In this document: positions 1 through 64,000 of the stretch, one piece after another | Layout: every line of letters starts with the position of its first letter | How positions within the stretch are numbered: the first letter of the stretch is position 1 | DNA from: an uncultured Clostridia bacterium | GTDB lineage: Bacteria; Bacillota; Clostridia; Christensenellales; UBA1242 | NCBI GenBank assembly: GCA_930979925.1 | Contig: CAKNIB010000005.1 | Coordinates: 19,091 to 83,090, forward strand | Reading direction: 5' to 3' | Length of the DNA stretch: 64,000 bases | Made by a program: the position numbers and the translations under genes | The notes under the pieces: generated by a model | The model's database searches: none | What the model saw: only the letters and a program-made list of their open reading frames with translations | What the model was told of the DNA's origin: nothing

Positions 1-955
1 GATTTTCTTCTTGGCAGAAAATGGCAGTACTAAGCATAGTAGTATCTATATATTGATAAAAATTTGACGAGCAACTATAGCAAAGTTCTTTGTTCTGTCT
101 AAAATACATAAACATAACATCATATAACATACTATTTATCACCGCATTTAGTGCGCTTGTTCTTCTATCAAAATATTTCTCCCTTGGGAGTTTTTCAATA
201 GCATAATCTATGGAAATTAGCGCCTTGCCCTTTTCAAAAGAGGTCTCATAGATATATGTTGGGGCCCTGTCGCCAAGGTTATCTAGTCTAGAAAAACCTA
301 GTTTTTCACCCTCTTTTAATCGAGGTGACACATATTTCTCTACCAAGTGTTTAGTCTCGTTTGGTTTAATGTTGCCGACTACGCCGATTATTAGGTTCTT
401 TTTGGTAAAATAGGTATTTATAAAATTTTCCAAGTCTTTTAGTTTGATTTTATCAAGTGACTCTACCGAGCCGGCAAAAGAAAACTCTTTATTCCTTATC
501 TCTTTGCTTTTTGCAAGTTGTTTGTTAGAAATATATGTTAGCAAACCACTATTTGTTTTGGTCCTCGTCTTTATTTCGTCATTTATTATTTTGTACTCTG
601 AGTTATAATTTTCTGGGGTATACTGGATACCTGTAAACGCCTCTGTAATAAGGTCTAAAGCTTTTTCAAACTTGTCTTTTGTCTCCTCTATCCATAAGTC
701 TACTGTATAGCCGGTTGTAGAGCCGTTTATATACTGAAACTCACGTATCTTTCTCGATTTTTCATTCCTTTCATAGCGAGACGTTGAAAAGCCGAGAAGT
801 GCATGCTCGCAAAAATGAGCAAGCCCAGCCTTGCCTATTGGGTCATTAAAGCCACCAGCCATAAAGCTAAGCCTCATAGATATACCTTTAATATCCTTTA
901 TATACTCATTTATAATCGTAATACCATCTTTGCTTTTTAAAATTTTTACATCCAT
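1..955 (-). CDS. M16 family zinc metallopeptidase (insulinase/processing-peptidase-like), truncated by window edge
   Basis: Manual reverse translation MDVKILKSKDGITIINEYIKDIKGISMRLSFMAGGFNDPIGKAGLAHFCEHALLGF; HxxEH motif (HFCEH) typical of M16; open to window start. Confidence 0.85.
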   Translation of the reverse strand, partial: MDVKILKSKDGITIINEYIKDIKGISMRLSFMAGGFNDPIGKAGLAHFCEHALLGFSTSRYERNEKSRKIREFQYINGSTTGYTVDLWIEETKDKFEKALDLITEAFTGIQYTPENYNSEYKIINDEIKTRTKTNSGLLTYISNKQLAKSKEIRNKEFSFAGSVESLDKIKLKDLENFINTYFTKKNLIIGVVGNIKPNETKHLVEKYVSPRLKEGEKLGFSRLDNLGDRAPTYIYETSFEKGKALISIDYAIEKLPREKYFDRRTSALNAVINSMLYDVMFMYFRQNKELCYSCSSNFYQYIDTTMLSTAIFCQEEN

Positions 956-1139
956 AAATTCTCCGAAAATAAATTATTTCACTTATAAAAATAATTAAAA
1001 ATTAATAAAATTATTAGGTTTTTATAAAAATTTAATAAAATTTAGCCCTTTTTGATTAAATTTTTGCAATTATTTATTTTTAAATAAAATTGTGTGATAA
1101 AAATTCCGCAAAAAAGCGGAACTTTAAAATAAAGAAAAA

Positions 1140-1637
1140 TTACTCTTCATCATTATTTTTTAAATTGAGATTGGCTTTCTTTTGGAATTTGCCGTCCTTT
1201 TTGTAAACTACAAATTTGGCGTCCTGACTCTTGCTGAGCTCTTGTACGCGAGCGAGTGCCTCCTCTTTTGTCTTTTTGCTGTCAATGACGCGCTTTGCGC
1301 CATCCTTTTTTATCTTCCACATCTTGTCCTCTTTATCAAAGATAACGCGGTACATTGACTTGCGAGCAGGCTCCTTGTTTTCTTCAACCTCTTCTTCTGC
1401 AGACTCTTTTTGTTTGCTTTGAGCTGGAGTCTTCTTCGCTTTCGGCTCAGCTTTTGTTTCCTTGCTTGTTTCTTTAGTCTCAGGTTGTGCTACCTGCTTT
1501 TCAGGAGTTTCTTTTTGCTCTTCTTTAGAAGTTTTTTCAGCCTCTTTCTCCTGAGCTTCTTTTTCTTTAGCTACTTTTTCTTGAGCTAGTCTTGCCTCTT
1601 CTTCTTTTTTCTTTTTCTTTTTACCAAAAAACCACAT
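1140..1637 (-). CDS. Lys/Glu-rich protein with C-terminal DUF2188-like domain
   Basis: ORF; YRVIFDKEDKMWKIKKDGAKRVIDSKKTKEEALARVQELSKSQDAKFVVYKKDGKF resembles DUF2188. Confidence 0.65.
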   Translation of the reverse strand: MWFFGKKKKKKEEEARLAQEKVAKEKEAQEKEAEKTSKEEQKETPEKQVAQPETKETSKETKAEPKAKKTPAQSKQKESAEEEVEENKEPARKSMYRVIFDKEDKMWKIKKDGAKRVIDSKKTKEEALARVQELSKSQDAKFVVYKKDGKFQKKANLNLKNNDEE

Positions 1638-1788
1638 AATAATTCTCCTTTTACTATTAGTATTATATCATTTTTAAAAAATAATTTCAATATCTTTTAA
1701 CTTTTTTTATAAATTATTATTACAATACTTGCGCTTTTGTTTTTAATTTTTTAAAAATTATGCTATCATGATTTTATAAGGAGATAAA

Positions 1789-2970
1789 ATGAAAAATATT
1801 GGTACCATTTCTTTAGGAGTAAAAGCTCCAATTATCAGACCTGGTGACGACCTGGTTGAAATCACTGCTGAGTGTGTTATGAAGGCGGCAAAAGAGGCAA
1901 AAATTAAGTTAAAAGATCGTGATATCGTTGCGGTTACCGAGGCGGTTGTGGCAAAAAGTCAGGGCAACTTTGCAACAGTTGACGACATCGCAACCGATGT
2001 GAGAGCGAAGATGGGAGAAGGCAAGATTGGAGTTATTTTGCCAATACTTTCACGTAACCGCTTTTCTAATATTCTAAAGGGAATAGCAAGAGGCTGTGAC
2101 AGTTTGGTTATACAGCTTTCCTACCCTTTTGACGAGGTTGGTAACCCGCTTGTTTCTATTGACAGACTGTACGAGCTTGGCATAACAAACTTTAACAAGA
2201 CTTATACCGACAAGCAATTCTATAAACTAGTTGGCAAGATTGAGCATCCTTTCACTGGGCTAGACTATATTGACTACTACAAACAAATATGCGGTGAAAA
2301 GTGCCAAATAATTCTTTCAAATGACCCTACTACCATTTTAAAGTATACTAAAAAAGTGATAAGCGCAGATATTCACTCAAGGCATCGAAATAAAAACCTG
2401 CTACTCAGTCGAGGTGCTAAAAAGGTTATTACACTTGACGAGATTTTAAACGCTCCGGTAAATGGTAGTGGCTATAACGAAGAGTATGGTGTGCTTGGTT
2501 CCAACCTCTCAACCGATGAAAAGCTTAAACTATTTCCGCGTGACACCAAGAGTTTCGTTAAGAAATTGCAGAAAAAGCTCAATGAAGTAAGTGGCGTAAA
2601 GATGGAGTGCATGGTTTACGGCGATGGCGCTTTCAAAGACCCAGTTGGTGGCATTTGGGAGCTTGCCGACCCAGTTGTATCCCCTGCCTACACAATCGGT
2701 CTTGAAGGTACGCCTAATGAAATCAAATTAAAATATGTGGCTGACAATCAAATAGGAGACCTTAAAGGCAAGCAGGCAGAAGAGGCAATCAAAGAAATTA
2801 TCAGTAAAAAAGCAAAAAATTTAAAAAATCAAAATATATCACTTGGCACCACTCCTAGAAGAATAACCGACCTACTTGGGTCACTTTCTGACCTTACAAG
2901 TGGTAGTGGAGATAAAGGCACACCTATTGTTTTAATTACTGGATATTTTAATAATTACGCTGACGAATAA
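1789..2970 (+). CDS. Coenzyme F420-0:L-glutamate ligase-like (CofE/FbiB-type) protein
   Basis: ORF with RBS aaggag; N-terminal GVKAPIIRPGDDLVEI...DRDIVAVTEAVVAKSQGN pattern of the F420 ligase family. Confidence 0.75.
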   Translation: MKNIGTISLGVKAPIIRPGDDLVEITAECVMKAAKEAKIKLKDRDIVAVTEAVVAKSQGNFATVDDIATDVRAKMGEGKIGVILPILSRNRFSNILKGIARGCDSLVIQLSYPFDEVGNPLVSIDRLYELGITNFNKTYTDKQFYKLVGKIEHPFTGLDYIDYYKQICGEKCQIILSNDPTTILKYTKKVISADIHSRHRNKNLLLSRGAKKVITLDEILNAPVNGSGYNEEYGVLGSNLSTDEKLKLFPRDTKSFVKKLQKKLNEVSGVKMECMVYGDGAFKDPVGGIWELADPVVSPAYTIGLEGTPNEIKLKYVADNQIGDLKGKQAEEAIKEIISKKAKNLKNQNISLGTTPRRITDLLGSLSDLTSGSGDKGTPIVLITGYFNNYADE

Positions 2971-3041
2971 AAAATAAAATAAAAATATTAATTAAATAAA
3001 AAAATTATTAATTTTAAATTAAAAAATAGTTAATATTATAC

Positions 3042-3078
3042 AAAAACCTAAAGAAAATTAATCTTTAGGTTTTTTAGT
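3042..3078 (+). terminator. Rho-independent terminator
   Basis: aaaaacctaaaga..tctttaggttttttag stem-loop with T-run after 1789-2970. Confidence 0.75.
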
Positions 3079-3180
3079 TATCTTTTTAATTAATTTTAAT
3101 GTTATTTTAATATTTTAATTTAATATTTATTTCATATTTTTTAATAAATATTTTATCATTATATTTTATTATTTCTATAA

Positions 3181-3873
3181 TTAATCAAAATCTACATCGC
3201 GAAGGATATTTTGTCTTAAATTCTGATATTCTGCATAAGAAATTATGCCATCCTCGTACATTTTCTTAGCCTCGGCAAGTCGTCTTTTTTGAGAAGATGA
3301 GTTATCAATTCTGTTGTAATAAATTGCTCCATAGTCTGAGCCTATACCTACAAAATAACCAACAAGAGTTAACACGACAAATATAAGTCCGCCGAAGAAG
3401 AACTGTAATACCGACATACCTATAACAGCGCCTAAGCTCTCTATTAACTGCTCTTTGGTATATTTTGAGTATGACTTGATTTTTAGCCCAACAAAAAAGC
3501 CTATTATGCCAACTATGGTAAATACTATTATGCAAACTATCACCTTAGTGCGAGTTCCGTCATAATCATAGCCGTGAGCAACTTGTGCGAGGAGGCTATC
3601 ACTCTGCACTGCAAAAACTATGCCGAGAATCACCATGCTTAAAATGCAGTACACACCAAAAATCATAGACAAAATTCCCGACCATTTAAACCAGCCGTTT
3701 TTTGTCTGCCCATTTTTAAACTTTTCAAATACCGAGCTTGTGTACTTATCGTCAACCGTTTCGTCCATATCAAGGTCCTCTGGTTTTACGTTTTGAGTAG
3801 TAGACCTAAGCTCCTCTTTCAATTCTTCTTTCATGCTATACTTTTCTTTTTTCATGCAAGTATTATAGCACAA
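3181..3873 (-). CDS. Membrane protein with C-terminal SHOCT-like segment
   Basis: ORF; several TM segments; C-term RRLAEAKKMYEDGIISYAEYQNLRQNIL. Confidence 0.65.
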   Translation of the reverse strand: MCYNTCMKKEKYSMKEELKEELRSTTQNVKPEDLDMDETVDDKYTSSVFEKFKNGQTKNGWFKWSGILSMIFGVYCILSMVILGIVFAVQSDSLLAQVAHGYDYDGTRTKVIVCIIVFTIVGIIGFFVGLKIKSYSKYTKEQLIESLGAVIGMSVLQFFFGGLIFVVLTLVGYFVGIGSDYGAIYYNRIDNSSSQKRRLAEAKKMYEDGIISYAEYQNLRQNILRDVDFD

Positions 3874-3941
3874 AATTATTACATTGTAAAGATGGTAACT
3901 TTAAGAAGGTGCAAAGAAAAATTAATTGTAATAAATCATAG

Positions 3942-4991
3942 TCATACAATTATTCTCTCGCCTCTAAACTTTGAGAGGTTGGTAAGCACTTCGTATTCGG
4001 TGCTGTCAATAAGTGGTGCAAGGAGGCTGGCGTTTTCCATGATAACCACCCTATCGCCGATTTTACAGGTTATATTTGTGACATCTACCATAAAAGCGTC
4101 CATGCAAATATTGCCTGTGCTCTGCGACTGTTTGCCGTTTATCTTAACTATAAGCTTATTTGACATTTTTCTCGGAAAGCCGTCGCCATAGCCAAGTGGA
4201 ATGGTTGCTATCGTCATATCCTCTTTTGCAGTATAACCGCAAAGATAACCCACATGCTCACCAGCGCTAACCTTTTGGATGTCTACAAGCTCGCTCTCCA
4301 CGCTGAGAACTGGTTTTACAAAGTCGTTGCCATAGCCGTATGCCTCAAGCCCCACTCTGAACATATCGACATCAAGACCTTCGAAAATACTACGTCCTCC
4401 GCCAACATGTTTGATAGTTTTCCATGAGGATGGAAGAAGAGAAAGGTAGTCAAAGAATAGTTTTTTCTGTCTTTCGGTGTATTCTCTATCAGTGGTGAGC
4501 GAAGAAAAATGAGTATAGACGCCAGCAAGCTGGTAGCCCTTTTTAGTTAAAAAAGCAATAATCTTGACAAAATCTCTTTTGCTTTTAATTCCATACCTAT
4601 TCATGCCTGTGTTGATACAAAGGTGCATTTTTGGCTTTAATTTATATTTTTGCGCTATTTTTATTATCTTTTTAGCGTCATTTAATGAAAAAAGAGCAAA
4701 CGACACATCGTTAAGCATGCATATTTTATAGTCCTCGCAGGCACCAAAGACTATAATATCCTTACTTGTGTACTTTCTTGCTGATAGTCCTTCGCTTTGA
4801 TTTGATACGCCAAAAAAATCCACCCTATCATTTAAAATAGTCAATATTTCCTTCATGCCATGACCATACGCGTTAGCCTTTATCATAACGCAAGTCTTTT
4901 TGCCTGAGATTTCTTCTATCTTATCAATATTGTTAAGTAAATTATTCTTATTTAAAAAAATTTTTGAGAACATAACATTATATATTCTCAA
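3942..4991 (-). CDS. alr: Alanine racemase
   Basis: PLP-lysine motif CVMIKANAYGHG; C-terminal GNICMDAFMVDVT; true start may be the internal MFSKIF. Confidence 0.93.
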   Translation of the reverse strand: MRIYNVMFSKIFLNKNNLLNNIDKIEEISGKKTCVMIKANAYGHGMKEILTILNDRVDFFGVSNQSEGLSARKYTSKDIIVFGACEDYKICMLNDVSFALFSLNDAKKIIKIAQKYKLKPKMHLCINTGMNRYGIKSKRDFVKIIAFLTKKGYQLAGVYTHFSSLTTDREYTERQKKLFFDYLSLLPSSWKTIKHVGGGRSIFEGLDVDMFRVGLEAYGYGNDFVKPVLSVESELVDIQKVSAGEHVGYLCGYTAKEDMTIATIPLGYGDGFPRKMSNKLIVKINGKQSQSTGNICMDAFMVDVTNITCKIGDRVVIMENASLLAPLIDSTEYEVLTNLSKFRGERIIV

Positions 4992-5008
4992 AAATCTTTT
5001 TTTGACAT

Positions 5009-7021
5009 TTAAACATAGGATGAAGTTAAATTTATTGTGCCATTTATTCCATTTTCGTAGATGGTCTCTAAAATTGATAGTTTGTTATAAAATTTATTAG
5101 CATTTTCATTAAACCTTGCTATCTCCTCCTCGGTTACATTCTCGCCCACTATAAATATATCGGTTATGTTAAGGCTGTAAATGTTTTCGGTAAACATTCC
5201 GTTAAGATAGGATACAAAGAAAGAATCTTTAATCTCCTCGCTGAAAATTGAGTAGCCAAAAAGCAGGTTTGAGTTATATGGCAGTCCGTAAATATCGCAA
5301 ATGGTAGGCAGGACATCGTAAGTATTACAAAAGTCGTCAACAAATATCCCTTCGCCGTTAGTAAGTTTTGGGCTGTATATCATAAGTGGTATGTTGTAGG
5401 CATAAGTTTCGTAATACTCAGATTTGTCAATTCCTTTCAATTTCAAGCTTAAGTCGTTATAGTAAACATTGTGGTCGGCAAAGAGTACAATTGAGGTGTT
5501 GTCTTCAAGTCCTCTTGTTTTAAGCTCGGTTATAATATTTTCAACCGTTCTATCCATATCCATGATGGCGCCTTTGTAGTGCATGAAAATTTCGTCATCT
5601 TTCTCTGGCAGGATGAAATCTGTGTTGTTTGTATTCCATTCAGCGTATTTTTCATAGTTATCTAGATAGATTTGATAGTATTCTTGAAAATATGGATTGT
5701 TGTAAGTGTATGGTCCGTGCGAGGACATCATGGTAACCATGGTCATAAATCTATCGGTATCTGGCAGGATATTGTCAATCTGATTTTTGGTAAAGTCATA
5801 GTCTGATATCCATTTACCCCAACCAGCTTTTACCTGGTCGCCGGTGTAGTCCTCTATTGTGTAAAGGTTATCAAAGCCTAGTCCCTGAGTGTGAGTTACA
5901 TCACGACCATAATAGCTTGCATCGTTGCAATGCACATAGTTGACCACAGTCTCAACGTTTCCAGAGGTTGCTTTAAATAGTTTTGGAAGAGCATAATCAA
6001 AGTTGTAGCCATTTTCAAGTGTTGCGTTTATTGAAATATCTTTTGGCATACTGCCGTTTAGGACTATACCTTCGCTGTTGTTTGTTCTGTTTCTTGCATA
6101 GAAGTTTGTAAAAACTATCGAGTTATTCCCGCTTGCAAGACTGTAAAGAGTTGGAGTGTTATACGGGTCTATACCAAACCAGTCTAAACTCTCACACAAA
6201 ATGACTATTAGATTATCGCCATATAGTGGAGCGGTTAAGTCAGCCTCGTGATAGCCTGCGTCAATGTAGTCAGAATATGACTGCAACTGGTCTTCGGGTA
6301 CCTCTTCGTTAAACATAAGGTTTAATACACTTTTTGTATAAAAGCCGTAATTACCAAACTTTTTAAAAGCGTCTAGTTTAAACTGGAAGTTATCCCAAAG
6401 GTATTTATCACTGCTTTCTATCTCGGTTTCGCCGGCAACCGTTCCAGCAAGCGAGTATTCTTGAGCCTGATAAAGTCCTAAGCCCATAGATTGTGCAAGT
6501 ATAAATAAAGCGAGTACTATTACAAATTTTGAAAAGTATTTTACTGTAAGCTTTCTTTTATTATATTTGACAAGCAAAATGCTAGCCGTAACCATAAGAG
6601 CAAAAAGTCCAAAATTAAGAAAAACTCCGCCCCAATCGATGAGGTCGATTGATAAAGATGAGGTCGCCTCACCGCCTAGATAAAATAGGTCAAAGGATAA
6701 TATATCACCAAAAATGCTATACATCGTAGAGTTTGCAATATTTAATGCGCATTGCACAAACAAAAGAAAATAGTAAAGTATCTGCACTGCAATTTTATTT
6801 TGCACTACATAGATAAGACCTGCTAGCATTAGAATGATAGCTAAATCAAAGAGAAAATAGGATGGAAGCACCATTAGATTGCCATCAGCGTTACGAAAAC
6901 CTAAATACAAAAAGTTCGCCATTTCAAATATTATCGCAAAGACGATAAATAAAAGTGGCAATAAAAAATTATTAAGTGGTATTGACTTTTCTTTTGACTT
7001 TGTTTCTTTAGATGTTTTCAT
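5009..7021 (-). CDS. LTA synthase family / sulfatase-domain membrane phosphoglycerol transferase
   Basis: Five N-terminal TM helices plus sulfatase domain (NLIVILCESLDWFGID, ARNRTNNSEGIVLNGSMP, FADHNVYY). Confidence 0.88.
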   Translation of the reverse strand: MKTSKETKSKEKSIPLNNFLLPLLFIVFAIIFEMANFLYLGFRNADGNLMVLPSYFLFDLAIILMLAGLIYVVQNKIAVQILYYFLLFVQCALNIANSTMYSIFGDILSFDLFYLGGEATSSLSIDLIDWGGVFLNFGLFALMVTASILLVKYNKRKLTVKYFSKFVIVLALFILAQSMGLGLYQAQEYSLAGTVAGETEIESSDKYLWDNFQFKLDAFKKFGNYGFYTKSVLNLMFNEEVPEDQLQSYSDYIDAGYHEADLTAPLYGDNLIVILCESLDWFGIDPYNTPTLYSLASGNNSIVFTNFYARNRTNNSEGIVLNGSMPKDISINATLENGYNFDYALPKLFKATSGNVETVVNYVHCNDASYYGRDVTHTQGLGFDNLYTIEDYTGDQVKAGWGKWISDYDFTKNQIDNILPDTDRFMTMVTMMSSHGPYTYNNPYFQEYYQIYLDNYEKYAEWNTNNTDFILPEKDDEIFMHYKGAIMDMDRTVENIITELKTRGLEDNTSIVLFADHNVYYNDLSLKLKGIDKSEYYETYAYNIPLMIYSPKLTNGEGIFVDDFCNTYDVLPTICDIYGLPYNSNLLFGYSIFSEEIKDSFFVSYLNGMFTENIYSLNITDIFIVGENVTEEEIARFNENANKFYNKLSILETIYENGINGTINLTSSYV

Positions 7022-7197
7022 TTTTACCTCTAGTTTTCCCTAAAAAGTTAGTTTTTATGTTATTAAAATTATATATTATATATTATATAACAAATAAAAC
7101 ATTTTTGCAAGAGTAAATCTCTTAAAAATCTAAATTATTATCATTAAATAAAAAACGTTTCTAAGTTGAAACGTCTTTTAAAACTTTGTTTTTTGTT

Positions 7198-7542
7198 CTA
7201 TATCAAGCAAAGTGGGACTATAATACCTGCAATAACTATTAGCAAACAAATTACGTAAAGTACTTTCCATACAACTGGTTTTGATCTTACATAACGCCAT
7301 GCAAGAATTGCAACGATAACAATCATAATTGCTGTAGCAATACCTTGCAATGCTTTGATTACTGTATTTAATTTGCTTGCATTTATAGCTGACAAAATAA
7401 GTGATACAGCATATAAGAAAGTTACAGCAACAATAGTCCAAAATGAAATTTTGTTAAGTCCCCAAACTGTCTTTTTAGAGCTAGATGAGCTTGAAGATTT
7501 ACTGCTACTTGATTTTGTTGTTGATGATTTTTTAGTTGCCAT
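7198..7542 (-). CDS. Small membrane protein with Ser/Lys-rich N-terminus
   Basis: ORF with RBS; three hydrophobic segments; MATKKSSTTKSSSSKSSSSSSSKK. Confidence 0.6.
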   Translation of the reverse strand: MATKKSSTTKSSSSKSSSSSSSKKTVWGLNKISFWTIVAVTFLYAVSLILSAINASKLNTVIKALQGIATAIMIVIVAILAWRYVRSKPVVWKVLYVICLLIVIAGIIVPLCLI

Positions 7543-7653
7543 TTATCTATCCTCCTATATTTAATTATACACTCTTTGTTCTTTATTGTCAACGCATAAA
7601 ATAAATTATTTTATTATTTTATCAAAAAATATAGCGAAAAACAATTTTTATTA

Positions 7654-7890
7654 TCATTTTTTATCTTTTCTATTATCATTTTTTATCTCTTTTATTTTAT
7701 CGCTTTGCATGACAAGCAAAGGCAAGTACTCTTCCCAGCGATAGCTACGAATAGGCATAGGTCGATGGTCTGAAAAATATAGGACAAGCGCTGGCCTTAT
7801 ACCATTGTAATCGTCAACAAATTGATAGCCGATAAGCCTGCCTGACAAAATTAGTTTTTTAATCTCTGCGTGATAGTTGTAATATGCCAT
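7654..7890 (-). CDS. Hypothetical protein, 78 aa
   Basis: ORF only. Confidence 0.45.
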   Translation of the reverse strand: MAYYNYHAEIKKLILSGRLIGYQFVDDYNGIRPALVLYFSDHRPMPIRSYRWEEYLPLLVMQSDKIKEIKNDNRKDKK

Positions 7891-7975
7891 TTTACTCGCT
7901 TTTTAATAAAAAATTAGAATTTTTCACCATTTTTCGACTTTTTTCTTATATTTTTTACATATTTTATCTAATTAT

Positions 7976-8761
7976 TCATCCCAGTGCGACGTCAAGTATC
8001 ATCATAAGTACAAAGCCAAAGATAAATCCCCAAGAGCCGATATTGCTTGGATGGCTGTTTTTGGCATCAGGGAGAAGCTCCTCGGCAACAACAAAGAGCA
8101 TGGCTCCAGCTGAGAAGGATAAAAACCATGGCATCAGATGTGAAAGGCTGGTTGATAGCCATATGCCAACGCATGCCATTATAGGCTCGACAAGTCCGCT
8201 AAGCGTTCCAAAGAGAAAAGCTTTTTTCTTGGAGCCAAGTTGCTCCTTCATTGGCAGACTTATAGCGCTACCCTCAGGGAAGTTTTGAAGTCCTATCCCA
8301 ATAGCAAGCCAAAGCGCCGACATAAAAGCTGACACCTCCCCGATTATAAAGGCATTGCCATACGCAAGTCCGACCGCGAGGCCTTCTGGCACATTATGTA
8401 AAGTGACCGCTAAAAATAGTTTGCCAGACTTACTTAATCTCTGTTTTTGACCGCTTTTTCTATCTTTTTTAAGTAAATATGGTAAGACCTTATCCATGAT
8501 TACTAAAAAGATGCAACCAAGTATAATTCCGCAAGAGGCAGGTAAGAAGTCGAGGTTCCCTAAATTTTCTGACTGTTCTATTGATGGCAAGATTAGCGAC
8601 CAGACAGAAGCGGCAATCATAAGCCCTGAGGCAAAACCTAAAAATAGGCTATTTGCTTTTTCGCTTATTTTATTTTTAAAGAGAAAAACGACTGCCGAAC
8701 CGAGAGTGGTCATTAAAAATATAAAAGATATGCCGATAATGGTGATAGCAATATTGCTCAT
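7976..8761 (-). CDS. ZIP family metal transporter
   Basis: LHNVPEGLAVGLAYG and LQNFPEGSAISLP motifs of ZIP/ZupT family. Confidence 0.92.
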   Translation of the reverse strand: MSNIAITIIGISFIFLMTTLGSAVVFLFKNKISEKANSLFLGFASGLMIAASVWSLILPSIEQSENLGNLDFLPASCGIILGCIFLVIMDKVLPYLLKKDRKSGQKQRLSKSGKLFLAVTLHNVPEGLAVGLAYGNAFIIGEVSAFMSALWLAIGIGLQNFPEGSAISLPMKEQLGSKKKAFLFGTLSGLVEPIMACVGIWLSTSLSHLMPWFLSFSAGAMLFVVAEELLPDAKNSHPSNIGSWGFIFGFVLMMILDVALG

Positions 8762-8834
8762 TGGTATTCCTTTTTCCGCACTGCCCCTAATAACAATATA
8801 AAATAATTAAGTAAAAATGTGACAAAAAAAAGAG

Positions 8835-8945
8835 AAAGACTTGCTTAAAGTCCCGCTTTTTAGCGGGACTTTAAAGTTTAGAAACAAAAATTTTGTTTCT
8901 AAACAAAAATCTCTAAGATGCTTCTTAGAGATTTTGCAAGTCTTT
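8835..8945. repeat. Cloverleaf palindromic element, copy A (possible divergent or inverted member)
   Basis: Outer stem AAAGACTTGC(8835-8844)/GCAAGTCTTT(8936-8945); arms 8845-8874, 8876-8904, 8905-8935. Confidence 0.75.
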
Positions 8946-8966
8946 TAGGTCGCTTTTCTTTATCTT

Positions 8967-10394
8967 TTAAAGTCTTAAGTCTTTATACCTTTCTTTAACC
9001 ATATCGTAATCACGGCAAAGGGTTGGGATAGTCTGCGCAAGTGAGCGTGTCTTATATGGCAGTGGTATTACCGTAAGTCCATCAGGATTTTGTGGCGCTG
9101 GCTGAAAAGAAGGCTCGATGACCTCTTGCTCGTCGCCTGTAAGCTCCTCAATTTTAGTGGTATCCTTATGTAAAATTGGTTTCCATTTGACAGGTATAAA
9201 ACAGCTTAGAATTAAAAGTGGGATATTTATTAGGTCAAACCACGGCCAGCACAGAACATAAAATGCCTGTTTCCATTTTGAGCACTTGATGTGTTTTTGC
9301 TCCTTTATCAAGATTAAAATGCCTTGACCAAAGTTTGCAAGGTATGACGATAGTATTCCGCTACCTATTGCAGTGAGCCAGGTCACATATGGCAGAGCCT
9401 GATGGCTTGCAAGGGCAATAATCCCAGAGGTAATTGGATAGATTGCAGATATAACAAGTTTAAAAAGTGCATTTGGCGAGACGTAAGCTAACATATCATA
9501 GCAAGCCCACCTGCCATTCTTGCACCTAAAGATACCTTTAACAAGTCTTGTAAAGTATTTAAAGAAGACAACAAGTCGACCTCTTGTCCAGCGCATTCTT
9601 TGACGAAAGGCGACAAAAAAGTTGGTTGGCTGTTCGTCATAAAACTCAGCCTCTTCGCAGTAGACAATCTTGACGCCCTTTGACACGCAGTCCATAGTAA
9701 ATTCGGTATCTTCGGTCAAAGTGTGAAAGTGCCAGCCGTCGCGAAGAAGTTCGGAGGATATGCAGTAGCCGGTACCTGCAAGGTGGGTTGCCGAGCCTAT
9801 CAGCTGACGCGGTCTATGACGCGTCAGTATGCTTCGCCCGAAGTGAAGTCCATAGGCTGAGGATATCACGTTCGTTCCAAAGTTTTTCGTGTTTCGGTAG
9901 CCGACAGCGACCCCCCCCGAATTTTTTACCATGGCTTTGTTTATCTCGTGGACAAAGTTTGAATCCACCACATTGTCTGCGTCAAATATTATATAGCCAT
10001 CGTACGTCTCAATGCCATAGTCTCTTTTTATATTTTCAAATAAAAATTCTAGCGCCCAGCCCTTTCGAGCTTTACTTGGGTCAAATCTTTCATAGACTGT
10101 TGCACCTTTTGAGCGACAAATCTTTGCAGTATTATCAGTGCAGTTGTCGGCAACAACAAATATTTTTAATAGTTTTTTATCATAATTTTGTTTATTTAGT
10201 GAGTCAAGAAGATTGCCAATTACCTTCTCTTCATTTCTGGCAGAGATGACTATGGCGTATTTTTTCTTCTCGCCTGTCTCTTCAAACTTTTTGCTCTTAC
10301 CAAAGAAGCCAATGATAAGATAAATAACATTGTAGGCATAAAACAGCCCTAAAATTGTAATGATAATTGAGGTAACTGAGTTGAGTATGTCCAT
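8967..10394 (-). CDS. Membrane glycosyltransferase family 2
   Basis: VISARNEEKVIGNLLDSL, FDADNVVD, EDTEFTMD, RQRMRWTRGR (QxxRW); C-terminal TMs. Confidence 0.9.
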   Translation of the reverse strand: MDILNSVTSIIITILGLFYAYNVIYLIIGFFGKSKKFEETGEKKKYAIVISARNEEKVIGNLLDSLNKQNYDKKLLKIFVVADNCTDNTAKICRSKGATVYERFDPSKARKGWALEFLFENIKRDYGIETYDGYIIFDADNVVDSNFVHEINKAMVKNSGGVAVGYRNTKNFGTNVISSAYGLHFGRSILTRHRPRQLIGSATHLAGTGYCISSELLRDGWHFHTLTEDTEFTMDCVSKGVKIVYCEEAEFYDEQPTNFFVAFRQRMRWTRGRLVVFFKYFTRLVKGIFRCKNGRWACYDMLAYVSPNALFKLVISAIYPITSGIIALASHQALPYVTWLTAIGSGILSSYLANFGQGILILIKEQKHIKCSKWKQAFYVLCWPWFDLINIPLLILSCFIPVKWKPILHKDTTKIEELTGDEQEVIEPSFQPAPQNPDGLTVIPLPYKTRSLAQTIPTLCRDYDMVKERYKDLRL

Positions 10395-13300
10395 TACTTG
10401 CCTCCCTCTAAGCTCTTTTTAGAGGCATTTATCGCCTTGACTATATTATTTATAACCTTGTTTTTGTTAAGCCACCAGTCGCGCGACCATACCCTCATAA
10501 TCTTCCAGCCACGTGAGGCAAGAAATTTATTTCTATAAACGTCACGTTCGAGTATTGAGTCAGAGCTTCTATAAGCTGCGTAGTCGCACTCTATACCAAG
10601 CAAGTATCTATCAAGTGTTTTGTCGTATACGGCAAGAGAAATCTTATAGTCGGTATTGCCGAGGTTGGTCTCTACGCTGTAGCCAAGTTTGGTAAGGTCT
10701 TCTTTGATATACTTTTCAAGTTGATTTTCAACAATCACCTCGTTTGACTCTGGCAGGCTTGGCTTAAAGCTATTTAGAATAAACTCGGCTTCCTTGTTCT
10801 TTTTGTTTGATACCGCCCTAACATATTTTAGATAGCTCTTAAATATCTTAGGTCCGGCATTTTTGGTGCCTTCGACTGCGAGCTCCTCAGGTTCAATACT
10901 TGTTACAACATAAATTTTCTCTTTTGCGCGAGTTATGGCAACGTTTAGACGGTTCTCGCCACCCTCAACAGACAGCGGTCCAAAGTGAGCAACCACCCTG
11001 CCGTACTCGTTTCTTGCATAGCCTATGCTAAAAATGATAATATCGCGCTCATCACCTTGCACGTTTTCAAGGTTTTTGATAAAGATTGAAGTATCCTCGC
11101 CGTTCTCCTTTCTGTTTTGCTCTCTAATGTAGGCATCGCGAAAGGCGGTATCCTTTTGGCACTCTCTGTCAATAGCGTCCTCAATGGCGTTCTCCTGCTC
11201 GGTATTAAAAGTAATGATACCAATTGAGCTTTTATTACGTTTGTTCTTGATAAGTTTTTTAAGAAGGCTTACTATAGCGTTTGCCTCTTCTTCGTTGTGT
11301 CTATTTATCCATTTGCCGTTCACCTTTATTCTCTCAATAGGCTTATTGCCTACATTCTTTGAGATATTAGGTGCAATCTGCAGTTTGCCATCGTAAAAAG
11401 CATAGTTTGAGAAGTTGATAAGCTCCTCATTCTTACTTCTATAGTGATAGGTAAGATTGGTACTGGTATAACGTGAGGTTGCAAGGTCGAGCAAGCTTTC
11501 TACCTCAAGGGCTGCCTGCGTTGCAAGGTCAAGCTCGTCATCATTGTCGCCACCTAAATAGCGTTTCATAAATGTCGCAGTAGGTCTAAGCTGTTTAGAG
11601 TCGCCGGCTACAACTATATATTTACCTCTATATATGGTAGGCAAAGTATTTTCAATAAACACCTGGCTGGCTTCATCAAATAGGATTATGTCAAATAAGT
11701 CCTTTTTGAGTGGGAAGATAGTTGAAACACTTTCTGGTGAAAGTAGCCAGCATGGGAAAAGTTTTAATAGATAATCGCCGTATAAGTCCATCATCTTACG
11801 TATTGGCATAAGACCTTGCTGTTTGGTTATCTGATATAGATAATTTTTGCTCTCTGGGTCAGAGTTGAAATGCTCTACGTACTCATCTTTAAACTTCTCT
11901 ATTGCTATCTCTTGGGAGATGCGTTTCTCATCCTCTTTTAAAGATACTATGCGGTTGCGGATGTTTTCAAAGTCGATTATCTTTGAGAGTTTGTCCTTGT
12001 TAAGCTCTTCATAAGTTACCGCCTCGTGATAAACCCTTATCTCTAAAAGGCTAGAGATAATATCTTGAAAACCGCGCAGATTTTTAGAGTTTGTAAAGGC
12101 AAAGTTGAGTATGGTCTTTTCGTCATCTGTCAGACCCTGCAGTGAAACATTGACATCTCGTATCTCAACATAATCATCAAGAGCGTTTCTAAGTAGTCTT
12201 AAAAAGATGGTGTTGCCGTTTACAATATTGTCAACGGTCATTAGGTAGCCCTTGCGGTCTAGCACTTTTTCGAGTAGTGAGTAGTTGCTGATATAGTTTT
12301 GTATGTCTGTTAGAGTGCCCTCAAACTGCTCTTTTATCTCCTTCTCCTTTTTGTTTAGGTTGTGCTTTACAAATGGATAGGCTGGGAAGAAGATTTTTGA
12401 CCAGGTAAGAGCATCATTTAGCTTTGGATAATCTATCTTGGAAACCATTTTGACAAGTGGTTTTATCTTTTTGTTGTCTTCAATGTCGTTCTCAAGCATG
12501 TAAACCATAAGTTGTCTTGCGTGTGGATGGCGAGCGGTATCAAATGGTATAATTGTCTTTTGGATAAGGCTGTTTAGATAGGTTTTCATCTGATTTATGA
12601 CATGGATGTCAACATCCGACTTTATATGGTCAATTAATGGGTTATTCTTTTTAAGCTCTATGTACCTATAATAAAGGGCGGCTTTGTTTTTCTCTTTTAT
12701 CACCCTTAAAGTTTGATATAGGCGCTTATAGTCCATCTTCATGATTTCATGGTTTTTAAGCATTTGTTTGTAGAGCACATAGTCATTGGAGGTCTTGCCG
12801 ATTCGGGCAGAGTTTGCATACATCTCCTGCAGTGTTAGACCAAATGGAGTTTTGGTAAAAAGTGTGTCTGATATGACTTGAAGGTCTTGCACCTCTTTAT
12901 CTATTGTCTCTTCTACCGTGTCAAAGTCGTTGTTCTCTTCAGCTGGATGATAGTTGCTAATTAGTGCTTGGTGCATTTTGTTGCATCTTTCATAAAAGTC
13001 CACCTTGTTTTTCTCGGCGTCTGTTATAAACATACATTTTGAGTTGAGGTTTTTAAGTCTGTTAAATACAACATCGAGTGCCGCCTTCTTTTGAGAAACT
13101 ACTAGCACCTTTTTGTTTTTGCAAAGGGCATCTGAGATAATATTGACGATGGTCTGAGATTTACCTGTTCCTGGAGGTCCATAAATGACAAGGTTGCCAG
13201 ACTCGTTAAGTTTGGAAATTGCGCTCTCCTGTGCGTAGTCAAGGTCATTGATTGTGTACACCCTCTCGTCAACCTTTTTAATTTTCTTACCGCTTTTGCC

Positions 13301-14206
13301 CTCTAGTAGCTGGTCAATAGCGTCACTTGATAGGCGCTTTTTCTCAAGCAAAGAATAGTCATTATAGATAGCGTTTGCTAGTGGGAACCTACCAATAACG
13401 CAGGCATTAACAATCTTTAGTCCGTCGTCGTGGATAGAAGGCTCTTTGATGTTTTCAAACTTGATAAGTCCTTTCTTTTTCTTGTCGTACTCAAAATTAA
13501 AACCATAAGCCGACAAATAGTCAATCACGTCACTTATGCTTTTAAGTTTGTAATCTACAAGGTTGTCAAACTCCATGATAAGACCATCATAGTTTAAGCG
13601 GTGCTCTTTGGCATAGGCAAGAAGGAGCACCTTGTTTATCTGGATAAGCTCGTCATGCTTAGCCTCAATTGATACCGTTTGGTCGTCTTCTATGTTGATG
13701 GTCACAGGGAAGAGAATAAGCGGACCTTTTATTTGTAAGTCCTTATTGACATAGCCGGTAACAAAAGGATAGCCAATAAACATCTCGTATCTACCCGTCT
13801 CTTTAGCAAACTCTTCAATCTCACGCTTGAGAGCCTTTAACTGACTAACCTGTGAGAGCAAAAGTTTTTTCATCTCTTCTTTCTTTACCCTCTCACGTCT
13901 GAGGTTCTCGCTTCGCTTTTCTTCGGTAGACATATCCTTTGTATCAACAAAAGATGCCTTGATTTTACTATCAAGGTTAAAGTTTTTAGCAAGTCTCTCT
14001 TTTGCGTCCTTCTTAATTAGTGGATAACTTGTGCGCTTGCCCTTCCATAAAAATGTAAAAAACTCGTCAAATTCCTTCTCGTCATCACCAATAACTCCGC
14101 CAATATCGTAGGCGTATTTTTTGCTTAAGTTTTTAGAATATAGACTTCTGTTTTTACCACTTATTTCAATTAATCTTTCTTTATAATACTTGTATACTGA
14201 TTTCAT
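10394..14206 (-). CDS. SF1 helicase (COG1112/DUF4011-like) with C-terminal Vsr-like/MTES_1575-type nuclease domain
   Basis: Walker A GPPGTGKSQTIVNII, DEASQ, ENRLNVAITRAKEK; C-term LEKYIKEDLTKLGY...GIECDYAAYRSSDSILERDVYRNKFLASRGWKIMRVWSRDWW. Confidence 0.88.
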   Translation of the reverse strand: MKSVYKYYKERLIEISGKNRSLYSKNLSKKYAYDIGGVIGDDEKEFDEFFTFLWKGKRTSYPLIKKDAKERLAKNFNLDSKIKASFVDTKDMSTEEKRSENLRRERVKKEEMKKLLLSQVSQLKALKREIEEFAKETGRYEMFIGYPFVTGYVNKDLQIKGPLILFPVTINIEDDQTVSIEAKHDELIQINKVLLLAYAKEHRLNYDGLIMEFDNLVDYKLKSISDVIDYLSAYGFNFEYDKKKKGLIKFENIKEPSIHDDGLKIVNACVIGRFPLANAIYNDYSLLEKKRLSSDAIDQLLEGKSGKKIKKVDERVYTINDLDYAQESAISKLNESGNLVIYGPPGTGKSQTIVNIISDALCKNKKVLVVSQKKAALDVVFNRLKNLNSKCMFITDAEKNKVDFYERCNKMHQALISNYHPAEENNDFDTVEETIDKEVQDLQVISDTLFTKTPFGLTLQEMYANSARIGKTSNDYVLYKQMLKNHEIMKMDYKRLYQTLRVIKEKNKAALYYRYIELKKNNPLIDHIKSDVDIHVINQMKTYLNSLIQKTIIPFDTARHPHARQLMVYMLENDIEDNKKIKPLVKMVSKIDYPKLNDALTWSKIFFPAYPFVKHNLNKKEKEIKEQFEGTLTDIQNYISNYSLLEKVLDRKGYLMTVDNIVNGNTIFLRLLRNALDDYVEIRDVNVSLQGLTDDEKTILNFAFTNSKNLRGFQDIISSLLEIRVYHEAVTYEELNKDKLSKIIDFENIRNRIVSLKEDEKRISQEIAIEKFKDEYVEHFNSDPESKNYLYQITKQQGLMPIRKMMDLYGDYLLKLFPCWLLSPESVSTIFPLKKDLFDIILFDEASQVFIENTLPTIYRGKYIVVAGDSKQLRPTATFMKRYLGGDNDDELDLATQAALEVESLLDLATSRYTSTNLTYHYRSKNEELINFSNYAFYDGKLQIAPNISKNVGNKPIERIKVNGKWINRHNEEEANAIVSLLKKLIKNKRNKSSIGIITFNTEQENAIEDAIDRECQKDTAFRDAYIREQNRKENGEDTSIFIKNLENVQGDERDIIIFSIGYARNEYGRVVAHFGPLSVEGGENRLNVAITRAKEKIYVVTSIEPEELAVEGTKNAGPKIFKSYLKYVRAVSNKKNKEAEFILNSFKPSLPESNEVIVENQLEKYIKEDLTKLGYSVETNLGNTDYKISLAVYDKTLDRYLLGIECDYAAYRSSDSILERDVYRNKFLASRGWKIMRVWSRDWWLNKNKVINNIVKAINASKKSLEGGK

Positions 14207-14307
14207 CTTCTTTCCTTTTTATAATATTTTCATTATATATTGTATCAAAAATATTAAATATTTCAATACAAAATATTTAATTTAATTGTGCAATTTTTAA
14301 ATTTTTG

Positions 14308-14898
14308 CTACCCTATCTTGAAATTTTTAATAAATGTCTCTCTATGCAACTCACACTTGCCATATTTTTTAAGGTTTTCTATATGCTCTTTAGTGCCATA
14401 GCCCTTGTGCCTTGCAAAGTTATACTGAGGATATTTTACTGAAAGCTTCTTCATAAGTCTATCTCGGTAGACCTTGGCAAGAATTGAAGCAGAGGCTATG
14501 TTATAACTCTTTGCATCACCTTTGATGATATTATCTTGAGGCAAGTCAGTATCTAGCTTTACAGCATCTATAAGCACGACATCTGGCTTAGCCTTAAGTC
14601 CATCAAGCGCCCTTTTCATGCCCTGTTTAGTGGCGTTTAAAATATTAATGCGGTCAATTGTCTTCTCATCAACTTCAACTATAGAGTAAGCTATTGCCCG
14701 CTCTATAATCTTGTCGTAAAGTTCTTCTCTTTTCTTTTCGGTAAGTTTTTTGCTGTCATTGATGCCATCAATAAGCTTATCCTCATCAAGTGGCATAATA
14801 ACGCAAGCACAAACTACAGGACCTGCAAGTGGTCCTCGTCCTGCCTCATCAATACCAGCAATACGTTTGCCTTTATATTTATTTTCATAATCAAGCAT
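14308..14898 (-). CDS. rnhB: Ribonuclease HII
   Basis: GIDEAGRGPLAGPVVCACV, DSKKLTEKKRE, ASASILAKVYRD. Confidence 0.96.
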   Translation of the reverse strand: MLDYENKYKGKRIAGIDEAGRGPLAGPVVCACVIMPLDEDKLIDGINDSKKLTEKKREELYDKIIERAIAYSIVEVDEKTIDRINILNATKQGMKRALDGLKAKPDVVLIDAVKLDTDLPQDNIIKGDAKSYNIASASILAKVYRDRLMKKLSVKYPQYNFARHKGYGTKEHIENLKKYGKCELHRETFIKNFKIG

Positions 14899-14970
14899 AC
14901 AGTAATTTTATCATTTTTGAGCAAATAAATAAAGTAAAACGCAAAATTTTAAACAAAAAACAAATTTTTA

Positions 14971-14999
14971 TTGCAAAAGAAGAAAATATGTGCTATAAT
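14971..14999 (+). promoter_or_regulatory. Sigma70-type promoter for the tRNA-Arg transcript
   Basis: ttgcaa - 17 nt - tataat, ~100 bp upstream of the tRNA. Confidence 0.6.
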
Positions 15000-15105
15000 A
15001 TGAAGGCAAGTTAAGAAAAGATACCATAAATATCATCGATGGACGTCTAACATAAAAATTCTTATGAAAGACAGATAATTTGCAAAACCACACAATTAAA
15101 GACAC

Positions 15106-15180
15106 GCGTTTGTGGTGAAATGGATATCACGACGGTCTACGGAACCGTTATTCTGGGTTCGAGTCCCGGCAGACGCACCA
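15106..15180 (+). tRNA. tRNA-Arg (anticodon ACG), CCA encoded
   Basis: Manual cloverleaf: acceptor GCGTTTG/CAGACGC, D-arm GTGA..TCAC, anticodon arm ACGGT-CTACGGA-ACCGT, T-arm CTGGG-TTCGAGT-CCCGG, ACCA. Confidence 0.95.
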
Positions 15181-15183
15181 GAC

Positions 15184-15216
15184 AAAAAACAAGCCAGCTT
15201 AGGCTTGTTTTTTGAA
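15184..15216 (+). terminator. Terminator downstream of tRNA-Arg
   Basis: acaagccagcttaggcttgttttttg. Confidence 0.75.
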
Positions 15217-15262
15217 AGAAGAAATAAGAAAGAAAAAATAAGAATTATTGTTTTTGTGTAAG

Positions 15263-15284
15263 CTGTCGGGACGAGAACCCAGAA
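15263..15284 (-). other. Inverted, degenerate copy of the tRNA T-arm
   Basis: Reverse complement TTCTGGGTTCTCGTCCCGACAG matches 19/22 with tRNA 15151-15172 TTCTGGGTTCGAGTCCCGGCAG. Confidence 0.6.
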
Positions 15285-15395
15285 CTTTTAGGGCTCCCAA
15301 ATAGAAACGGGTTATAATAAAAATTATCTATATTTCTCATGATATCGTTGACATTTTATTGTAAAACTATTATAAAAGTTTTATGGAGGATTGTT

Positions 15396-15914
15396 ATGGA
15401 AAGATGGGATTTATACAATGAAGACAGGCAATTGGTAGGTAAAACTATTGAGCGCGGTCAAAATTGTCCACAAGATTTGTGCAAGCTGGTGGTACATATA
15501 TGCATTTTTAATAAGAAAGGTCAAATGTTAATTCAACAGCGACAAAGCACTAAAAAATCATGGCCAAATGCTTGGGATATCACATTAGGTGGATGTGTGC
15601 AAGCAGGAGAAAACTCAAGGCAAGCTGCAAAAAGAGAATTGAGTGAAGAGCTTGGCTTGGATTATGATTTTTCAAATGTTCGACCATATATGACCATTAA
15701 TTTTGACAATGGTTTTGATGATTTCTATTTAATTGAAAAAGATGTATCTTTAGATGAAGTTACTTTTAAAGATAACGAAGTCCAGGCGGTTAAATGGGCA
15801 TCAAAAGACGAAATTTTAAAAATGATAAAAAGAAAAAAATTTATTGGCTACTACCCTTCTTTCATTTCAGCACTATTTGAAATGCGAAAGGCAAGAGGTG
15901 TCCATCAAAAGTAG
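15396..15914 (+). CDS. NUDIX hydrolase (Idi-like)
   Basis: Nudix box GGCVQAGENSRQAAKRELSEELGL; start at MERWDLYNED after ggagg. Confidence 0.92.
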   Translation: MERWDLYNEDRQLVGKTIERGQNCPQDLCKLVVHICIFNKKGQMLIQQRQSTKKSWPNAWDITLGGCVQAGENSRQAAKRELSEELGLDYDFSNVRPYMTINFDNGFDDFYLIEKDVSLDEVTFKDNEVQAVKWASKDEILKMIKRKKFIGYYPSFISALFEMRKARGVHQK

Positions 15915-15917
15915 AAA

Positions 15918-15949
15918 AAATCCACGAGTTGCACCCGTGGATTTTTATA
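15918..15949 (+). terminator. Terminator after NUDIX gene
   Basis: aaaatccacgagttgcacccgtggattttta. Confidence 0.75.
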
Positions 15950-16084
15950 TCTTAAGATATAATTACTTTCAAAAAGGTTTTCAACATATTTGGTTAACTT
16001 TTTATAATGAAAATTCTAGCTCTGCCAAATTTCTTGCAGTATTTGTCATATTTTGTATTTCGAAATTTTTATTACAATGTTTAA

Positions 16085-16618
16085 TTACAACTCCTTTTCT
16101 AAATAAACAAGTTTTTCAGTTTTGCCAAATTTACTCATTCCGTCAATATTTTCTTTTTTAATAATAAAACCATTATTTATATCAGCCTTTATTGCACTTT
16201 TCCTTGACGCAGGAAGTTTGTGATATAACTTTTTGATGCCTTTCGCTTTCAATTCCTCACAAAGCAATTTTATTGCAGGGGTGGCATATCCCCTTCCTCT
16301 ATGTTCACCCTTTATCACAATTCCAATTTCATAAGAATTTTTTATTTTGTCAAGCTTTGCATATATTTCGCCAATAAATGTGTCATTATTTTTTATAAAA
16401 TAATAAAAATTTGTAGGCTCATTCCCAATCCATTTCTCCGCCCAAACATTTTCCAATTCTCTCAAATCTGTTTGGATTGTTCCGTCTGTGCGATTATATC
16501 CAGCAAAATTTAAGTCGTATCCCCTATTATAATCCATAGTGTCAGGGTCCTCTTTTAGCTTTTTTTTAAACCACAAGTCTTCTTTTTGTGGCACAATCAA
16601 TTTCAAATCCATATACAC
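16085..16618 (-). CDS. GNAT family N-acetyltransferase
   Basis: IGIVIKGEHRGRGYATPAIKLLCEE acetyl-CoA binding motif. Confidence 0.85.
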   Translation of the reverse strand: MYMDLKLIVPQKEDLWFKKKLKEDPDTMDYNRGYDLNFAGYNRTDGTIQTDLRELENVWAEKWIGNEPTNFYYFIKNNDTFIGEIYAKLDKIKNSYEIGIVIKGEHRGRGYATPAIKLLCEELKAKGIKKLYHKLPASRKSAIKADINNGFIIKKENIDGMSKFGKTEKLVYLEKEL

Positions 16619-16906
16619 TCCAATTTACAAATTTAAATTATATATCATTTATCATTATTTTGCAAGAAAAATCGTTCCACGAAACATAGAATGTTTCTAT
16701 ATAATTGGTAAAGTTTAATAATATTACAAAAAATGGAGCAATCTTTGCATTCTTTGATGTTCGAAAAAAGAAAACTTGAGAACAACAATGAGTTAAACAA
16801 AAATGAGCAAGTTTAAGTTTTAACTTGCTTTTTTAATAGATCCTATTATCAAAAAAGTTATCAAATTGTTTGGAGTTTTGTCGAATATTATGGTATAAGT
16901 AATTAG

Positions 16907-17602
16907 ATGGTTTTAGAGGTGAAGATGAAATATCGTTGCAAAATATGCGGTTTTGTCTATGATGACGCAAAAGAAAAAGTACCTTTTGAAAAGCTCCCTG
17001 ACGACTGGGTTTGTCCTGTATGCAAGGCGCCAAAGTCTATGTTTGAGCCTGTAGAAGAGGCAAATGTAAATCCTAAAAATGTTAGAGAAGTAAAAGTGCA
17101 AAAGGCAACTTCAAAAGCGAAAAAATTAGAAACAAGTGATGATGATTTACATAAACTTAGCATTTCGGAGTTCTCTGCGCTCTGTTCTAACCTTGCAAGA
17201 GGCTGTGAGAAACAGTATAAGTTTGAAGAAATGGAACTATTTAATACTCTTGCAAAATATTTTGACCAAATCTCACCTGCAGAGGAGAGTGCAAGTGTAA
17301 AAGACTTATCAAAGCTAATTGATAATGACATAAATGTGGGTTTTAAGGATATAGATAAAAAAGCGCAAGCTGCTGGCGACCGAGGTGCCCTTCGAGTTAA
17401 AACTTGGAGTGAGAAGGTAACCAATATGCTGGCAAGCCTGCTCTCTCAATATGAAACTATGGGCGAGAAAATGTTTGACGGTGTGGACGTTTGGGTATGC
17501 TCTATCTGTGGTTTTGTCTATATTGGTGAAAAGCCACCTGAAATATGCCCTGTTTGCAAAGTTCCTAGTTGGAAGTTTGAAAAAATAGAAGGGAGGGCTT
17601 AA
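16907..17602 (+). CDS. Protein with N- and C-terminal rubredoxin domains flanking a helical linker
   Basis: [25 protein letters not shown] and [27 protein letters not shown]. Confidence 0.88.
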
Positions 17603-17604
17603 GT

Positions 17605-18798
17605 ATGACCAAATTTGTTGCTGTAAGAAATCTCAGGTTATGCACAAAAGATTGTCTATGTTTGTATGTTTGTCCTTATGGCGCAACTGATACAGAAAAT
17701 AGCGTCATTGATGTGACCAAATGTACTGGCTGTGGCGTGTGTGCTAAAGCGTGTCCAAGTAAGGCTATTTCAATGGTTCCGCTTGACCTGCCACCACAAC
17801 AAAAGAAAGAGGCAGAGGTCGTTGTAGCCTTAAATGGAGTTATAAAAAACAAGGCAAAAGCTGAAAAAATTGCAAAAAATCTTGCAAAAAACGCCAAAAG
17901 TGAAGGTCTTTACAAGCTTATGAAAGCTTTTGAGCGTTCGAGCAGGCTTATGGCTGAGGACCTTGTGAGAGAGGCTGGATATATGCTACCACAAAGCAAG
18001 AATACTCATAATTTTCTTGAGGGCATGATTGAAAAGCCACCAACTAGTGATTTTCCAAAAGAGGTTGCAGTAAAATTATTAAAAAAGTTGCAATGCAACG
18101 AAGAAAATAAAATAGAAGAAAAACAAATGATTAAGGAGGATAAAATGAAATACAAATGTAAAGTATGTGGAGCTGTTTTTGAGGTTAATGCTGGAGAAGA
18201 GCCAGTATGTCCTGTATGTGGCGCGAGAGGAGAGGCGCTTGAGCCTATCAAAGAAAAGCCTGCAAACAAATATGCAGGGACTGAGACTGAGAAAAACCTT
18301 ATGACTGCCTTTGCTGGTGAAAGTCAGGCAAGAAACAAGTATACATATTTTTCGTCTGTAGCAAAGAAAGAAGGTTACGAGCAGATAGCTGCCCTTTTCT
18401 TAAAAACAGCTGATAATGAAAAAGAACACGCTAAAATGTGGTTTAAAGAGTTAAACGGCATTGGCGACACTGCACAAAATCTTGAATCTGCTGCAGAAGG
18501 CGAGAACTACGAGTGGACTGATATGTACGCAGGTTTTGCAGAGACTGCTGAAAGAGAAGGCTTCCCAGAGCTTGCCGCTAAATTTAGACTTGTTGCGGCA
18601 GTTGAAAAACACCACGAAGAGAGATATCGTGCTCTTCTTCGCAATGTAGAGCTTTCTCAAGTATTTGAAAAGTCAGAGGTAAAAATTTGGGAGTGTCGAA
18701 ACTGCGGTCACATTGTAGTTGGCACAAAAGCACCTGACGTTTGCCCTACCTGCAATCACCCACAAAGCTTCTTTGAAGTACTTGCTGAAAATTACTAA
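17605..18798 (+). CDS. Ferredoxin-like (4Fe-4S) domain fused to rubrerythrin (rubredoxin - ferritin-like - rubredoxin)
   Basis: [100 protein letters not shown]. Confidence 0.9.
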
Positions 18799-18822
18799 AA
18801 TTTATTGAAAAATAAACAAAAA

Positions 18823-18868
18823 ATGCACCCTATTAAAGTTTTTTCTCACTTTGGGGTGCATTTTATAA
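18823..18868. terminator. Bidirectional-type terminator hairpin
   Basis: aaatgcacccta...tttggggtgcatttta. Confidence 0.7.
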
Positions 18869-18903
18869 TTAGTATATTTTTAATATTGTTGTTACTATTT
18901 ACA

Positions 18904-19350
18904 TTATAGTCTTAGCTCAAAGCGTTTCATTTTGTTGCCAGCTTGATTCGTTTCTATTTTGGCTAAGTAAAACCCGAGTTTTTCGTGCAGTTTTGCACTT
19001 GCCTCATTATCATACGCACAAGAGGATTTTATCATTGTAATCCCTAGTTTTTTCACCTCTTCTTTTGCAAGGTTGAATGCCTCTGACCCATAGCCCTTAT
19101 TTCTATACTGCTCTAAAATTGCAATGCCAAAGCCAGCCACTCCCTTCTCTTTTTCGCTAATACTGATTATCCCAATAGGATTATTATCAAGCATAATACA
19201 TCTAGCAAACCTAATTTTGTCACCACTTGGATTTATCCACTCGTCTAATGTGGAGGCAATAAACTCTCTTGTCTCCTCTTTAAAATAATATGAAAAATTC
19301 TTAACAATAAAATCTAAATCATCTTTTTCAAATTTTCGCAACAAAATCAT
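18904..19350 (-). CDS. GNAT family N-acetyltransferase
   Basis: GFGIAILEQYRNKGYGSEAFNLAKEEV. Confidence 0.85.
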   Translation of the reverse strand: MILLRKFEKDDLDFIVKNFSYYFKEETREFIASTLDEWINPSGDKIRFARCIMLDNNPIGIISISEKEKGVAGFGIAILEQYRNKGYGSEAFNLAKEEVKKLGITMIKSSCAYDNEASAKLHEKLGFYLAKIETNQAGNKMKRFELRL

Positions 19351-19472
19351 ATAAAAATGTTATCAAAATAATTATATTTTGTCAATTATTTCACTCCTTT
19401 ATAATCGACCACATTTCTGCGTTGTATAGACTGTCATCATTAATACAATGCTGGGGCGACAGCTTTTTGAGG

Positions 19473-19609
19473 GAGCTTAGCTATACCTAAATGACCGAAA
19501 AAGCGTCGCATAAATAAAACTTGGATACAACAAAACCAAGCAAGTCTAGGCTCGAAAGCGCTCTCAAGAGTGAGTTTAGTAAGAGCTAAATGACTGAAAA
19601 AGCGTCGCA
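19473..19609. repeat. Two 38-bp imperfect direct repeats (19473-19510, 19572-19609)
   Basis: gagcttagctatacctaaatgaccgaaaaagcgtcgca versus gagtttagtaagagctaaatgactgaaaaagcgtcgca. Confidence 0.75.
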
Positions 19610-19644
19610 CAGTAAACGAAGTAGCACGACGCTTATATGCAGTT

Positions 19645-21024
19645 CTAAAATTCGCAGTTGTTTGGAGTACGCGGGAATAGTATCACATCTCGTATGTTGC
19701 TTATGCCTGTAATGTACATAAGAATACGCTCAAAGCCAAGACCAAAACCACTATGCTCGACTGAGCCAAACTTGCGAAGGTTCATATACCACCAGTAGTC
19801 TTCCTCTTTTAAGTTCTTTTCCTTCATGATTTTGAGGAGTTTGTTGTAATCGGTCTCTCTTTCGCTTCCGCCAGTAACCTCACCTATGCCAGGGAAGAGT
19901 AGGTCACAACCACGAACGGTCTTTCCATCCTCATTAATCTTCATATAGAAGGCTTTAATCTCCTTTGGATAGTCGGTAACAAAAAGTGGTTTCTTGTAAA
20001 CTTGTTCAGCAAGATATCTTTCATGCTCTGTTTGGATATCACACCCCCAGCTGACAGGATACACAAAGTTTTTGTTGTTCTTTTCTAGTATTTCTATTGC
20101 CTCAGTATAAGTAATATGAGCAAAGTCGTTATTGATAACATTGTGTAATCTATCTAAAAGTGATGTATCAACAAACTTAGAGAAGAAAGCCATTTCATCT
20201 GGGCATTTTTCCATAATTCCCTTGATAATGTATTTCATCATCTCTTCTTCAAGGTCCATAAGCTCGTCGAGGTTCATAAAGGCAACCTCTGGCTCTATAT
20301 GCCAAAACTCGTTTAAGTGACGGGTTGTATTGCTGTTCTCTGCTCTAAAAGTTGGCCCAAAGGTATAAATCTTGCCAAAAGCAAAGGCGCAAGCCTCGCC
20401 CTCAAGTTGACCTGTTGGAGTGAGATAGGTCTTCTTTCCAAAGAGCTCGTCAGCTGGGTCAAACTTACCCTCTTTGTCATAGATGTCCTGAGTGGTTACT
20501 CTGAAAAGCTCGCTACCACCCTCGCAGTCTGACGAGGTTATGATAGGTGTTTGCACATAGACAAAGCCCTTTTCATTGAAAAACTTATGGAGAAGGAAGG
20601 CAAGTTCGCTTCTTACTCTAAAAACTGCATTAAAAAGGTTAGTTCTTGGGCGAAGATAGGCAATCTCACGCAAAAATTCTACAGTGTGACGTTTCTTCTG
20701 CAATGGATAGTCGCTATCAGTTGCGCACAAAACGGTTACCTCTTCTGCCTGCATCTCAAATGGCTGTTTGTTCTCTGGTGTAAGCACAATTTTACCTTTA
20801 CACATAATTGAAGAGCCTGTGTTTATTTTTTCTATTATCGAATAATTTTTAAGCTTATTTGTAAAAACTATTTGCATGGTGTTTAGGCAGGTTCCGTCAT
20901 GGAGATCAAGGAAGCCAAAACTGCCGTTTCCTCTTGCGCTTCTAACCCAGCCAGCAACTGTTATCTCTTGTCCGTCAAATTCTTTTGGTGATGTATATAT
21001 GGTTTTTATATCAACTTTTTTCAT
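19645..21024 (-). CDS. asnS: Asparaginyl-tRNA synthetase
   Basis: VAGWVRSARGNGSFGFLDLHDG; FRAENSNTTRHLNEFWHIEPE; GFGLGFERILMYITGISNIRDVILFPRTPN. Confidence 0.96.
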   Translation of the reverse strand: MKKVDIKTIYTSPKEFDGQEITVAGWVRSARGNGSFGFLDLHDGTCLNTMQIVFTNKLKNYSIIEKINTGSSIMCKGKIVLTPENKQPFEMQAEEVTVLCATDSDYPLQKKRHTVEFLREIAYLRPRTNLFNAVFRVRSELAFLLHKFFNEKGFVYVQTPIITSSDCEGGSELFRVTTQDIYDKEGKFDPADELFGKKTYLTPTGQLEGEACAFAFGKIYTFGPTFRAENSNTTRHLNEFWHIEPEVAFMNLDELMDLEEEMMKYIIKGIMEKCPDEMAFFSKFVDTSLLDRLHNVINNDFAHITYTEAIEILEKNNKNFVYPVSWGCDIQTEHERYLAEQVYKKPLFVTDYPKEIKAFYMKINEDGKTVRGCDLLFPGIGEVTGGSERETDYNKLLKIMKEKNLKEEDYWWYMNLRKFGSVEHSGFGLGFERILMYITGISNIRDVILFPRTPNNCEF

Positions 21025-21067
21025 AATTTTTGCTCCTTTTTAGCAGTTTTTAGTAATTTTTAAATTA

Positions 21068-21121
21068 TTTTAATTAATTTTTTAATTAATTTTTTAATTA
21101 ATTTTTTAATTAATTTTTTAT
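21068..21121. repeat. AT-only short tandem repeat (unit ~aattaatttttt)
   Basis: About four 12-bp units read directly. Confidence 0.8.
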
Positions 21122-21227
21122 TTTTATTTTTTTACTTATATTAATTTAATTTTTCAATTTTTTTAATTTAATTTTTTTATTTTTAATTTTGTTTTTTAAA
21201 TATTTTTTTTACTATTTTGATAAATAA

Positions 21228-22979
21228 TTAATCTTTTTTATCATTTTTAATTAATTGCAACCCTAGGTCTTTTAAAGTCTCGTCTGAGATGGTACTTGGA
21301 GTATTCATAAGAAGGTCGCGTCCGTTTTTGTTGAGTGGGAAGGCGATAACTTCACGGATTAGGTCATAGCCGAGTATCTGCATTAGCATTCTATCAAAAC
21401 CGATTGCACCGCCAGCGTGTGGTGGAGCGCCATATGAGAAAGCATTGAAGAGGGCTGAGAATTTGTTTTCAACCACGCTCTTATCATAGCCTACAATCTC
21501 AAAGGCTTTGACCATAGTCTCTTGGTCATGATTTCGCACGCCACCTGAGAGCATTTCATAGCCGTTGCATACAAGGTCATATTGATAGGCAACGATTGAG
21601 AGTGGGTCCTTGTGAAGAAGGCTATCAAGTCCGCCCTGTGGCATTGAGAATGGATTGTGTGAGAAATCAAGTTTGCCTGTTTCTTCATTTATCTCATAGA
21701 ATGGAAAATCTACTATCCAGCAGAAGATAACCTTATTTTCGTCGATTAGGTTGAGCTCTTGACCTAGTTTTATACGAAGGAAATTTGCAAGTTTGATTGC
21801 CATTGTTTTTTGGTCAGCTATCATAAACACGCTATCGCCAGCTGAAAGAGACATCTCCTTTATAAGGTTTGCCTTTTCGTCAGCTTTTAAAAACTTAGCG
21901 ATTGAGCCGGTGAGCTCTTGACCGTCAAATTTGAGCCACGCTACGCCCTTGCCTTCGTATGAAACGATGTAAGTTGAAAGCTCGTCATAGAACCTTCTTG
22001 GCTTGTCGGCACACTGAGCTTTGATTGCCTTTACACATTTTCCTTTGAAAGCGTTAAACTCGGTGTTAGCAAAGACGTCAGTTAGGTCATGTACGATTAG
22101 CGGATTACGAAGGTCGGGCTTATCCGAACAATACTTTTCAATGGCCTCTTTGTATGGAATGTGCACAAAAGGTGCCTCTGATATTTGGTAATTTGTAAAA
22201 TTGGTGTAAATGCCGGTAACGAGGTCCTCGCAGACCTCAAATATATCCTCTTGAGTTGCAAAGCTCATTTCAAAGTCAATTTGATAAAACTCGCCAGGGG
22301 TACGGTCGGCACGAGCAGCCTCATTTCTAAAACATGGGGCAATTTGAAAGTATTTTTCATAGCCACTTACCATTAAAAGCTGTTTAAATTGTTGTGGCGC
22401 CTGTGGTAGTGCATAAAATTCACCTTTGTTAAAGAAAGTTGGTACAATAAAGTCACGTGCACCCTCTGGTGAGCTGGAGGCAAGTATAGGTGTTTGAACT
22501 TCTACAAAACCATTGTCGTGCATTTTGTTTCTAATATAGTGCAAAATCTCGCTACGCTTTTTTAGTACCTCGTGAGTTTGAGGGTTTCTTAAGTCAAGGT
22601 AACGGTATTTAAAACGGAGTTCCTCTTTGGTGTTTGGTGCGTCATTAATCTCAAAAGGGAGTACTGGATTGCATTTGCCAAGAACTTGAAGGCTTGACAC
22701 ATTGATTTCAATATCGCCAGTCTCCATTTTAGGATTTTTGGAAGAACGCTCAACAACCTCACCTTCTACCCTTACAACTGTCTCTTTACAAATGCCATCG
22801 AGCATTTTTTCATCGTGTACGACAATTTGGGTAATGCCATAGTTATCTCTGACAGTACAAAAAACAATTCCGCCAAGTTTTCTAAGCTGTGCCAGCCAGC
22901 CAGATATAACCACCTTTTTGCCAACATCGGCAAGTCTGAGCTCTCCACAAGAATGAGTGTGATAATAATTAGTTTTCAT
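21228..22979 (-). CDS. aspS: Aspartyl-tRNA synthetase
   Basis: VVISGWLAQLRKLGGIVFCTVRDNYG; FRNEAARADRTPGEFYQIDFEMSF; GGAIGFDRMLMQILG. Confidence 0.96.
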   Translation of the reverse strand: MKTNYYHTHSCGELRLADVGKKVVISGWLAQLRKLGGIVFCTVRDNYGITQIVVHDEKMLDGICKETVVRVEGEVVERSSKNPKMETGDIEINVSSLQVLGKCNPVLPFEINDAPNTKEELRFKYRYLDLRNPQTHEVLKKRSEILHYIRNKMHDNGFVEVQTPILASSSPEGARDFIVPTFFNKGEFYALPQAPQQFKQLLMVSGYEKYFQIAPCFRNEAARADRTPGEFYQIDFEMSFATQEDIFEVCEDLVTGIYTNFTNYQISEAPFVHIPYKEAIEKYCSDKPDLRNPLIVHDLTDVFANTEFNAFKGKCVKAIKAQCADKPRRFYDELSTYIVSYEGKGVAWLKFDGQELTGSIAKFLKADEKANLIKEMSLSAGDSVFMIADQKTMAIKLANFLRIKLGQELNLIDENKVIFCWIVDFPFYEINEETGKLDFSHNPFSMPQGGLDSLLHKDPLSIVAYQYDLVCNGYEMLSGGVRNHDQETMVKAFEIVGYDKSVVENKFSALFNAFSYGAPPHAGGAIGFDRMLMQILGYDLIREVIAFPLNKNGRDLLMNTPSTISDETLKDLGLQLIKNDKKD

Positions 22980-23084
22980 AAAATCTCTCCATTAATAGAC
23001 AAATTATATCACAAAACCGCCTGCTTTACAAGAAAATTGAAAAGATTAAAAAGATTTTATCTAAGCTTTTATAAAACGAAAAAA

Positions 23085-23115
23085 CCTAACGCGGTTTTCG
23101 TGTTAGGGTTTAGTT
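23085..23115. terminator. Hairpin/terminator
   Basis: cctaacgcggttttcgtgttaggg. Confidence 0.55.
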
Positions 23116-23152
23116 GTGGTGTTTTCATAATAAGATTTTGGTTAGGCATGGT

Positions 23153-23399
23153 TTAGGAGCGGGTCCAGGTAGTATACCAACTATAAGTAAATGTTAAATA
23201 TTCTGCCGCAGTTTGTGGGTCTTCCAAATCGCTTGCAAGTAAAGATGTCTGTCCTTCGATATCACTTTCTACAGTCCAACCATTTGGGTTCTCAAACGTA
23301 GCTGAGGTTAAACTGCTACAATTTTCGAAAGCAGAATTGCCTATAGTAGTTACACTAGCTGGAATTGTGATTGAGGTTACACTACTACAATAAGAGAAG
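23153..23399 (-). pseudogene. C-terminal remnant of a BspA-like leucine-rich-repeat surface protein (LRR_5), truncated at cloverleaf copy B
   Basis: SFSYCSSVTSITIPASVTTIGNSAFENCSSLTSATFENPNGW...; residues upstream (MSQHFIVNFYQKVDNRQA) are translated from the palindromic element. Confidence 0.8.
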
Positions 23400-23515
23400 G
23401 AGGCTTGCCGATTGTCAACTTTTTGATAAAAGTTGACAATAAAATGTTGTGACAATCAAAGATTGTTACAACATAGAAGAGACCGAAAAACTTTTCGGTC
23501 TCTTCTGCAAGCCTC
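23400..23515. repeat. Cloverleaf palindromic element, copy B
   Basis: Outer stem GAGGCTTGC(23400-23408)/GCAAGCCTC(23507-23515); arms 23411-23440, 23444-23474, 23475-23506. Confidence 0.9.
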
Positions 23516-23545
23516 GTGGTGTGGTTGGTTGGGTTAAAACAAACA

Positions 23546-23569
23546 CGGTATCTTCTGCAAGCCTCATGG
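23546..23569. repeat. Duplicate of the 3' edge of cloverleaf copy B
   Basis: cggtatcttctgcaagcctcatgg versus cggtctcttctgcaagcctcgtgg (23496-23519), 22/24 identical. Confidence 0.75.
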
Positions 23570-23665
23570 GTGGAGATAAAAACAAAGTGATGGGATTATA
23601 AATTATGGCTTGGTTATTAGTGAGCTTTATATTTATGTTATAAGTGGTGTTTTTATGAGATTAAA

Positions 23666-23780
23666 GCAACTCTTGGCTAGCTTTCTTTTTTCAAAAAAGA
23701 AAGCTAGCATTTTGTGGCAAACTTATGTTTGGCACAAAATAAAAGAGCCTAAAAAGTTTTTTGGCTCTTTCAAGAGTTGC
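23666..23780. repeat. Cloverleaf palindromic element, copy C
   Basis: Outer stem GCAACTCTTG(23666-23675)/CAAGAGTTGC(23771-23780); arms 23676-23708, 23709-23740, 23741-23770. Confidence 0.9.
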
Positions 23781-23787
23781 AAACTTT

Positions 23788-24912
23788 TTATCCCGGCCAG
23801 GTGCGGTGGGCTTGAAACCAGTCGGTGTCTTTAAGTTTTAGGTCATTATTGCTAAACTCAAGTTTTACAGTGCTACCTGATACTGAGAAAATTATATTAC
23901 CATTCATTGACTTAACCGTACCTAAATTACTAAAGTCACTCTTATCAACATAGTTATCAACCATGCTAGTCACATAGATTTTGTCGGTATATGGTGCAAC
24001 ATTATTGATAAACTCTTGAGTTGGAAACTGATTTTCGTCGGTATCAGTATATTCGCTGGTACCTGCACAACAGCATACGATAACATACTCTGGGCTTATT
24101 GCCTCCATAAGTTCTGGGCAACTTGAAGTTTTCGAACCGTGATGTCCTGCCTTATAAAGCACACAGTGTGGAAGTCCACCATGATTTTCCTCATAATAGG
24201 TAACAAGGCGAGTTTCGCCTTTTTCTTCAAGGTCGCCAGTGAAAAGATAGTGATTGTCGCCCTGATTAATCATAAGGCAAACGGAGTAATTATTCTCCCC
24301 ACTTGAGTCGGTGTGGTCATAATAGTAGTTATAGAGAATTTCCATCTCGACATCGGCAGAGAGCTCAATAATACGGCTAGCTCCATTTTCATTATTATAG
24401 CACTCAAGAGCCGTCCAGTGGTTTGCACCCGCTTCAACCTCGGCATCACGAGCCAAAGTATACTTGCCAACAACAGTACGGTTTGACTCTACATTACCAT
24501 TTGTGAGTGGAAAGTCAATTATATTTTCTACCTTGTAGTAGTCAAAAATTCCTGTGCGGTCTGACTCGCTATAAAAAGCTGAGATATGGTCCTCATGCCC
24601 ATGGGTTGCAATAACATATTCAAGAGTATTATCAGTAACATACTGGTCAACATAGTCGATTATGGTTGAGGCAGAATTATTTCGAGAACCAGCGTCTATT
24701 AAAATGTCATTATCTCCGCACTGGATGAAAATACAATCGCCGGTGTACTTATTGCCAAGTTCTAAAAAGTGTATTGAGAGGTCGCCACTTACAAAGCGCT
24801 CGGTATGAGTTGGGTTTATAACATAGATATCGAGTGCAATGCCTGCTATAAAGCCTATGCCAACAACAATTAGAGCGAGAAGGACTGTGAAAATACCTTT
24901 AATTACCTTCAT
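23788..24912 (-). CDS. Membrane-anchored/exported MBL-fold hydrolase (ComEC C-terminal-domain-like)
   Basis: N-terminal TM; ILIDAGSR, ATHGHEDHISAF, LFTGDLEEKGE, YKAGHHGSKTS. Confidence 0.88.
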   Translation of the reverse strand: MKVIKGIFTVLLALIVVGIGFIAGIALDIYVINPTHTERFVSGDLSIHFLELGNKYTGDCIFIQCGDNDILIDAGSRNNSASTIIDYVDQYVTDNTLEYVIATHGHEDHISAFYSESDRTGIFDYYKVENIIDFPLTNGNVESNRTVVGKYTLARDAEVEAGANHWTALECYNNENGASRIIELSADVEMEILYNYYYDHTDSSGENNYSVCLMINQGDNHYLFTGDLEEKGETRLVTYYEENHGGLPHCVLYKAGHHGSKTSSCPELMEAISPEYVIVCCCAGTSEYTDTDENQFPTQEFINNVAPYTDKIYVTSMVDNYVDKSDFSNLGTVKSMNGNIIFSVSGSTVKLEFSNNDLKLKDTDWFQAHRTWPG

Positions 24913-25309
24913 TTGTCACCTCGCTTGGAGCTTCAATAATTATGGTGCGGTAGCGCTCTATATTTAGATATCTAATATTATCTACAGTATATCTTATATA
25001 ATAGGTACCCTCTTTTTCATAGTCAACATTGGTTTCAACTTTAATCTCAGACGAAACATCTTTGCCAAAAGCGATAGCAATGGCGCCCTCGTCCTCGTAT
25101 CTTTCTCCTAGTGTTAATGTTATGGTTTTATCGCCAATAACCTCAAAAATATCATCCTTGGTTAGCACATATCTTGATGTAAAATAGCCAGCCACGCCTC
25201 CAATTATCAAAAGGATAATTAAAGAAAATAAACCTATTTTTGTCGATTTTTTGCTAGTTTTTGATGTTTTTTCTGTATTTTTTGACGATTTTTTCGTATT
25301 TTTTGTCAT
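24899..25309 (-). CDS. Single-pass membrane protein with DUF5011/Ig-like domain
   Basis: TM segment then LTLGERYEDEGAIAIAFGKDVSSEIKVETNVDYEKEGTYYIRYTV. Confidence 0.7.
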   Translation of the reverse strand: MTKNTKKSSKNTEKTSKTSKKSTKIGLFSLIILLIIGGVAGYFTSRYVLTKDDIFEVIGDKTITLTLGERYEDEGAIAIAFGKDVSSEIKVETNVDYEKEGTYYIRYTVDNIRYLNIERYRTIIIEAPSEVTNEGN

Positions 25310-25331
25310 TTTTTCTCCTATTTAAAAAATT

Positions 25332-25699
25332 TTACTCGTTAGCCCAAAGTCCATGGAGATTGCAAAGAGAATAAACTTTTTCCACCTTTTCGCCCTCTGC
25401 TAAAGTATATATTGTCTCTGGTTTATCTTGAGGATGAAGTTCGCGTACATAATAACCAAAGTTTGTCAATATTATTATATGTGATATGTAGTGCTCTTCT
25501 GTCATCGGATGAGCAACCTGCCCTACTTTAACTAAAATGGTATTACCATTTTGCGATACATCAGGCTTATGTTTCTCAACTACTCTGGAACAAGCTCTTC
25601 CATCATCTTGCCACAGCAAAAAAGTGGTACCTTTTTATCTACAAGTTTTATTACAACATTTCCGCAAGTGTAGCATTTATAAAATACTAATTTTTTCAT
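25332..25699 (-). pseudogene. dfx: Desulfoferrodoxin (superoxide reductase) with a single-nucleotide frameshift
   Basis: N-half MKKLVFYKCYTCGNVVIKLVDKKVPLFCCGKMMEELVPE* in one frame; C-half VVEKHKPDVS...VAHPMTEEHYISHIIIL...YSLCNLHGLW in another. Confidence 0.85.
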
Positions 25700-25894
25700 A
25701 TTTTTTCTCCTTTTTTAAATAATATAGGTAATACAACCTATAAACTAATTATATCAAAAACAGATTAGATATCAAAATAAAATAGTTATAATTTTCAATC
25801 TCACTTTTTGCCTAATATACTTTAATAAAAAAGAGTAAATATGATTGACTTAATAATTTTTATATGTAATAATATATAATATAAAGGAGTTTTT

Positions 25895-26329
25895 ATGGAA
25901 AATAATCAAAATAAAAAGAAAACACCAAAAGGATTAATTATTCTTGGAGTTATAGCTTTTATACTTCTTGCTGGCGGTATAACAATGATTGTAATTTCTT
26001 CAACTTCAGATACTGAAAGCCCTGGGCTTATAATTGGTGGCAGTTTCGCTATTAGTATTGGATCTATGTTGACATTTATTAGTTTAATTCCGCTTATACA
26101 AAAGGGAATGATTAAGTTAAACAAACATATCATAGAGCAAAATAAGCAGGACCTAAAAGATATTTCATCAGCAACTGGAGATATTGCAAGTGATGGTGTT
26201 AAAACCATTGCGAAGTCGGCAACTGAAGGACATATCGAAGCAATGGACGACAAAAAATATTGTAAAAATTGCGGTAAAATAATTGATAATGACAGCAAAT
26301 TTTGTTCACATTGTGGTACAGAGCAGTAA
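25895..26329 (+). CDS. Membrane protein with C-terminal zinc ribbon
   Basis: Two TM segments; CKNCGKIIDNDSKFCSHCGTEQ. Confidence 0.8.
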   Translation: MENNQNKKKTPKGLIILGVIAFILLAGGITMIVISSTSDTESPGLIIGGSFAISIGSMLTFISLIPLIQKGMIKLNKHIIEQNKQDLKDISSATGDIASDGVKTIAKSATEGHIEAMDDKKYCKNCGKIIDNDSKFCSHCGTEQ

Positions 26330-26333
26330 AAAA

Positions 26334-26384
26334 ACAAAAGAGACTTAAATTAATCTTATGGAAATTTAAGCCTCTTTTTTATAT
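26334..26384. terminator. Terminator hairpin
   Basis: aaaagagacttaaatt...aatttaagcctctttttt. Confidence 0.65.
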
Positions 26385-26405
26385 CTTTTTTTAATCCTTT
26401 CTATA

Positions 26406-28610
26406 TCAAAATTCTATTATTTTATTTATATCATTAGGAAGCTTTTTCTGTGTTAAAACTGAAGATTTCAAAACAAACTGGCAAGACAAAACTTTTCGTC
26501 TTATAACAATAAATTCCTTATTATTTAAGTAGTATTTTAGTTTTCCGTCATACTTGCAGTTTTGGCAAGTGCTTGAAAGATGTTCTTTATATGGGCAGTG
26601 TCTAAAATACATATACTCTGGGTAATACTCGGCAAAAGCAAAGAGATTGGCGCCGTTATTTTTTATGTTATTTAAGTCAACCTCCTCCTGCGTTAGCACT
26701 ATGTTCTTATAGCCTTTACCTATATAATATTTTACAGCATAAGAGTTATATACATTTAAATTAGCGCCGATTATTGTTTTTGACGGACTTACAAGGTTAA
26801 GTGCATAATAATTGTTGGCATAAATTCCCCAATTTTGACAACTATTTAATATATCTTTTATTTTTTCAATCTCTTGTGCCGTTGCCATGACAGGAAGAGA
26901 AAGATAAACGTTTAAATTTTTAAACTTTTGATATAGAAGGTCAATATTATCAAAATTTTCTGGTGCTAAAATAATAGGAGTGGTTATTTGCGTGTCAACT
27001 TTTGATAAATCATCAGTATAAATCATAGTTTGAGTGTGTGTTTCTTTTTGAGCAAATTTTATTTCACGTGGGTTAAAAATTGCTTTGATCTGCAAATTGT
27101 GTGTGAGCGAATAGTTTCCAAGTATCTTTTCTTGCAGTTTTTCGAGTCCTTGGCGTCTTAGCTCGTTTAGCTGGGCTTTTGTCATAAACACATCATTTAA
27201 AGTCGCTTTAAAACTTTTTAGTTTAAAATATTCTCCCATTTTAGCAAGTTGGACTTTACATTCCTCTTCTGTCAGCGGATGAGTTTTTGCTTTTTCTAAA
27301 GTAAAGTCGCTTTCAACCTCTATTTGAGCGTTGTTTGTAGAGAGAATAAGTCTTGCCCTCTCGTCTTCTTTTGCAAAAACTTCAGCGTCTACCTCAATAA
27401 ATCGTCTTTTTGAAAGTGTAGTCTCTTCAAGTGAGGCGTCTACAATTAGCCTAGCAGTGCAACCTAGTTTTGTCTTTGATGTTGTTGTTATATCATACTC
27501 ATCTTTCTTTGTCTGTTTGATGTCAACCGCCGTGATAACAGCGCATTCTTTTTTTAGATCAAAAAATTTGAGTGTGTCACCCTTTTTAAGGTTATAATCT
27601 GTTTTTATTGTAATTATATTAAAATTTTTACCATAATTCGTCTTGATAACCCGTCCTATTTCAATACCTATGTGATTTTGAGCAAAAGGATAGATTATCT
27701 TTTCATCTCCAAAGTAGCCATTGATATAGTCGCCTCGGTTATATACTTTTTTGAGATTTTCTAAATCTTGTTTTGTATAATTAAAGCCATTTTCTACCGC
27801 TCTTTTATAAACTGAGGTTGCTACGCCAACATATGCTGGGCGTCTTGCCCTACCTTCAATTTTGAGGCTGTCTACCCCCTTTTCGGCTAGAGTTTTAAGG
27901 CTAGGCAGAAGGCAAAAATCTTTTGTGCTTAATAGGTAACCCTCTTTTTTAGCCTTATCATTGTTAAGAGAAAATGGTAATCTGCAAAATTGTTTGCATT
28001 TGCCACGGTTGCCACTGCTTCCTGCAAGTAGAGAACACAAATAACAATTACCAGAAAAAGCAACGCAAAGCGCGCCTTGTACAAAGTACTCTATCTCTAT
28101 ATCAAGGTTCTCTTTTATGCGAGCAACTTCTTCAAGTGGAGTTTCTCTTGCAAGGACAACGCGTTTAAAGCCAAGGTCGCTTAGCGCCTGCAAGCCTTCT
28201 AAGTTTTGCAAGCCCATTTGAGTACTAGCATGAAGCTCAATATTTGGAAAATTCTGTCTAAGGTAGTAGCATAGTCCGATATCTTGCACAATAAAGGCGT
28301 CCACACCTGCCTCAAGCGCGTTTTTCACCATGTTAAGAGCTATTGACATCTCCTCGTCTTTAATAAGAGTGTTTAGAGCCACATAAACTTTCACGCCAAA
28401 AAGGTGGGCATAGGAGATGACCATACCGATATTGTCAAGAGTAAAATTTTCAATGTTGCCACGAGCGTTAAAGTCGCTAAGACCGAGGTAGACAGCGTCA
28501 GCACCGTTATTTACCGCACTTTTTAGACTTTCAAAATTGCCTGCTGGCGATAGAATTTCTATTTGTTTTGTCATATATATAATGATAGAACATTTGATAT
28601 GTTTTTTCAA
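26406..28610 (-). CDS. U32 family peptidase (true start probably the internal MTKQIEILSPAGN)
   Basis: ILSPAGNFESLKSAVNNGADAVYLGL; GNCYLCSLLAGSSGNRGKCKQFCRLPF; DSLKIEGRARRP. Confidence 0.93.
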   Translation of the reverse strand: MKKHIKCSIIIYMTKQIEILSPAGNFESLKSAVNNGADAVYLGLSDFNARGNIENFTLDNIGMVISYAHLFGVKVYVALNTLIKDEEMSIALNMVKNALEAGVDAFIVQDIGLCYYLRQNFPNIELHASTQMGLQNLEGLQALSDLGFKRVVLARETPLEEVARIKENLDIEIEYFVQGALCVAFSGNCYLCSLLAGSSGNRGKCKQFCRLPFSLNNDKAKKEGYLLSTKDFCLLPSLKTLAEKGVDSLKIEGRARRPAYVGVATSVYKRAVENGFNYTKQDLENLKKVYNRGDYINGYFGDEKIIYPFAQNHIGIEIGRVIKTNYGKNFNIITIKTDYNLKKGDTLKFFDLKKECAVITAVDIKQTKKDEYDITTTSKTKLGCTARLIVDASLEETTLSKRRFIEVDAEVFAKEDERARLILSTNNAQIEVESDFTLEKAKTHPLTEEECKVQLAKMGEYFKLKSFKATLNDVFMTKAQLNELRRQGLEKLQEKILGNYSLTHNLQIKAIFNPREIKFAQKETHTQTMIYTDDLSKVDTQITTPIILAPENFDNIDLLYQKFKNLNVYLSLPVMATAQEIEKIKDILNSCQNWGIYANNYYALNLVSPSKTIIGANLNVYNSYAVKYYIGKGYKNIVLTQEEVDLNNIKNNGANLFAFAEYYPEYMYFRHCPYKEHLSSTCQNCKYDGKLKYYLNNKEFIVIRRKVLSCQFVLKSSVLTQKKLPNDINKIIEF

Positions 28611-28658
28611 GCAAAAAATGATAACATAAAAACAATTTTCAGCATAATCTTATAAATG

Positions 28659-28690
28659 CTTGACAAAAGTTTTGTTGTGTGTTATCCTAT
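28659..28690 (+). promoter_or_regulatory. Promoter upstream of lipoprotein gene
   Basis: ttgaca - 17 nt - tatcct. Confidence 0.55.
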
Positions 28691-28711
28691 TTATAATTTA
28701 AGGGGGTAAAT

Positions 28712-29695
28712 ATGAAAAAATCTTTAAAACTTATGGCGCTTGGGCTTGCTGTGGTTCCTTGTGCGCTTGTCCTTACCGCTTGCGGTGGTGACGATGGAAA
28801 ACTTGTAAATACAGATGGTAATTATACAGCAATTGAGACTACTGAGTATGCAAGTGTTTTAACTGACCTTGAAACAAGAGGTCTATCACTTGACAATATC
28901 TTAGGCGGTGCAAGGCTTACTTTGGATCTTGACGCAGAGATTGACGTTCTTGGTATAACTATGACTGCTAGCATGACTTCTGACAACTATGTTAGAAATA
29001 CCTCAGAGCAAGGTCAGGTAGATGTTAAAAAAATTGATATGATAAGCGAAAATAGCCTTAGTCTTGTAGCTGAAACTGGCGACGAGGCAATGGAATACTC
29101 AGCTTCTGTTAACCAATATTTAAATGGTGGCGTACAATATGTTGACCTTACAGGAGCAGAAGAGCTTTTAACAGCTTTTGGCATGCAAAATATGATTACA
29201 AACTATAAATTCTATCAAAATCTTGCTAAGGGAGATGAAAGCGATATAGCAGTTCTTCCTTCATACTCAATCACCGACCTACTTGATGTTGTTCCTGAAG
29301 GAACTTGGGGTACTAACGTAATAATCGAAAAGAGTGAAGAGGGAGATGATTATAAAATTAGAACAACTATCAAAGGTGATTTCCTTAAAACAATGATTGA
29401 GGCAGCACTCTCTCAAGGTAGCGAACAAACAACATCTGTTGTAACCTTTAATTCTATTGGCGACGTTGTAATTTACATCGTTTACAACGAGGCTGGTCTT
29501 GCTGGCATAAATGTAACTGCAAGTATTGACATGATTGCCAACATTCCACTTGACGATACATCTAGTATGCCTCTTGCAATTAAAGCAGATGTAGAACTTA
29601 ATATGGTTGGATATAATGGAGAATTCGATTTCCCTTCTGACTTTAACACATACACCGAGCTTGACACCTCAGCTTCTACAGCAATAATTGGATAA
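28712..29695 (+). CDS. Lipoprotein of unknown function
   Basis: Signal peptide with lipobox LTACGG. Confidence 0.75.
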   Translation: MKKSLKLMALGLAVVPCALVLTACGGDDGKLVNTDGNYTAIETTEYASVLTDLETRGLSLDNILGGARLTLDLDAEIDVLGITMTASMTSDNYVRNTSEQGQVDVKKIDMISENSLSLVAETGDEAMEYSASVNQYLNGGVQYVDLTGAEELLTAFGMQNMITNYKFYQNLAKGDESDIAVLPSYSITDLLDVVPEGTWGTNVIIEKSEEGDDYKIRTTIKGDFLKTMIEAALSQGSEQTTSVVTFNSIGDVVIYIVYNEAGLAGINVTASIDMIANIPLDDTSSMPLAIKADVELNMVGYNGEFDFPSDFNTYTELDTSASTAIIG

Positions 29696-29707
29696 AAATT
29701 AACATTA

Positions 29708-29740
29708 AAAATGAGCATCTCAAGTGAGGTGCTTTTTTGT
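29708..29740 (+). terminator. Terminator
   Basis: gagcatctcaagtgaggtgctttttt. Confidence 0.75.
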
Positions 29741-29811
29741 TGTATCAAATTTTATCATTTTAAGTATTAAAAATAAAATTTAGGGAAAAATGCTTTTGGA
29801 GGAATTATTTT

Positions 29812-31059
29812 ATGAGTTATAACCCTTTTTTAGCAAAACCTAAAAATATTGAAAATACTATTATGAGTTTTAAAAAGCTATCGCCAAAACCCTACAATAA
29901 AAATGAGGTTGACCCTTACACTCGAGTGCGATGTATCCTTATGAACGGTACCGAGTATGAGGCGGTATGGTCGAAGCATCACTTTAACCGTCATTGTGGA
30001 GACAATGATATACGGCGAGCTGTTGGACTTATTAGAAACTGTGAGCAACAAGAGCAAAAGCTTATTGCTAATCTCAAGCCTGCTGACGAAAATGTGTTGG
30101 AGACAACTATCGGATATGAACAGCTTGCTGTTGACCTGACTGCAATTTTAGCTCAAAGACAAACTAACCTTTTTGTTAAAAACGCTCTTGACTTTGCCCT
30201 GCTTGAAGATTTTGACCATCTTTATAGGTATGCCAACCTTCTTGAGAGTGATATGGGTGAGCATGCAGAAAAATATGTTGGCTCATATACCGAGATTATG
30301 CCGGGCAGACCAACGGCAGCTCACCACCGACATCCTTACGACAATATCAAAAAGCCAATAAGCAATATGTCTGCTGACCCTATTACAAAGTGTGATGTTT
30401 CAATAATTACGGCGGCTGAGCAACAAACAATGAACTACTATATGAACCTAGGTGCTTTCTACAAGCATCAGAAAGGACGAGAGGTCTATACTGAGATTGC
30501 CATGGTTGAAGAGGAGCATGTTTCGCAGTATGGCTCTTTAATTGATCCGTCTATGACAATGCTTGATGACCTACTTATGCATGAGTATATAGAGTGTTAC
30601 CTATATTACTCAATGTACAATGATGAGGTGGACGCTCATATAAAGAGTATTTGGGAGATGTTCTTTGAGCAGGAGCTATCTCACTTGCACACTACCCTCG
30701 CTCTAGTGAGAAAGCACGAGAATAAGGATTGGTACGATGTTATACCTAGCGGAGATTTCCCTGAGCTTATCTCTTTCTCGCCACAAAAGGAGTATATCAG
30801 AAAGATTTTGGGCGAAACTGTCAATAATACCTCTTACTTTGAAGATTATATAAGTGTAAGTAAGCTAAGTGATAGTGCAAACTTCTTTAGCTATCAGAAA
30901 AAAGCTGTCAAGGATGTTAATTCTATGCCTTCGCACATTGTTATCGAAGGCCATATAAATAATTTTAAAGAGGACTACCGAGTACAAGACAAAGAGCATC
31001 CTGTTAAAGCATTGCGCGATAGAAAGGTCGACAATGTAAATCTTGGTAGAGAAAAATAA
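29812..31059 (+). CDS. Putative ferritin-like-fold protein of unknown function, 415 aa
   Basis: Helical protein with EQ/ExxH-type segments: GYEQLAVDLTAIL, FDHLYRYANLLE, AMVEEEHVSQYG, HEYIECYLYYSMYNDEVD, EMFFEQELSHLH. Confidence 0.5.
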   Translation: MSYNPFLAKPKNIENTIMSFKKLSPKPYNKNEVDPYTRVRCILMNGTEYEAVWSKHHFNRHCGDNDIRRAVGLIRNCEQQEQKLIANLKPADENVLETTIGYEQLAVDLTAILAQRQTNLFVKNALDFALLEDFDHLYRYANLLESDMGEHAEKYVGSYTEIMPGRPTAAHHRHPYDNIKKPISNMSADPITKCDVSIITAAEQQTMNYYMNLGAFYKHQKGREVYTEIAMVEEEHVSQYGSLIDPSMTMLDDLLMHEYIECYLYYSMYNDEVDAHIKSIWEMFFEQELSHLHTTLALVRKHENKDWYDVIPSGDFPELISFSPQKEYIRKILGETVNNTSYFEDYISVSKLSDSANFFSYQKKAVKDVNSMPSHIVIEGHINNFKEDYRVQDKEHPVKALRDRKVDNVNLGREK

Positions 31060-31101
31060 CAAAAATTTTAGTATAACAATAAAAATCTATAAATTAGCAA
31101 T

Positions 31102-31172
31102 AAAAAAACACAAGGAGTAAAAAGTGTCCTATTATGGAATAAACTTTTAGGTTTACTTTCCTTGTGTTTTTT
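31102..31172. terminator. Long stem-loop between convergent genes
   Basis: aaacacaaggagtaaa...tttactttccttgtgttttt. Confidence 0.6.
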
Positions 31173-31212
31173 TTATTTCCTTATGCTTTTATTGTTTAAT
31201 TTTATTTAAAGC

Positions 31213-32664
31213 TTAGAATAACGATGACAACAATCTCATAATAGCTTGCAACATCTTTGTTATCCACTTCTTCTTTTGGAAGTAGTTGATATTTACCTCT
31301 TGCGAGTTTTTAATATCCTCGTTAAAAATATCTGCGTACTGCTTGTTTGTTTGTTTTGAGTAAATAATCATAGTATTTTCAAAGTTAAGTCCAAATGAGC
31401 GGTTGTCTGTGTTGCATGTTCCTATAGAGATTTTGTTGCTATCAACAAGTATGGTCTTGCTGTGCAAAAAGCCGTTATAAAGATAGATTTTTATGCCTAT
31501 CTCTGACATCTCTTTAAGATAGGAAAGAGTGGCAAGGTAAACGGTCTTTTTATCTGGAATTTTAGGCACCATAATTCGCACATCAATACCACTTTTAACT
31601 GCAATTCTGAGTGCCGAGAAAAATACGTCGTCAGGTATAAAGTATGGAGTTTGGATGTATACCCTCTCTTTTGCCGAGAGTATCATCTTTACAAAAGTTT
31701 CTTTTATGCTTTGTACCTGGCTATCAGGGCCAGATGTGACTAGTTGTACGGTATTATTACCCTTAATCTCTGGACTTGGAAAATAACCATTTTCTAGGTA
31801 AAGGCGAGGCGGTGTGTTGTCGTTGGTGCAATATCTCCAGTCATCTAGAAAGATATTTTGAAGTGAATAAACCCCACCTCCCTCCATGCGAAGATGGGTA
31901 TCTCGCCAAGGTTGTAATTTTTTATCTATCCCCATATGATCATCGCGAACGTTAATCCCGCCAGTGTAGCCAATTTTGCCATCAATGACGACAATCTTCC
32001 TGTGGTTTCGATAATTTAGTTTAAGATTAAGATGTCTTATATTGAAAAGAGGTGGAAAAAATTCCCCTACCTGTCCACCCGCCTTCTCAAGTTTATTGAA
32101 AAATCGGTGTGGCGCCTTGCGCGAGCCAATTGAGTCATAGATAAGTTTTACATCAATGCCCTCGCGCGCCCTTTTGCACAAAAGTTGCATTATTTCTTTG
32201 CCTGTCTTATCATTAGCAAAGATGTAATACTCCATATTGATTGATTTTTTTGCGTTTAGAATATCTTTTTTTAGATCCTCCATCTTGTCAGGGCCATTTG
32301 TATATATCTTTATGTCATTCCCCGGAAGTGGATAAGAGCCAAAAGAATAGCAAAGTGTAACAAGTTCTTGGTCGTCCTTGAGTATTCCGTCAAGTTTTGC
32401 CTCTTCCAGTGTCTGTATGCCTTTGACATTGCGGATGATATCACGCTCGGATATCATCTTCTTTTTTATCATTCGGCGAGTTCTAACGCTAAGACCACTC
32501 CCAAAAACTATATAGAGCAAGAAACCGATGATTGGTAAAAAAGTTAGAACGGTCAGCCATGCTATAATATTTTCAGGCTTACGTTTTTCATAAAAAACCA
32601 TACCGATAGAAAGAAGAAAGTTGACACATACAACTACAGTAAAGCTTATAGTAAACCAGTTCAT
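31213..32664 (-). CDS. cls: Cardiolipin synthase (two PLD HKD motifs)
   Basis: NYRNHRKIVVIDGKIGYTGGIN and GFLHSKTILVDSNKISIGTCN. Confidence 0.93.
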   Translation of the reverse strand: MNWFTISFTVVVCVNFLLSIGMVFYEKRKPENIIAWLTVLTFLPIIGFLLYIVFGSGLSVRTRRMIKKKMISERDIIRNVKGIQTLEEAKLDGILKDDQELVTLCYSFGSYPLPGNDIKIYTNGPDKMEDLKKDILNAKKSINMEYYIFANDKTGKEIMQLLCKRAREGIDVKLIYDSIGSRKAPHRFFNKLEKAGGQVGEFFPPLFNIRHLNLKLNYRNHRKIVVIDGKIGYTGGINVRDDHMGIDKKLQPWRDTHLRMEGGGVYSLQNIFLDDWRYCTNDNTPPRLYLENGYFPSPEIKGNNTVQLVTSGPDSQVQSIKETFVKMILSAKERVYIQTPYFIPDDVFFSALRIAVKSGIDVRIMVPKIPDKKTVYLATLSYLKEMSEIGIKIYLYNGFLHSKTILVDSNKISIGTCNTDNRSFGLNFENTMIIYSKQTNKQYADIFNEDIKNSQEVNINYFQKKKWITKMLQAIMRLLSSLF

Positions 32665-32754
32665 CCTTCCTCCTCTATAGATATGTTTTTTTGTTTTACC
32701 ATTTTATATTCAAAAGCACTTAAAAATATTTTTTCAACCTGCAATCAAGAGATT

Positions 32755-32790
32755 TCACAAACCCTTGGTGACAAGGGTTTGTGATATTTT
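32755..32790 (-). terminator. Terminator-like hairpin near the giant ORF stop
   Basis: cacaaacccttggtgacaagggtttgtg. Confidence 0.65.
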
Positions 32791-32793
32791 AAC

Positions 32794-35700
32794 TTAATTT
32801 CTATAATCTTGATACCAACCAAGTCTCAGATAGCCAAGGTTTCTTGTACCACAGCCATCATCTACTGTAATATTTCTATCCGTTCCTGATACTTTCATTC
32901 TTACAATAACTCTTAAGTATTCGCCATACTCAAAATAGCTATTATAGGTGATTTTACCATCTTCATCTATGCTTGCGTTACCAGAACCACCTTCTGTTCT
33001 GTCTAGTGAGAAGGTTAAGATGTCTGTTACATTGTCAACATCGTCTGGCAAGTCAGTAGTGCTTGTTCCATCTCCCCTAATATTAGCTTCTTCCAACGTA
33101 AAATCGCCATCTGTAGCCTTAGTAAATATCATAGCATATTGTGCCCAATTTATATAGCTTGTAATTAATGGTGAGGCGTTTCTATCGTCTACTCTTAGCA
33201 CATTCATAGTAGTATCACTGCTTGCGCTGAGCATGCTGTAGAATACTCCCGTTACATCATACTCTTTAGATACTCTATAGTTAAACGGCTGGTTAGTTGT
33301 ACCATCAAAGATGATACTGACAATATAGCTCTTGGTTACATTGTAATAATTGTTTGAAAGTAGGTTTGCATGTTCTACATATACAATGTCGTTTTTAATT
33401 GCTGAGATTGTAAATCTGCCATTAACTATGTAACCACTGCCTGAACTTGTCGGAGTTTTTTTGTTATTTACTATCGTTCCATTAGAAGTATTTGTTACGT
33501 AGTAGAAAGTAGCAAATTCATCTCTTGGAATAATCTCTATTTGATCGTCTTTTTGAACATTTATGCCTAGGTAACTTGAGAGCGAAATGTATTCCGTTCT
33601 AGCATAGTTTCGACCTAAGTTGTCAAGTGTGACTACTGCTGGAGTAGAGTTAACAAGTCGGTTATCTCTATAAAGATTAAGTGCAAAGGTTGTACTCTGT
33701 TGTGCACTAATAAGTACCTCAAGAGTATCGTTGATGAAGGATACTTTGTTGTTATCAGTAAGCTGTTCCCCACCACTGGTTATTACAAACTCATTTGCAA
33801 CGCCAAAGCTCATTCCGTCACGGACTGGTGCGCTTTCGGTAGAAGCTACTATTGATACTTCTCGATAAATAGTTACATTTGCTACTAAATCGTAGTACTC
33901 TTCAGTATTTCCATTTTTATACTTGAGTCTAATAACCATACTAAGCTCAGCTGTATCACCAGTTCCAAAGAGTGTAGTATCGTAGAACCTTGGCACTTGG
34001 AATGGATAGAAGTTTCCTCCATTAGTTGGTTGTAATTCTCCTTCTTCATCGGTGGTAGGCATTGAATAAGCATTTCTAGTATCAAAACCGTTAAATGTGC
34101 CATACTGTTCGTTTGCTGTAGCTAAGGTGTAAACCTTATTTGATGAAGTTGAAGTAGCGCGTGGAGTTAATTTATCGACTAAGTCACCAGTATAATCATA
34201 GAACTGTAGTGCTTGGCTGTCGTTGTCTGGGTCATAGAAGGTAATTTGGTCTATAGACAAATATTGAAGCATTGGTACCTCAAGGTATTCTGAGTCGCTA
34301 GAGTACTCAATCCATGAGCCTTGATTTTCTTCAGGTATAGTGTATCCGCCACCTGATGCAACCGTGATACCACCAATTCCTACTGGACTATCTCTAAACA
34401 TGTATGCATCAATATTACTTACCTCAATAAGCGACACTCTACTATCTGTCGAGTTAGGTGAGACTAAGGTTGACTCAATATTATACTGCTCTGTATCATC
34501 ACTACCCGTTTGAGTGCTTATTGTAAGAAGCTCATAATCAGCGCCAATATCAAAGTAGCTAAGCTCGGTTAATGGTATATTTGCCGTTCTAATCTCTGGA
34601 ATTGAGTTGTTAGATTGAAGACTGAAATATAGTCTATATGTAAAGCCATAGGCGTCTACCGCTTCAATATAGAAGTACTGAGTTCCAAAAATAACCTCTT
34701 TTGCCTCGTTAAAGGATGTTGTATTTATTTTTAATGATGTACCACGATTAAAAGTATATATCTTATTTACACTATCATATTCCCAAATATCTGTGCTTGG
34801 ATTAGGACCGAATGTATCTTCAAGGTCATCAGACAGCTTTTGAGATATGTTAGTTGGATTATTATATTCTATACCATTAATAATAGTGGAAATATTTGAT
34901 AAAGTTAGAGTAAAGTTAGAGGTTGCAAGTTCAACATTAGTATTGTCACCAACGCTGTGTCTAACTGATACATAACCTTCAACTGCACTGCCATCTGCCT
35001 TTGTATCACTTGTAAGAGTAAATGGGGCGTAAACCGTTGTATTATTACTTGTTGTAAGCGTTGAAATGTTGTATACATCAGTGTTTGCAATATACGCAGA
35101 GCCATCATTTATAACAGGCTCGCCTTCGCCATAGCGAACAGCATAGTCAGAATTGATTTTTACAACAACATAGTAACTCTTAGTATAATTTGTGCCATCT
35201 AAGGAAGGTACGGTATAGGTTATTCTAGTTAGTGCGAAGTCACCATTATTATCAGCACCGGCTGGGAGTAATCTATAGTCATAAGCATACTGTGCCGAGT
35301 TCCTTATAGCTGAGTATGGCAGATATAAGTGATTTGCTGTGTTTGTATCATCTGTTGAGCCTTCAACTGTTACCTTAAACTCACCTGCCTCAATGTACTG
35401 AGAATATGTGTTAAGGTAGCCGTTAAGAATTTCTCTTATTTCAGCACTGTATTCAGCTTGATTACGTTTGTAAGCCACAACATTAAATGTAAGTGTTGCT
35501 CTACCTTCGCCGAAATCGCCTTCGTTGACCTTTTCGCCAGAAGTTGGATGAACAAGACCAAATAGCTCTGCCATAGAGTTGTACTCATTGTTTGCTGTAA
35601 GCTCAATATAATTGTAAAGATTTGAAATTTGTTTCTCTACATCAATATCAAAGCTTGGCATATATGAGTAGGTAATGGTAAGCTCGTAAATAGCGTTTTG

Positions 35701-38700
35701 GCTGTCTTCGTCAATAGTCAAACTGCTTCCGTCGTTCTTGACAAGACCTCTATATCCTGACACCATTCTAAACGCATAAGATTGCTCTATGTTGTCTATC
35801 ATATCGGAATCAAAATTTGGTGTGTTAAGAATATTTGCGTATCTTGAGTAATCAACATTATAGTAATTTGCGACTCCATCACCATAGACAAGTTGAACTC
35901 TATTTGCAAGGGTTACGCTTGTAAAGATAGCATCATTTGAGTCAGAGTTTGTGATATCTCTTAATTGGCTCCAGGTAGCATTTGCATTACCTACATGTAT
36001 TACACCACCCTCGCCAGAGCTTATGCCTGCCGTTTCAAAGTTTGAAACAAGATATGTACCAACATAGTATGGAGCGTTTGCCATGCTATAGCCAAGGTCG
36101 AGAGTAAGCGTTTTTCCTACATTATCGCTATTTATATATTGTGGATAGGAAGCATAGAAGGTTACATTCGTGCTTGTTCTAAAGTCAGCTGTTGCAAATA
36201 CCATATAGTATGAGCCGTTAAGTGAAAGGTTATCACTAAATGTTACATTTGCCATTCTATCTTGAGCAAACAGGTTATCAGTAGAAGTTTTATCTACATA
36301 GATTATTTCATAGTCTGATGCACCTGAGTTGTCTGTGCTTACATTTTCGCTTGCACGGTTAACTTGTACGGTGATAGGGCTATCAACAATATACACATCA
36401 TAAACTGCTGAAACGCCTTGATAGGTTATCTGCAATCTTACAAATGAGTAGTTTCCATTGTCGGTAAAGGTGATTGTACCATCTGTCGATGATGTCCAAA
36501 CACCTCGCTTAAATACTAAGCTGTCGGTTGGGTTTATGCTACTGTTTTCATTCGTGTTTTCACCTGTATCTGGAGCGTTATCATCGTCTTCGTCTACAAA
36601 TACCGAAGCATTTTGTAAAGTTACAACTGAGATTGTAACGTCTCCTGCAACATCAGTGAGAGAAACTGGAGTGGTATATACAATCTCATTGCCACTTACT
36701 GATGCGCTATTGTATGCTACTCTTGCTCCGCTTCCAAAGATTGGAGAATGAGCAAAGAAGTTTTCAATTGCACTTTCAAACTTGCTGCCGTCTTCGATGT
36801 ACTCGCTTGTAAGCGCCTCTCCTGCTGGAGATGGATAGGTAACAGATGCCTCAACGCTCTTGTAAACCATAATTGAGTAGGTCAATGTAAAGCGCTGATA
36901 TGCGTTGTCTGTGCTATTATTATATCTTATTGTAACAGTAAGGGCTATATCTGCTGGGGTATTGTCTGAAATATAAGAAGTTCTAATTGCGTAATTGTCA
37001 GCCTCTAGCACGATATTATCAAAGGCTGGGCTTTGTGACGAGCCTGCATATATAACTGTGCTATTACCTGTTGGAAGAGAAGTAAAGATATTGCTATCTA
37101 CTATCTCTTGTGAGGTGCCTGCAATGACATTTCCGCCATTGACTGTTTGACGGTAATTTATATTTGCCCTTAATGTAAAGGTTACAATAAAGGTAAAGAT
37201 TTTACCATTAAATTCGCTACCTGCGCCTGCATTAAAGGTCAATCTAAACTCTAAAGTTACATTATAATCTTGAATAAGGTCGGCAGTTGTAAAGGTGCTA
37301 ACGCCGTCAAAGTAAATAAAGTCTGTTCCGTCAAATCCATTACCGTCTTGAGTAGTGCTTGACCTTCTAACCTCTTCGACGCTGTAGTTTGTCCCAGCAA
37401 CCTCGCCACCATTGAGCGTAATGTTAAAGAGATCATTAAATTCTATCTGGCTTCCGCCGTTAATGAAGTAGTTACCATTATCTACATACCCAGCGTTTAC
37501 TTCCATACTAGCTGTAGAGTCAACATAAACAAGTAAGGTTGCAAGGTATCCGCCCTCTTGAGTGTAAAGTGTAAACTCAATCTCGCGGTCTGATGAGATA
37601 TAATCGGCAAAGGTTATTTCAAATGTTCCGCCGTTTGCTATGTTTGCAAGAGTTGTGCTGTCGGTAAAGGATACTACTGCAAGGTCATTCTCATCAGTTA
37701 TCTCCTCGCTCTGCATATTTCTCTCGCCTGTCTTTGAGATACGTATTCTGTTCCATACCTCGGTATATTCTTGCGAGCCTCCTGCCATAGCGCCTGATAG
37801 AAGTTTAATATTCATTGACGCGCTATCGCCATTGAGAGTGCCAATCTCCCACTCATAGGTTTGATTGCCCTCGCTTGTAATAAACTCGCTCTCACCGTCC
37901 TCTTGGAATCTTACTGAGTAGTTATATGAGGTTGTATTTAAAATAAATGTATAATATTGGTCGCCACCTATAACAGAAAGTGCCTCATCTCCTGCGCCAC
38001 CGCTGTAGCTGTGACGAACTCTGATTGTGATTTGGTCGCTGACATTTGCGCCTAAGGTGTAATACATAGTTCCATAATTTTGTGAGAAGCGGATGGAGAT
38101 ATAGTCATCCCATTGCTCTTCGGTTGTGTATGTATTACCACCTACTGTCACACTATCTACTGCATTTGTATAAGCTAAGTTTGCAAATATTGTCACGCCG
38201 TTATAGCTAAAGCTACCATTACCTGAGATTATGCTTAATTGTACTTTGTCGCCAATCTCTATTGAAAGTCCGCTATCTGCAATATAACTTGCAAATATCT
38301 CATTGAGGTCGATGGTTGGGTTTTCTTCGTCTAGCTCTGATATGTCTACAGTATAAGGTTGAGCTAAAGCAAATTTCTCTTCATTTGTAGTGCCGTCAAC
38401 AACTGTGAGCCAAATTCTCATATCAGCTGTGGCTTGCACGCCAAGGATTGTAATAGGCTCCTCTTCTCCAGCGCCTACCTCCTCGCCTGTTGCAACGCCT
38501 GCTATCTCAAACTGCTTGGTCACGTTAAAGCGTTTTCTATCTTCATTTAAGGTAGTATTGCCAAAAGTATAGTCAAGTTCCACTGCGTTTTCGCCTGCCT
38601 GGCTTGTAAGATACTCAGCATTGCCATTGTATGCATAAACTGGTGCGTCTACTATTACGTCAGGCTCTACTTTAAGTACGTAGTAGAAAGTTTGACTATC

Positions 38701-41700
38701 ACTGATACTTGAAATTGTGTAGGCAAGTGCGATGTAGAAGCTGTCCATTTGAGTTGAAAGGTGGTTTAGTGAAAGCTCGCCAACAGTGCCCTCCTCGCCT
38801 CTATTTGCAATGCTTATACGTTTGATAATCTCTCTGTTTGTTTGGAGATATCCTGAGCTTGCTAGAGGATAATGATTGATAGCTGTTGTATAGCTGTTGC
38901 CTGACATTATATATAGTCCATTTTCTGTAAGGTCATCGCCAAAGCTATATTCTCTAAGTATTTGAGTAAGCTGTCCGGCAGTTATTGTATCATATGGGCC
39001 GGTATAGCTTCCGTCTACTATGAAAGTATTTGGGTCGGTTAAAACGGTGTCGAGTTTAGCTGAGCCTAAGTCCTCGCTGTAGTTTACGTAATCATAGCCT
39101 ACTGAGGTTATGATAAGTGGTACGTATACAACCGCCAAGCTGTTTTGAAGGTTTGGCTTAGCGCCGTTGTTTAATGCTGATGAGCCAAAGAAGAGAACTA
39201 AATATCTGTCGCCACTTAAGCCCTGGAAGATACGATTGTTATTATTTTTTACATTGATTTCAGTTGTATTCCTCTCTTCGTTTACTGTAATGTCAAGGTA
39301 AGAGGTTAAAATGTCGTCATTAAGATTTCTAAGGTTTGCATAGATGTTATAGGTAGTGCTTCCAACCTCGGTAAATCTTTCCTTGAGTGTCCAGTCGCCT
39401 GTCTGCATCATAATATAGTCAACATTGTCTACAGTTTGTAGTTGAGCGGTTATGTTGTTATCATTTGTTCGTTGCAATAGGCTTGCAATATATGAGTACA
39501 ATGTTTCTTCATTTGATTGCTTAAACAATTTTATAGTTATATCTATAGAACTGAGCAAAATTTGGGAAGTTGACTGACCAACAGTGTAGTTATAGTAGAT
39601 GTTGAGCGTTGTGCTAAGTTCTTGCTGGTTATAGTCAAAGAAGAAGAAATCGCTGTCGTTCTTTCTAACTTGGTCGTTATCTACTACAAGATACTCGGTA
39701 AACTCGTAGGTTCTTGCAAAGCCAGCAGGAGCAGTGTCTGTCATTTCATCTGCTGGAAGTTCGGCTCTGTGGATAAATACATAGTCAGCTATTGTACTTT
39801 CGCTACCAAAAACATAGTATGTTTTGCCGAGGTCGTCAATTGCTAGGTTACGTGTGATAGTAAATGAGATTGAGTAGCTGATTGCAAAGGTATTCTCGCC
39901 TTCTGGAGTGAAGGTTACGGTATATGTTTTGGTCTCGGTATCAAAGAAGTCGTAGAAAGTTATCACTCCGGTGTTTGCGTCAAAGGTTCCAACTGCATTT
40001 GCAGGAGTTTGCCCAGTTTGCTCAACTAATACGCAGTTTGTTCCGCTTCTAAGTACTACATAATATAAGCCATTATCTTGATAAAGTGAGGCAAAGCTTC
40101 TGTTTACAGTTCCGCCGTTAATCTCTTGATAATTGTTGGTAACCTCATTTGTCAAAGTCTGGTCTATCTCGGCATAGATTGTATTATCACCACTTGGGTA
40201 GCTGACAGTACTTATAGATATGTTAGAAAGAATGTCAAGGGTCAAACTTGAGTTAACCGCGCCGTTTGGTCCGGTATCTGTCACCGAGAAAACAAGTGTG
40301 CGTGGAGTGTAGAAGTTTTTATTGATGATTATTCTTGTTACGGTTTGACCATTTAGTGTCTGTCTTATGCTTTGAGCGTCTCCAGTAAGTCCAGTGATAG
40401 CTTCAAAGTTTTCATCATAAAGGGTTAACATACCGCCCTCGCCGAAGAGCGCTATAATCATCTCATCAGTAAGCGTGCTATACAAGAAACCTTGGTCTAA
40501 TTGATATCTTATATGAGTATATTGTCTTCTATCATTTTCTTCGCCGATATAAAACCTTGCAATTTCTGATAGATTTATATAGTCGCCTGCTGTAGGTGAT
40601 TTTGCACCATACTTGCTAACGGTGAGATTTGATATGTCGCTTTCTGAGTAGTCAATACCATTAAAGAATGGGTCTTGTGAGTTTGTTGTATCAGCATAAG
40701 TTATACCAACCGAGGTTACGCGAAGGGTTATCCTCTGACCATTATCTGCGCTTGTCGCGTTGCCGTCAATGCTTTGAAGAACTAAGGTAACCTCTGCGTT
40801 ATCAGTTTGTCTGAAGGTAAAGGTTTGTCCATTTAGGTTAATCGCGCTAGCGTTTCCTGACTCTACTGCAAAGCGCCAGCTTCCAGCCAAGGTGTCAGTA
40901 CGCTCAAACTGGTCTTCGATTACTACATAACTATTATTTGCGCCAAGTAAATTGTTTAAAAGTTCGGTTACGCTTGAAAGTGGGTTCTGAGCGCCTATAT
41001 CTATAGTTGTATTAAAGCTTCCATCTGCCTCATTTAAAGATTGGTTGACTACAACTGGTGTGAGTCCAGTTACGTATGCGTAATAATTGTAAATGCCTTC
41101 AGGAGTAATCTCAATATTTGTTGCGATCGGGCGATAGAGGCATACATTTTCTGTAACGCTCATTGGCCATGAAATGTTTCTACCATCATTATTATTGTAG
41201 TTTAAAGTAAATTCTGACAGATAAATCACTGTATTTGTTGGAATATTTGCGCCTGAGCTGATATTTACTCTAAACTCAAGTAGTCCGCCGTTGTCATCCT
41301 CTGTTAAATCTTGTGACACAATGTTTATATATGTTGTAATATCATTGTTTAATCTATCGTAAGCGTGAAGCTGTATGTGTCCGCTGTTATACTCCTCGCT
41401 AAAGACCTCCATAGACTCAGCGTTTATTCTAAAGCTTACCCCAATAGTTTGAGAGGTGCCTTGGTTGATTGGATAGTCATTGCCTACCATCTCGAAGGCT
41501 GAAAGGTCAATTTCCTCCCCTGTTACCGAGTCCTGATTGAGAGATTTTGCACAGTTTACAGTGATATAGCTTTGACTGAAGACTGCTACTCTATAGCTTA
41601 AGTTGCCATCTTCGTCCTCTTCATATACTGGAGTGCCATTTTCGGTAACAATAGTTGCAAAATATAATCTAAATGAGCCGGTATTTTGAAGAGTTATTCT

Positions 41701-43464
41701 ATTGCCATTTAATGCAAAGAGAGTTAAGTTTTCTGTGCTTGTTGCATAAGTTCCCGAAAGCTCTGGCAGGTAGCTTGTTGAGCCAAGTACTGAGTCAACG
41801 GTAGGTGAAAGCTCCTCAATGGTGCCGTCGCCAAACCAAGCAAAGAACACATGGTCTTTATAGATATTATTTTCAGGAATTGTTATTAAACTGTCTAAGT
41901 CTATTGTTTGAGTTCTTATTGAGCCGTCCTCGTTATAGTCAAGTAGCATATCAATGTCGCCAGAAGTCCACTCTACATTCTCTTCCACATGCTCGGTGAT
42001 TGACAAGCTGACATTGTAAATAAGTGGGTCTTGAGCGCCGAACAATCTAAGTCCATCCTCGCCTTCAACGATAAGTGCAACAGATATTGTAACATCCGCC
42101 GCTCTAGTAGAAGAGATATCCCAGTAACAATAGTTCTTATTTGCTACATTTGAGAATGGTTTGTAATATGTAAAATCACCAAACTGATCATAGCTCTCTC
42201 CGCCCGAAACTGAGATAAATCCGCCTTCAGCTGTTGGGTCTTGTCCGTTATAATTGAAAGAGATTGCTATGTTTGGAAGAAGATTTTCAATTAGGCTTCC
42301 GCTTGTTGAGTAGATGCTTGTACCTAAGTATTCTGATTGGTCATAGAGGTACTCGTTTAGATAAAGTCTTAACCCTCTTTCTCTTGACATGGAGATAGAT
42401 GACCTTGAAATAACAAAGTTGCTAACTGAGGCTGTGCTTATACTAATATCAAGGCTAGACTCAACGCCTGGGATATCAACAGTGCCTGTCTCTGAGGAAG
42501 CTGAGGCTAAAACGCCCAAAATCTGAGAATAGAAAGCCTCGTCAGAAGAGCCCTCATAAAGCGCTTCACTTTCTATTTGTGATTTGCCGTCATAGAAGGT
42601 GTAGCCAAGTAAAGATACTTGGTCAACCGCTTGTGAGCCGGCTACAAATCTTATGTTATATCTATCAACATATTGAGTTTCAAGTGTGGTCGCACTAGTG
42701 TTGATTGCTTGATAGTATGAGTGTTTTGTTCGCTTGTCCGCCTCTAGTATATTAGCATTTGCGTCGTCGCTATAGATGTATTGGCTTTGTGCTGGATAGA
42801 ACTTGGTCTGCAAAGTAAAAGCCTCGCCTGTCACAATCTGGTTTGTAACTGTGCCGTTTGAGTTTACTGCTTCTATCTCAATTTTGTAAACAGGAACATC
42901 TACTGCAACCTGCAAGTCAACTGAGCCTATCTGGTTGTACTCAGAGGTTGCTCGTAAAGTAGAAATTCCGCCTACTATCCAGTCAACAGGCTGATTGTAC
43001 TGGTCAAGTATCTCGTTGCCCGCGTCGTCAACAAGATAGTTGTCTCTTACAAGTCGCACTGTGAAAGGCTGTCCAATGGTAACAACCTCGGGCACCTGCA
43101 GTTTGCCATTGTCTATATATGTAATTCCGTCATCTTGTACAATTCTATGTGTTACATTGTCATTTGGAAATGAAAGTGTCACTCGTCCTCTTGTAACGTT
43201 CGGAGTTTGAGAGGTGATAGTGAGAGAAAAATCTTCTACCACTTCAAGTTGGTTTGTAGAGCTGTTATAAAGGCCATCTTCATACGAAAAAGCTATGCTC
43301 TCTGGATTTATTACGCGCTCTTCAAAACCGCCTGCAATATAAACCCCTAGCACAGTTATGCCAGAGATTACACCTACGCCTAAAATCACCAAAAGAATAG
43401 TGAGCCATACTGGCCACTTCTTACGTGATCCATTTGTTTTCTTCTGTTTTTTTTCTCTCTTCAT
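32794..43464 (-). CDS. Giant (3556 aa) N-terminally membrane-anchored extracellular protein, beta/Ig-like-rich
   Basis: Single uninterrupted ORF; N-terminal basic region plus one TM (WPVWLTILLVILGVGVISGITVLGVYIAGG); rest Ser/Thr/Asn/Asp-rich extracellular type. Confidence 0.85.
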   Translation of the reverse strand: MKREKKQKKTNGSRKKWPVWLTILLVILGVGVISGITVLGVYIAGGFEERVINPESIAFSYEDGLYNSSTNQLEVVEDFSLTITSQTPNVTRGRVTLSFPNDNVTHRIVQDDGITYIDNGKLQVPEVVTIGQPFTVRLVRDNYLVDDAGNEILDQYNQPVDWIVGGISTLRATSEYNQIGSVDLQVAVDVPVYKIEIEAVNSNGTVTNQIVTGEAFTLQTKFYPAQSQYIYSDDANANILEADKRTKHSYYQAINTSATTLETQYVDRYNIRFVAGSQAVDQVSLLGYTFYDGKSQIESEALYEGSSDEAFYSQILGVLASASSETGTVDIPGVESSLDISISTASVSNFVISRSSISMSRERGLRLYLNEYLYDQSEYLGTSIYSTSGSLIENLLPNIAISFNYNGQDPTAEGGFISVSGGESYDQFGDFTYYKPFSNVANKNYCYWDISSTRAADVTISVALIVEGEDGLRLFGAQDPLIYNVSLSITEHVEENVEWTSGDIDMLLDYNEDGSIRTQTIDLDSLITIPENNIYKDHVFFAWFGDGTIEELSPTVDSVLGSTSYLPELSGTYATSTENLTLFALNGNRITLQNTGSFRLYFATIVTENGTPVYEEDEDGNLSYRVAVFSQSYITVNCAKSLNQDSVTGEEIDLSAFEMVGNDYPINQGTSQTIGVSFRINAESMEVFSEEYNSGHIQLHAYDRLNNDITTYINIVSQDLTEDDNGGLLEFRVNISSGANIPTNTVIYLSEFTLNYNNNDGRNISWPMSVTENVCLYRPIATNIEITPEGIYNYYAYVTGLTPVVVNQSLNEADGSFNTTIDIGAQNPLSSVTELLNNLLGANNSYVVIEDQFERTDTLAGSWRFAVESGNASAINLNGQTFTFRQTDNAEVTLVLQSIDGNATSADNGQRITLRVTSVGITYADTTNSQDPFFNGIDYSESDISNLTVSKYGAKSPTAGDYINLSEIARFYIGEENDRRQYTHIRYQLDQGFLYSTLTDEMIIALFGEGGMLTLYDENFEAITGLTGDAQSIRQTLNGQTVTRIIINKNFYTPRTLVFSVTDTGPNGAVNSSLTLDILSNISISTVSYPSGDNTIYAEIDQTLTNEVTNNYQEINGGTVNRSFASLYQDNGLYYVVLRSGTNCVLVEQTGQTPANAVGTFDANTGVITFYDFFDTETKTYTVTFTPEGENTFAISYSISFTITRNLAIDDLGKTYYVFGSESTIADYVFIHRAELPADEMTDTAPAGFARTYEFTEYLVVDNDQVRKNDSDFFFFDYNQQELSTTLNIYYNYTVGQSTSQILLSSIDITIKLFKQSNEETLYSYIASLLQRTNDNNITAQLQTVDNVDYIMMQTGDWTLKERFTEVGSTTYNIYANLRNLNDDILTSYLDITVNEERNTTEINVKNNNNRIFQGLSGDRYLVLFFGSSALNNGAKPNLQNSLAVVYVPLIITSVGYDYVNYSEDLGSAKLDTVLTDPNTFIVDGSYTGPYDTITAGQLTQILREYSFGDDLTENGLYIMSGNSYTTAINHYPLASSGYLQTNREIIKRISIANRGEEGTVGELSLNHLSTQMDSFYIALAYTISSISDSQTFYYVLKVEPDVIVDAPVYAYNGNAEYLTSQAGENAVELDYTFGNTTLNEDRKRFNVTKQFEIAGVATGEEVGAGEEEPITILGVQATADMRIWLTVVDGTTNEEKFALAQPYTVDISELDEENPTIDLNEIFASYIADSGLSIEIGDKVQLSIISGNGSFSYNGVTIFANLAYTNAVDSVTVGGNTYTTEEQWDDYISIRFSQNYGTMYYTLGANVSDQITIRVRHSYSGGAGDEALSVIGGDQYYTFILNTTSYNYSVRFQEDGESEFITSEGNQTYEWEIGTLNGDSASMNIKLLSGAMAGGSQEYTEVWNRIRISKTGERNMQSEEITDENDLAVVSFTDSTTLANIANGGTFEITFADYISSDREIEFTLYTQEGGYLATLLVYVDSTASMEVNAGYVDNGNYFINGGSQIEFNDLFNITLNGGEVAGTNYSVEEVRRSSTTQDGNGFDGTDFIYFDGVSTFTTADLIQDYNVTLEFRLTFNAGAGSEFNGKIFTFIVTFTLRANINYRQTVNGGNVIAGTSQEIVDSNIFTSLPTGNSTVIYAGSSQSPAFDNIVLEADNYAIRTSYISDNTPADIALTVTIRYNNSTDNAYQRFTLTYSIMVYKSVEASVTYPSPAGEALTSEYIEDGSKFESAIENFFAHSPIFGSGARVAYNSASVSGNEIVYTTPVSLTDVAGDVTISVVTLQNASVFVDEDDDNAPDTGENTNENSSINPTDSLVFKRGVWTSSTDGTITFTDNGNYSFVRLQITYQGVSAVYDVYIVDSPITVQVNRASENVSTDNSGASDYEIIYVDKTSTDNLFAQDRMANVTFSDNLSLNGSYYMVFATADFRTSTNVTFYASYPQYINSDNVGKTLTLDLGYSMANAPYYVGTYLVSNFETAGISSGEGGVIHVGNANATWSQLRDITNSDSNDAIFTSVTLANRVQLVYGDGVANYYNVDYSRYANILNTPNFDSDMIDNIEQSYAFRMVSGYRGLVKNDGSSLTIDEDSQNAIYELTITYSYMPSFDIDVEKQISNLYNYIELTANNEYNSMAELFGLVHPTSGEKVNEGDFGEGRATLTFNVVAYKRNQAEYSAEIREILNGYLNTYSQYIEAGEFKVTVEGSTDDTNTANHLYLPYSAIRNSAQYAYDYRLLPAGADNNGDFALTRITYTVPSLDGTNYTKSYYVVVKINSDYAVRYGEGEPVINDGSAYIANTDVYNISTLTTSNNTTVYAPFTLTSDTKADGSAVEGYVSVRHSVGDNTNVELATSNFTLTLSNISTIINGIEYNNPTNISQKLSDDLEDTFGPNPSTDIWEYDSVNKIYTFNRGTSLKINTTSFNEAKEVIFGTQYFYIEAVDAYGFTYRLYFSLQSNNSIPEIRTANIPLTELSYFDIGADYELLTISTQTGSDDTEQYNIESTLVSPNSTDSRVSLIEVSNIDAYMFRDSPVGIGGITVASGGGYTIPEENQGSWIEYSSDSEYLEVPMLQYLSIDQITFYDPDNDSQALQFYDYTGDLVDKLTPRATSTSSNKVYTLATANEQYGTFNGFDTRNAYSMPTTDEEGELQPTNGGNFYPFQVPRFYDTTLFGTGDTAELSMVIRLKYKNGNTEEYYDLVANVTIYREVSIVASTESAPVRDGMSFGVANEFVITSGGEQLTDNNKVSFINDTLEVLISAQQSTTFALNLYRDNRLVNSTPAVVTLDNLGRNYARTEYISLSSYLGINVQKDDQIEIIPRDEFATFYYVTNTSNGTIVNNKKTPTSSGSGYIVNGRFTISAIKNDIVYVEHANLLSNNYYNVTKSYIVSIIFDGTTNQPFNYRVSKEYDVTGVFYSMLSASSDTTMNVLRVDDRNASPLITSYINWAQYAMIFTKATDGDFTLEEANIRGDGTSTTDLPDDVDNVTDILTFSLDRTEGGSGNASIDEDGKITYNSYFEYGEYLRVIVRMKVSGTDRNITVDDGCGTRNLGYLRLGWYQDYRN

Positions 43465-43792
43465 TTAAGACACCTCATTTTCTCAGAATTATTACAATAA
43501 TATTATAAGTTTTTAACAGGAAAAAGGCAAATAAATTTCGCTTTTTGTAGAATTTAATATATACATTTATTATAATTATTTATAGCAAAAATATTTAAAC
43601 TTTTAAAATTTAACTTTTTTATTTTTAATTGCCGTAATAAAAATAATTAAAAACATATTTTATTTTTACTTAAAAATTAAAAAAATTAATTAAAATTTAT
43701 TAAAAATTAGTAAAAAAACATAAAAAATCATTAAAATTTTGATTTTTTACATTTTTAAATTTCTTAAAAATTAAATAATTTGACTTTTTATT

Positions 43793-43821
43793 GACAACAG
43801 ATATAATTTCATTTATAATAT
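43793..43821 (+). promoter_or_regulatory. Consensus sigma70 promoter for ABC-F gene
   Basis: ttgaca - 17 nt - tataat. Confidence 0.75.
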
Positions 43822-43843
43822 TGTATAAATCTAAGGAGCTATT

Positions 43844-45436
43844 ATGATTCAAGTTAGCAATGTCTCTCTGGCCTTTGGCGGACGAACATTATATAAAGAC
43901 GTCAACTTAAAATTTACAAAAGGTAACTGCTACGGCATAATCGGCGCTAATGGCGCTGGTAAATCCACCTTTTTAAAGATACTTACCGGTGAAATAGAAC
44001 CAAATACCGGCGAGATTTTTATCACGCCTGGCGAGAGAATGAGCGTGCTTGCTCAAAACCAAAACGCATATGATAACGAGACCGTGCTTGACACGGTTCT
44101 TCTTGGTCATAAGAGACTTATGGAGGTACAAAAAGAAAAGGACGCCCTTTATGCCAAACCTGATTTTACTGAAGAGGACGGCATAAGAGCGGGCGAGCTT
44201 GAGACAGAGTTTGCCGAGCTCGGTGGTTGGGAGGCTGAAAGTGAAGCTAAAACGCTTCTACAAAATCTTGGAATAAGTGAAGAGCTATTTTATCAGCTTA
44301 TGAAGGATGTTGACCCTAAAGAAAAGGTTAAAATCTTGCTTGCTCAGGCGCTTTTTGGAAATCCTGACATACTTGTCCTTGACGAGCCGACAAACAACCT
44401 TGACTTTAAAACTGTGCGTTGGCTAGAAGACTTTTTGCTTGACTTTGAAAACTGCGTCATAATCGTTTCACACAACCGTCACTTTTTAAATAAAGTTTGT
44501 ACGCATATTTGTGATGTTGATTATGGCAAAATCAACATGTATATTGGTAACTATGATTTTTGGTATGAGTCCAGTCAGCTCATCCTAAGGCAGATGAAAG
44601 ACCAAAACAAGAAGGCAGAGCAAAGGGCTAAGGAGCTTAAAGAATTTATCGCTCGTTTCTCGGCTAACGCTTCTAAATCAAAACAGGCAACCAGTCGTAA
44701 ACGTGAGCTTGAAAGGTTGACTCTTGAGGACATTAAGCCATCATCGAGAAAGTATCCTTACATCAATTTCGAATTTACTCAAGAGATAGGCAAAGAGGTA
44801 TTAAAGGTTGAAGGGCTCAGTAAAGCTGGAATGTTTAAAAAACTTACTTTTAATATAGAAAAAGGGCAAAAAGTGGCATTTTTTGCAAAAAATAGCCAAG
44901 TTTTAACCACTTTGTTTAATATTTTACTTGGAAATGAAAAACAGGATAGCGGAAATGTCTTTGTTGGAAAGACTATTAAAATGACCTATCTCCCACAAAA
45001 CAATAACGCATATTTTGAAGGAAACACCAACTCTATTGTAGACTGGCTAAGGCAATTTTCTAAAGACCAAAACGAGACATATATTCGTAGTTGGCTAGGA
45101 AGAATGCTGTTTACTGGCGAAGAAAACTTAAAACCAGCAAATGTACTATCTGGTGGTGAGCGTGTGCGCTGTATGCTTGCGAAAATGATGCTTGAGCAAG
45201 GCAATCTTTTAATTCTTGACGAGCCAACAAACCACCTCGACCTTGAGAGCATTACCGCGCTCAACAAAGGTATGCAAAACTTTAGAGGCAACATCCTATT
45301 TGCAACACACGACCAAGAGATTATAGAGACGGTTGCAAACAGAATTATAGACATAATAGACGAAAACCACTACAACGACTTCACTGGAACGTATGAAGAA
45401 TACCTTGAGTGGCTTGAGAAAAAAGATAAAAAATAA
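43844..45436 (+). CDS. ABC-F family ATP-binding protein
   Basis: Two ABC modules: GANGAGKSTFLKIL, VLDEPTNNLDF; LSGGERVRCMLAKMML, ILDEPTNHLDLESI. Confidence 0.95.
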   Translation: MIQVSNVSLAFGGRTLYKDVNLKFTKGNCYGIIGANGAGKSTFLKILTGEIEPNTGEIFITPGERMSVLAQNQNAYDNETVLDTVLLGHKRLMEVQKEKDALYAKPDFTEEDGIRAGELETEFAELGGWEAESEAKTLLQNLGISEELFYQLMKDVDPKEKVKILLAQALFGNPDILVLDEPTNNLDFKTVRWLEDFLLDFENCVIIVSHNRHFLNKVCTHICDVDYGKINMYIGNYDFWYESSQLILRQMKDQNKKAEQRAKELKEFIARFSANASKSKQATSRKRELERLTLEDIKPSSRKYPYINFEFTQEIGKEVLKVEGLSKAGMFKKLTFNIEKGQKVAFFAKNSQVLTTLFNILLGNEKQDSGNVFVGKTIKMTYLPQNNNAYFEGNTNSIVDWLRQFSKDQNETYIRSWLGRMLFTGEENLKPANVLSGGERVRCMLAKMMLEQGNLLILDEPTNHLDLESITALNKGMQNFRGNILFATHDQEIIETVANRIIDIIDENHYNDFTGTYEEYLEWLEKKDKK

Positions 45437-45483
45437 TATGTAGAATTACGGAAAATTTTAAAAAATATGCAAAATGATTAAAA

Positions 45484-45543
45484 AAAACAAGTACTTTCAC
45501 CAAAAAACACGAAAAAACTATTGATTTTTCGTGTTTTTTAATA
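45484..45543. terminator. Terminator hairpin
   Basis: aaaaaacacgaaaaaactattgatttttcgtgtttttt. Confidence 0.75.
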
Positions 45544-45572
45544 ATTTTTAATTTAAAATAATAATTTTTTAA

Positions 45573-46241
45573 TTATTCTTTTTCAGTACTATCTTTATAC
45601 TTATCTTTGTGTAGGTAGAAAGGCGTAACACGCTTTCCGCGATGTAAAATCTCATCGAAATTTTCTTCAGCTTGATGATGAAATAAGAGGCACTCATACT
45701 TCTGTCTATCTTCTTTGGACATGCCATATATTTTTGCATAAATTGTGTCAATATTGTCAAATTTTGTGAAAATGTATTGATTTTCACATCTATAAACAAC
45801 ATTTTGTCTCTTTTGTTGACTTTCTGTTACTGCTTTTAAAAGCTCTCCAATCTCGCCTTCAAATGTTTTAGATTTTGCGCTCAACATTTTAAGTGCATTT
45901 TCATAACATCTTCTTACGCGATTGTTGCTGCTTAAGCCTTTGCCTAGATTTTCCACATGATAGAGCGCTTTTTCTGCAAGTCCGCAATATGCCCTTTTTA
46001 AATCGTCAGGAAGCTGGCTGTAATAGGCGTGCGCAATATCAACCTCCCACCTACCATTATCATTGCGATAGATAGAAGGAACAAAAGAAACCTCTCCGTT
46101 TAACATATCGTTAAGTTTATTCTCAAGTTCGGCGTCTTTCACATCCTGCCAAATTGGTTGATTATCTAAAAGGCTGGTAATATCCTTTTTCCAATCCTCG
46201 TGCTCCTGAAAAGCTATACTTTTAACTAAAATGTTCTCCAT
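45573..46241 (-). CDS. Hypothetical protein, 222 aa
   Basis: ORF with RBS; no recognised family. Confidence 0.6.
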   Translation of the reverse strand: MENILVKSIAFQEHEDWKKDITSLLDNQPIWQDVKDAELENKLNDMLNGEVSFVPSIYRNDNGRWEVDIAHAYYSQLPDDLKRAYCGLAEKALYHVENLGKGLSSNNRVRRCYENALKMLSAKSKTFEGEIGELLKAVTESQQKRQNVVYRCENQYIFTKFDNIDTIYAKIYGMSKEDRQKYECLLFHHQAEENFDEILHRGKRVTPFYLHKDKYKDSTEKE

Positions 46242-46349
46242 GATTTCTCCTTTGTTTACATGCTTTTATTTTATCTCAAATATAACTCTTTGTCAATATG
46301 AAAAACGCCATTTTTAAAAAAATGACGTTTAAAAATGTATTGTTTTAAT

Positions 46350-47057
46350 TTACTCATTCTCTGGCTCGTCAAACATCTCTGGAGATTGCTTCGAAACAAC
46401 TGTTTGAGTGAGTCTGTCAAGTGAAGCATTCATATAATCAAGTCTTGCCTGTGTAAGTTCATGCTCGCCATGTAAAGGTTTGTACTCATCGATAATAGAA
46501 GGAAGCGCTTTTCTTAAATCTTCTTCAGCTACAATTTTATGCTCTTCCAAAAATTTCTTTGCTGCCCTATTATAAGCGTCCACAATTTCTTGTGACGGTA
46601 CAAATGCTCCATACGCGCCTGTTTGCATTTGACCAACCTCAAAATCAAGAAATGGAGCTAAAAACATTAGGTCTTTTGCCACTTCATCTACTCCAATTAG
46701 CTCGGTTGGCAGATGTTGAAAGATTTGTTTTTGACTCTTTTCAGGATTGCCTCTATCATATTTCTTGGTATTTTCAGAAACCCATTTGTCGTGTATCCCT
46801 GTCAAAATTTCAATAATAGCGTCATACTTGCCCTCGCATTGTAGCTCATCCATGTGCTCCTCAATGCCCTGCATTGCCGTCACGATTGAGCTTGTTGCCC
46901 AAACATTTTTATCAATTTCTTCAAATGCCTTGTTCTCATCACCATTAAATCTATCTATAGTCTCTTGAACAAGAGCCTCAGCCTCCTCCATTGTCTTACC
47001 GTTCCAAGCAACCATGGCATATATTTGTGCTTGCAAATCAGGTCTAAATTTTTTCAT
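46350..47057 (-). CDS. Hypothetical protein, 235 aa
   Basis: ORF with RBS; no recognised family. Confidence 0.6.
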   Translation of the reverse strand: MKKFRPDLQAQIYAMVAWNGKTMEEAEALVQETIDRFNGDENKAFEEIDKNVWATSSIVTAMQGIEEHMDELQCEGKYDAIIEILTGIHDKWVSENTKKYDRGNPEKSQKQIFQHLPTELIGVDEVAKDLMFLAPFLDFEVGQMQTGAYGAFVPSQEIVDAYNRAAKKFLEEHKIVAEEDLRKALPSIIDEYKPLHGEHELTQARLDYMNASLDRLTQTVVSKQSPEMFDEPENE

Positions 47058-47184
47058 ATTACCTCCCTTTTATTTATGTCTGCATTGTATCACCAAACCT
47101 CACAATTGTCAATGTTATTTAAAAAAAATAGTTTAACCCTCGATTTTTAATTGACTTTTTTATAAAAATACATATAATTATTAT

Positions 47185-47375
47185 AGCAATGATGGAGATT
47201 GGCAACCTCTGGAGCTAAACGCGGGTCGGCGTAAAGACAGCAAAAAAGGTGTTAATTATAAAGTTTATTTATCAATAGATTTTAATTAAAATTATTATAA
47301 TTTAACACGAATTAGGGTGGAACAGCGGTTTGATTAATCGCCCCTATGCAAGCAGTTGCATAGGGGTTTTGTTTT
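47185..47375 (+). promoter_or_regulatory. T-box leader (glycine) upstream of glyS, with intrinsic terminator
   Basis: T-box core aattAGGGTGGAACAGCGG; UGGA matches tRNA-Gly UCCA end; terminator cccctatgcaagcagttgcataggggtttt; promoter ttgact/tataat just upstream. Confidence 0.88.
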
Positions 47376-47512
47376 TAAAGAAAAATCTTTTATAACCTTA
47401 AATTTATAAAAAAATAAGGCAAAAAATGCGAATTTTTCTTTAAAAACATATAAAAAACAAGATTTTTTTTAAAAACTGAAAGATTTTACCCTAAAAAAGA
47501 AAGGAGAAAATT

Positions 47513-48886
47513 ATGGAAAATTTAACTATGGACAAAATTGTTAATCTTTGTAAAAGTCGTGGATTTGTCTTCCCTGGGAGCGAAATCTATGGCGGTTTTG
47601 CTAACACTTGGGACTTTGGCCCGGTAGGCGTTGAGCTTAAAAACAATGTTAAAAGAGCTTGGTGGAAGCGCTTTGTACAAGAGGACCCGAATACTTATGG
47701 AGTGGACGCCTCTATTCTTATGAACCCAAGAGTGTGGGAGGCAAGTGGCCATGTGGCTAGTTTTGGCGACCCTAAGATGGACTGCAAAAAATGTAAACAG
47801 CGTTTCCGTGCCGACACTTTAGTTGAAAATCACAGCAAAGGCAAGGTTTCTGCCGAGGCGATGACCAATGAGGAGCTTGAGGCATACATTGCCGAGCACC
47901 ATATTTGTTGCCCACACTGTGGCGGTTTTGACTGGACGCCAATTCGTAAGTTTAACCCTATGTTTATTACCTCTCGCGGAACACTTGAGGCTGAGGCTGA
48001 CAAGGTTTATCTTCGTCCAGAGACCTGCCAAGGCGAATATATAAACTTCTTAAATGTACAACGCACGACAAGAGCAAAAGTGCCTTTTGCTATTGCTCAA
48101 ATAGGCAAGTCATTTAGAAACGAGATTACCCCTGGTAATTTCCTATTTAGAACGATTGAGTTTGAGCAGATGGAGCTCCAAATGTTCTGCAAAGAAGACG
48201 AGTCTATGGATATTTATAACAACTACAAAGCACGAGCCATGGAGTTTGTTGAAAATCTAGGACTTAAAGAAGAGAACTTGCGTTTCCACGACCATGACAA
48301 GCTAGCTCACTATGCAAAGGCTGCCTGTGACATACAATACAACTTCCCTATTGGCTGGCAGGAGCTTAACGGCATTCACCACCGTGGGACCTGGGACCTA
48401 TCTCGACACCAAGAATACTCTGGCAAGAACATGCAATATGTTGACCCATTTACTAATGAAAAATATATACCAAATGTAATTGAGTACTCAATTGGTGCTG
48501 ACCGTTTAACTTTAGCTCTACTTTGTCAGGCATATGATGAGGAAACACTTGAAAACGGCGAAACAAGAGTTGTTATGCACCTTCATCCTGCAATAGCGCC
48601 ATACAAAGTTGCCATTCTTCCTCTTCAAAAGAACCTCTCTGAAAAAGCAAAAGAGGTTTACGCCCTCCTCTCTAAAGAATTTATGTGCGACTATGACGAG
48701 GCAGGCTCAATCGGCAAGCGCTATCGCAGGCAAGACGAGATTGGCACTCCATTCTGCGTAACCATTGACTTTGACACACTTAAAAATAACACCGTCACCA
48801 TCCGCGACCGCGACACTATGGAGCAGGTAAGGCTAAACATAGACGAACTTATCTCTTATATTGGAGAAAGAGTTAAGTTTAATTAA
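47513..48886 (+). CDS. glyS: Glycyl-tRNA synthetase (single-chain, class II)
   Basis: SRGFVFPGSEIYGGFANTWDFGPVGVELKNN; FRNEITPGNFLFRTIEFEQMEL; RRQDEIGTPFCVTIDF. Confidence 0.96.
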   Translation: MENLTMDKIVNLCKSRGFVFPGSEIYGGFANTWDFGPVGVELKNNVKRAWWKRFVQEDPNTYGVDASILMNPRVWEASGHVASFGDPKMDCKKCKQRFRADTLVENHSKGKVSAEAMTNEELEAYIAEHHICCPHCGGFDWTPIRKFNPMFITSRGTLEAEADKVYLRPETCQGEYINFLNVQRTTRAKVPFAIAQIGKSFRNEITPGNFLFRTIEFEQMELQMFCKEDESMDIYNNYKARAMEFVENLGLKEENLRFHDHDKLAHYAKAACDIQYNFPIGWQELNGIHHRGTWDLSRHQEYSGKNMQYVDPFTNEKYIPNVIEYSIGADRLTLALLCQAYDEETLENGETRVVMHLHPAIAPYKVAILPLQKNLSEKAKEVYALLSKEFMCDYDEAGSIGKRYRRQDEIGTPFCVTIDFDTLKNNTVTIRDRDTMEQVRLNIDELISYIGERVKFN

Positions 48887-48909
48887 CTAAATCTTTATGA
48901 CTTTAATCC

Positions 48910-48956
48910 ATAAAAAACACTTATTATTTATTATCAATAATAAGTGTTTTTTATTC
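48910..48956. terminator. Terminator hairpin
   Basis: aaaaaacacttattatttattatcaataataagtgtttttt. Confidence 0.75.
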
Positions 48957-48976
48957 AATAAGAGACTTTCGTAAAA

Positions 48977-49813
48977 TTAAATTATAAATTCTATATTAGT
49001 ATCACTTGTTAAAATTAATTCAATGTTAGTATCATTCGTTACTGTTATTGTATCCTCACCATTTATACTTATATTTGTGCTACCGCTTCTACTGAGTATC
49101 TGTATAACCAATTCTCTAACGTCACTAATTGTTACTTTCATTTCGGTTATACCATAAAAGTTTTCCCATAAAACTTGTTCCAAAGTTCTATCCGCCTCTA
49201 CAACTTGTAACGCCGTTCCAATTGGTAGTTCTGTTGTTAAAGTGTAAGTTTTCCCTGCCAAACTTAATACAAAGTTAAAACTAAAATCTTGTATACTTGC
49301 AGATAAATTTTTATCTAAAACTTTAAATGTTATAACATATTCTACATATTCTTTTTCGGCTGTAGCGCTTGCTGGAATTGTTACACTATCTGGGGTTTCA
49401 CCATTTGCGGTGATTACAACTTCCATATTATCATATTGCCCTTGGATATTTTCAGGTGGTAATTTTACCAACAAATCTCTCTCGGCATGTGTATTGGTAA
49501 TAGTGAAAGATAAAGTCATATCTTCCCCACTTTCATTAAATGTCAAACTTAGATCAGTCCAAGTAGCAAGTTCGGCTGTACCATCATTAGTAGCATTAAG
49601 GGTAATCTCATGCATTTTATTTGCACTATCTGCAAGGATACCATTTGTTACAATACCTTGCGAAATCGTAGCTTGCACATCTAACGCTTCAAAAGACACT
49701 GAGCCACCAATATTAAGAGTTACTTGTTCTGCAGAAAAAACCGCTCCAAACATTATACCGAGTACTAGGATAAATGCAGAAATGCAAGATATTAATTTCA
49801 TTTTCATGCTCAT
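48977..49813 (-). CDS. Secreted protein of unknown function (signal peptide; beta-rich)
   Basis: MKMKLISCISAFILVLGIMFGAVFSAEQ signal peptide; no recognised domain. Confidence 0.65.
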   Translation of the reverse strand: MSMKMKLISCISAFILVLGIMFGAVFSAEQVTLNIGGSVSFEALDVQATISQGIVTNGILADSANKMHEITLNATNDGTAELATWTDLSLTFNESGEDMTLSFTITNTHAERDLLVKLPPENIQGQYDNMEVVITANGETPDSVTIPASATAEKEYVEYVITFKVLDKNLSASIQDFSFNFVLSLAGKTYTLTTELPIGTALQVVEADRTLEQVLWENFYGITEMKVTISDVRELVIQILSRSGSTNISINGEDTITVTNDTNIELILTSDTNIEFII

Positions 49814-50039
49814 ACTAATATATCCTCCTCTTTAGTATCTACATAATTAACTAAAAAATTCTACTTTTTAACAGTTTACACTAATATTATACTATTTTAA
49901 AATTTTGTTGTAATTTAGGTGACGTCACTATAGCGTCATTTTATATAACAAATTTTAAAAATTTAATATTTGCTAAATTTGCGCCTTCGGCGCGGGCTAA
50001 AAATTAGAAAAATTATATCTATATTTTTAGTGATACTTT

Positions 50040-50068
50040 ATATTACCCCCCCCTGAATTTTTTGTCAA
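50040..50068 (-). promoter_or_regulatory. Promoter with G8 tract in the spacer (TTGACA - 17 nt - TAATAT), copy 1
   Basis: Reverse complement TTGACA AAAAATTCAGGGGGGGG TAATAT, reading toward the 48977-49813 gene. Confidence 0.65.
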
Positions 50069-50165
50069 GCAAAATGACGGCAATTTTTAAATGTTTGGCA
50101 TTTTTTTGTTGCTGGGTATTATAATCTTATTTTTAGCATAAATTTTTAAACTTTATTTTATTATA

Positions 50166-50202
50166 CTAGATATTTTGTCTAGTGTAAAGATATTTTGTCT
50201 AG
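50166..50202 (+). promoter_or_regulatory. Candidate operator for the adjacent XRE regulator
   Basis: Palindrome CTAGAtattttgTCTAG (50166-50182) and repeat of agatattttgtctag at 50187-50202, 20-bp spacing. Confidence 0.5.
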
Positions 50203-50221
50203 TTTTGCATAAAATTTTTAT

Positions 50222-50427
50222 ATGGATAAAATTTTTTGTGACAATTTGAAATATTTAAGAAAAGAGTTGGACTTACGCAAAAGCAAGTGGCAAAAAAGCT
50301 CGGAGTTGTTGAAAGTTGTTATGCAAATTGGGAGCAAGGACGAACTGAGCCCTCTATTGCAATGCTTAGAAAACTATCTAAAATTTTTAAAGTTAGTATT
50401 GATGAAATGATAAATAATACCATTTAA
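50222..50427 (+). pseudogene. XRE-family HTH regulator with a 1-nt frameshift
   Basis: MDKIFCDNLKYLRKEL in frame 1, then GLTQKQVAKKLGVVESCYANWEQGRTEPSIAMLRKLSKIFKVSIDEMINNTI* in a shifted frame. Confidence 0.85.
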
Positions 50428-50556
50428 CTTATTTTTTAAATTATTCTTTTTATATTTAGGATTTTAACAAAAACAATAATATTTTTTTAAAATTTATTCT
50501 ATAAAAAAATAATGTATCTTTAATCTGTGATACATTATTTTTGTTTTTAAATATTT

Positions 50557-51279
50557 CTAATCTCGCTTCGTCCACATGAGCATTAGGAAGAGGAAACGGA
50601 GAAAGTATGCCATGGAGACTAAGAGTGAGGCCACATAAGTTAATGCGGCGGCGTTTAGTACTTTGTCTGTTGCCTGTACCTCGGCGTCTGAGGTAGCTCC
50701 TAAGCGAACGAGCATATCTTTTGCACGTGAAGAGGCGTTAACCTCGACAGGAAGAGTTACTAAATTGGCAATCACTGCCACTGCGTAGAGTGCAACTGAG
50801 ATATATATTACAAGTGGACCTGCAATGCCAAGTAAAAAGATTTGCAAAAGTATTCCTACAATTAAAAGTGGCATTAAAAGGCGAGAGACTAAGTTACTTA
50901 CCTTAACGACCGTCTGTCTAACCTTAAAAGGTGCATAATTTTCAGCATGTTGCATAGCGTGACCAAACTCATGTGCGACTACCGCTTGAGCAGCGATTGA
51001 CTTATTATTAAAATTTGCCTGCGAGATATTTATTGACTTATCTGTTGGGTCATAGTGGTCGGTTAGCTTGCCTTGACACTGTCTAACTTGAAGATAGAGA
51101 CCGGTCTCCTCTGAAAGTTTCTCGGCAAGTTCGGCGCCCGTCATGTCAAGAGAAGAGCCTAGCCTGCTATACTCGTCATAAGCGCTATTTACCTTGGTTT
51201 GTGCGACAAGTGCGATTATTATTGAAATTATTATTACTACGCCTGAGATGATGTATCCGATATAGTAGCCAAAATCCAT
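50557..51279 (-). CDS. YugP-like neutral zinc metallopeptidase (Zn_peptidase_2)
   Basis: VVAHEFGHAMQHAENYAPFKVRQ; C-terminal TMs. Confidence 0.88.
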   Translation of the reverse strand: MDFGYYIGYIISGVVIIISIIIALVAQTKVNSAYDEYSRLGSSLDMTGAELAEKLSEETGLYLQVRQCQGKLTDHYDPTDKSINISQANFNNKSIAAQAVVAHEFGHAMQHAENYAPFKVRQTVVKVSNLVSRLLMPLLIVGILLQIFLLGIAGPLVIYISVALYAVAVIANLVTLPVEVNASSRAKDMLVRLGATSDAEVQATDKVLNAAALTYVASLLVSMAYFLRFLFLMLMWTKRD

Positions 51280-51291
51280 ATAAACCTCCTT

Positions 51292-51999
51292 TTAAAAGAG
51301 CTTTGATTTTTTTGAGAGCATGGTCCAGCCTAAGATAGCCCTCAAGAAATCTGCCCAATATGTCAGCCTTGCGTCCTTTAAAAAGCGCTTGGCTTTTTTC
51401 ATTTCGTCATCTGTAAGATAGTCTTTGAGCATAACTATTGCCTTTTTTGATGCATCCTTCTCAATAGAAATTGTAAAAAGTTTATTAAAAAGTGCTAGTA
51501 GAAATATACCCCCGCCCACACCTAAGAGTACAAGCCCATAAGTCAAGAGTGATGGAAAAAAGAGAAGAACTACGCCAGCAATTAGTACAAGAGGTAGCAA
51601 CACGCCAAGAGCTTTGCCTAAAATTCTTAAGACTTTGAGGACTTTTAGTTTCTTGCCTTCGATGTCCTGTTTGGCGTGACCGAGCTCGTGTGCTACGATG
51701 GTGATTGAGGCAATAGAGCGACTATTTATCGTTTTAGTAGACAAAAATATCTTACCATTACTGTATGCGTCGCCTGCTAGTTGAGATATTTGGATAACCT
51801 TTATTTTATTTGAAAACGTCTTGTAATTTATCTCTCCTACAAAGTCAAGTGTAGTTAGTCCGGTTGAGACCATTTCTTTATCAAGTGCGTTATAGCGGTC
51901 TAAAAATCTGTCATAAGCATTATTTGCGATTGACAAAAGAAAGCAAAGAAGAACTGCGAAAGCTATAACTGCTATAATGATTATCCATGTTGTGCTCAT
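51292..51999 (-). CDS. YugP-like neutral zinc metallopeptidase paralogue
   Basis: IVAHELGHAKQDIEGKKLKVL; same architecture as the neighbouring ORF. Confidence 0.82.
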   Translation of the reverse strand: MSTTWIIIIAVIAFAVLLCFLLSIANNAYDRFLDRYNALDKEMVSTGLTTLDFVGEINYKTFSNKIKVIQISQLAGDAYSNGKIFLSTKTINSRSIASITIVAHELGHAKQDIEGKKLKVLKVLRILGKALGVLLPLVLIAGVVLLFFPSLLTYGLVLLGVGGGIFLLALFNKLFTISIEKDASKKAIVMLKDYLTDDEMKKAKRFLKDARLTYWADFLRAILGWTMLSKKSKLF

Positions 52000-52100
52000 G
52001 ATAATATTGTATATTTTTTAAAGAAAATTATCAAGTGATTGATTGAAATTTGATAAAAATAACCTTTTTTAGAGCGAAAATACCTATTTCTATTTAAAAT

Positions 52101-53996
52101 TTAAGTTATTAACACTATGGTTGTGCCTACCTGGATTGAGGTGTTTGGAGGTGGAAGCTGAGCGGTTACATATTCGCCCTCGCCGTCTAGCTCGTAGTAA
52201 AGACCGATTTTCTTAAGCTCTACCGCGGCGTCAGTTAGGCTTAGTCCGACAAGGTTCGGCATTGTTACATACTCGGTCACAACGCTTGGGTCCTGCTTTT
52301 CTTCGTTTAAATAATCAAATAGCTCTGTGAAAATTATTTTGCCATATGGCGCTGCAACTATGCTTCCATAGTAAGCGCCTGCTCCTGGCTCGTCAACCAT
52401 GACAAAAACAAGATATTCTGGATTATCTGCCGGATAAGTGCCTATAAAACTTGAGATATATTTGCCTTGGTCTATACCTCCGCTCTCGCTATACTTTTGT
52501 GCGGTACCCGTCTTGCCACCAACATTGTAACCCTCGACAAATGTATATTTACCTGTTTTATTTTCTGCCCCTTCAAGAAGACTGTTGACTATTGCCGAGG
52601 TCTGCGCGCTTACCAAGTTTTGAGTGCGAGTGGTGCTTTCAAACTCGGTTGTCTCGCTATCCTTTGACACAGACTTTAATATGCGAGGCTGGTTATACGT
52701 TCCGCCATTGATTATACCAGCTACCGCCGTCAAAAGCTGGATAGGAGTAAGAGCGACTGCATGACCAAAGCCCATTCTAGCAAGGTCGACATTTTTGACA
52801 AGCGACTTTGCCATCAGCATTCCACTGCCCTCGCCCGCTATATCAATTCCCGTTTTAACGCCTAAGCCAAACTTTGTCATATACTCATAAAAACGGTCAA
52901 CACCAAGCCTTAGTGCAAGGTCCATAAAGCAACAGTTGCAAGAGTTTGAAAAAGCTTCGGCTAGTGTCTGATTGCCATGACCTATCGTTCTCCAGCATCG
53001 TATGCGGACACCGTCTATTATCCTGTAACCTGGGCAATAGAAGGTATCATCCAAACTGCATACGCCAGCCTCCAAAGCGGCAGCAACCGTTAAAATCTTG
53101 AAAGTAGAGCCGGGCTCATAGATATCGGTGACAAGTTTTACTCGGCTTTGGTCAAAGAGCGCCTCAAGGTCATCACGTGGAACATCATTGAGGTCAAAGC
53201 TTGGCTTATTGGACAGCGCCAAAATCTCCCCCGTCTTGGCATTCATTATCATGCCGGCAACCCCTTTTGCTTTCTGCTCTTCCATGATTTGCTCAAGAGT
53301 TTGCTCAACTATCAGTTGCATTTTACTGTCTATGGTCAGCGTCAAATTACTACCCGCGCTTGCTGGATAGTAGTACCTTAGGCTACCACCTATCTCTTTA
53401 CCTTGAAGGTCGCTTTGCACATAGCTATAGCCGTCACTGCCTTTGAGATAATCATTGTAGTACGCTTCGACCCCTGTCTGTCCCACATTATCAACGCTGA
53501 TAAAGCCTAAAACTTGAGTGAGTAGGTTGCCATTTGGATAATATCTATCACTATTCTCGGCAAGATACACTCCGTCTAGTTTGTAATTATATATAATCTC
53601 GGCAGTTTCTCCGTCTACCTGCATTTTAATAAGCACTTCGCTTACCTTTCTATTTGACACTTTTTGATAAACGGTAGAAAAATCAAGGTCTAATGTCTGA
53701 GAGAGAAGAGTTGCTGTCTTACTTGGTGAAGTTACCTCTCTTGCTCTGACATAGACATTGTAAGTTGTGTAACTGACAGCGAGCGTCGAGCCCGTCCTAT
53801 CATATATACTGCCACGTGGTGCAACTATGGCAAGGTCTCTTGTCCACTGGTCAGTTGCGCGAAGTTGAAGGCTGGAACCATTTACTATCTGCAAGACAAA
53901 CAGCCTTACCACAAGAGCACAAAAAATAAAGGATATACACAGTAGCACTGCGAGTATCCTTTTTTTAAGTGAAAATAATGTAAAATATTTTTGCAA
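52101..53996 (-). CDS. Penicillin-binding transpeptidase with C-terminal PASTA (FtsI/SpoVD-like)
   Basis: IYEPGSTFKILT (SxxK), SNS motif (AFSNSCNCCF), GKTGTAQ (KTG); PASTA-like C-terminus. Confidence 0.94.
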   Translation of the reverse strand: MQKYFTLFSLKKRILAVLLCISFIFCALVVRLFVLQIVNGSSLQLRATDQWTRDLAIVAPRGSIYDRTGSTLAVSYTTYNVYVRAREVTSPSKTATLLSQTLDLDFSTVYQKVSNRKVSEVLIKMQVDGETAEIIYNYKLDGVYLAENSDRYYPNGNLLTQVLGFISVDNVGQTGVEAYYNDYLKGSDGYSYVQSDLQGKEIGGSLRYYYPASAGSNLTLTIDSKMQLIVEQTLEQIMEEQKAKGVAGMIMNAKTGEILALSNKPSFDLNDVPRDDLEALFDQSRVKLVTDIYEPGSTFKILTVAAALEAGVCSLDDTFYCPGYRIIDGVRIRCWRTIGHGNQTLAEAFSNSCNCCFMDLALRLGVDRFYEYMTKFGLGVKTGIDIAGEGSGMLMAKSLVKNVDLARMGFGHAVALTPIQLLTAVAGIINGGTYNQPRILKSVSKDSETTEFESTTRTQNLVSAQTSAIVNSLLEGAENKTGKYTFVEGYNVGGKTGTAQKYSESGGIDQGKYISSFIGTYPADNPEYLVFVMVDEPGAGAYYGSIVAAPYGKIIFTELFDYLNEEKQDPSVVTEYVTMPNLVGLSLTDAAVELKKIGLYYELDGEGEYVTAQLPPPNTSIQVGTTIVLIT

Positions 53997-53998
53997 GG

Positions 53999-54790
53999 CT
54001 ATCCTCCAATTAGACCTGCTATGAAATTACAAAAACGGTCAAACCAGTTGGATTGCTCGTCAATTAAGTTAGGTGGCAAAGGGTCGGTCGGTATAGTCTG
54101 AAAAAGATTTTCCATGTTTTGCGAGTTTGTGGCGTCAAGGTTATGAAGGTTATTGAGATAGGATATTAAATTCATGTTATACTCGGTTGTTATATCACTT
54201 ATCTGACTTCCTAGCGAGTCAAGTGTGGTGATGTTTATAATACCCCATATGCCAAAGATGGCAAATAAAATTGAAAAAAGAATAACCTTAAATTTATTTG
54301 CCTTTGGTTTTGCCTCCTCTTCCGGCTTCTCCTCGGTGAAAATACGCTCTCTTTGCTCTGGCGACAAGGTTTCTATAAAATCATAGTTGGGTTTTTCTAT
54401 TATCAAAGAGTTACTTGCCTGAGGTTGACTTTGCACTGCCTCCTGACTTTCAACTTCTTTTGCAAGGTTGTGAATAGAGGCATGTTTCTCGTCAATACGC
54501 CTAATAAGAGGGTCATCTTTGTCTTCTACCACGTAAAAAGGTTTTGCCCTTGACCTCGATTTAGTTGACTTTTCATCCTGCCCGCCTACAGTGGTTTGAT
54601 TTTGCTGTTTGATTTGGTAGGTTTGACGAGGCGCTTGAGGTTGAGCCTGGTTTTTAGGTTGACTTTCTACCTCTTTTTGATAGTTTCCTTTTTGTGCTAA
54701 ATAGCCCTCTTCAATTTGCTTCTTTTGCTCTTTCTTATTTTCAGCAAGTAAGGTCTTCTCTTCCATATTATATTTACCTCCTTCCTGCAA
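53999..54790 (-). CDS. Hypothetical single-pass membrane protein at the ftsL position
   Basis: Charged/Gln-rich N-terminus then TM KVILFSILFAIFGIWGIINITTLDSLGSQISDIT; between rsmH and the PBP. Confidence 0.55.
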   Translation of the reverse strand: MQEGGKYNMEEKTLLAENKKEQKKQIEEGYLAQKGNYQKEVESQPKNQAQPQAPRQTYQIKQQNQTTVGGQDEKSTKSRSRAKPFYVVEDKDDPLIRRIDEKHASIHNLAKEVESQEAVQSQPQASNSLIIEKPNYDFIETLSPEQRERIFTEEKPEEEAKPKANKFKVILFSILFAIFGIWGIINITTLDSLGSQISDITTEYNMNLISYLNNLHNLDATNSQNMENLFQTIPTDPLPPNLIDEQSNWFDRFCNFIAGLIGG

Positions 54791-54878
54791 TATTACATTA
54801 GCTTAAATTGTAAAAATTAAAAATATATTAAAAATTTTTATCAAAAAACACAAAATTTAAACTTTTTTTGCAATTTTT

Positions 54879-55814
54879 CTATAATTTTTCAATAATTCTC
54901 AGTTTTGCACTGCTTGAGCGAGAGTTTTCTCTCACTTCCTCCTCGCTTGCTATAATTGGCTTTTTGTTTATTAATTTTATTGAGCGTTTGTGACCGCAAA
55001 TGCAAACAGGGATTTTTGGTGGGCAAAGGCAATCGGTAGCCTCCTCTTTGAATACATTTTTTACTATTCTGTCCTCAAGGCTATGAAAGGTTATGACTGC
55101 CATTCTCCCGCCATTTTTTAGCATTTTTATAAATTTTTTGAGGACTTCATCTAGTCCATCAAGCTCGCCGTTGACCTCTATTCTAATAGCCTGAAAGGTC
55201 TTCTTTGACACGCCACCCTTGCCATAGATGACCTTTTTTGGAAAGCTTTCCTCTATTATCTCTTTTAATTGCAAAGTAGTCTCTATTGGCGCTTTTTCGC
55301 GATGTTTTAATATATTTTCAACTATTTTTTTTGCATTGCTCTCTTCGCCATACTTATAAAGAATATCTAAAAGTCTTTCTTTTGGGTAATGATTTACAAC
55401 CTCGTAAGCGTCAAGGTCTTGTTTCTTGTCCATGCGCATATCAAGTCTGCCTTCATGAAGAAAGCTAAAACCTCGCCCTGCCGTATCTATTTGATAGGAG
55501 CTCACGCCAAGGTCAATGAGAAGTCCGTCAAAACTTTTAATGCCCTTCTCCTGCAAAATCATTGGTGCGTCTTTATAGTTTGCATGGATTAATGTTACAT
55601 TTTTATTATCTTTAAAACGCTCTTGACAGGTTGAGATTGCCTCCTCGTCTCTATCAAAACCGTAGAGGTGACCCTCTGGAGATAGCCTTTTGACTATCTC
55701 AGAGGAGTGTCCGCCACCGCCTATGGTGCAATCTATGTAAATGCCATTTTTCTTTATGTCTAGACCCTCTACCACCTCGTTAAGTAAAACGGGTATATGT
55801 TTAAATTCGCTCAT
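54879..55814 (-). CDS. rsmH: 16S rRNA (cytosine1402-N4)-methyltransferase
   Basis: HIPVLLNEVVEGL, DCTIGGGGHS, DLGVSSYQID, GRMAVITFHSLEDRIVK. Confidence 0.96.
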   Translation of the reverse strand: MSEFKHIPVLLNEVVEGLDIKKNGIYIDCTIGGGGHSSEIVKRLSPEGHLYGFDRDEEAISTCQERFKDNKNVTLIHANYKDAPMILQEKGIKSFDGLLIDLGVSSYQIDTAGRGFSFLHEGRLDMRMDKKQDLDAYEVVNHYPKERLLDILYKYGEESNAKKIVENILKHREKAPIETTLQLKEIIEESFPKKVIYGKGGVSKKTFQAIRIEVNGELDGLDEVLKKFIKMLKNGGRMAVITFHSLEDRIVKNVFKEEATDCLCPPKIPVCICGHKRSIKLINKKPIIASEEEVRENSRSSSAKLRIIEKL

Positions 55815-55823
55815 CTTTTGTAC

Positions 55824-58373
55824 CTATAATTGTTCGAGCTGAGAAAGAAGCTCAAATAATTCTGTAAAGTCTATATTTGGATAGTTTGTCTCGTCTAGTA
55901 TTTCGTTTACTCTGCCGGACGTGTCTTTTGCAATCTCTTCTGCGTACTCATCTTTTAGTGATTGCAAGAAGTTATCAAAGATGCCTTTAAATACACCTTC
56001 TTCGCTCTTGCCAGCAAGTGTCACTCTGTATGCGTTCTGTTGCATGCTTGTAAGAAAGTCTCCTAGTAGAGTTTTATCGACATTACGTAAGGTCTCATTT
56101 GTATAGCTTTCATTGATAGCTATAAAGCTTGCAAATACCTCACAAATCTCGTCTGCTTGGTCCTCGCTGTTTCCTTCTACTAAAGTTATAGCAGAAAGGT
56201 CAATAGTGTTGACGCCTCCTGTCAAGCTGTTTGCAATCTCTACAAGGCTATCAAAGATTGAGGTTTTAAGATTTGATGTTGATTTTGCGTAAAGCACTGG
56301 TTTGATAACTTGTGGAAGTTCCTCGGCGCTTACGTTATTTAAAATTGTGTCAATCTCACCTTTCAGTGCATACTCAAGGTAGCTTGTGCCCTCATATGAA
56401 AGAGTGTTGAGGGTTACTAGAAGGTTTGAGATGTAATTTAAGTCGCCCTGCCAGTCCTCATAAGTATTCAGAGTGCTAAAGTCTACAATATCGTTTTGTA
56501 TGGTCTTTATCATCTCGTCTACAATAAGTGTCTTTGTTGGCTCAACTTGAGTAAGTGGAAGAATAACCTCGCTAAGAAGGTTTTCGTTGCCTTCCTGTGA
56601 GAGCACATTTGCAAGGCTTGACATCATTGAAAGAGTATCTGATGTGTTATTGAAAATATCATATAGGTCATTTTCTTTAACTGTAACTAAAACTGGGCTT
56701 AAAAAGTCAAATAGTCCGCTGTATGAGTCTATTGTCACGCTTTGACCTTGAGCGTCTTTGACAGGCTCTTGTGGAAGAGTTATATTATTTTCTTCAAGCA
56801 TTCTATCGATTATTGAGCCACCTGAGGTAGTTTGGAATAATTTGATGCTTCTAATCTCATCAATTAAGCTTCCTACCCCTGTCAAAGCATTTGTCAGCTG
56901 AGCGCTTGTATATTCATCGCCTATGAGTATGGTTGGGTCTGATACTACATCCATGATATTAGCATCTTGCGACAGGTCTCTATAGTCTTTCAAAAGGTTT
57001 ACAACTGACGAAGATAGGTCGTCCCAATCTTGCTCGCTCCATGTGCTTGTGTCAGTGTTGATATCGTCGACATCTTCAAGCATGCTTTGAAGAGCTATTT
57101 TTGTAATAGGTCCTATTGCATCTCTTACAATATTTACATCTAGTGCGCTATTTAATGCTTCCTCTGATGTGGTTATATTGGAATCCGCAACCAAGATATC
57201 AAGCACTTGATTTAAACTATCCTCACCACTTACCGTCACCATTTGGTCAAGCATACCGCTCTGACCTAGCACTTTTACAGTGCTAAACATCTCTTTTACG
57301 TCGTGTATAAAATAGCTTTCAAGCATTACATGATTTTCTGAGTACTGGGCAAGGCTTGTCTGTAGCGATGAGAACACCTCACGCACGTTTTCGTCATCAA
57401 CCAAACTGTCAAGAAAAGAATATTCTTGATAATTTTGTATGATATCGTTTGCAAGGTCAACAACTATTCCTTTAAATAGTCCGCCGTCTACGAAAGAGTT
57501 TACATACTCCTCTAACTTTTCGTAATCAAAATTAGCAAAGGTTATATCTTGCTCTTCGCTCTGCATTTGATAGACAAAATTTGCTATTGGATAGATTGTT
57601 TCAATTTCCTTTCTGATGTATACATTATTGTCCTCAACCTTGACCTTTGAAAAATAGTCAAAGGTTGCATTGTCAAGTCCGAAAACTCCACATATTTTTA
57701 TAAGTGCATTGTTTTCAAGTCCAGTTAAAATCTCGTCAAGCTCGGTTGGAACATTGTCGGCTATAATAGAAGCGTTTAGGTTTTGAGCACCCATCTCGCT
57801 TGATGAGTCAACGCTCACCATAAAGCTCTCATTTGTTTTTAATGTGTCATAGACGCCGATTAGTCCGGCAAGTGGCATAAAAGCAAAGAGTGTTAAGAGG
57901 AAGGTCTTGACAAGTCCAACACCTGCACCCCACCATCTGTGTTTGCTCTCGTCCTCTTTTGGCTTTAATGCAGTTGAGGCTACTATTCTATATATTATAT
58001 AGATTACAAGCTCAATTGCAAGGGTCACCAAAATAAATACAACGGTATTTGCAAGCGCTCCCGGCAGACCTTGTATTAAAGTTGCGATGTTAGGATTTCT
58101 GTCAATTAGTGAGGCTATTGTTTGGTCATCTCTTAACATCTCAACCAGCATTTGATTTAAAGTTGTCGGCTGTCCGTCATATGTGACCTGTATACCCATT
58201 ATCGCATTAGTTATGGCAGGTGTCACAAAAAAGGCAACAAGTATGCCTACCACTGAAAATATAAGGTTTGCTGTTGACTTTTTAAGTCCTCGCCAAAAGC
58301 CCACAAAAAAGCCGGCTATAAGTATTACTATAAAAAATACTGATACTATCCATGCAATCGCTGTCGCGCTCAT
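55824..58373 (-). CDS. Large membrane protein with CvpA-like N-terminal TM region, 849 aa
   Basis: GFFVGFWRGLKKSTANLIFSVVGILVAFFVTPAI; further TMs; long helical C-terminus. Confidence 0.65.
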   Translation of the reverse strand: MSATAIAWIVSVFFIVILIAGFFVGFWRGLKKSTANLIFSVVGILVAFFVTPAITNAIMGIQVTYDGQPTTLNQMLVEMLRDDQTIASLIDRNPNIATLIQGLPGALANTVVFILVTLAIELVIYIIYRIVASTALKPKEDESKHRWWGAGVGLVKTFLLTLFAFMPLAGLIGVYDTLKTNESFMVSVDSSSEMGAQNLNASIIADNVPTELDEILTGLENNALIKICGVFGLDNATFDYFSKVKVEDNNVYIRKEIETIYPIANFVYQMQSEEQDITFANFDYEKLEEYVNSFVDGGLFKGIVVDLANDIIQNYQEYSFLDSLVDDENVREVFSSLQTSLAQYSENHVMLESYFIHDVKEMFSTVKVLGQSGMLDQMVTVSGEDSLNQVLDILVADSNITTSEEALNSALDVNIVRDAIGPITKIALQSMLEDVDDINTDTSTWSEQDWDDLSSSVVNLLKDYRDLSQDANIMDVVSDPTILIGDEYTSAQLTNALTGVGSLIDEIRSIKLFQTTSGGSIIDRMLEENNITLPQEPVKDAQGQSVTIDSYSGLFDFLSPVLVTVKENDLYDIFNNTSDTLSMMSSLANVLSQEGNENLLSEVILPLTQVEPTKTLIVDEMIKTIQNDIVDFSTLNTYEDWQGDLNYISNLLVTLNTLSYEGTSYLEYALKGEIDTILNNVSAEELPQVIKPVLYAKSTSNLKTSIFDSLVEIANSLTGGVNTIDLSAITLVEGNSEDQADEICEVFASFIAINESYTNETLRNVDKTLLGDFLTSMQQNAYRVTLAGKSEEGVFKGIFDNFLQSLKDEYAEEIAKDTSGRVNEILDETNYPNIDFTELFELLSQLEQL

Positions 58374-58465
58374 ATTTATCTCCTTTTCTATATAATAACA
58401 TTTTTGACAATAATTTCTAAAATTATTTTAAATATTTTCATAATTTTTATCAAATTTTTTGTCAA

Positions 58466-58515
58466 TTAAAAAAGAGGTAAGATATTAACTAGAAATAAAC
58501 AAACCTCTTTTGCTA
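58466..58515 (-). terminator. Terminator hairpin after metG
   Basis: aaaagaggtaaga...aaacctctttt. Confidence 0.55.
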
Positions 58516-58539
58516 TAATTTAACTGTCAAAAATTAGAT

Positions 58540-60144
58540 TTATGCAAGAGTTGAAAGCTCTTCAAGTTCTTTCTGCACGTCAAGTCTTGGGAAGAGTATT
58601 CCAAGGTCTTTGAGTGGCTGTCCTGCTTTAAGTCCATTGAAATTATCAAGGTTTGCAAACTCATTGCCTTCAATATTGAGCGCATCAAGCACCTTTCTAG
58701 ATGCAATTGGTGCGAAAGGCTCAAAAAGCTCACTGCCTATTCTAATAGTTTCAAGAAGGTTGCGGAGAATTGTCTTTAGGCGAGTCTGTCCGCCCTCTTG
58801 TTTTGCCACCGCCCATGGTTGAACCTTTTGGATATAGGTATTTGCCTCGGTAAAGATATTAAATATAGCAGTTGTTGCCTTGGTAACATCAAATTTCTCC
58901 ATTGCCTCAAAGGTAGCTTTCACTTGACTGTCAACAATTTCTTTGAGGTTGAGGTCATCTGGGTCTGTTAGGCTGTTACTTTCTGGGATAACACCGTCAA
59001 AATATTTCTTAACCATGCTAAAGGTTCGAGATACAAGATTGCCGTAATTGTTTGATAAATCTGCATTAAATCTTGTTAAAAACGCCTCGGTTGAGTAGTT
59101 ACCGTCTGAGCCGAAAGGTATTTCGCGGTACAGAAAATAGCGGACTGCGTCTGATGAGTATCTTGGAGCAAGAATTCGTGGGTCTACGCATTCTTTTACG
59201 CCAGCATCTTTGCTCTTTGATAATTTATCGCCACCAAACATTATCCATCCATGTCCAAAGATATGTTTTGGTAGTGGAAGCTCAAGTGCCATCAATATTG
59301 CCGGCCAAACGATGGCATGGAAACGAACGATTTCCTTGCCTATCATATGTACGTCAGCAGGCCAATACCTTTTGAAAAGGCTGTCGTCCTCGCTACCATA
59401 GCCAAGTGCAGTGATATAGTTTGGAAGAGCGTCTATCCATACATAAATTGTGTGTTTTGGGTCAAACTCCACAGGCACTCCCCACTTGACAGAGGTACGT
59501 GAAACGCAGAGGTCGCTAAGACCAGGTTTGATAAAGTTGTTGACCATTTCGTTGACTCTTGACTTTGGCTGTAAAAAGTCAGGTTGGTCTTCATAGAGTT
59601 TTATAAGTCTATCAGCAAACGCTGAGAGTTTGAAAAAGTAAGCCTCTTCTTCTTGAAACATAACATCTCTTCCGCAATCTGGACACTTGCCATTAACAAG
59701 CTGGCTCTCTGTCCAAAAAGACTCGCATGGCGTGCAGTACCAACCCTTGTAACTGCCCTTGTAAATATATCCTTTTTCATAGAGCTGAGTGAAAATCTTT
59801 TGCACTGCCTTCTCGTGGTAGTCGTCAGTCGTTCTTATAAACTTATCATATGAGATGTTAAGAAGTGACCAAAGCTCTTTTGCGTCTGCAATCATGCCGT
59901 CAAGGTACTCTTTCTCGCTCTTGCCAGCCACTGCTGCCGCCTGAGAAATCTTTTGACCATGCTCGTCAGTTCCGGTAAGATAAAATACATCCTTGCCCAT
60001 CTTGCGATTAAAACGAGCTATAGCGTCACAAATAAAATTTGTATAGGCGTTGCCTAAAGTAAACTTATTGCTTGGATAATAAATAGGTGTGGTGATATAA
60101 AACTTTTCTTTCATAAATTCTCCTAAGTGAGTAAATAATAGCAC
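58540..60144 (-). CDS. metG: Methionyl-tRNA synthetase
   Basis: FYITTPIYYPSNKFTLGNAYT; YLTGTDEHGQKI; CTPCESFWTESQLVNGKCPDCGR; KLSKSKDAG. Confidence 0.95.
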   Translation of the reverse strand: MLLFTHLGEFMKEKFYITTPIYYPSNKFTLGNAYTNFICDAIARFNRKMGKDVFYLTGTDEHGQKISQAAAVAGKSEKEYLDGMIADAKELWSLLNISYDKFIRTTDDYHEKAVQKIFTQLYEKGYIYKGSYKGWYCTPCESFWTESQLVNGKCPDCGRDVMFQEEEAYFFKLSAFADRLIKLYEDQPDFLQPKSRVNEMVNNFIKPGLSDLCVSRTSVKWGVPVEFDPKHTIYVWIDALPNYITALGYGSEDDSLFKRYWPADVHMIGKEIVRFHAIVWPAILMALELPLPKHIFGHGWIMFGGDKLSKSKDAGVKECVDPRILAPRYSSDAVRYFLYREIPFGSDGNYSTEAFLTRFNADLSNNYGNLVSRTFSMVKKYFDGVIPESNSLTDPDDLNLKEIVDSQVKATFEAMEKFDVTKATTAIFNIFTEANTYIQKVQPWAVAKQEGGQTRLKTILRNLLETIRIGSELFEPFAPIASRKVLDALNIEGNEFANLDNFNGLKAGQPLKDLGILFPRLDVQKELEELSTLA

Positions 60145-60254
60145 AAAACCTATCCAATGTCAAATAAATAAGAGCCAACCTGCAATTACAACATAAAAAA
60201 TCAAGCAACCTATGTTTTTGTAACAAAAGATACATTTCTATAAAAAGTTAATTT

Positions 60255-60281
60255 ATTGTACCCCCCCCGACTTTTTGTCAA
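60255..60281 (-). promoter_or_regulatory. Promoter-like repeat with G8 tract (TTGACA - 15 nt - TACAAT), copy 2
   Basis: Reverse complement TTGACA AAAAGTCGGGGGGGG TACAAT; shares flanking sequence with the copy at 50040. Confidence 0.55.
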
Positions 60282-60324
60282 GTAAAATGACGGCATTTTT
60301 AAAAGTTTGTTAAAAATATTTTAA

Positions 60325-60490
60325 TACACCCCTTGCGGGTCCGCATTTGCACCCGCAAAACCATATGGTTTTGTGGGAACCCGGTGGGAGGGAAACCAAA
60401 AGCACTGTGAGCGTCTTTCGCTAAAAGTGTGGTCCATAGCGGTTAGGCTTGAACCGTGCCCGCGTTATGGATTTGATGTCACCCAAATGT
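60325..60490. ncRNA. Candidate structured ncRNA or structured repeat, GC-rich against an AT-rich background
   Basis: TTGCGGGT..ACCCGCAA; AACCATATGGTT; CACTgtGAGCGtctttCGCTaaaAGTG; CCATAgCGGTTaggcttgAACCGtgcccgcgtTATGG; no coding potential seen. Confidence 0.4.
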
Positions 60491-60602
60491 GAGTCTTGCC
60501 TACTTTTCGTTTTTCAAAAACGAAAAGTATAATGCTGTGGCAATCTTTGATTGACACAGCATAAAAGAGCCCGAAAAGTTTTTCGGGCTCTTTGCAAGCC
60601 TC
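60491..60602. repeat. Cloverleaf palindromic element, copy D
   Basis: Outer stem GAGTCTTGC(60491-60499)/GCAAGCCTC(60594-60602); arms 60501-60529, 60532-60562, 60563-60593. Confidence 0.9.
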
Positions 60603-60708
60603 GCAATAAGAGATTTTCAACAAATATCTACATTTTTAATAAAACTTCTACATTATTGTAGATTATACTATTTCTTGCTATTTATATGGTTATGATAAAA
60701 TCTTTTTT

Positions 60709-60864
60709 GTGAAAAACAATTTCCTTTTTGTTATTGGGCTTGTGCTTTTTGCCATTCTTATTTGGTTAATCACCTCTATAAGTATCAACTACAGTTATCA
60801 AGAAGCCAAAACTAATACATATGTGCTTTTATGTGAAGACAATTTCACAAGTTTTTCCGAATAA
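60709..60864 (+). CDS. Possible 51-aa single-TM small protein (GTG start)
   Basis: MKNNFLFVIGLVLFAILIWLITSISINYSYQEAKTNTYVLLCEDNFTSFSE*; no clear SD, below the ORF-track cutoff. Confidence 0.3.
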   Translation: MKNNFLFVIGLVLFAILIWLITSISINYSYQEAKTNTYVLLCEDNFTSFSE

Positions 60865-61010
60865 TAACTATAAAAAGCAAAAAATTATCACTTTTTTATG
60901 TTTTTCTATATATTTTTATTGGTTTTATATAAATTTTTAATTGCAGTGCAAAAATAAACTCCTCTAAAAAACTTGCAAAATTTGACGAAATAATATATAA
61001 TAATGTCGCT

Positions 61011-61796
61011 ATGAGAATTATCAATCTATCTTCGGGAAGCGACGGCAATATTACATACATTGAGTCGGAAGAGGTCAAGCTCTTGCTCGACGATGGTTTG
61101 TCATGTCAAGAAACTGTTAAGCGCCTTGAAGTAATTGGAGTAAAACCTAACGAGCTTAATGCAATACTGGTAACTCATGAGCATTCTGACCACATTAAAG
61201 GCATTGATATCTTTTCAAGTAAGTATAACATCCCCGTTTACGCACATGAGGATGTTTGGGCTGGGCTTGATGATAAGCTCAAGAAAGTCTCAGCTTTAAA
61301 TCGTAAGATGTTTGACGATAATTTTGCTTTGCGCGACATTTTAGTAAGTCCTGTTGAAGTGCCTCATGATGTAAAGTGTTATGGGTACAGTTTTAGCAAA
61401 GGCAGGCAAAAGATAAGTGTTGTGACCGACCTTGGTCATATAACAGATAAGATTGTAAATTCCATCTCCGGCAGTCAAATAGTTTATCTTGAAGCAAACT
61501 ATGACCGCGTCATGCTCTACAATGGTACAAAGTATCCCCTCGCTCTAAAAAGGCGCATTGATGGCCCAAATGGTCATCTTTCTAATAATGTAAGTGCTGA
61601 AACGATAGAAAGACTAGCTGGGAATGGCTCAAGGCAGATAATACTTTCTCATTTAAGTAAAGAAAACAACAGCCCAGAGCTTGCATATAACTTTGTAAAA
61701 GACAAGCTCATGCAAGATGGTATAAAAGAGGGAGAGGATTTAAAAGTTGACGTCGCAACCACTCAGATTGGAGCTTTCTTTAGATTAAAACAGTAA
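61011..61796 (+). CDS. MBL-fold metallo-hydrolase (YycJ/WalJ-like)
   Basis: LSSGSDGNITYIE, LVTHEHSDHIKGI, VVTDLGHIT, YLEANYDRVM, ILSHLSKENNSPELA. Confidence 0.9.
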   Translation: MRIINLSSGSDGNITYIESEEVKLLLDDGLSCQETVKRLEVIGVKPNELNAILVTHEHSDHIKGIDIFSSKYNIPVYAHEDVWAGLDDKLKKVSALNRKMFDDNFALRDILVSPVEVPHDVKCYGYSFSKGRQKISVVTDLGHITDKIVNSISGSQIVYLEANYDRVMLYNGTKYPLALKRRIDGPNGHLSNNVSAETIERLAGNGSRQIILSHLSKENNSPELAYNFVKDKLMQDGIKEGEDLKVDVATTQIGAFFRLKQ

Positions 61797-61843
61797 TTAT
61801 TGCGGAAAAAGTCTAAGATATTTAGGAATTTTCGCAATTTTTT

Positions 61844-61885
61844 TATAATAAAGTATTGAAATTGGATGTTTTTTGTGATAGAATA
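61844..61885 (+). promoter_or_regulatory. Promoter for downstream ORF
   Basis: ttgaaa - 17 nt - tagaat. Confidence 0.5.
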
Positions 61886-61908
61886 TAAGTAACAAAATGG
61901 AGGGAATT

Positions 61909-64000
61909 ATGTCAAAGTTAATTCATAGCCTTATAGAAAACTTATTACAAAAGAATGGTGCAGGTCTTGATGACGTTATCTTAAAAAATCTAGATATCGA
62001 GACATCATACGATGCAAGACTTACTCAGCCTAACTGTTTGTCATCTCTTTTTATGCTGGATGTAAACAAAAATCCTAAATATGGTTTTATGAGAGTTTTT
62101 GAGTCTTATTCTGATTATAAAACAAGAATAACTATTGCAAAACACACAAAAAATGTTGAAAAACTTTTAGGTAGAGAAGAATACAAAGCTTATGAAAAAT
62201 TGTATGAGGATGTTTTGGCAAACATTCCAGATGAACACCCTGCTGTACAACTTCTTGCATTTATCACAATGGCAAAAGTATCTGCAAATATGTCTAAAGA
62301 CAGCGCTAGTATTGAGGCCGTTGTAAAGCTTGAAAAGGATTTAGAGGCCTACGTTTATCTTGCCTTGCAAAAAAACAATCCTTTTAAAACACAAGATGAA
62401 ATACAAAATAGAGTGCTTGACTATGTAAAAACTTATCAAGATATAGCAAAGTATGACGTTTACGATTATTTAAGACGTGTTGCTACTGGAAATATAATCA
62501 GCGTGCATTCTAACAGCAATTATGCAAATAAAAATTTTAATGATGCAAAAGCCGCCAATTCTCTAGTATATATCGACCCATTTGGCAAACAAAGATATTT
62601 AATTAATGCTAGAGATGAGGTTCCTGCTTTGTCGTTTGATATAAATGATCTTGTAAAAGGCAGCGGACTTCTTAGTGATGAAGGATTAACTGGCCACTCA
62701 AGATATATTCAAGAAGCTTTATGGAAAATTCGCGATAAAGTAGAAGAAAGCGCTGAAAAGAAGAATATAACTTTAAGTGATGATGAAAAGTTCTTGCAAA
62801 CTGCTATTGCATATTTGATTTTACTTGATAAAAACGGAGTAGAAGACCCCCTTGACATCATAGGAATAAGCCTTGCAAACCCTATCAGTGACATCGCACA
62901 GTTTACTGATAAAACACGTCTAAAGGCCATAATTGAAAGTGCTAGAGACGTGGCTGCTTCGGTGGACGGAAGTGTAAAAGATTCTTATAAAACAGCAGAT
63001 GAGCTTGCGGCTGAGGCTGAAAAAGTTGAAGAAGCTAGAGCAAGAAAAATGAAAGAAAGCAAAAAAACTGAAGAAGAGACTGAAGAAAATAATGCTCAAG
63101 CTGAAGAAATTGCTAGATTACAAGCAGAACTTGAAGAACTTAAGAAGGGTTCTAAAATACTAGCTAAAAATGTGCCAGATGAAAATAAGAAATATATCGC
63201 CTATGTTAATAGGAATTTAAAATATTATCAAAAAGTTGTTAAAAAACTTATTGAAAAACTTGGTGAAGAGGCTACTAGGTTTGCAGATCTAGAAAAATAC
63301 TATGACTTAAACGCTGATAAATATATTGACGAAGATATGACCGATAAAGAAAAAGCAGAATACGAAAGTAACGAAAAAGAACGTCAAAAATACAATAAAA
63401 AATATAAATCATCAGAGGATATTGAAGAGACTATAACAAGACTTTCTGTAAGCTTACTTCACATGAGTGAACTTTCAAAAGTTATGAGCGATGGTATTGT
63501 AGGTGGGAAAGAAAAACCTGATTCTGCTAAAATTGCTAAAGAATTGCATATAGCTCAAGAACAAATGGATGCCTACATTGAGTATTATGCCTTTGTAAAG
63601 AGCTTTAGTGAAGCAAACAAGTCAGAAAGATCAAGACTTACAACCGCTCATATAACTAAGTACTTAAAAGAACATGGAGATGGTCCACTTGCACAAACAT
63701 TAAAATTCTTAGGTACAAGCAAAATTAAACCTTCAAATAGCAAAGCAAAGACTAAGAAGGCTAAGCCAGAAGAAGTTGTCGTAGTAGAACGACCTGCAGA
63801 ATATGTGCAACCAGCTGAAGAGCCAATTGCTGTTAAAGAAATTCCTGCAGTACCGGCTGAAGAGCCAATTGCCGCTGAAGAACAACCTGCAGAATATGTG
63901 CAACCTGTTGAAGAACAACCTGTGCCAGTAAAAGAGTTAGCAGAAGAAGTTTCAGCAGAAACAGCACAAGACATGCAAGCCAAAGTTGACAAGATTATTA
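61909..64000 (+). CDS. Hypothetical charged coiled-coil protein, partial, with Pro/Glu/Ala-rich repeats at the window edge
   Basis: Manual translation from ATG after ggaggg: MSKLIHSLIENLLQKNGAGLDDVILKNLDIETS...; no stop before 64000. Confidence 0.8.
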   Translation, partial: MSKLIHSLIENLLQKNGAGLDDVILKNLDIETSYDARLTQPNCLSSLFMLDVNKNPKYGFMRVFESYSDYKTRITIAKHTKNVEKLLGREEYKAYEKLYEDVLANIPDEHPAVQLLAFITMAKVSANMSKDSASIEAVVKLEKDLEAYVYLALQKNNPFKTQDEIQNRVLDYVKTYQDIAKYDVYDYLRRVATGNIISVHSNSNYANKNFNDAKAANSLVYIDPFGKQRYLINARDEVPALSFDINDLVKGSGLLSDEGLTGHSRYIQEALWKIRDKVEESAEKKNITLSDDEKFLQTAIAYLILLDKNGVEDPLDIIGISLANPISDIAQFTDKTRLKAIIESARDVAASVDGSVKDSYKTADELAAEAEKVEEARARKMKESKKTEEETEENNAQAEEIARLQAELEELKKGSKILAKNVPDENKKYIAYVNRNLKYYQKVVKKLIEKLGEEATRFADLEKYYDLNADKYIDEDMTDKEKAEYESNEKERQKYNKKYKSSEDIEETITRLSVSLLHMSELSKVMSDGIVGGKEKPDSAKIAKELHIAQEQMDAYIEYYAFVKSFSEANKSERSRLTTAHITKYLKEHGDGPLAQTLKFLGTSKIKPSNSKAKTKKAKPEEVVVVERPAEYVQPAEEPIAVKEIPAVPAEEPIAAEEQPAEYVQPVEEQPVPVKELAEEVSAETAQDMQAKVDKII

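Follow-up and report, generated by a model that had tools for sequence, protein, structure and literature searches.

We suggest that a multigene surface-protein family of this uncultured Clostridia bacterium is subject to slippage-type transcriptional phase variation at poly-G promoters of the sigma-A type; we put the probability of this reading at about 0.78. In the proposed mechanism the -35/-10 spacer carries a slippery poly-G run, and replication would gain or lose a G, so that the spacer would move between about 15 and 18 nt. Such a shift around the optimum would raise or lower transcription. The family consists of dispersed genes for secreted proteins, mostly of the BspA-LRR kind; each gene, having a poly-G promoter of its own, would switch independently, and cells would come to carry different surface-protein mixtures. 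The first-pass annotation was limited to the window (the whole analysed stretch of 64,000 nucleotides), a view in which the scale of the system, that is, the multigene family, could not be seen.

In the window the minus strand carries two homologous modules built of TTGACA, a spacer with G8 and a -10 element, just as the first-pass annotation had described them (Table 1). The spacer lengths that it gave, 17 nt for copy 1 and 15 nt for copy 2, are matched by the coordinates; the spacer is composed of AAAAATTCA and G8 in copy 1 and of AAAAGTC and G8 in copy 2. Homology between the copies extends for approximately 25 nt further upstream, over the boxes listed in the table. The pattern TTGACA-N5-11-G7 occurs at these two places, and 100 dinucleotide shuffles gave no match. 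Copy 1 indeed faces a secreted-protein gene, whose 278-aa product has no Pfam domain above the cut-off and a predicted structure of low confidence (pLDDT 52.5). Judged by its 17-nt spacer, copy 1 is predicted to be in the strong state. Copy 2 had been described as facing metG, which has its own closer promoter. Both the gene and that promoter are present downstream; however, metG lies outside the secreted family, and copy 2 is best read as an orphan promoter before metG, not as its regulator.

Table 1. Features of the window around the two poly-G promoters (positions in the window)
Feature	Position	Strand	Remarks
Copy 1 promoter	50040..50068	-	TTGACA (50068-50063), 17-nt spacer with G8 (50053-50046), TAATAT (50045-50040)
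Copy 1 conserved upstream box	50069..50091	-	AAAATTGCCGTCATTTTGC; conserved by the consensus of 23 genome copies
Copy 1 gene 5' leader	49814..50039	-	initial part common to other copies
Copy 1 gene	48977..49813	-	secreted protein, 278 aa, N-terminal family member
Copy 2 promoter	60255..60281	-	TTGACA (60281-60276), 15-nt spacer with G8 (60268-60261), TACAAT (60260-60255); orphan, without a family gene downstream
Copy 2 conserved upstream box	60282..60304	-	
metG own promoter	60135..60163	-	TTGACA-17-TATTAT
metG	58540..60114	-	methionyl-tRNA synthetase; start taken at MKEKFYITTPI
Hairpin-rich dispersed repeat	60310..60600	+	directly upstream of copy 2

The source genome (1.13 Mb, 29 contigs, 97% complete) contains 23 copies of the motif TTGACA, 7-9 nt, G7-10, TAnnAT, and none of the reversed control pattern. 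The two modules of the window thus belong to a larger set and are not an isolated pair. The promoter is of the sigma-70/A type, with the homopolymer run inside its -35/-10 spacer, and 23 of the 25 distinct runs of at least seven Gs in the genome fall within this motif. Across the copies the runs are 7-10 Gs long and the spacers 15-18 nt, most copies combining G8 with a spacer of 16; the upstream box is also conserved among the 23. One of the two long G runs outside promoters is a G8 at 9911-9918 of the window, inside a glycosyltransferase-like gene (8967-10394, minus strand). The homologue of this gene in another genome of the genus (G066, locus L391, 52% identical) has a poly-G spacer promoter instead, and the G8 inside the gene is a possible second switch, which would be translational.

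We read the gene downstream of each of the 23 copies. Eighteen promoters face one secreted family and are located 87 to 506 nt before the gene. The common N-terminus of the family is MSxKxKLISxISAFILVLGxxIxGVLAAxxQTIxxxGSVNFNV..., and a census returned 20 such N-termini, whose 18 strong matches are exactly the promoter-bearing ones. The other two are C7:39476, an intact gene (206 aa) with the ordinary promoter TTGACA, 18 nt, TAAAAT and without a G run, and C13:6248, a broken gene. Hence, 18 of the 19 intact members possess their own promoter tract, as in vlp-type families; the genes of the present family are dispersed over many contigs, in contrast to the clustered poly-A lipoprotein locus of that type. 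Many members have C-terminal BspA-type LRR modules; among the others there are InlB-type B repeats, a weak match to DUF6273 and proteins without a known domain. The N-terminal helix and the LRR modules point to a surface location; the aligned N-termini have no lipobox cysteine.

Five of the 23 copies face no intact family gene. Besides copy 2 of the window (C5:79351), these are C13:1588, before a family gene without its N-terminus; C28:34, at a contig end; C16:11277, which precedes pcrA and whose upstream region is orthologous to that of a CALVMK poly-G promoter; and C3:38801, before the gene of an Asn-rich protein whose C-terminal part includes a hydrophobic stretch. At an extra site, C6:24604, an interrupted tract (GGGGAGGG) stands before a family-gene start that has decayed. 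The orphan copies include remnants of family genes, and from these parallels we infer that copy 2 lost its own.

The lengths of the tract and of the spacer vary in a restricted manner. Among 101 sites the spacer is 15, 16, 17 and 18 nt long in 22, 52, 17 and 5 cases, so that 96 sites scatter around the functional optimum within 15-18 nt. A non-G part of 7 nt is mostly accompanied by G9 and one of 8 nt by G8 (permutation p = 0.003, with paralogues that are not independent); total spacer length is therefore held while its parts trade off. Homologous genes have G runs of 6 to 12 and spacers of 15 to 18 nt, and tract or spacer length differs both between paralogues and between orthologues. For example, the CAJFOL orthologue of the copy 1 site, with an upstream peptidase 80% identical, has a spacer of 16 versus 17 nt. 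The copies of G048 and G076 were rejected as a strain-level tract comparison, since they belong to paralogous blocks, not to orthologous sites; viral_contigs, searched for such a comparison, gave no match. Presumably, the tract slips within the population and transcription responds, with consequences at the cell surface.

The poly-G architecture is not confined to the source genome. The pattern TTGACN6-12G7N0-2TA is found in 28 of the 61 genomes of the genus, with control matches almost nil. Some of these genomes carry an expanded family (18 members in G008, 12 in G041, 27 in G048, 10 in G068, 33 in G071 and 34 in G076), and in front of the homologous genes in these six genomes the poly-G run still adjoins the -10 element, with the other spacer bases changed. 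The rest of the spacer is species-specific (for example, AAAAGGGC, AAAAATGC, TGGGTTGC, TTTTGC and AAATGCCAAT), and the upstream box likewise differs between species while the G run persists. For some family genes in G071, G076, G068 and G074 the tract is absent from the stretch examined; several G071 tracts are located just outside it. In G059, where the search used did not find the family, the same architecture precedes other, unrelated secreted proteins; G066 has it before lipoproteins and a glycosyltransferase, and G014 before a second family of secreted proteins, which carry DUF285 repeats. Phase variation, raised as a possibility in the first-pass annotation for slippery-G spacer promoters, is thus supported by the concentration of G runs in the motif and its link to the secreted family, by spacer compensation, by the reappearance of the motif in another species ahead of surface genes of unrelated kinds and by the length differences between paralogues and orthologues.

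In G048 (L182-L201) and G008 (L044-L066) many promoters continue straight into an almost perfect palindrome, TAAAATAGGGTATCCAAAATAAATTTTGGATACCCTATTTTA, of which the -10 element is a part; it is possibly an operator or a 5' hairpin. A scan of public genomes gave similar promoters in other phyla, often ahead of secreted proteins. In Streptococcus suis DE406T (L266, L280) two genes of secreted-type proteins have a poly-G spacer promoter, with G9 and G12. Metagenome-assembled genomes of gut Alphaproteobacteria carry repeated CTTGACAAAAA-N-CG7-11-TAAA[AC]T promoters (L222, L229, L233, L258, L275, L284, L285, L296, L300, L309), and the orthologous pair L296/L309 has G8 versus G7 at 88.6% upstream identity. 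A literature search on the lineage name returned a chicken-gut survey only.

The G run might instead be an invariant structural element of a promoter common to the family, for example one recognized by a regulator or a special sigma factor, in which case the family would be co-regulated and not phase-variable. The identical G8 and 16-nt spacer of most genome copies, together with the conserved upstream box, fit this. However, we consider it unlikely, as a fixed spacer does not need a homopolymer, the runs and spacers of homologous genes vary over the ranges given above, and between species it is the non-G spacer and the upstream box that change while the run persists and recurs before unrelated genes. 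The phase-variation reading has its own difficulties: at G8 the modal tract is rather short for slippage at a high rate, MutS is present, some family genes of other genomes have no tract in the stretch examined, and the modal spacer of 16 nt is still an acceptable promoter spacing, which makes the off state putative. Loss of mismatch repair was rejected as the driver, since all 61 genomes have MutS.

Two further explanations draw on the blocks that paralogues share. These begin 38-65 nt upstream of the -35 element (in one case about 225 nt upstream) and continue through the leader and sometimes into the N-terminus, so that promoter, leader and N-terminus travel together. Close to many copies lie hairpin-rich repeats: the one upstream of copy 2 has 27 genome matches, most of them just upstream of poly-G promoters on the other strand and some of them within the leader, and no match in Rfam. 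The same repeat is also seen at about 23671-23774 of the window. The modules could hence be the conserved end of duplicated cassettes or of a repeat element, with the G run as a by-product of recent copying. This is improbable, because diverged species retain the run although their other spacer bases have changed, unrelated secreted genes have it as well, and total spacer length is held. A mobile-element end or a simple repeat was rejected on similar grounds: although the shared blocks resemble cassette duplications, the G run is still found after species divergence and also ahead of unrelated genes. Blocks common to family members would also be expected if the G run folded into a quadruplex and thereby initiated gene conversion between them, as the Neisseria pilE signal does. 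We regard this as very improbable, given that the aligned copies have a single run of G7-10, not the several quadruplex-capable runs of the pilE type, with no neighbouring G runs, so that an intramolecular quadruplex is not expected; moreover, the run is placed exactly within the spacer, at a length that preserves the promoter distance.

If slippage-type phase variation is accepted, it may extend to a genome-wide surface lottery, a reading that we hold tentatively, at somewhat less than even odds. Several species would each have 17 to 24 poly-G promoters that slip independently and whose spacers rest approximately one G short of the optimum; only a few of the proteins would then be strongly on per cell, and different species would have fitted the same switch to unrelated secreted families.

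Promoter-slippage phase variation is known mainly from a few pathogen genes. In porA of Neisseria meningitidis, where the slippage mechanism is supported, the poly-G run lies between the -35 and -10 elements (PMC3899988); as proposed here, one-G changes alter the spacer and a surface protein is controlled. However, porA is a single gene, whereas here about two dozen promoters belong to a dispersed paralogous family of a Clostridia lineage. Treponema pallidum tp0126 has poly-G in the spacer with 17 nt as the best length, and within isolates the poly-G upstream of tprL is variable in length (PMC7864442). The likeness is in tracts of ~7-11 Gs in promoters of outer-surface proteins, several tpr paralogues included (PMC7864442). 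Unlike here, the run is near the transcription start in the tpr genes, and length variation and activity were measured in Treponema, whereas here they are predicted from sequence. The vlp genes of Mycoplasma hyorhinis have a poly-A tract in every promoter (PMC10502178), likewise one homopolymer for each surface-family member, but they encode lipoproteins, whereas our family has poly-G, is mostly without a lipobox and is dispersed. Candidatus Mycoplasma girerdii resembles our bacterium in its reduced genome, its many BspA-like surface proteins and repeat-length switching, which was seen there in metagenome reads; the repeats are dinucleotides in coding sequence, acting on translation, rather than in promoter spacers (PMC5476646). 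In Bifidobacterium breve, also a gut commensal, G-tract slippage controls a surface structure, the pilus (PMC9187656), but as an intragenic, translational switch at two loci.

Here, poly-G promoters appear to be the chief means of control over a large surface-protein family in an uncultured gut commensal with a reduced genome, and the same layout returns across the genus ahead of surface genes of unrelated kinds. In this way commensals would be able to change their surface in response to phage or host immunity with no need of invertible promoters.
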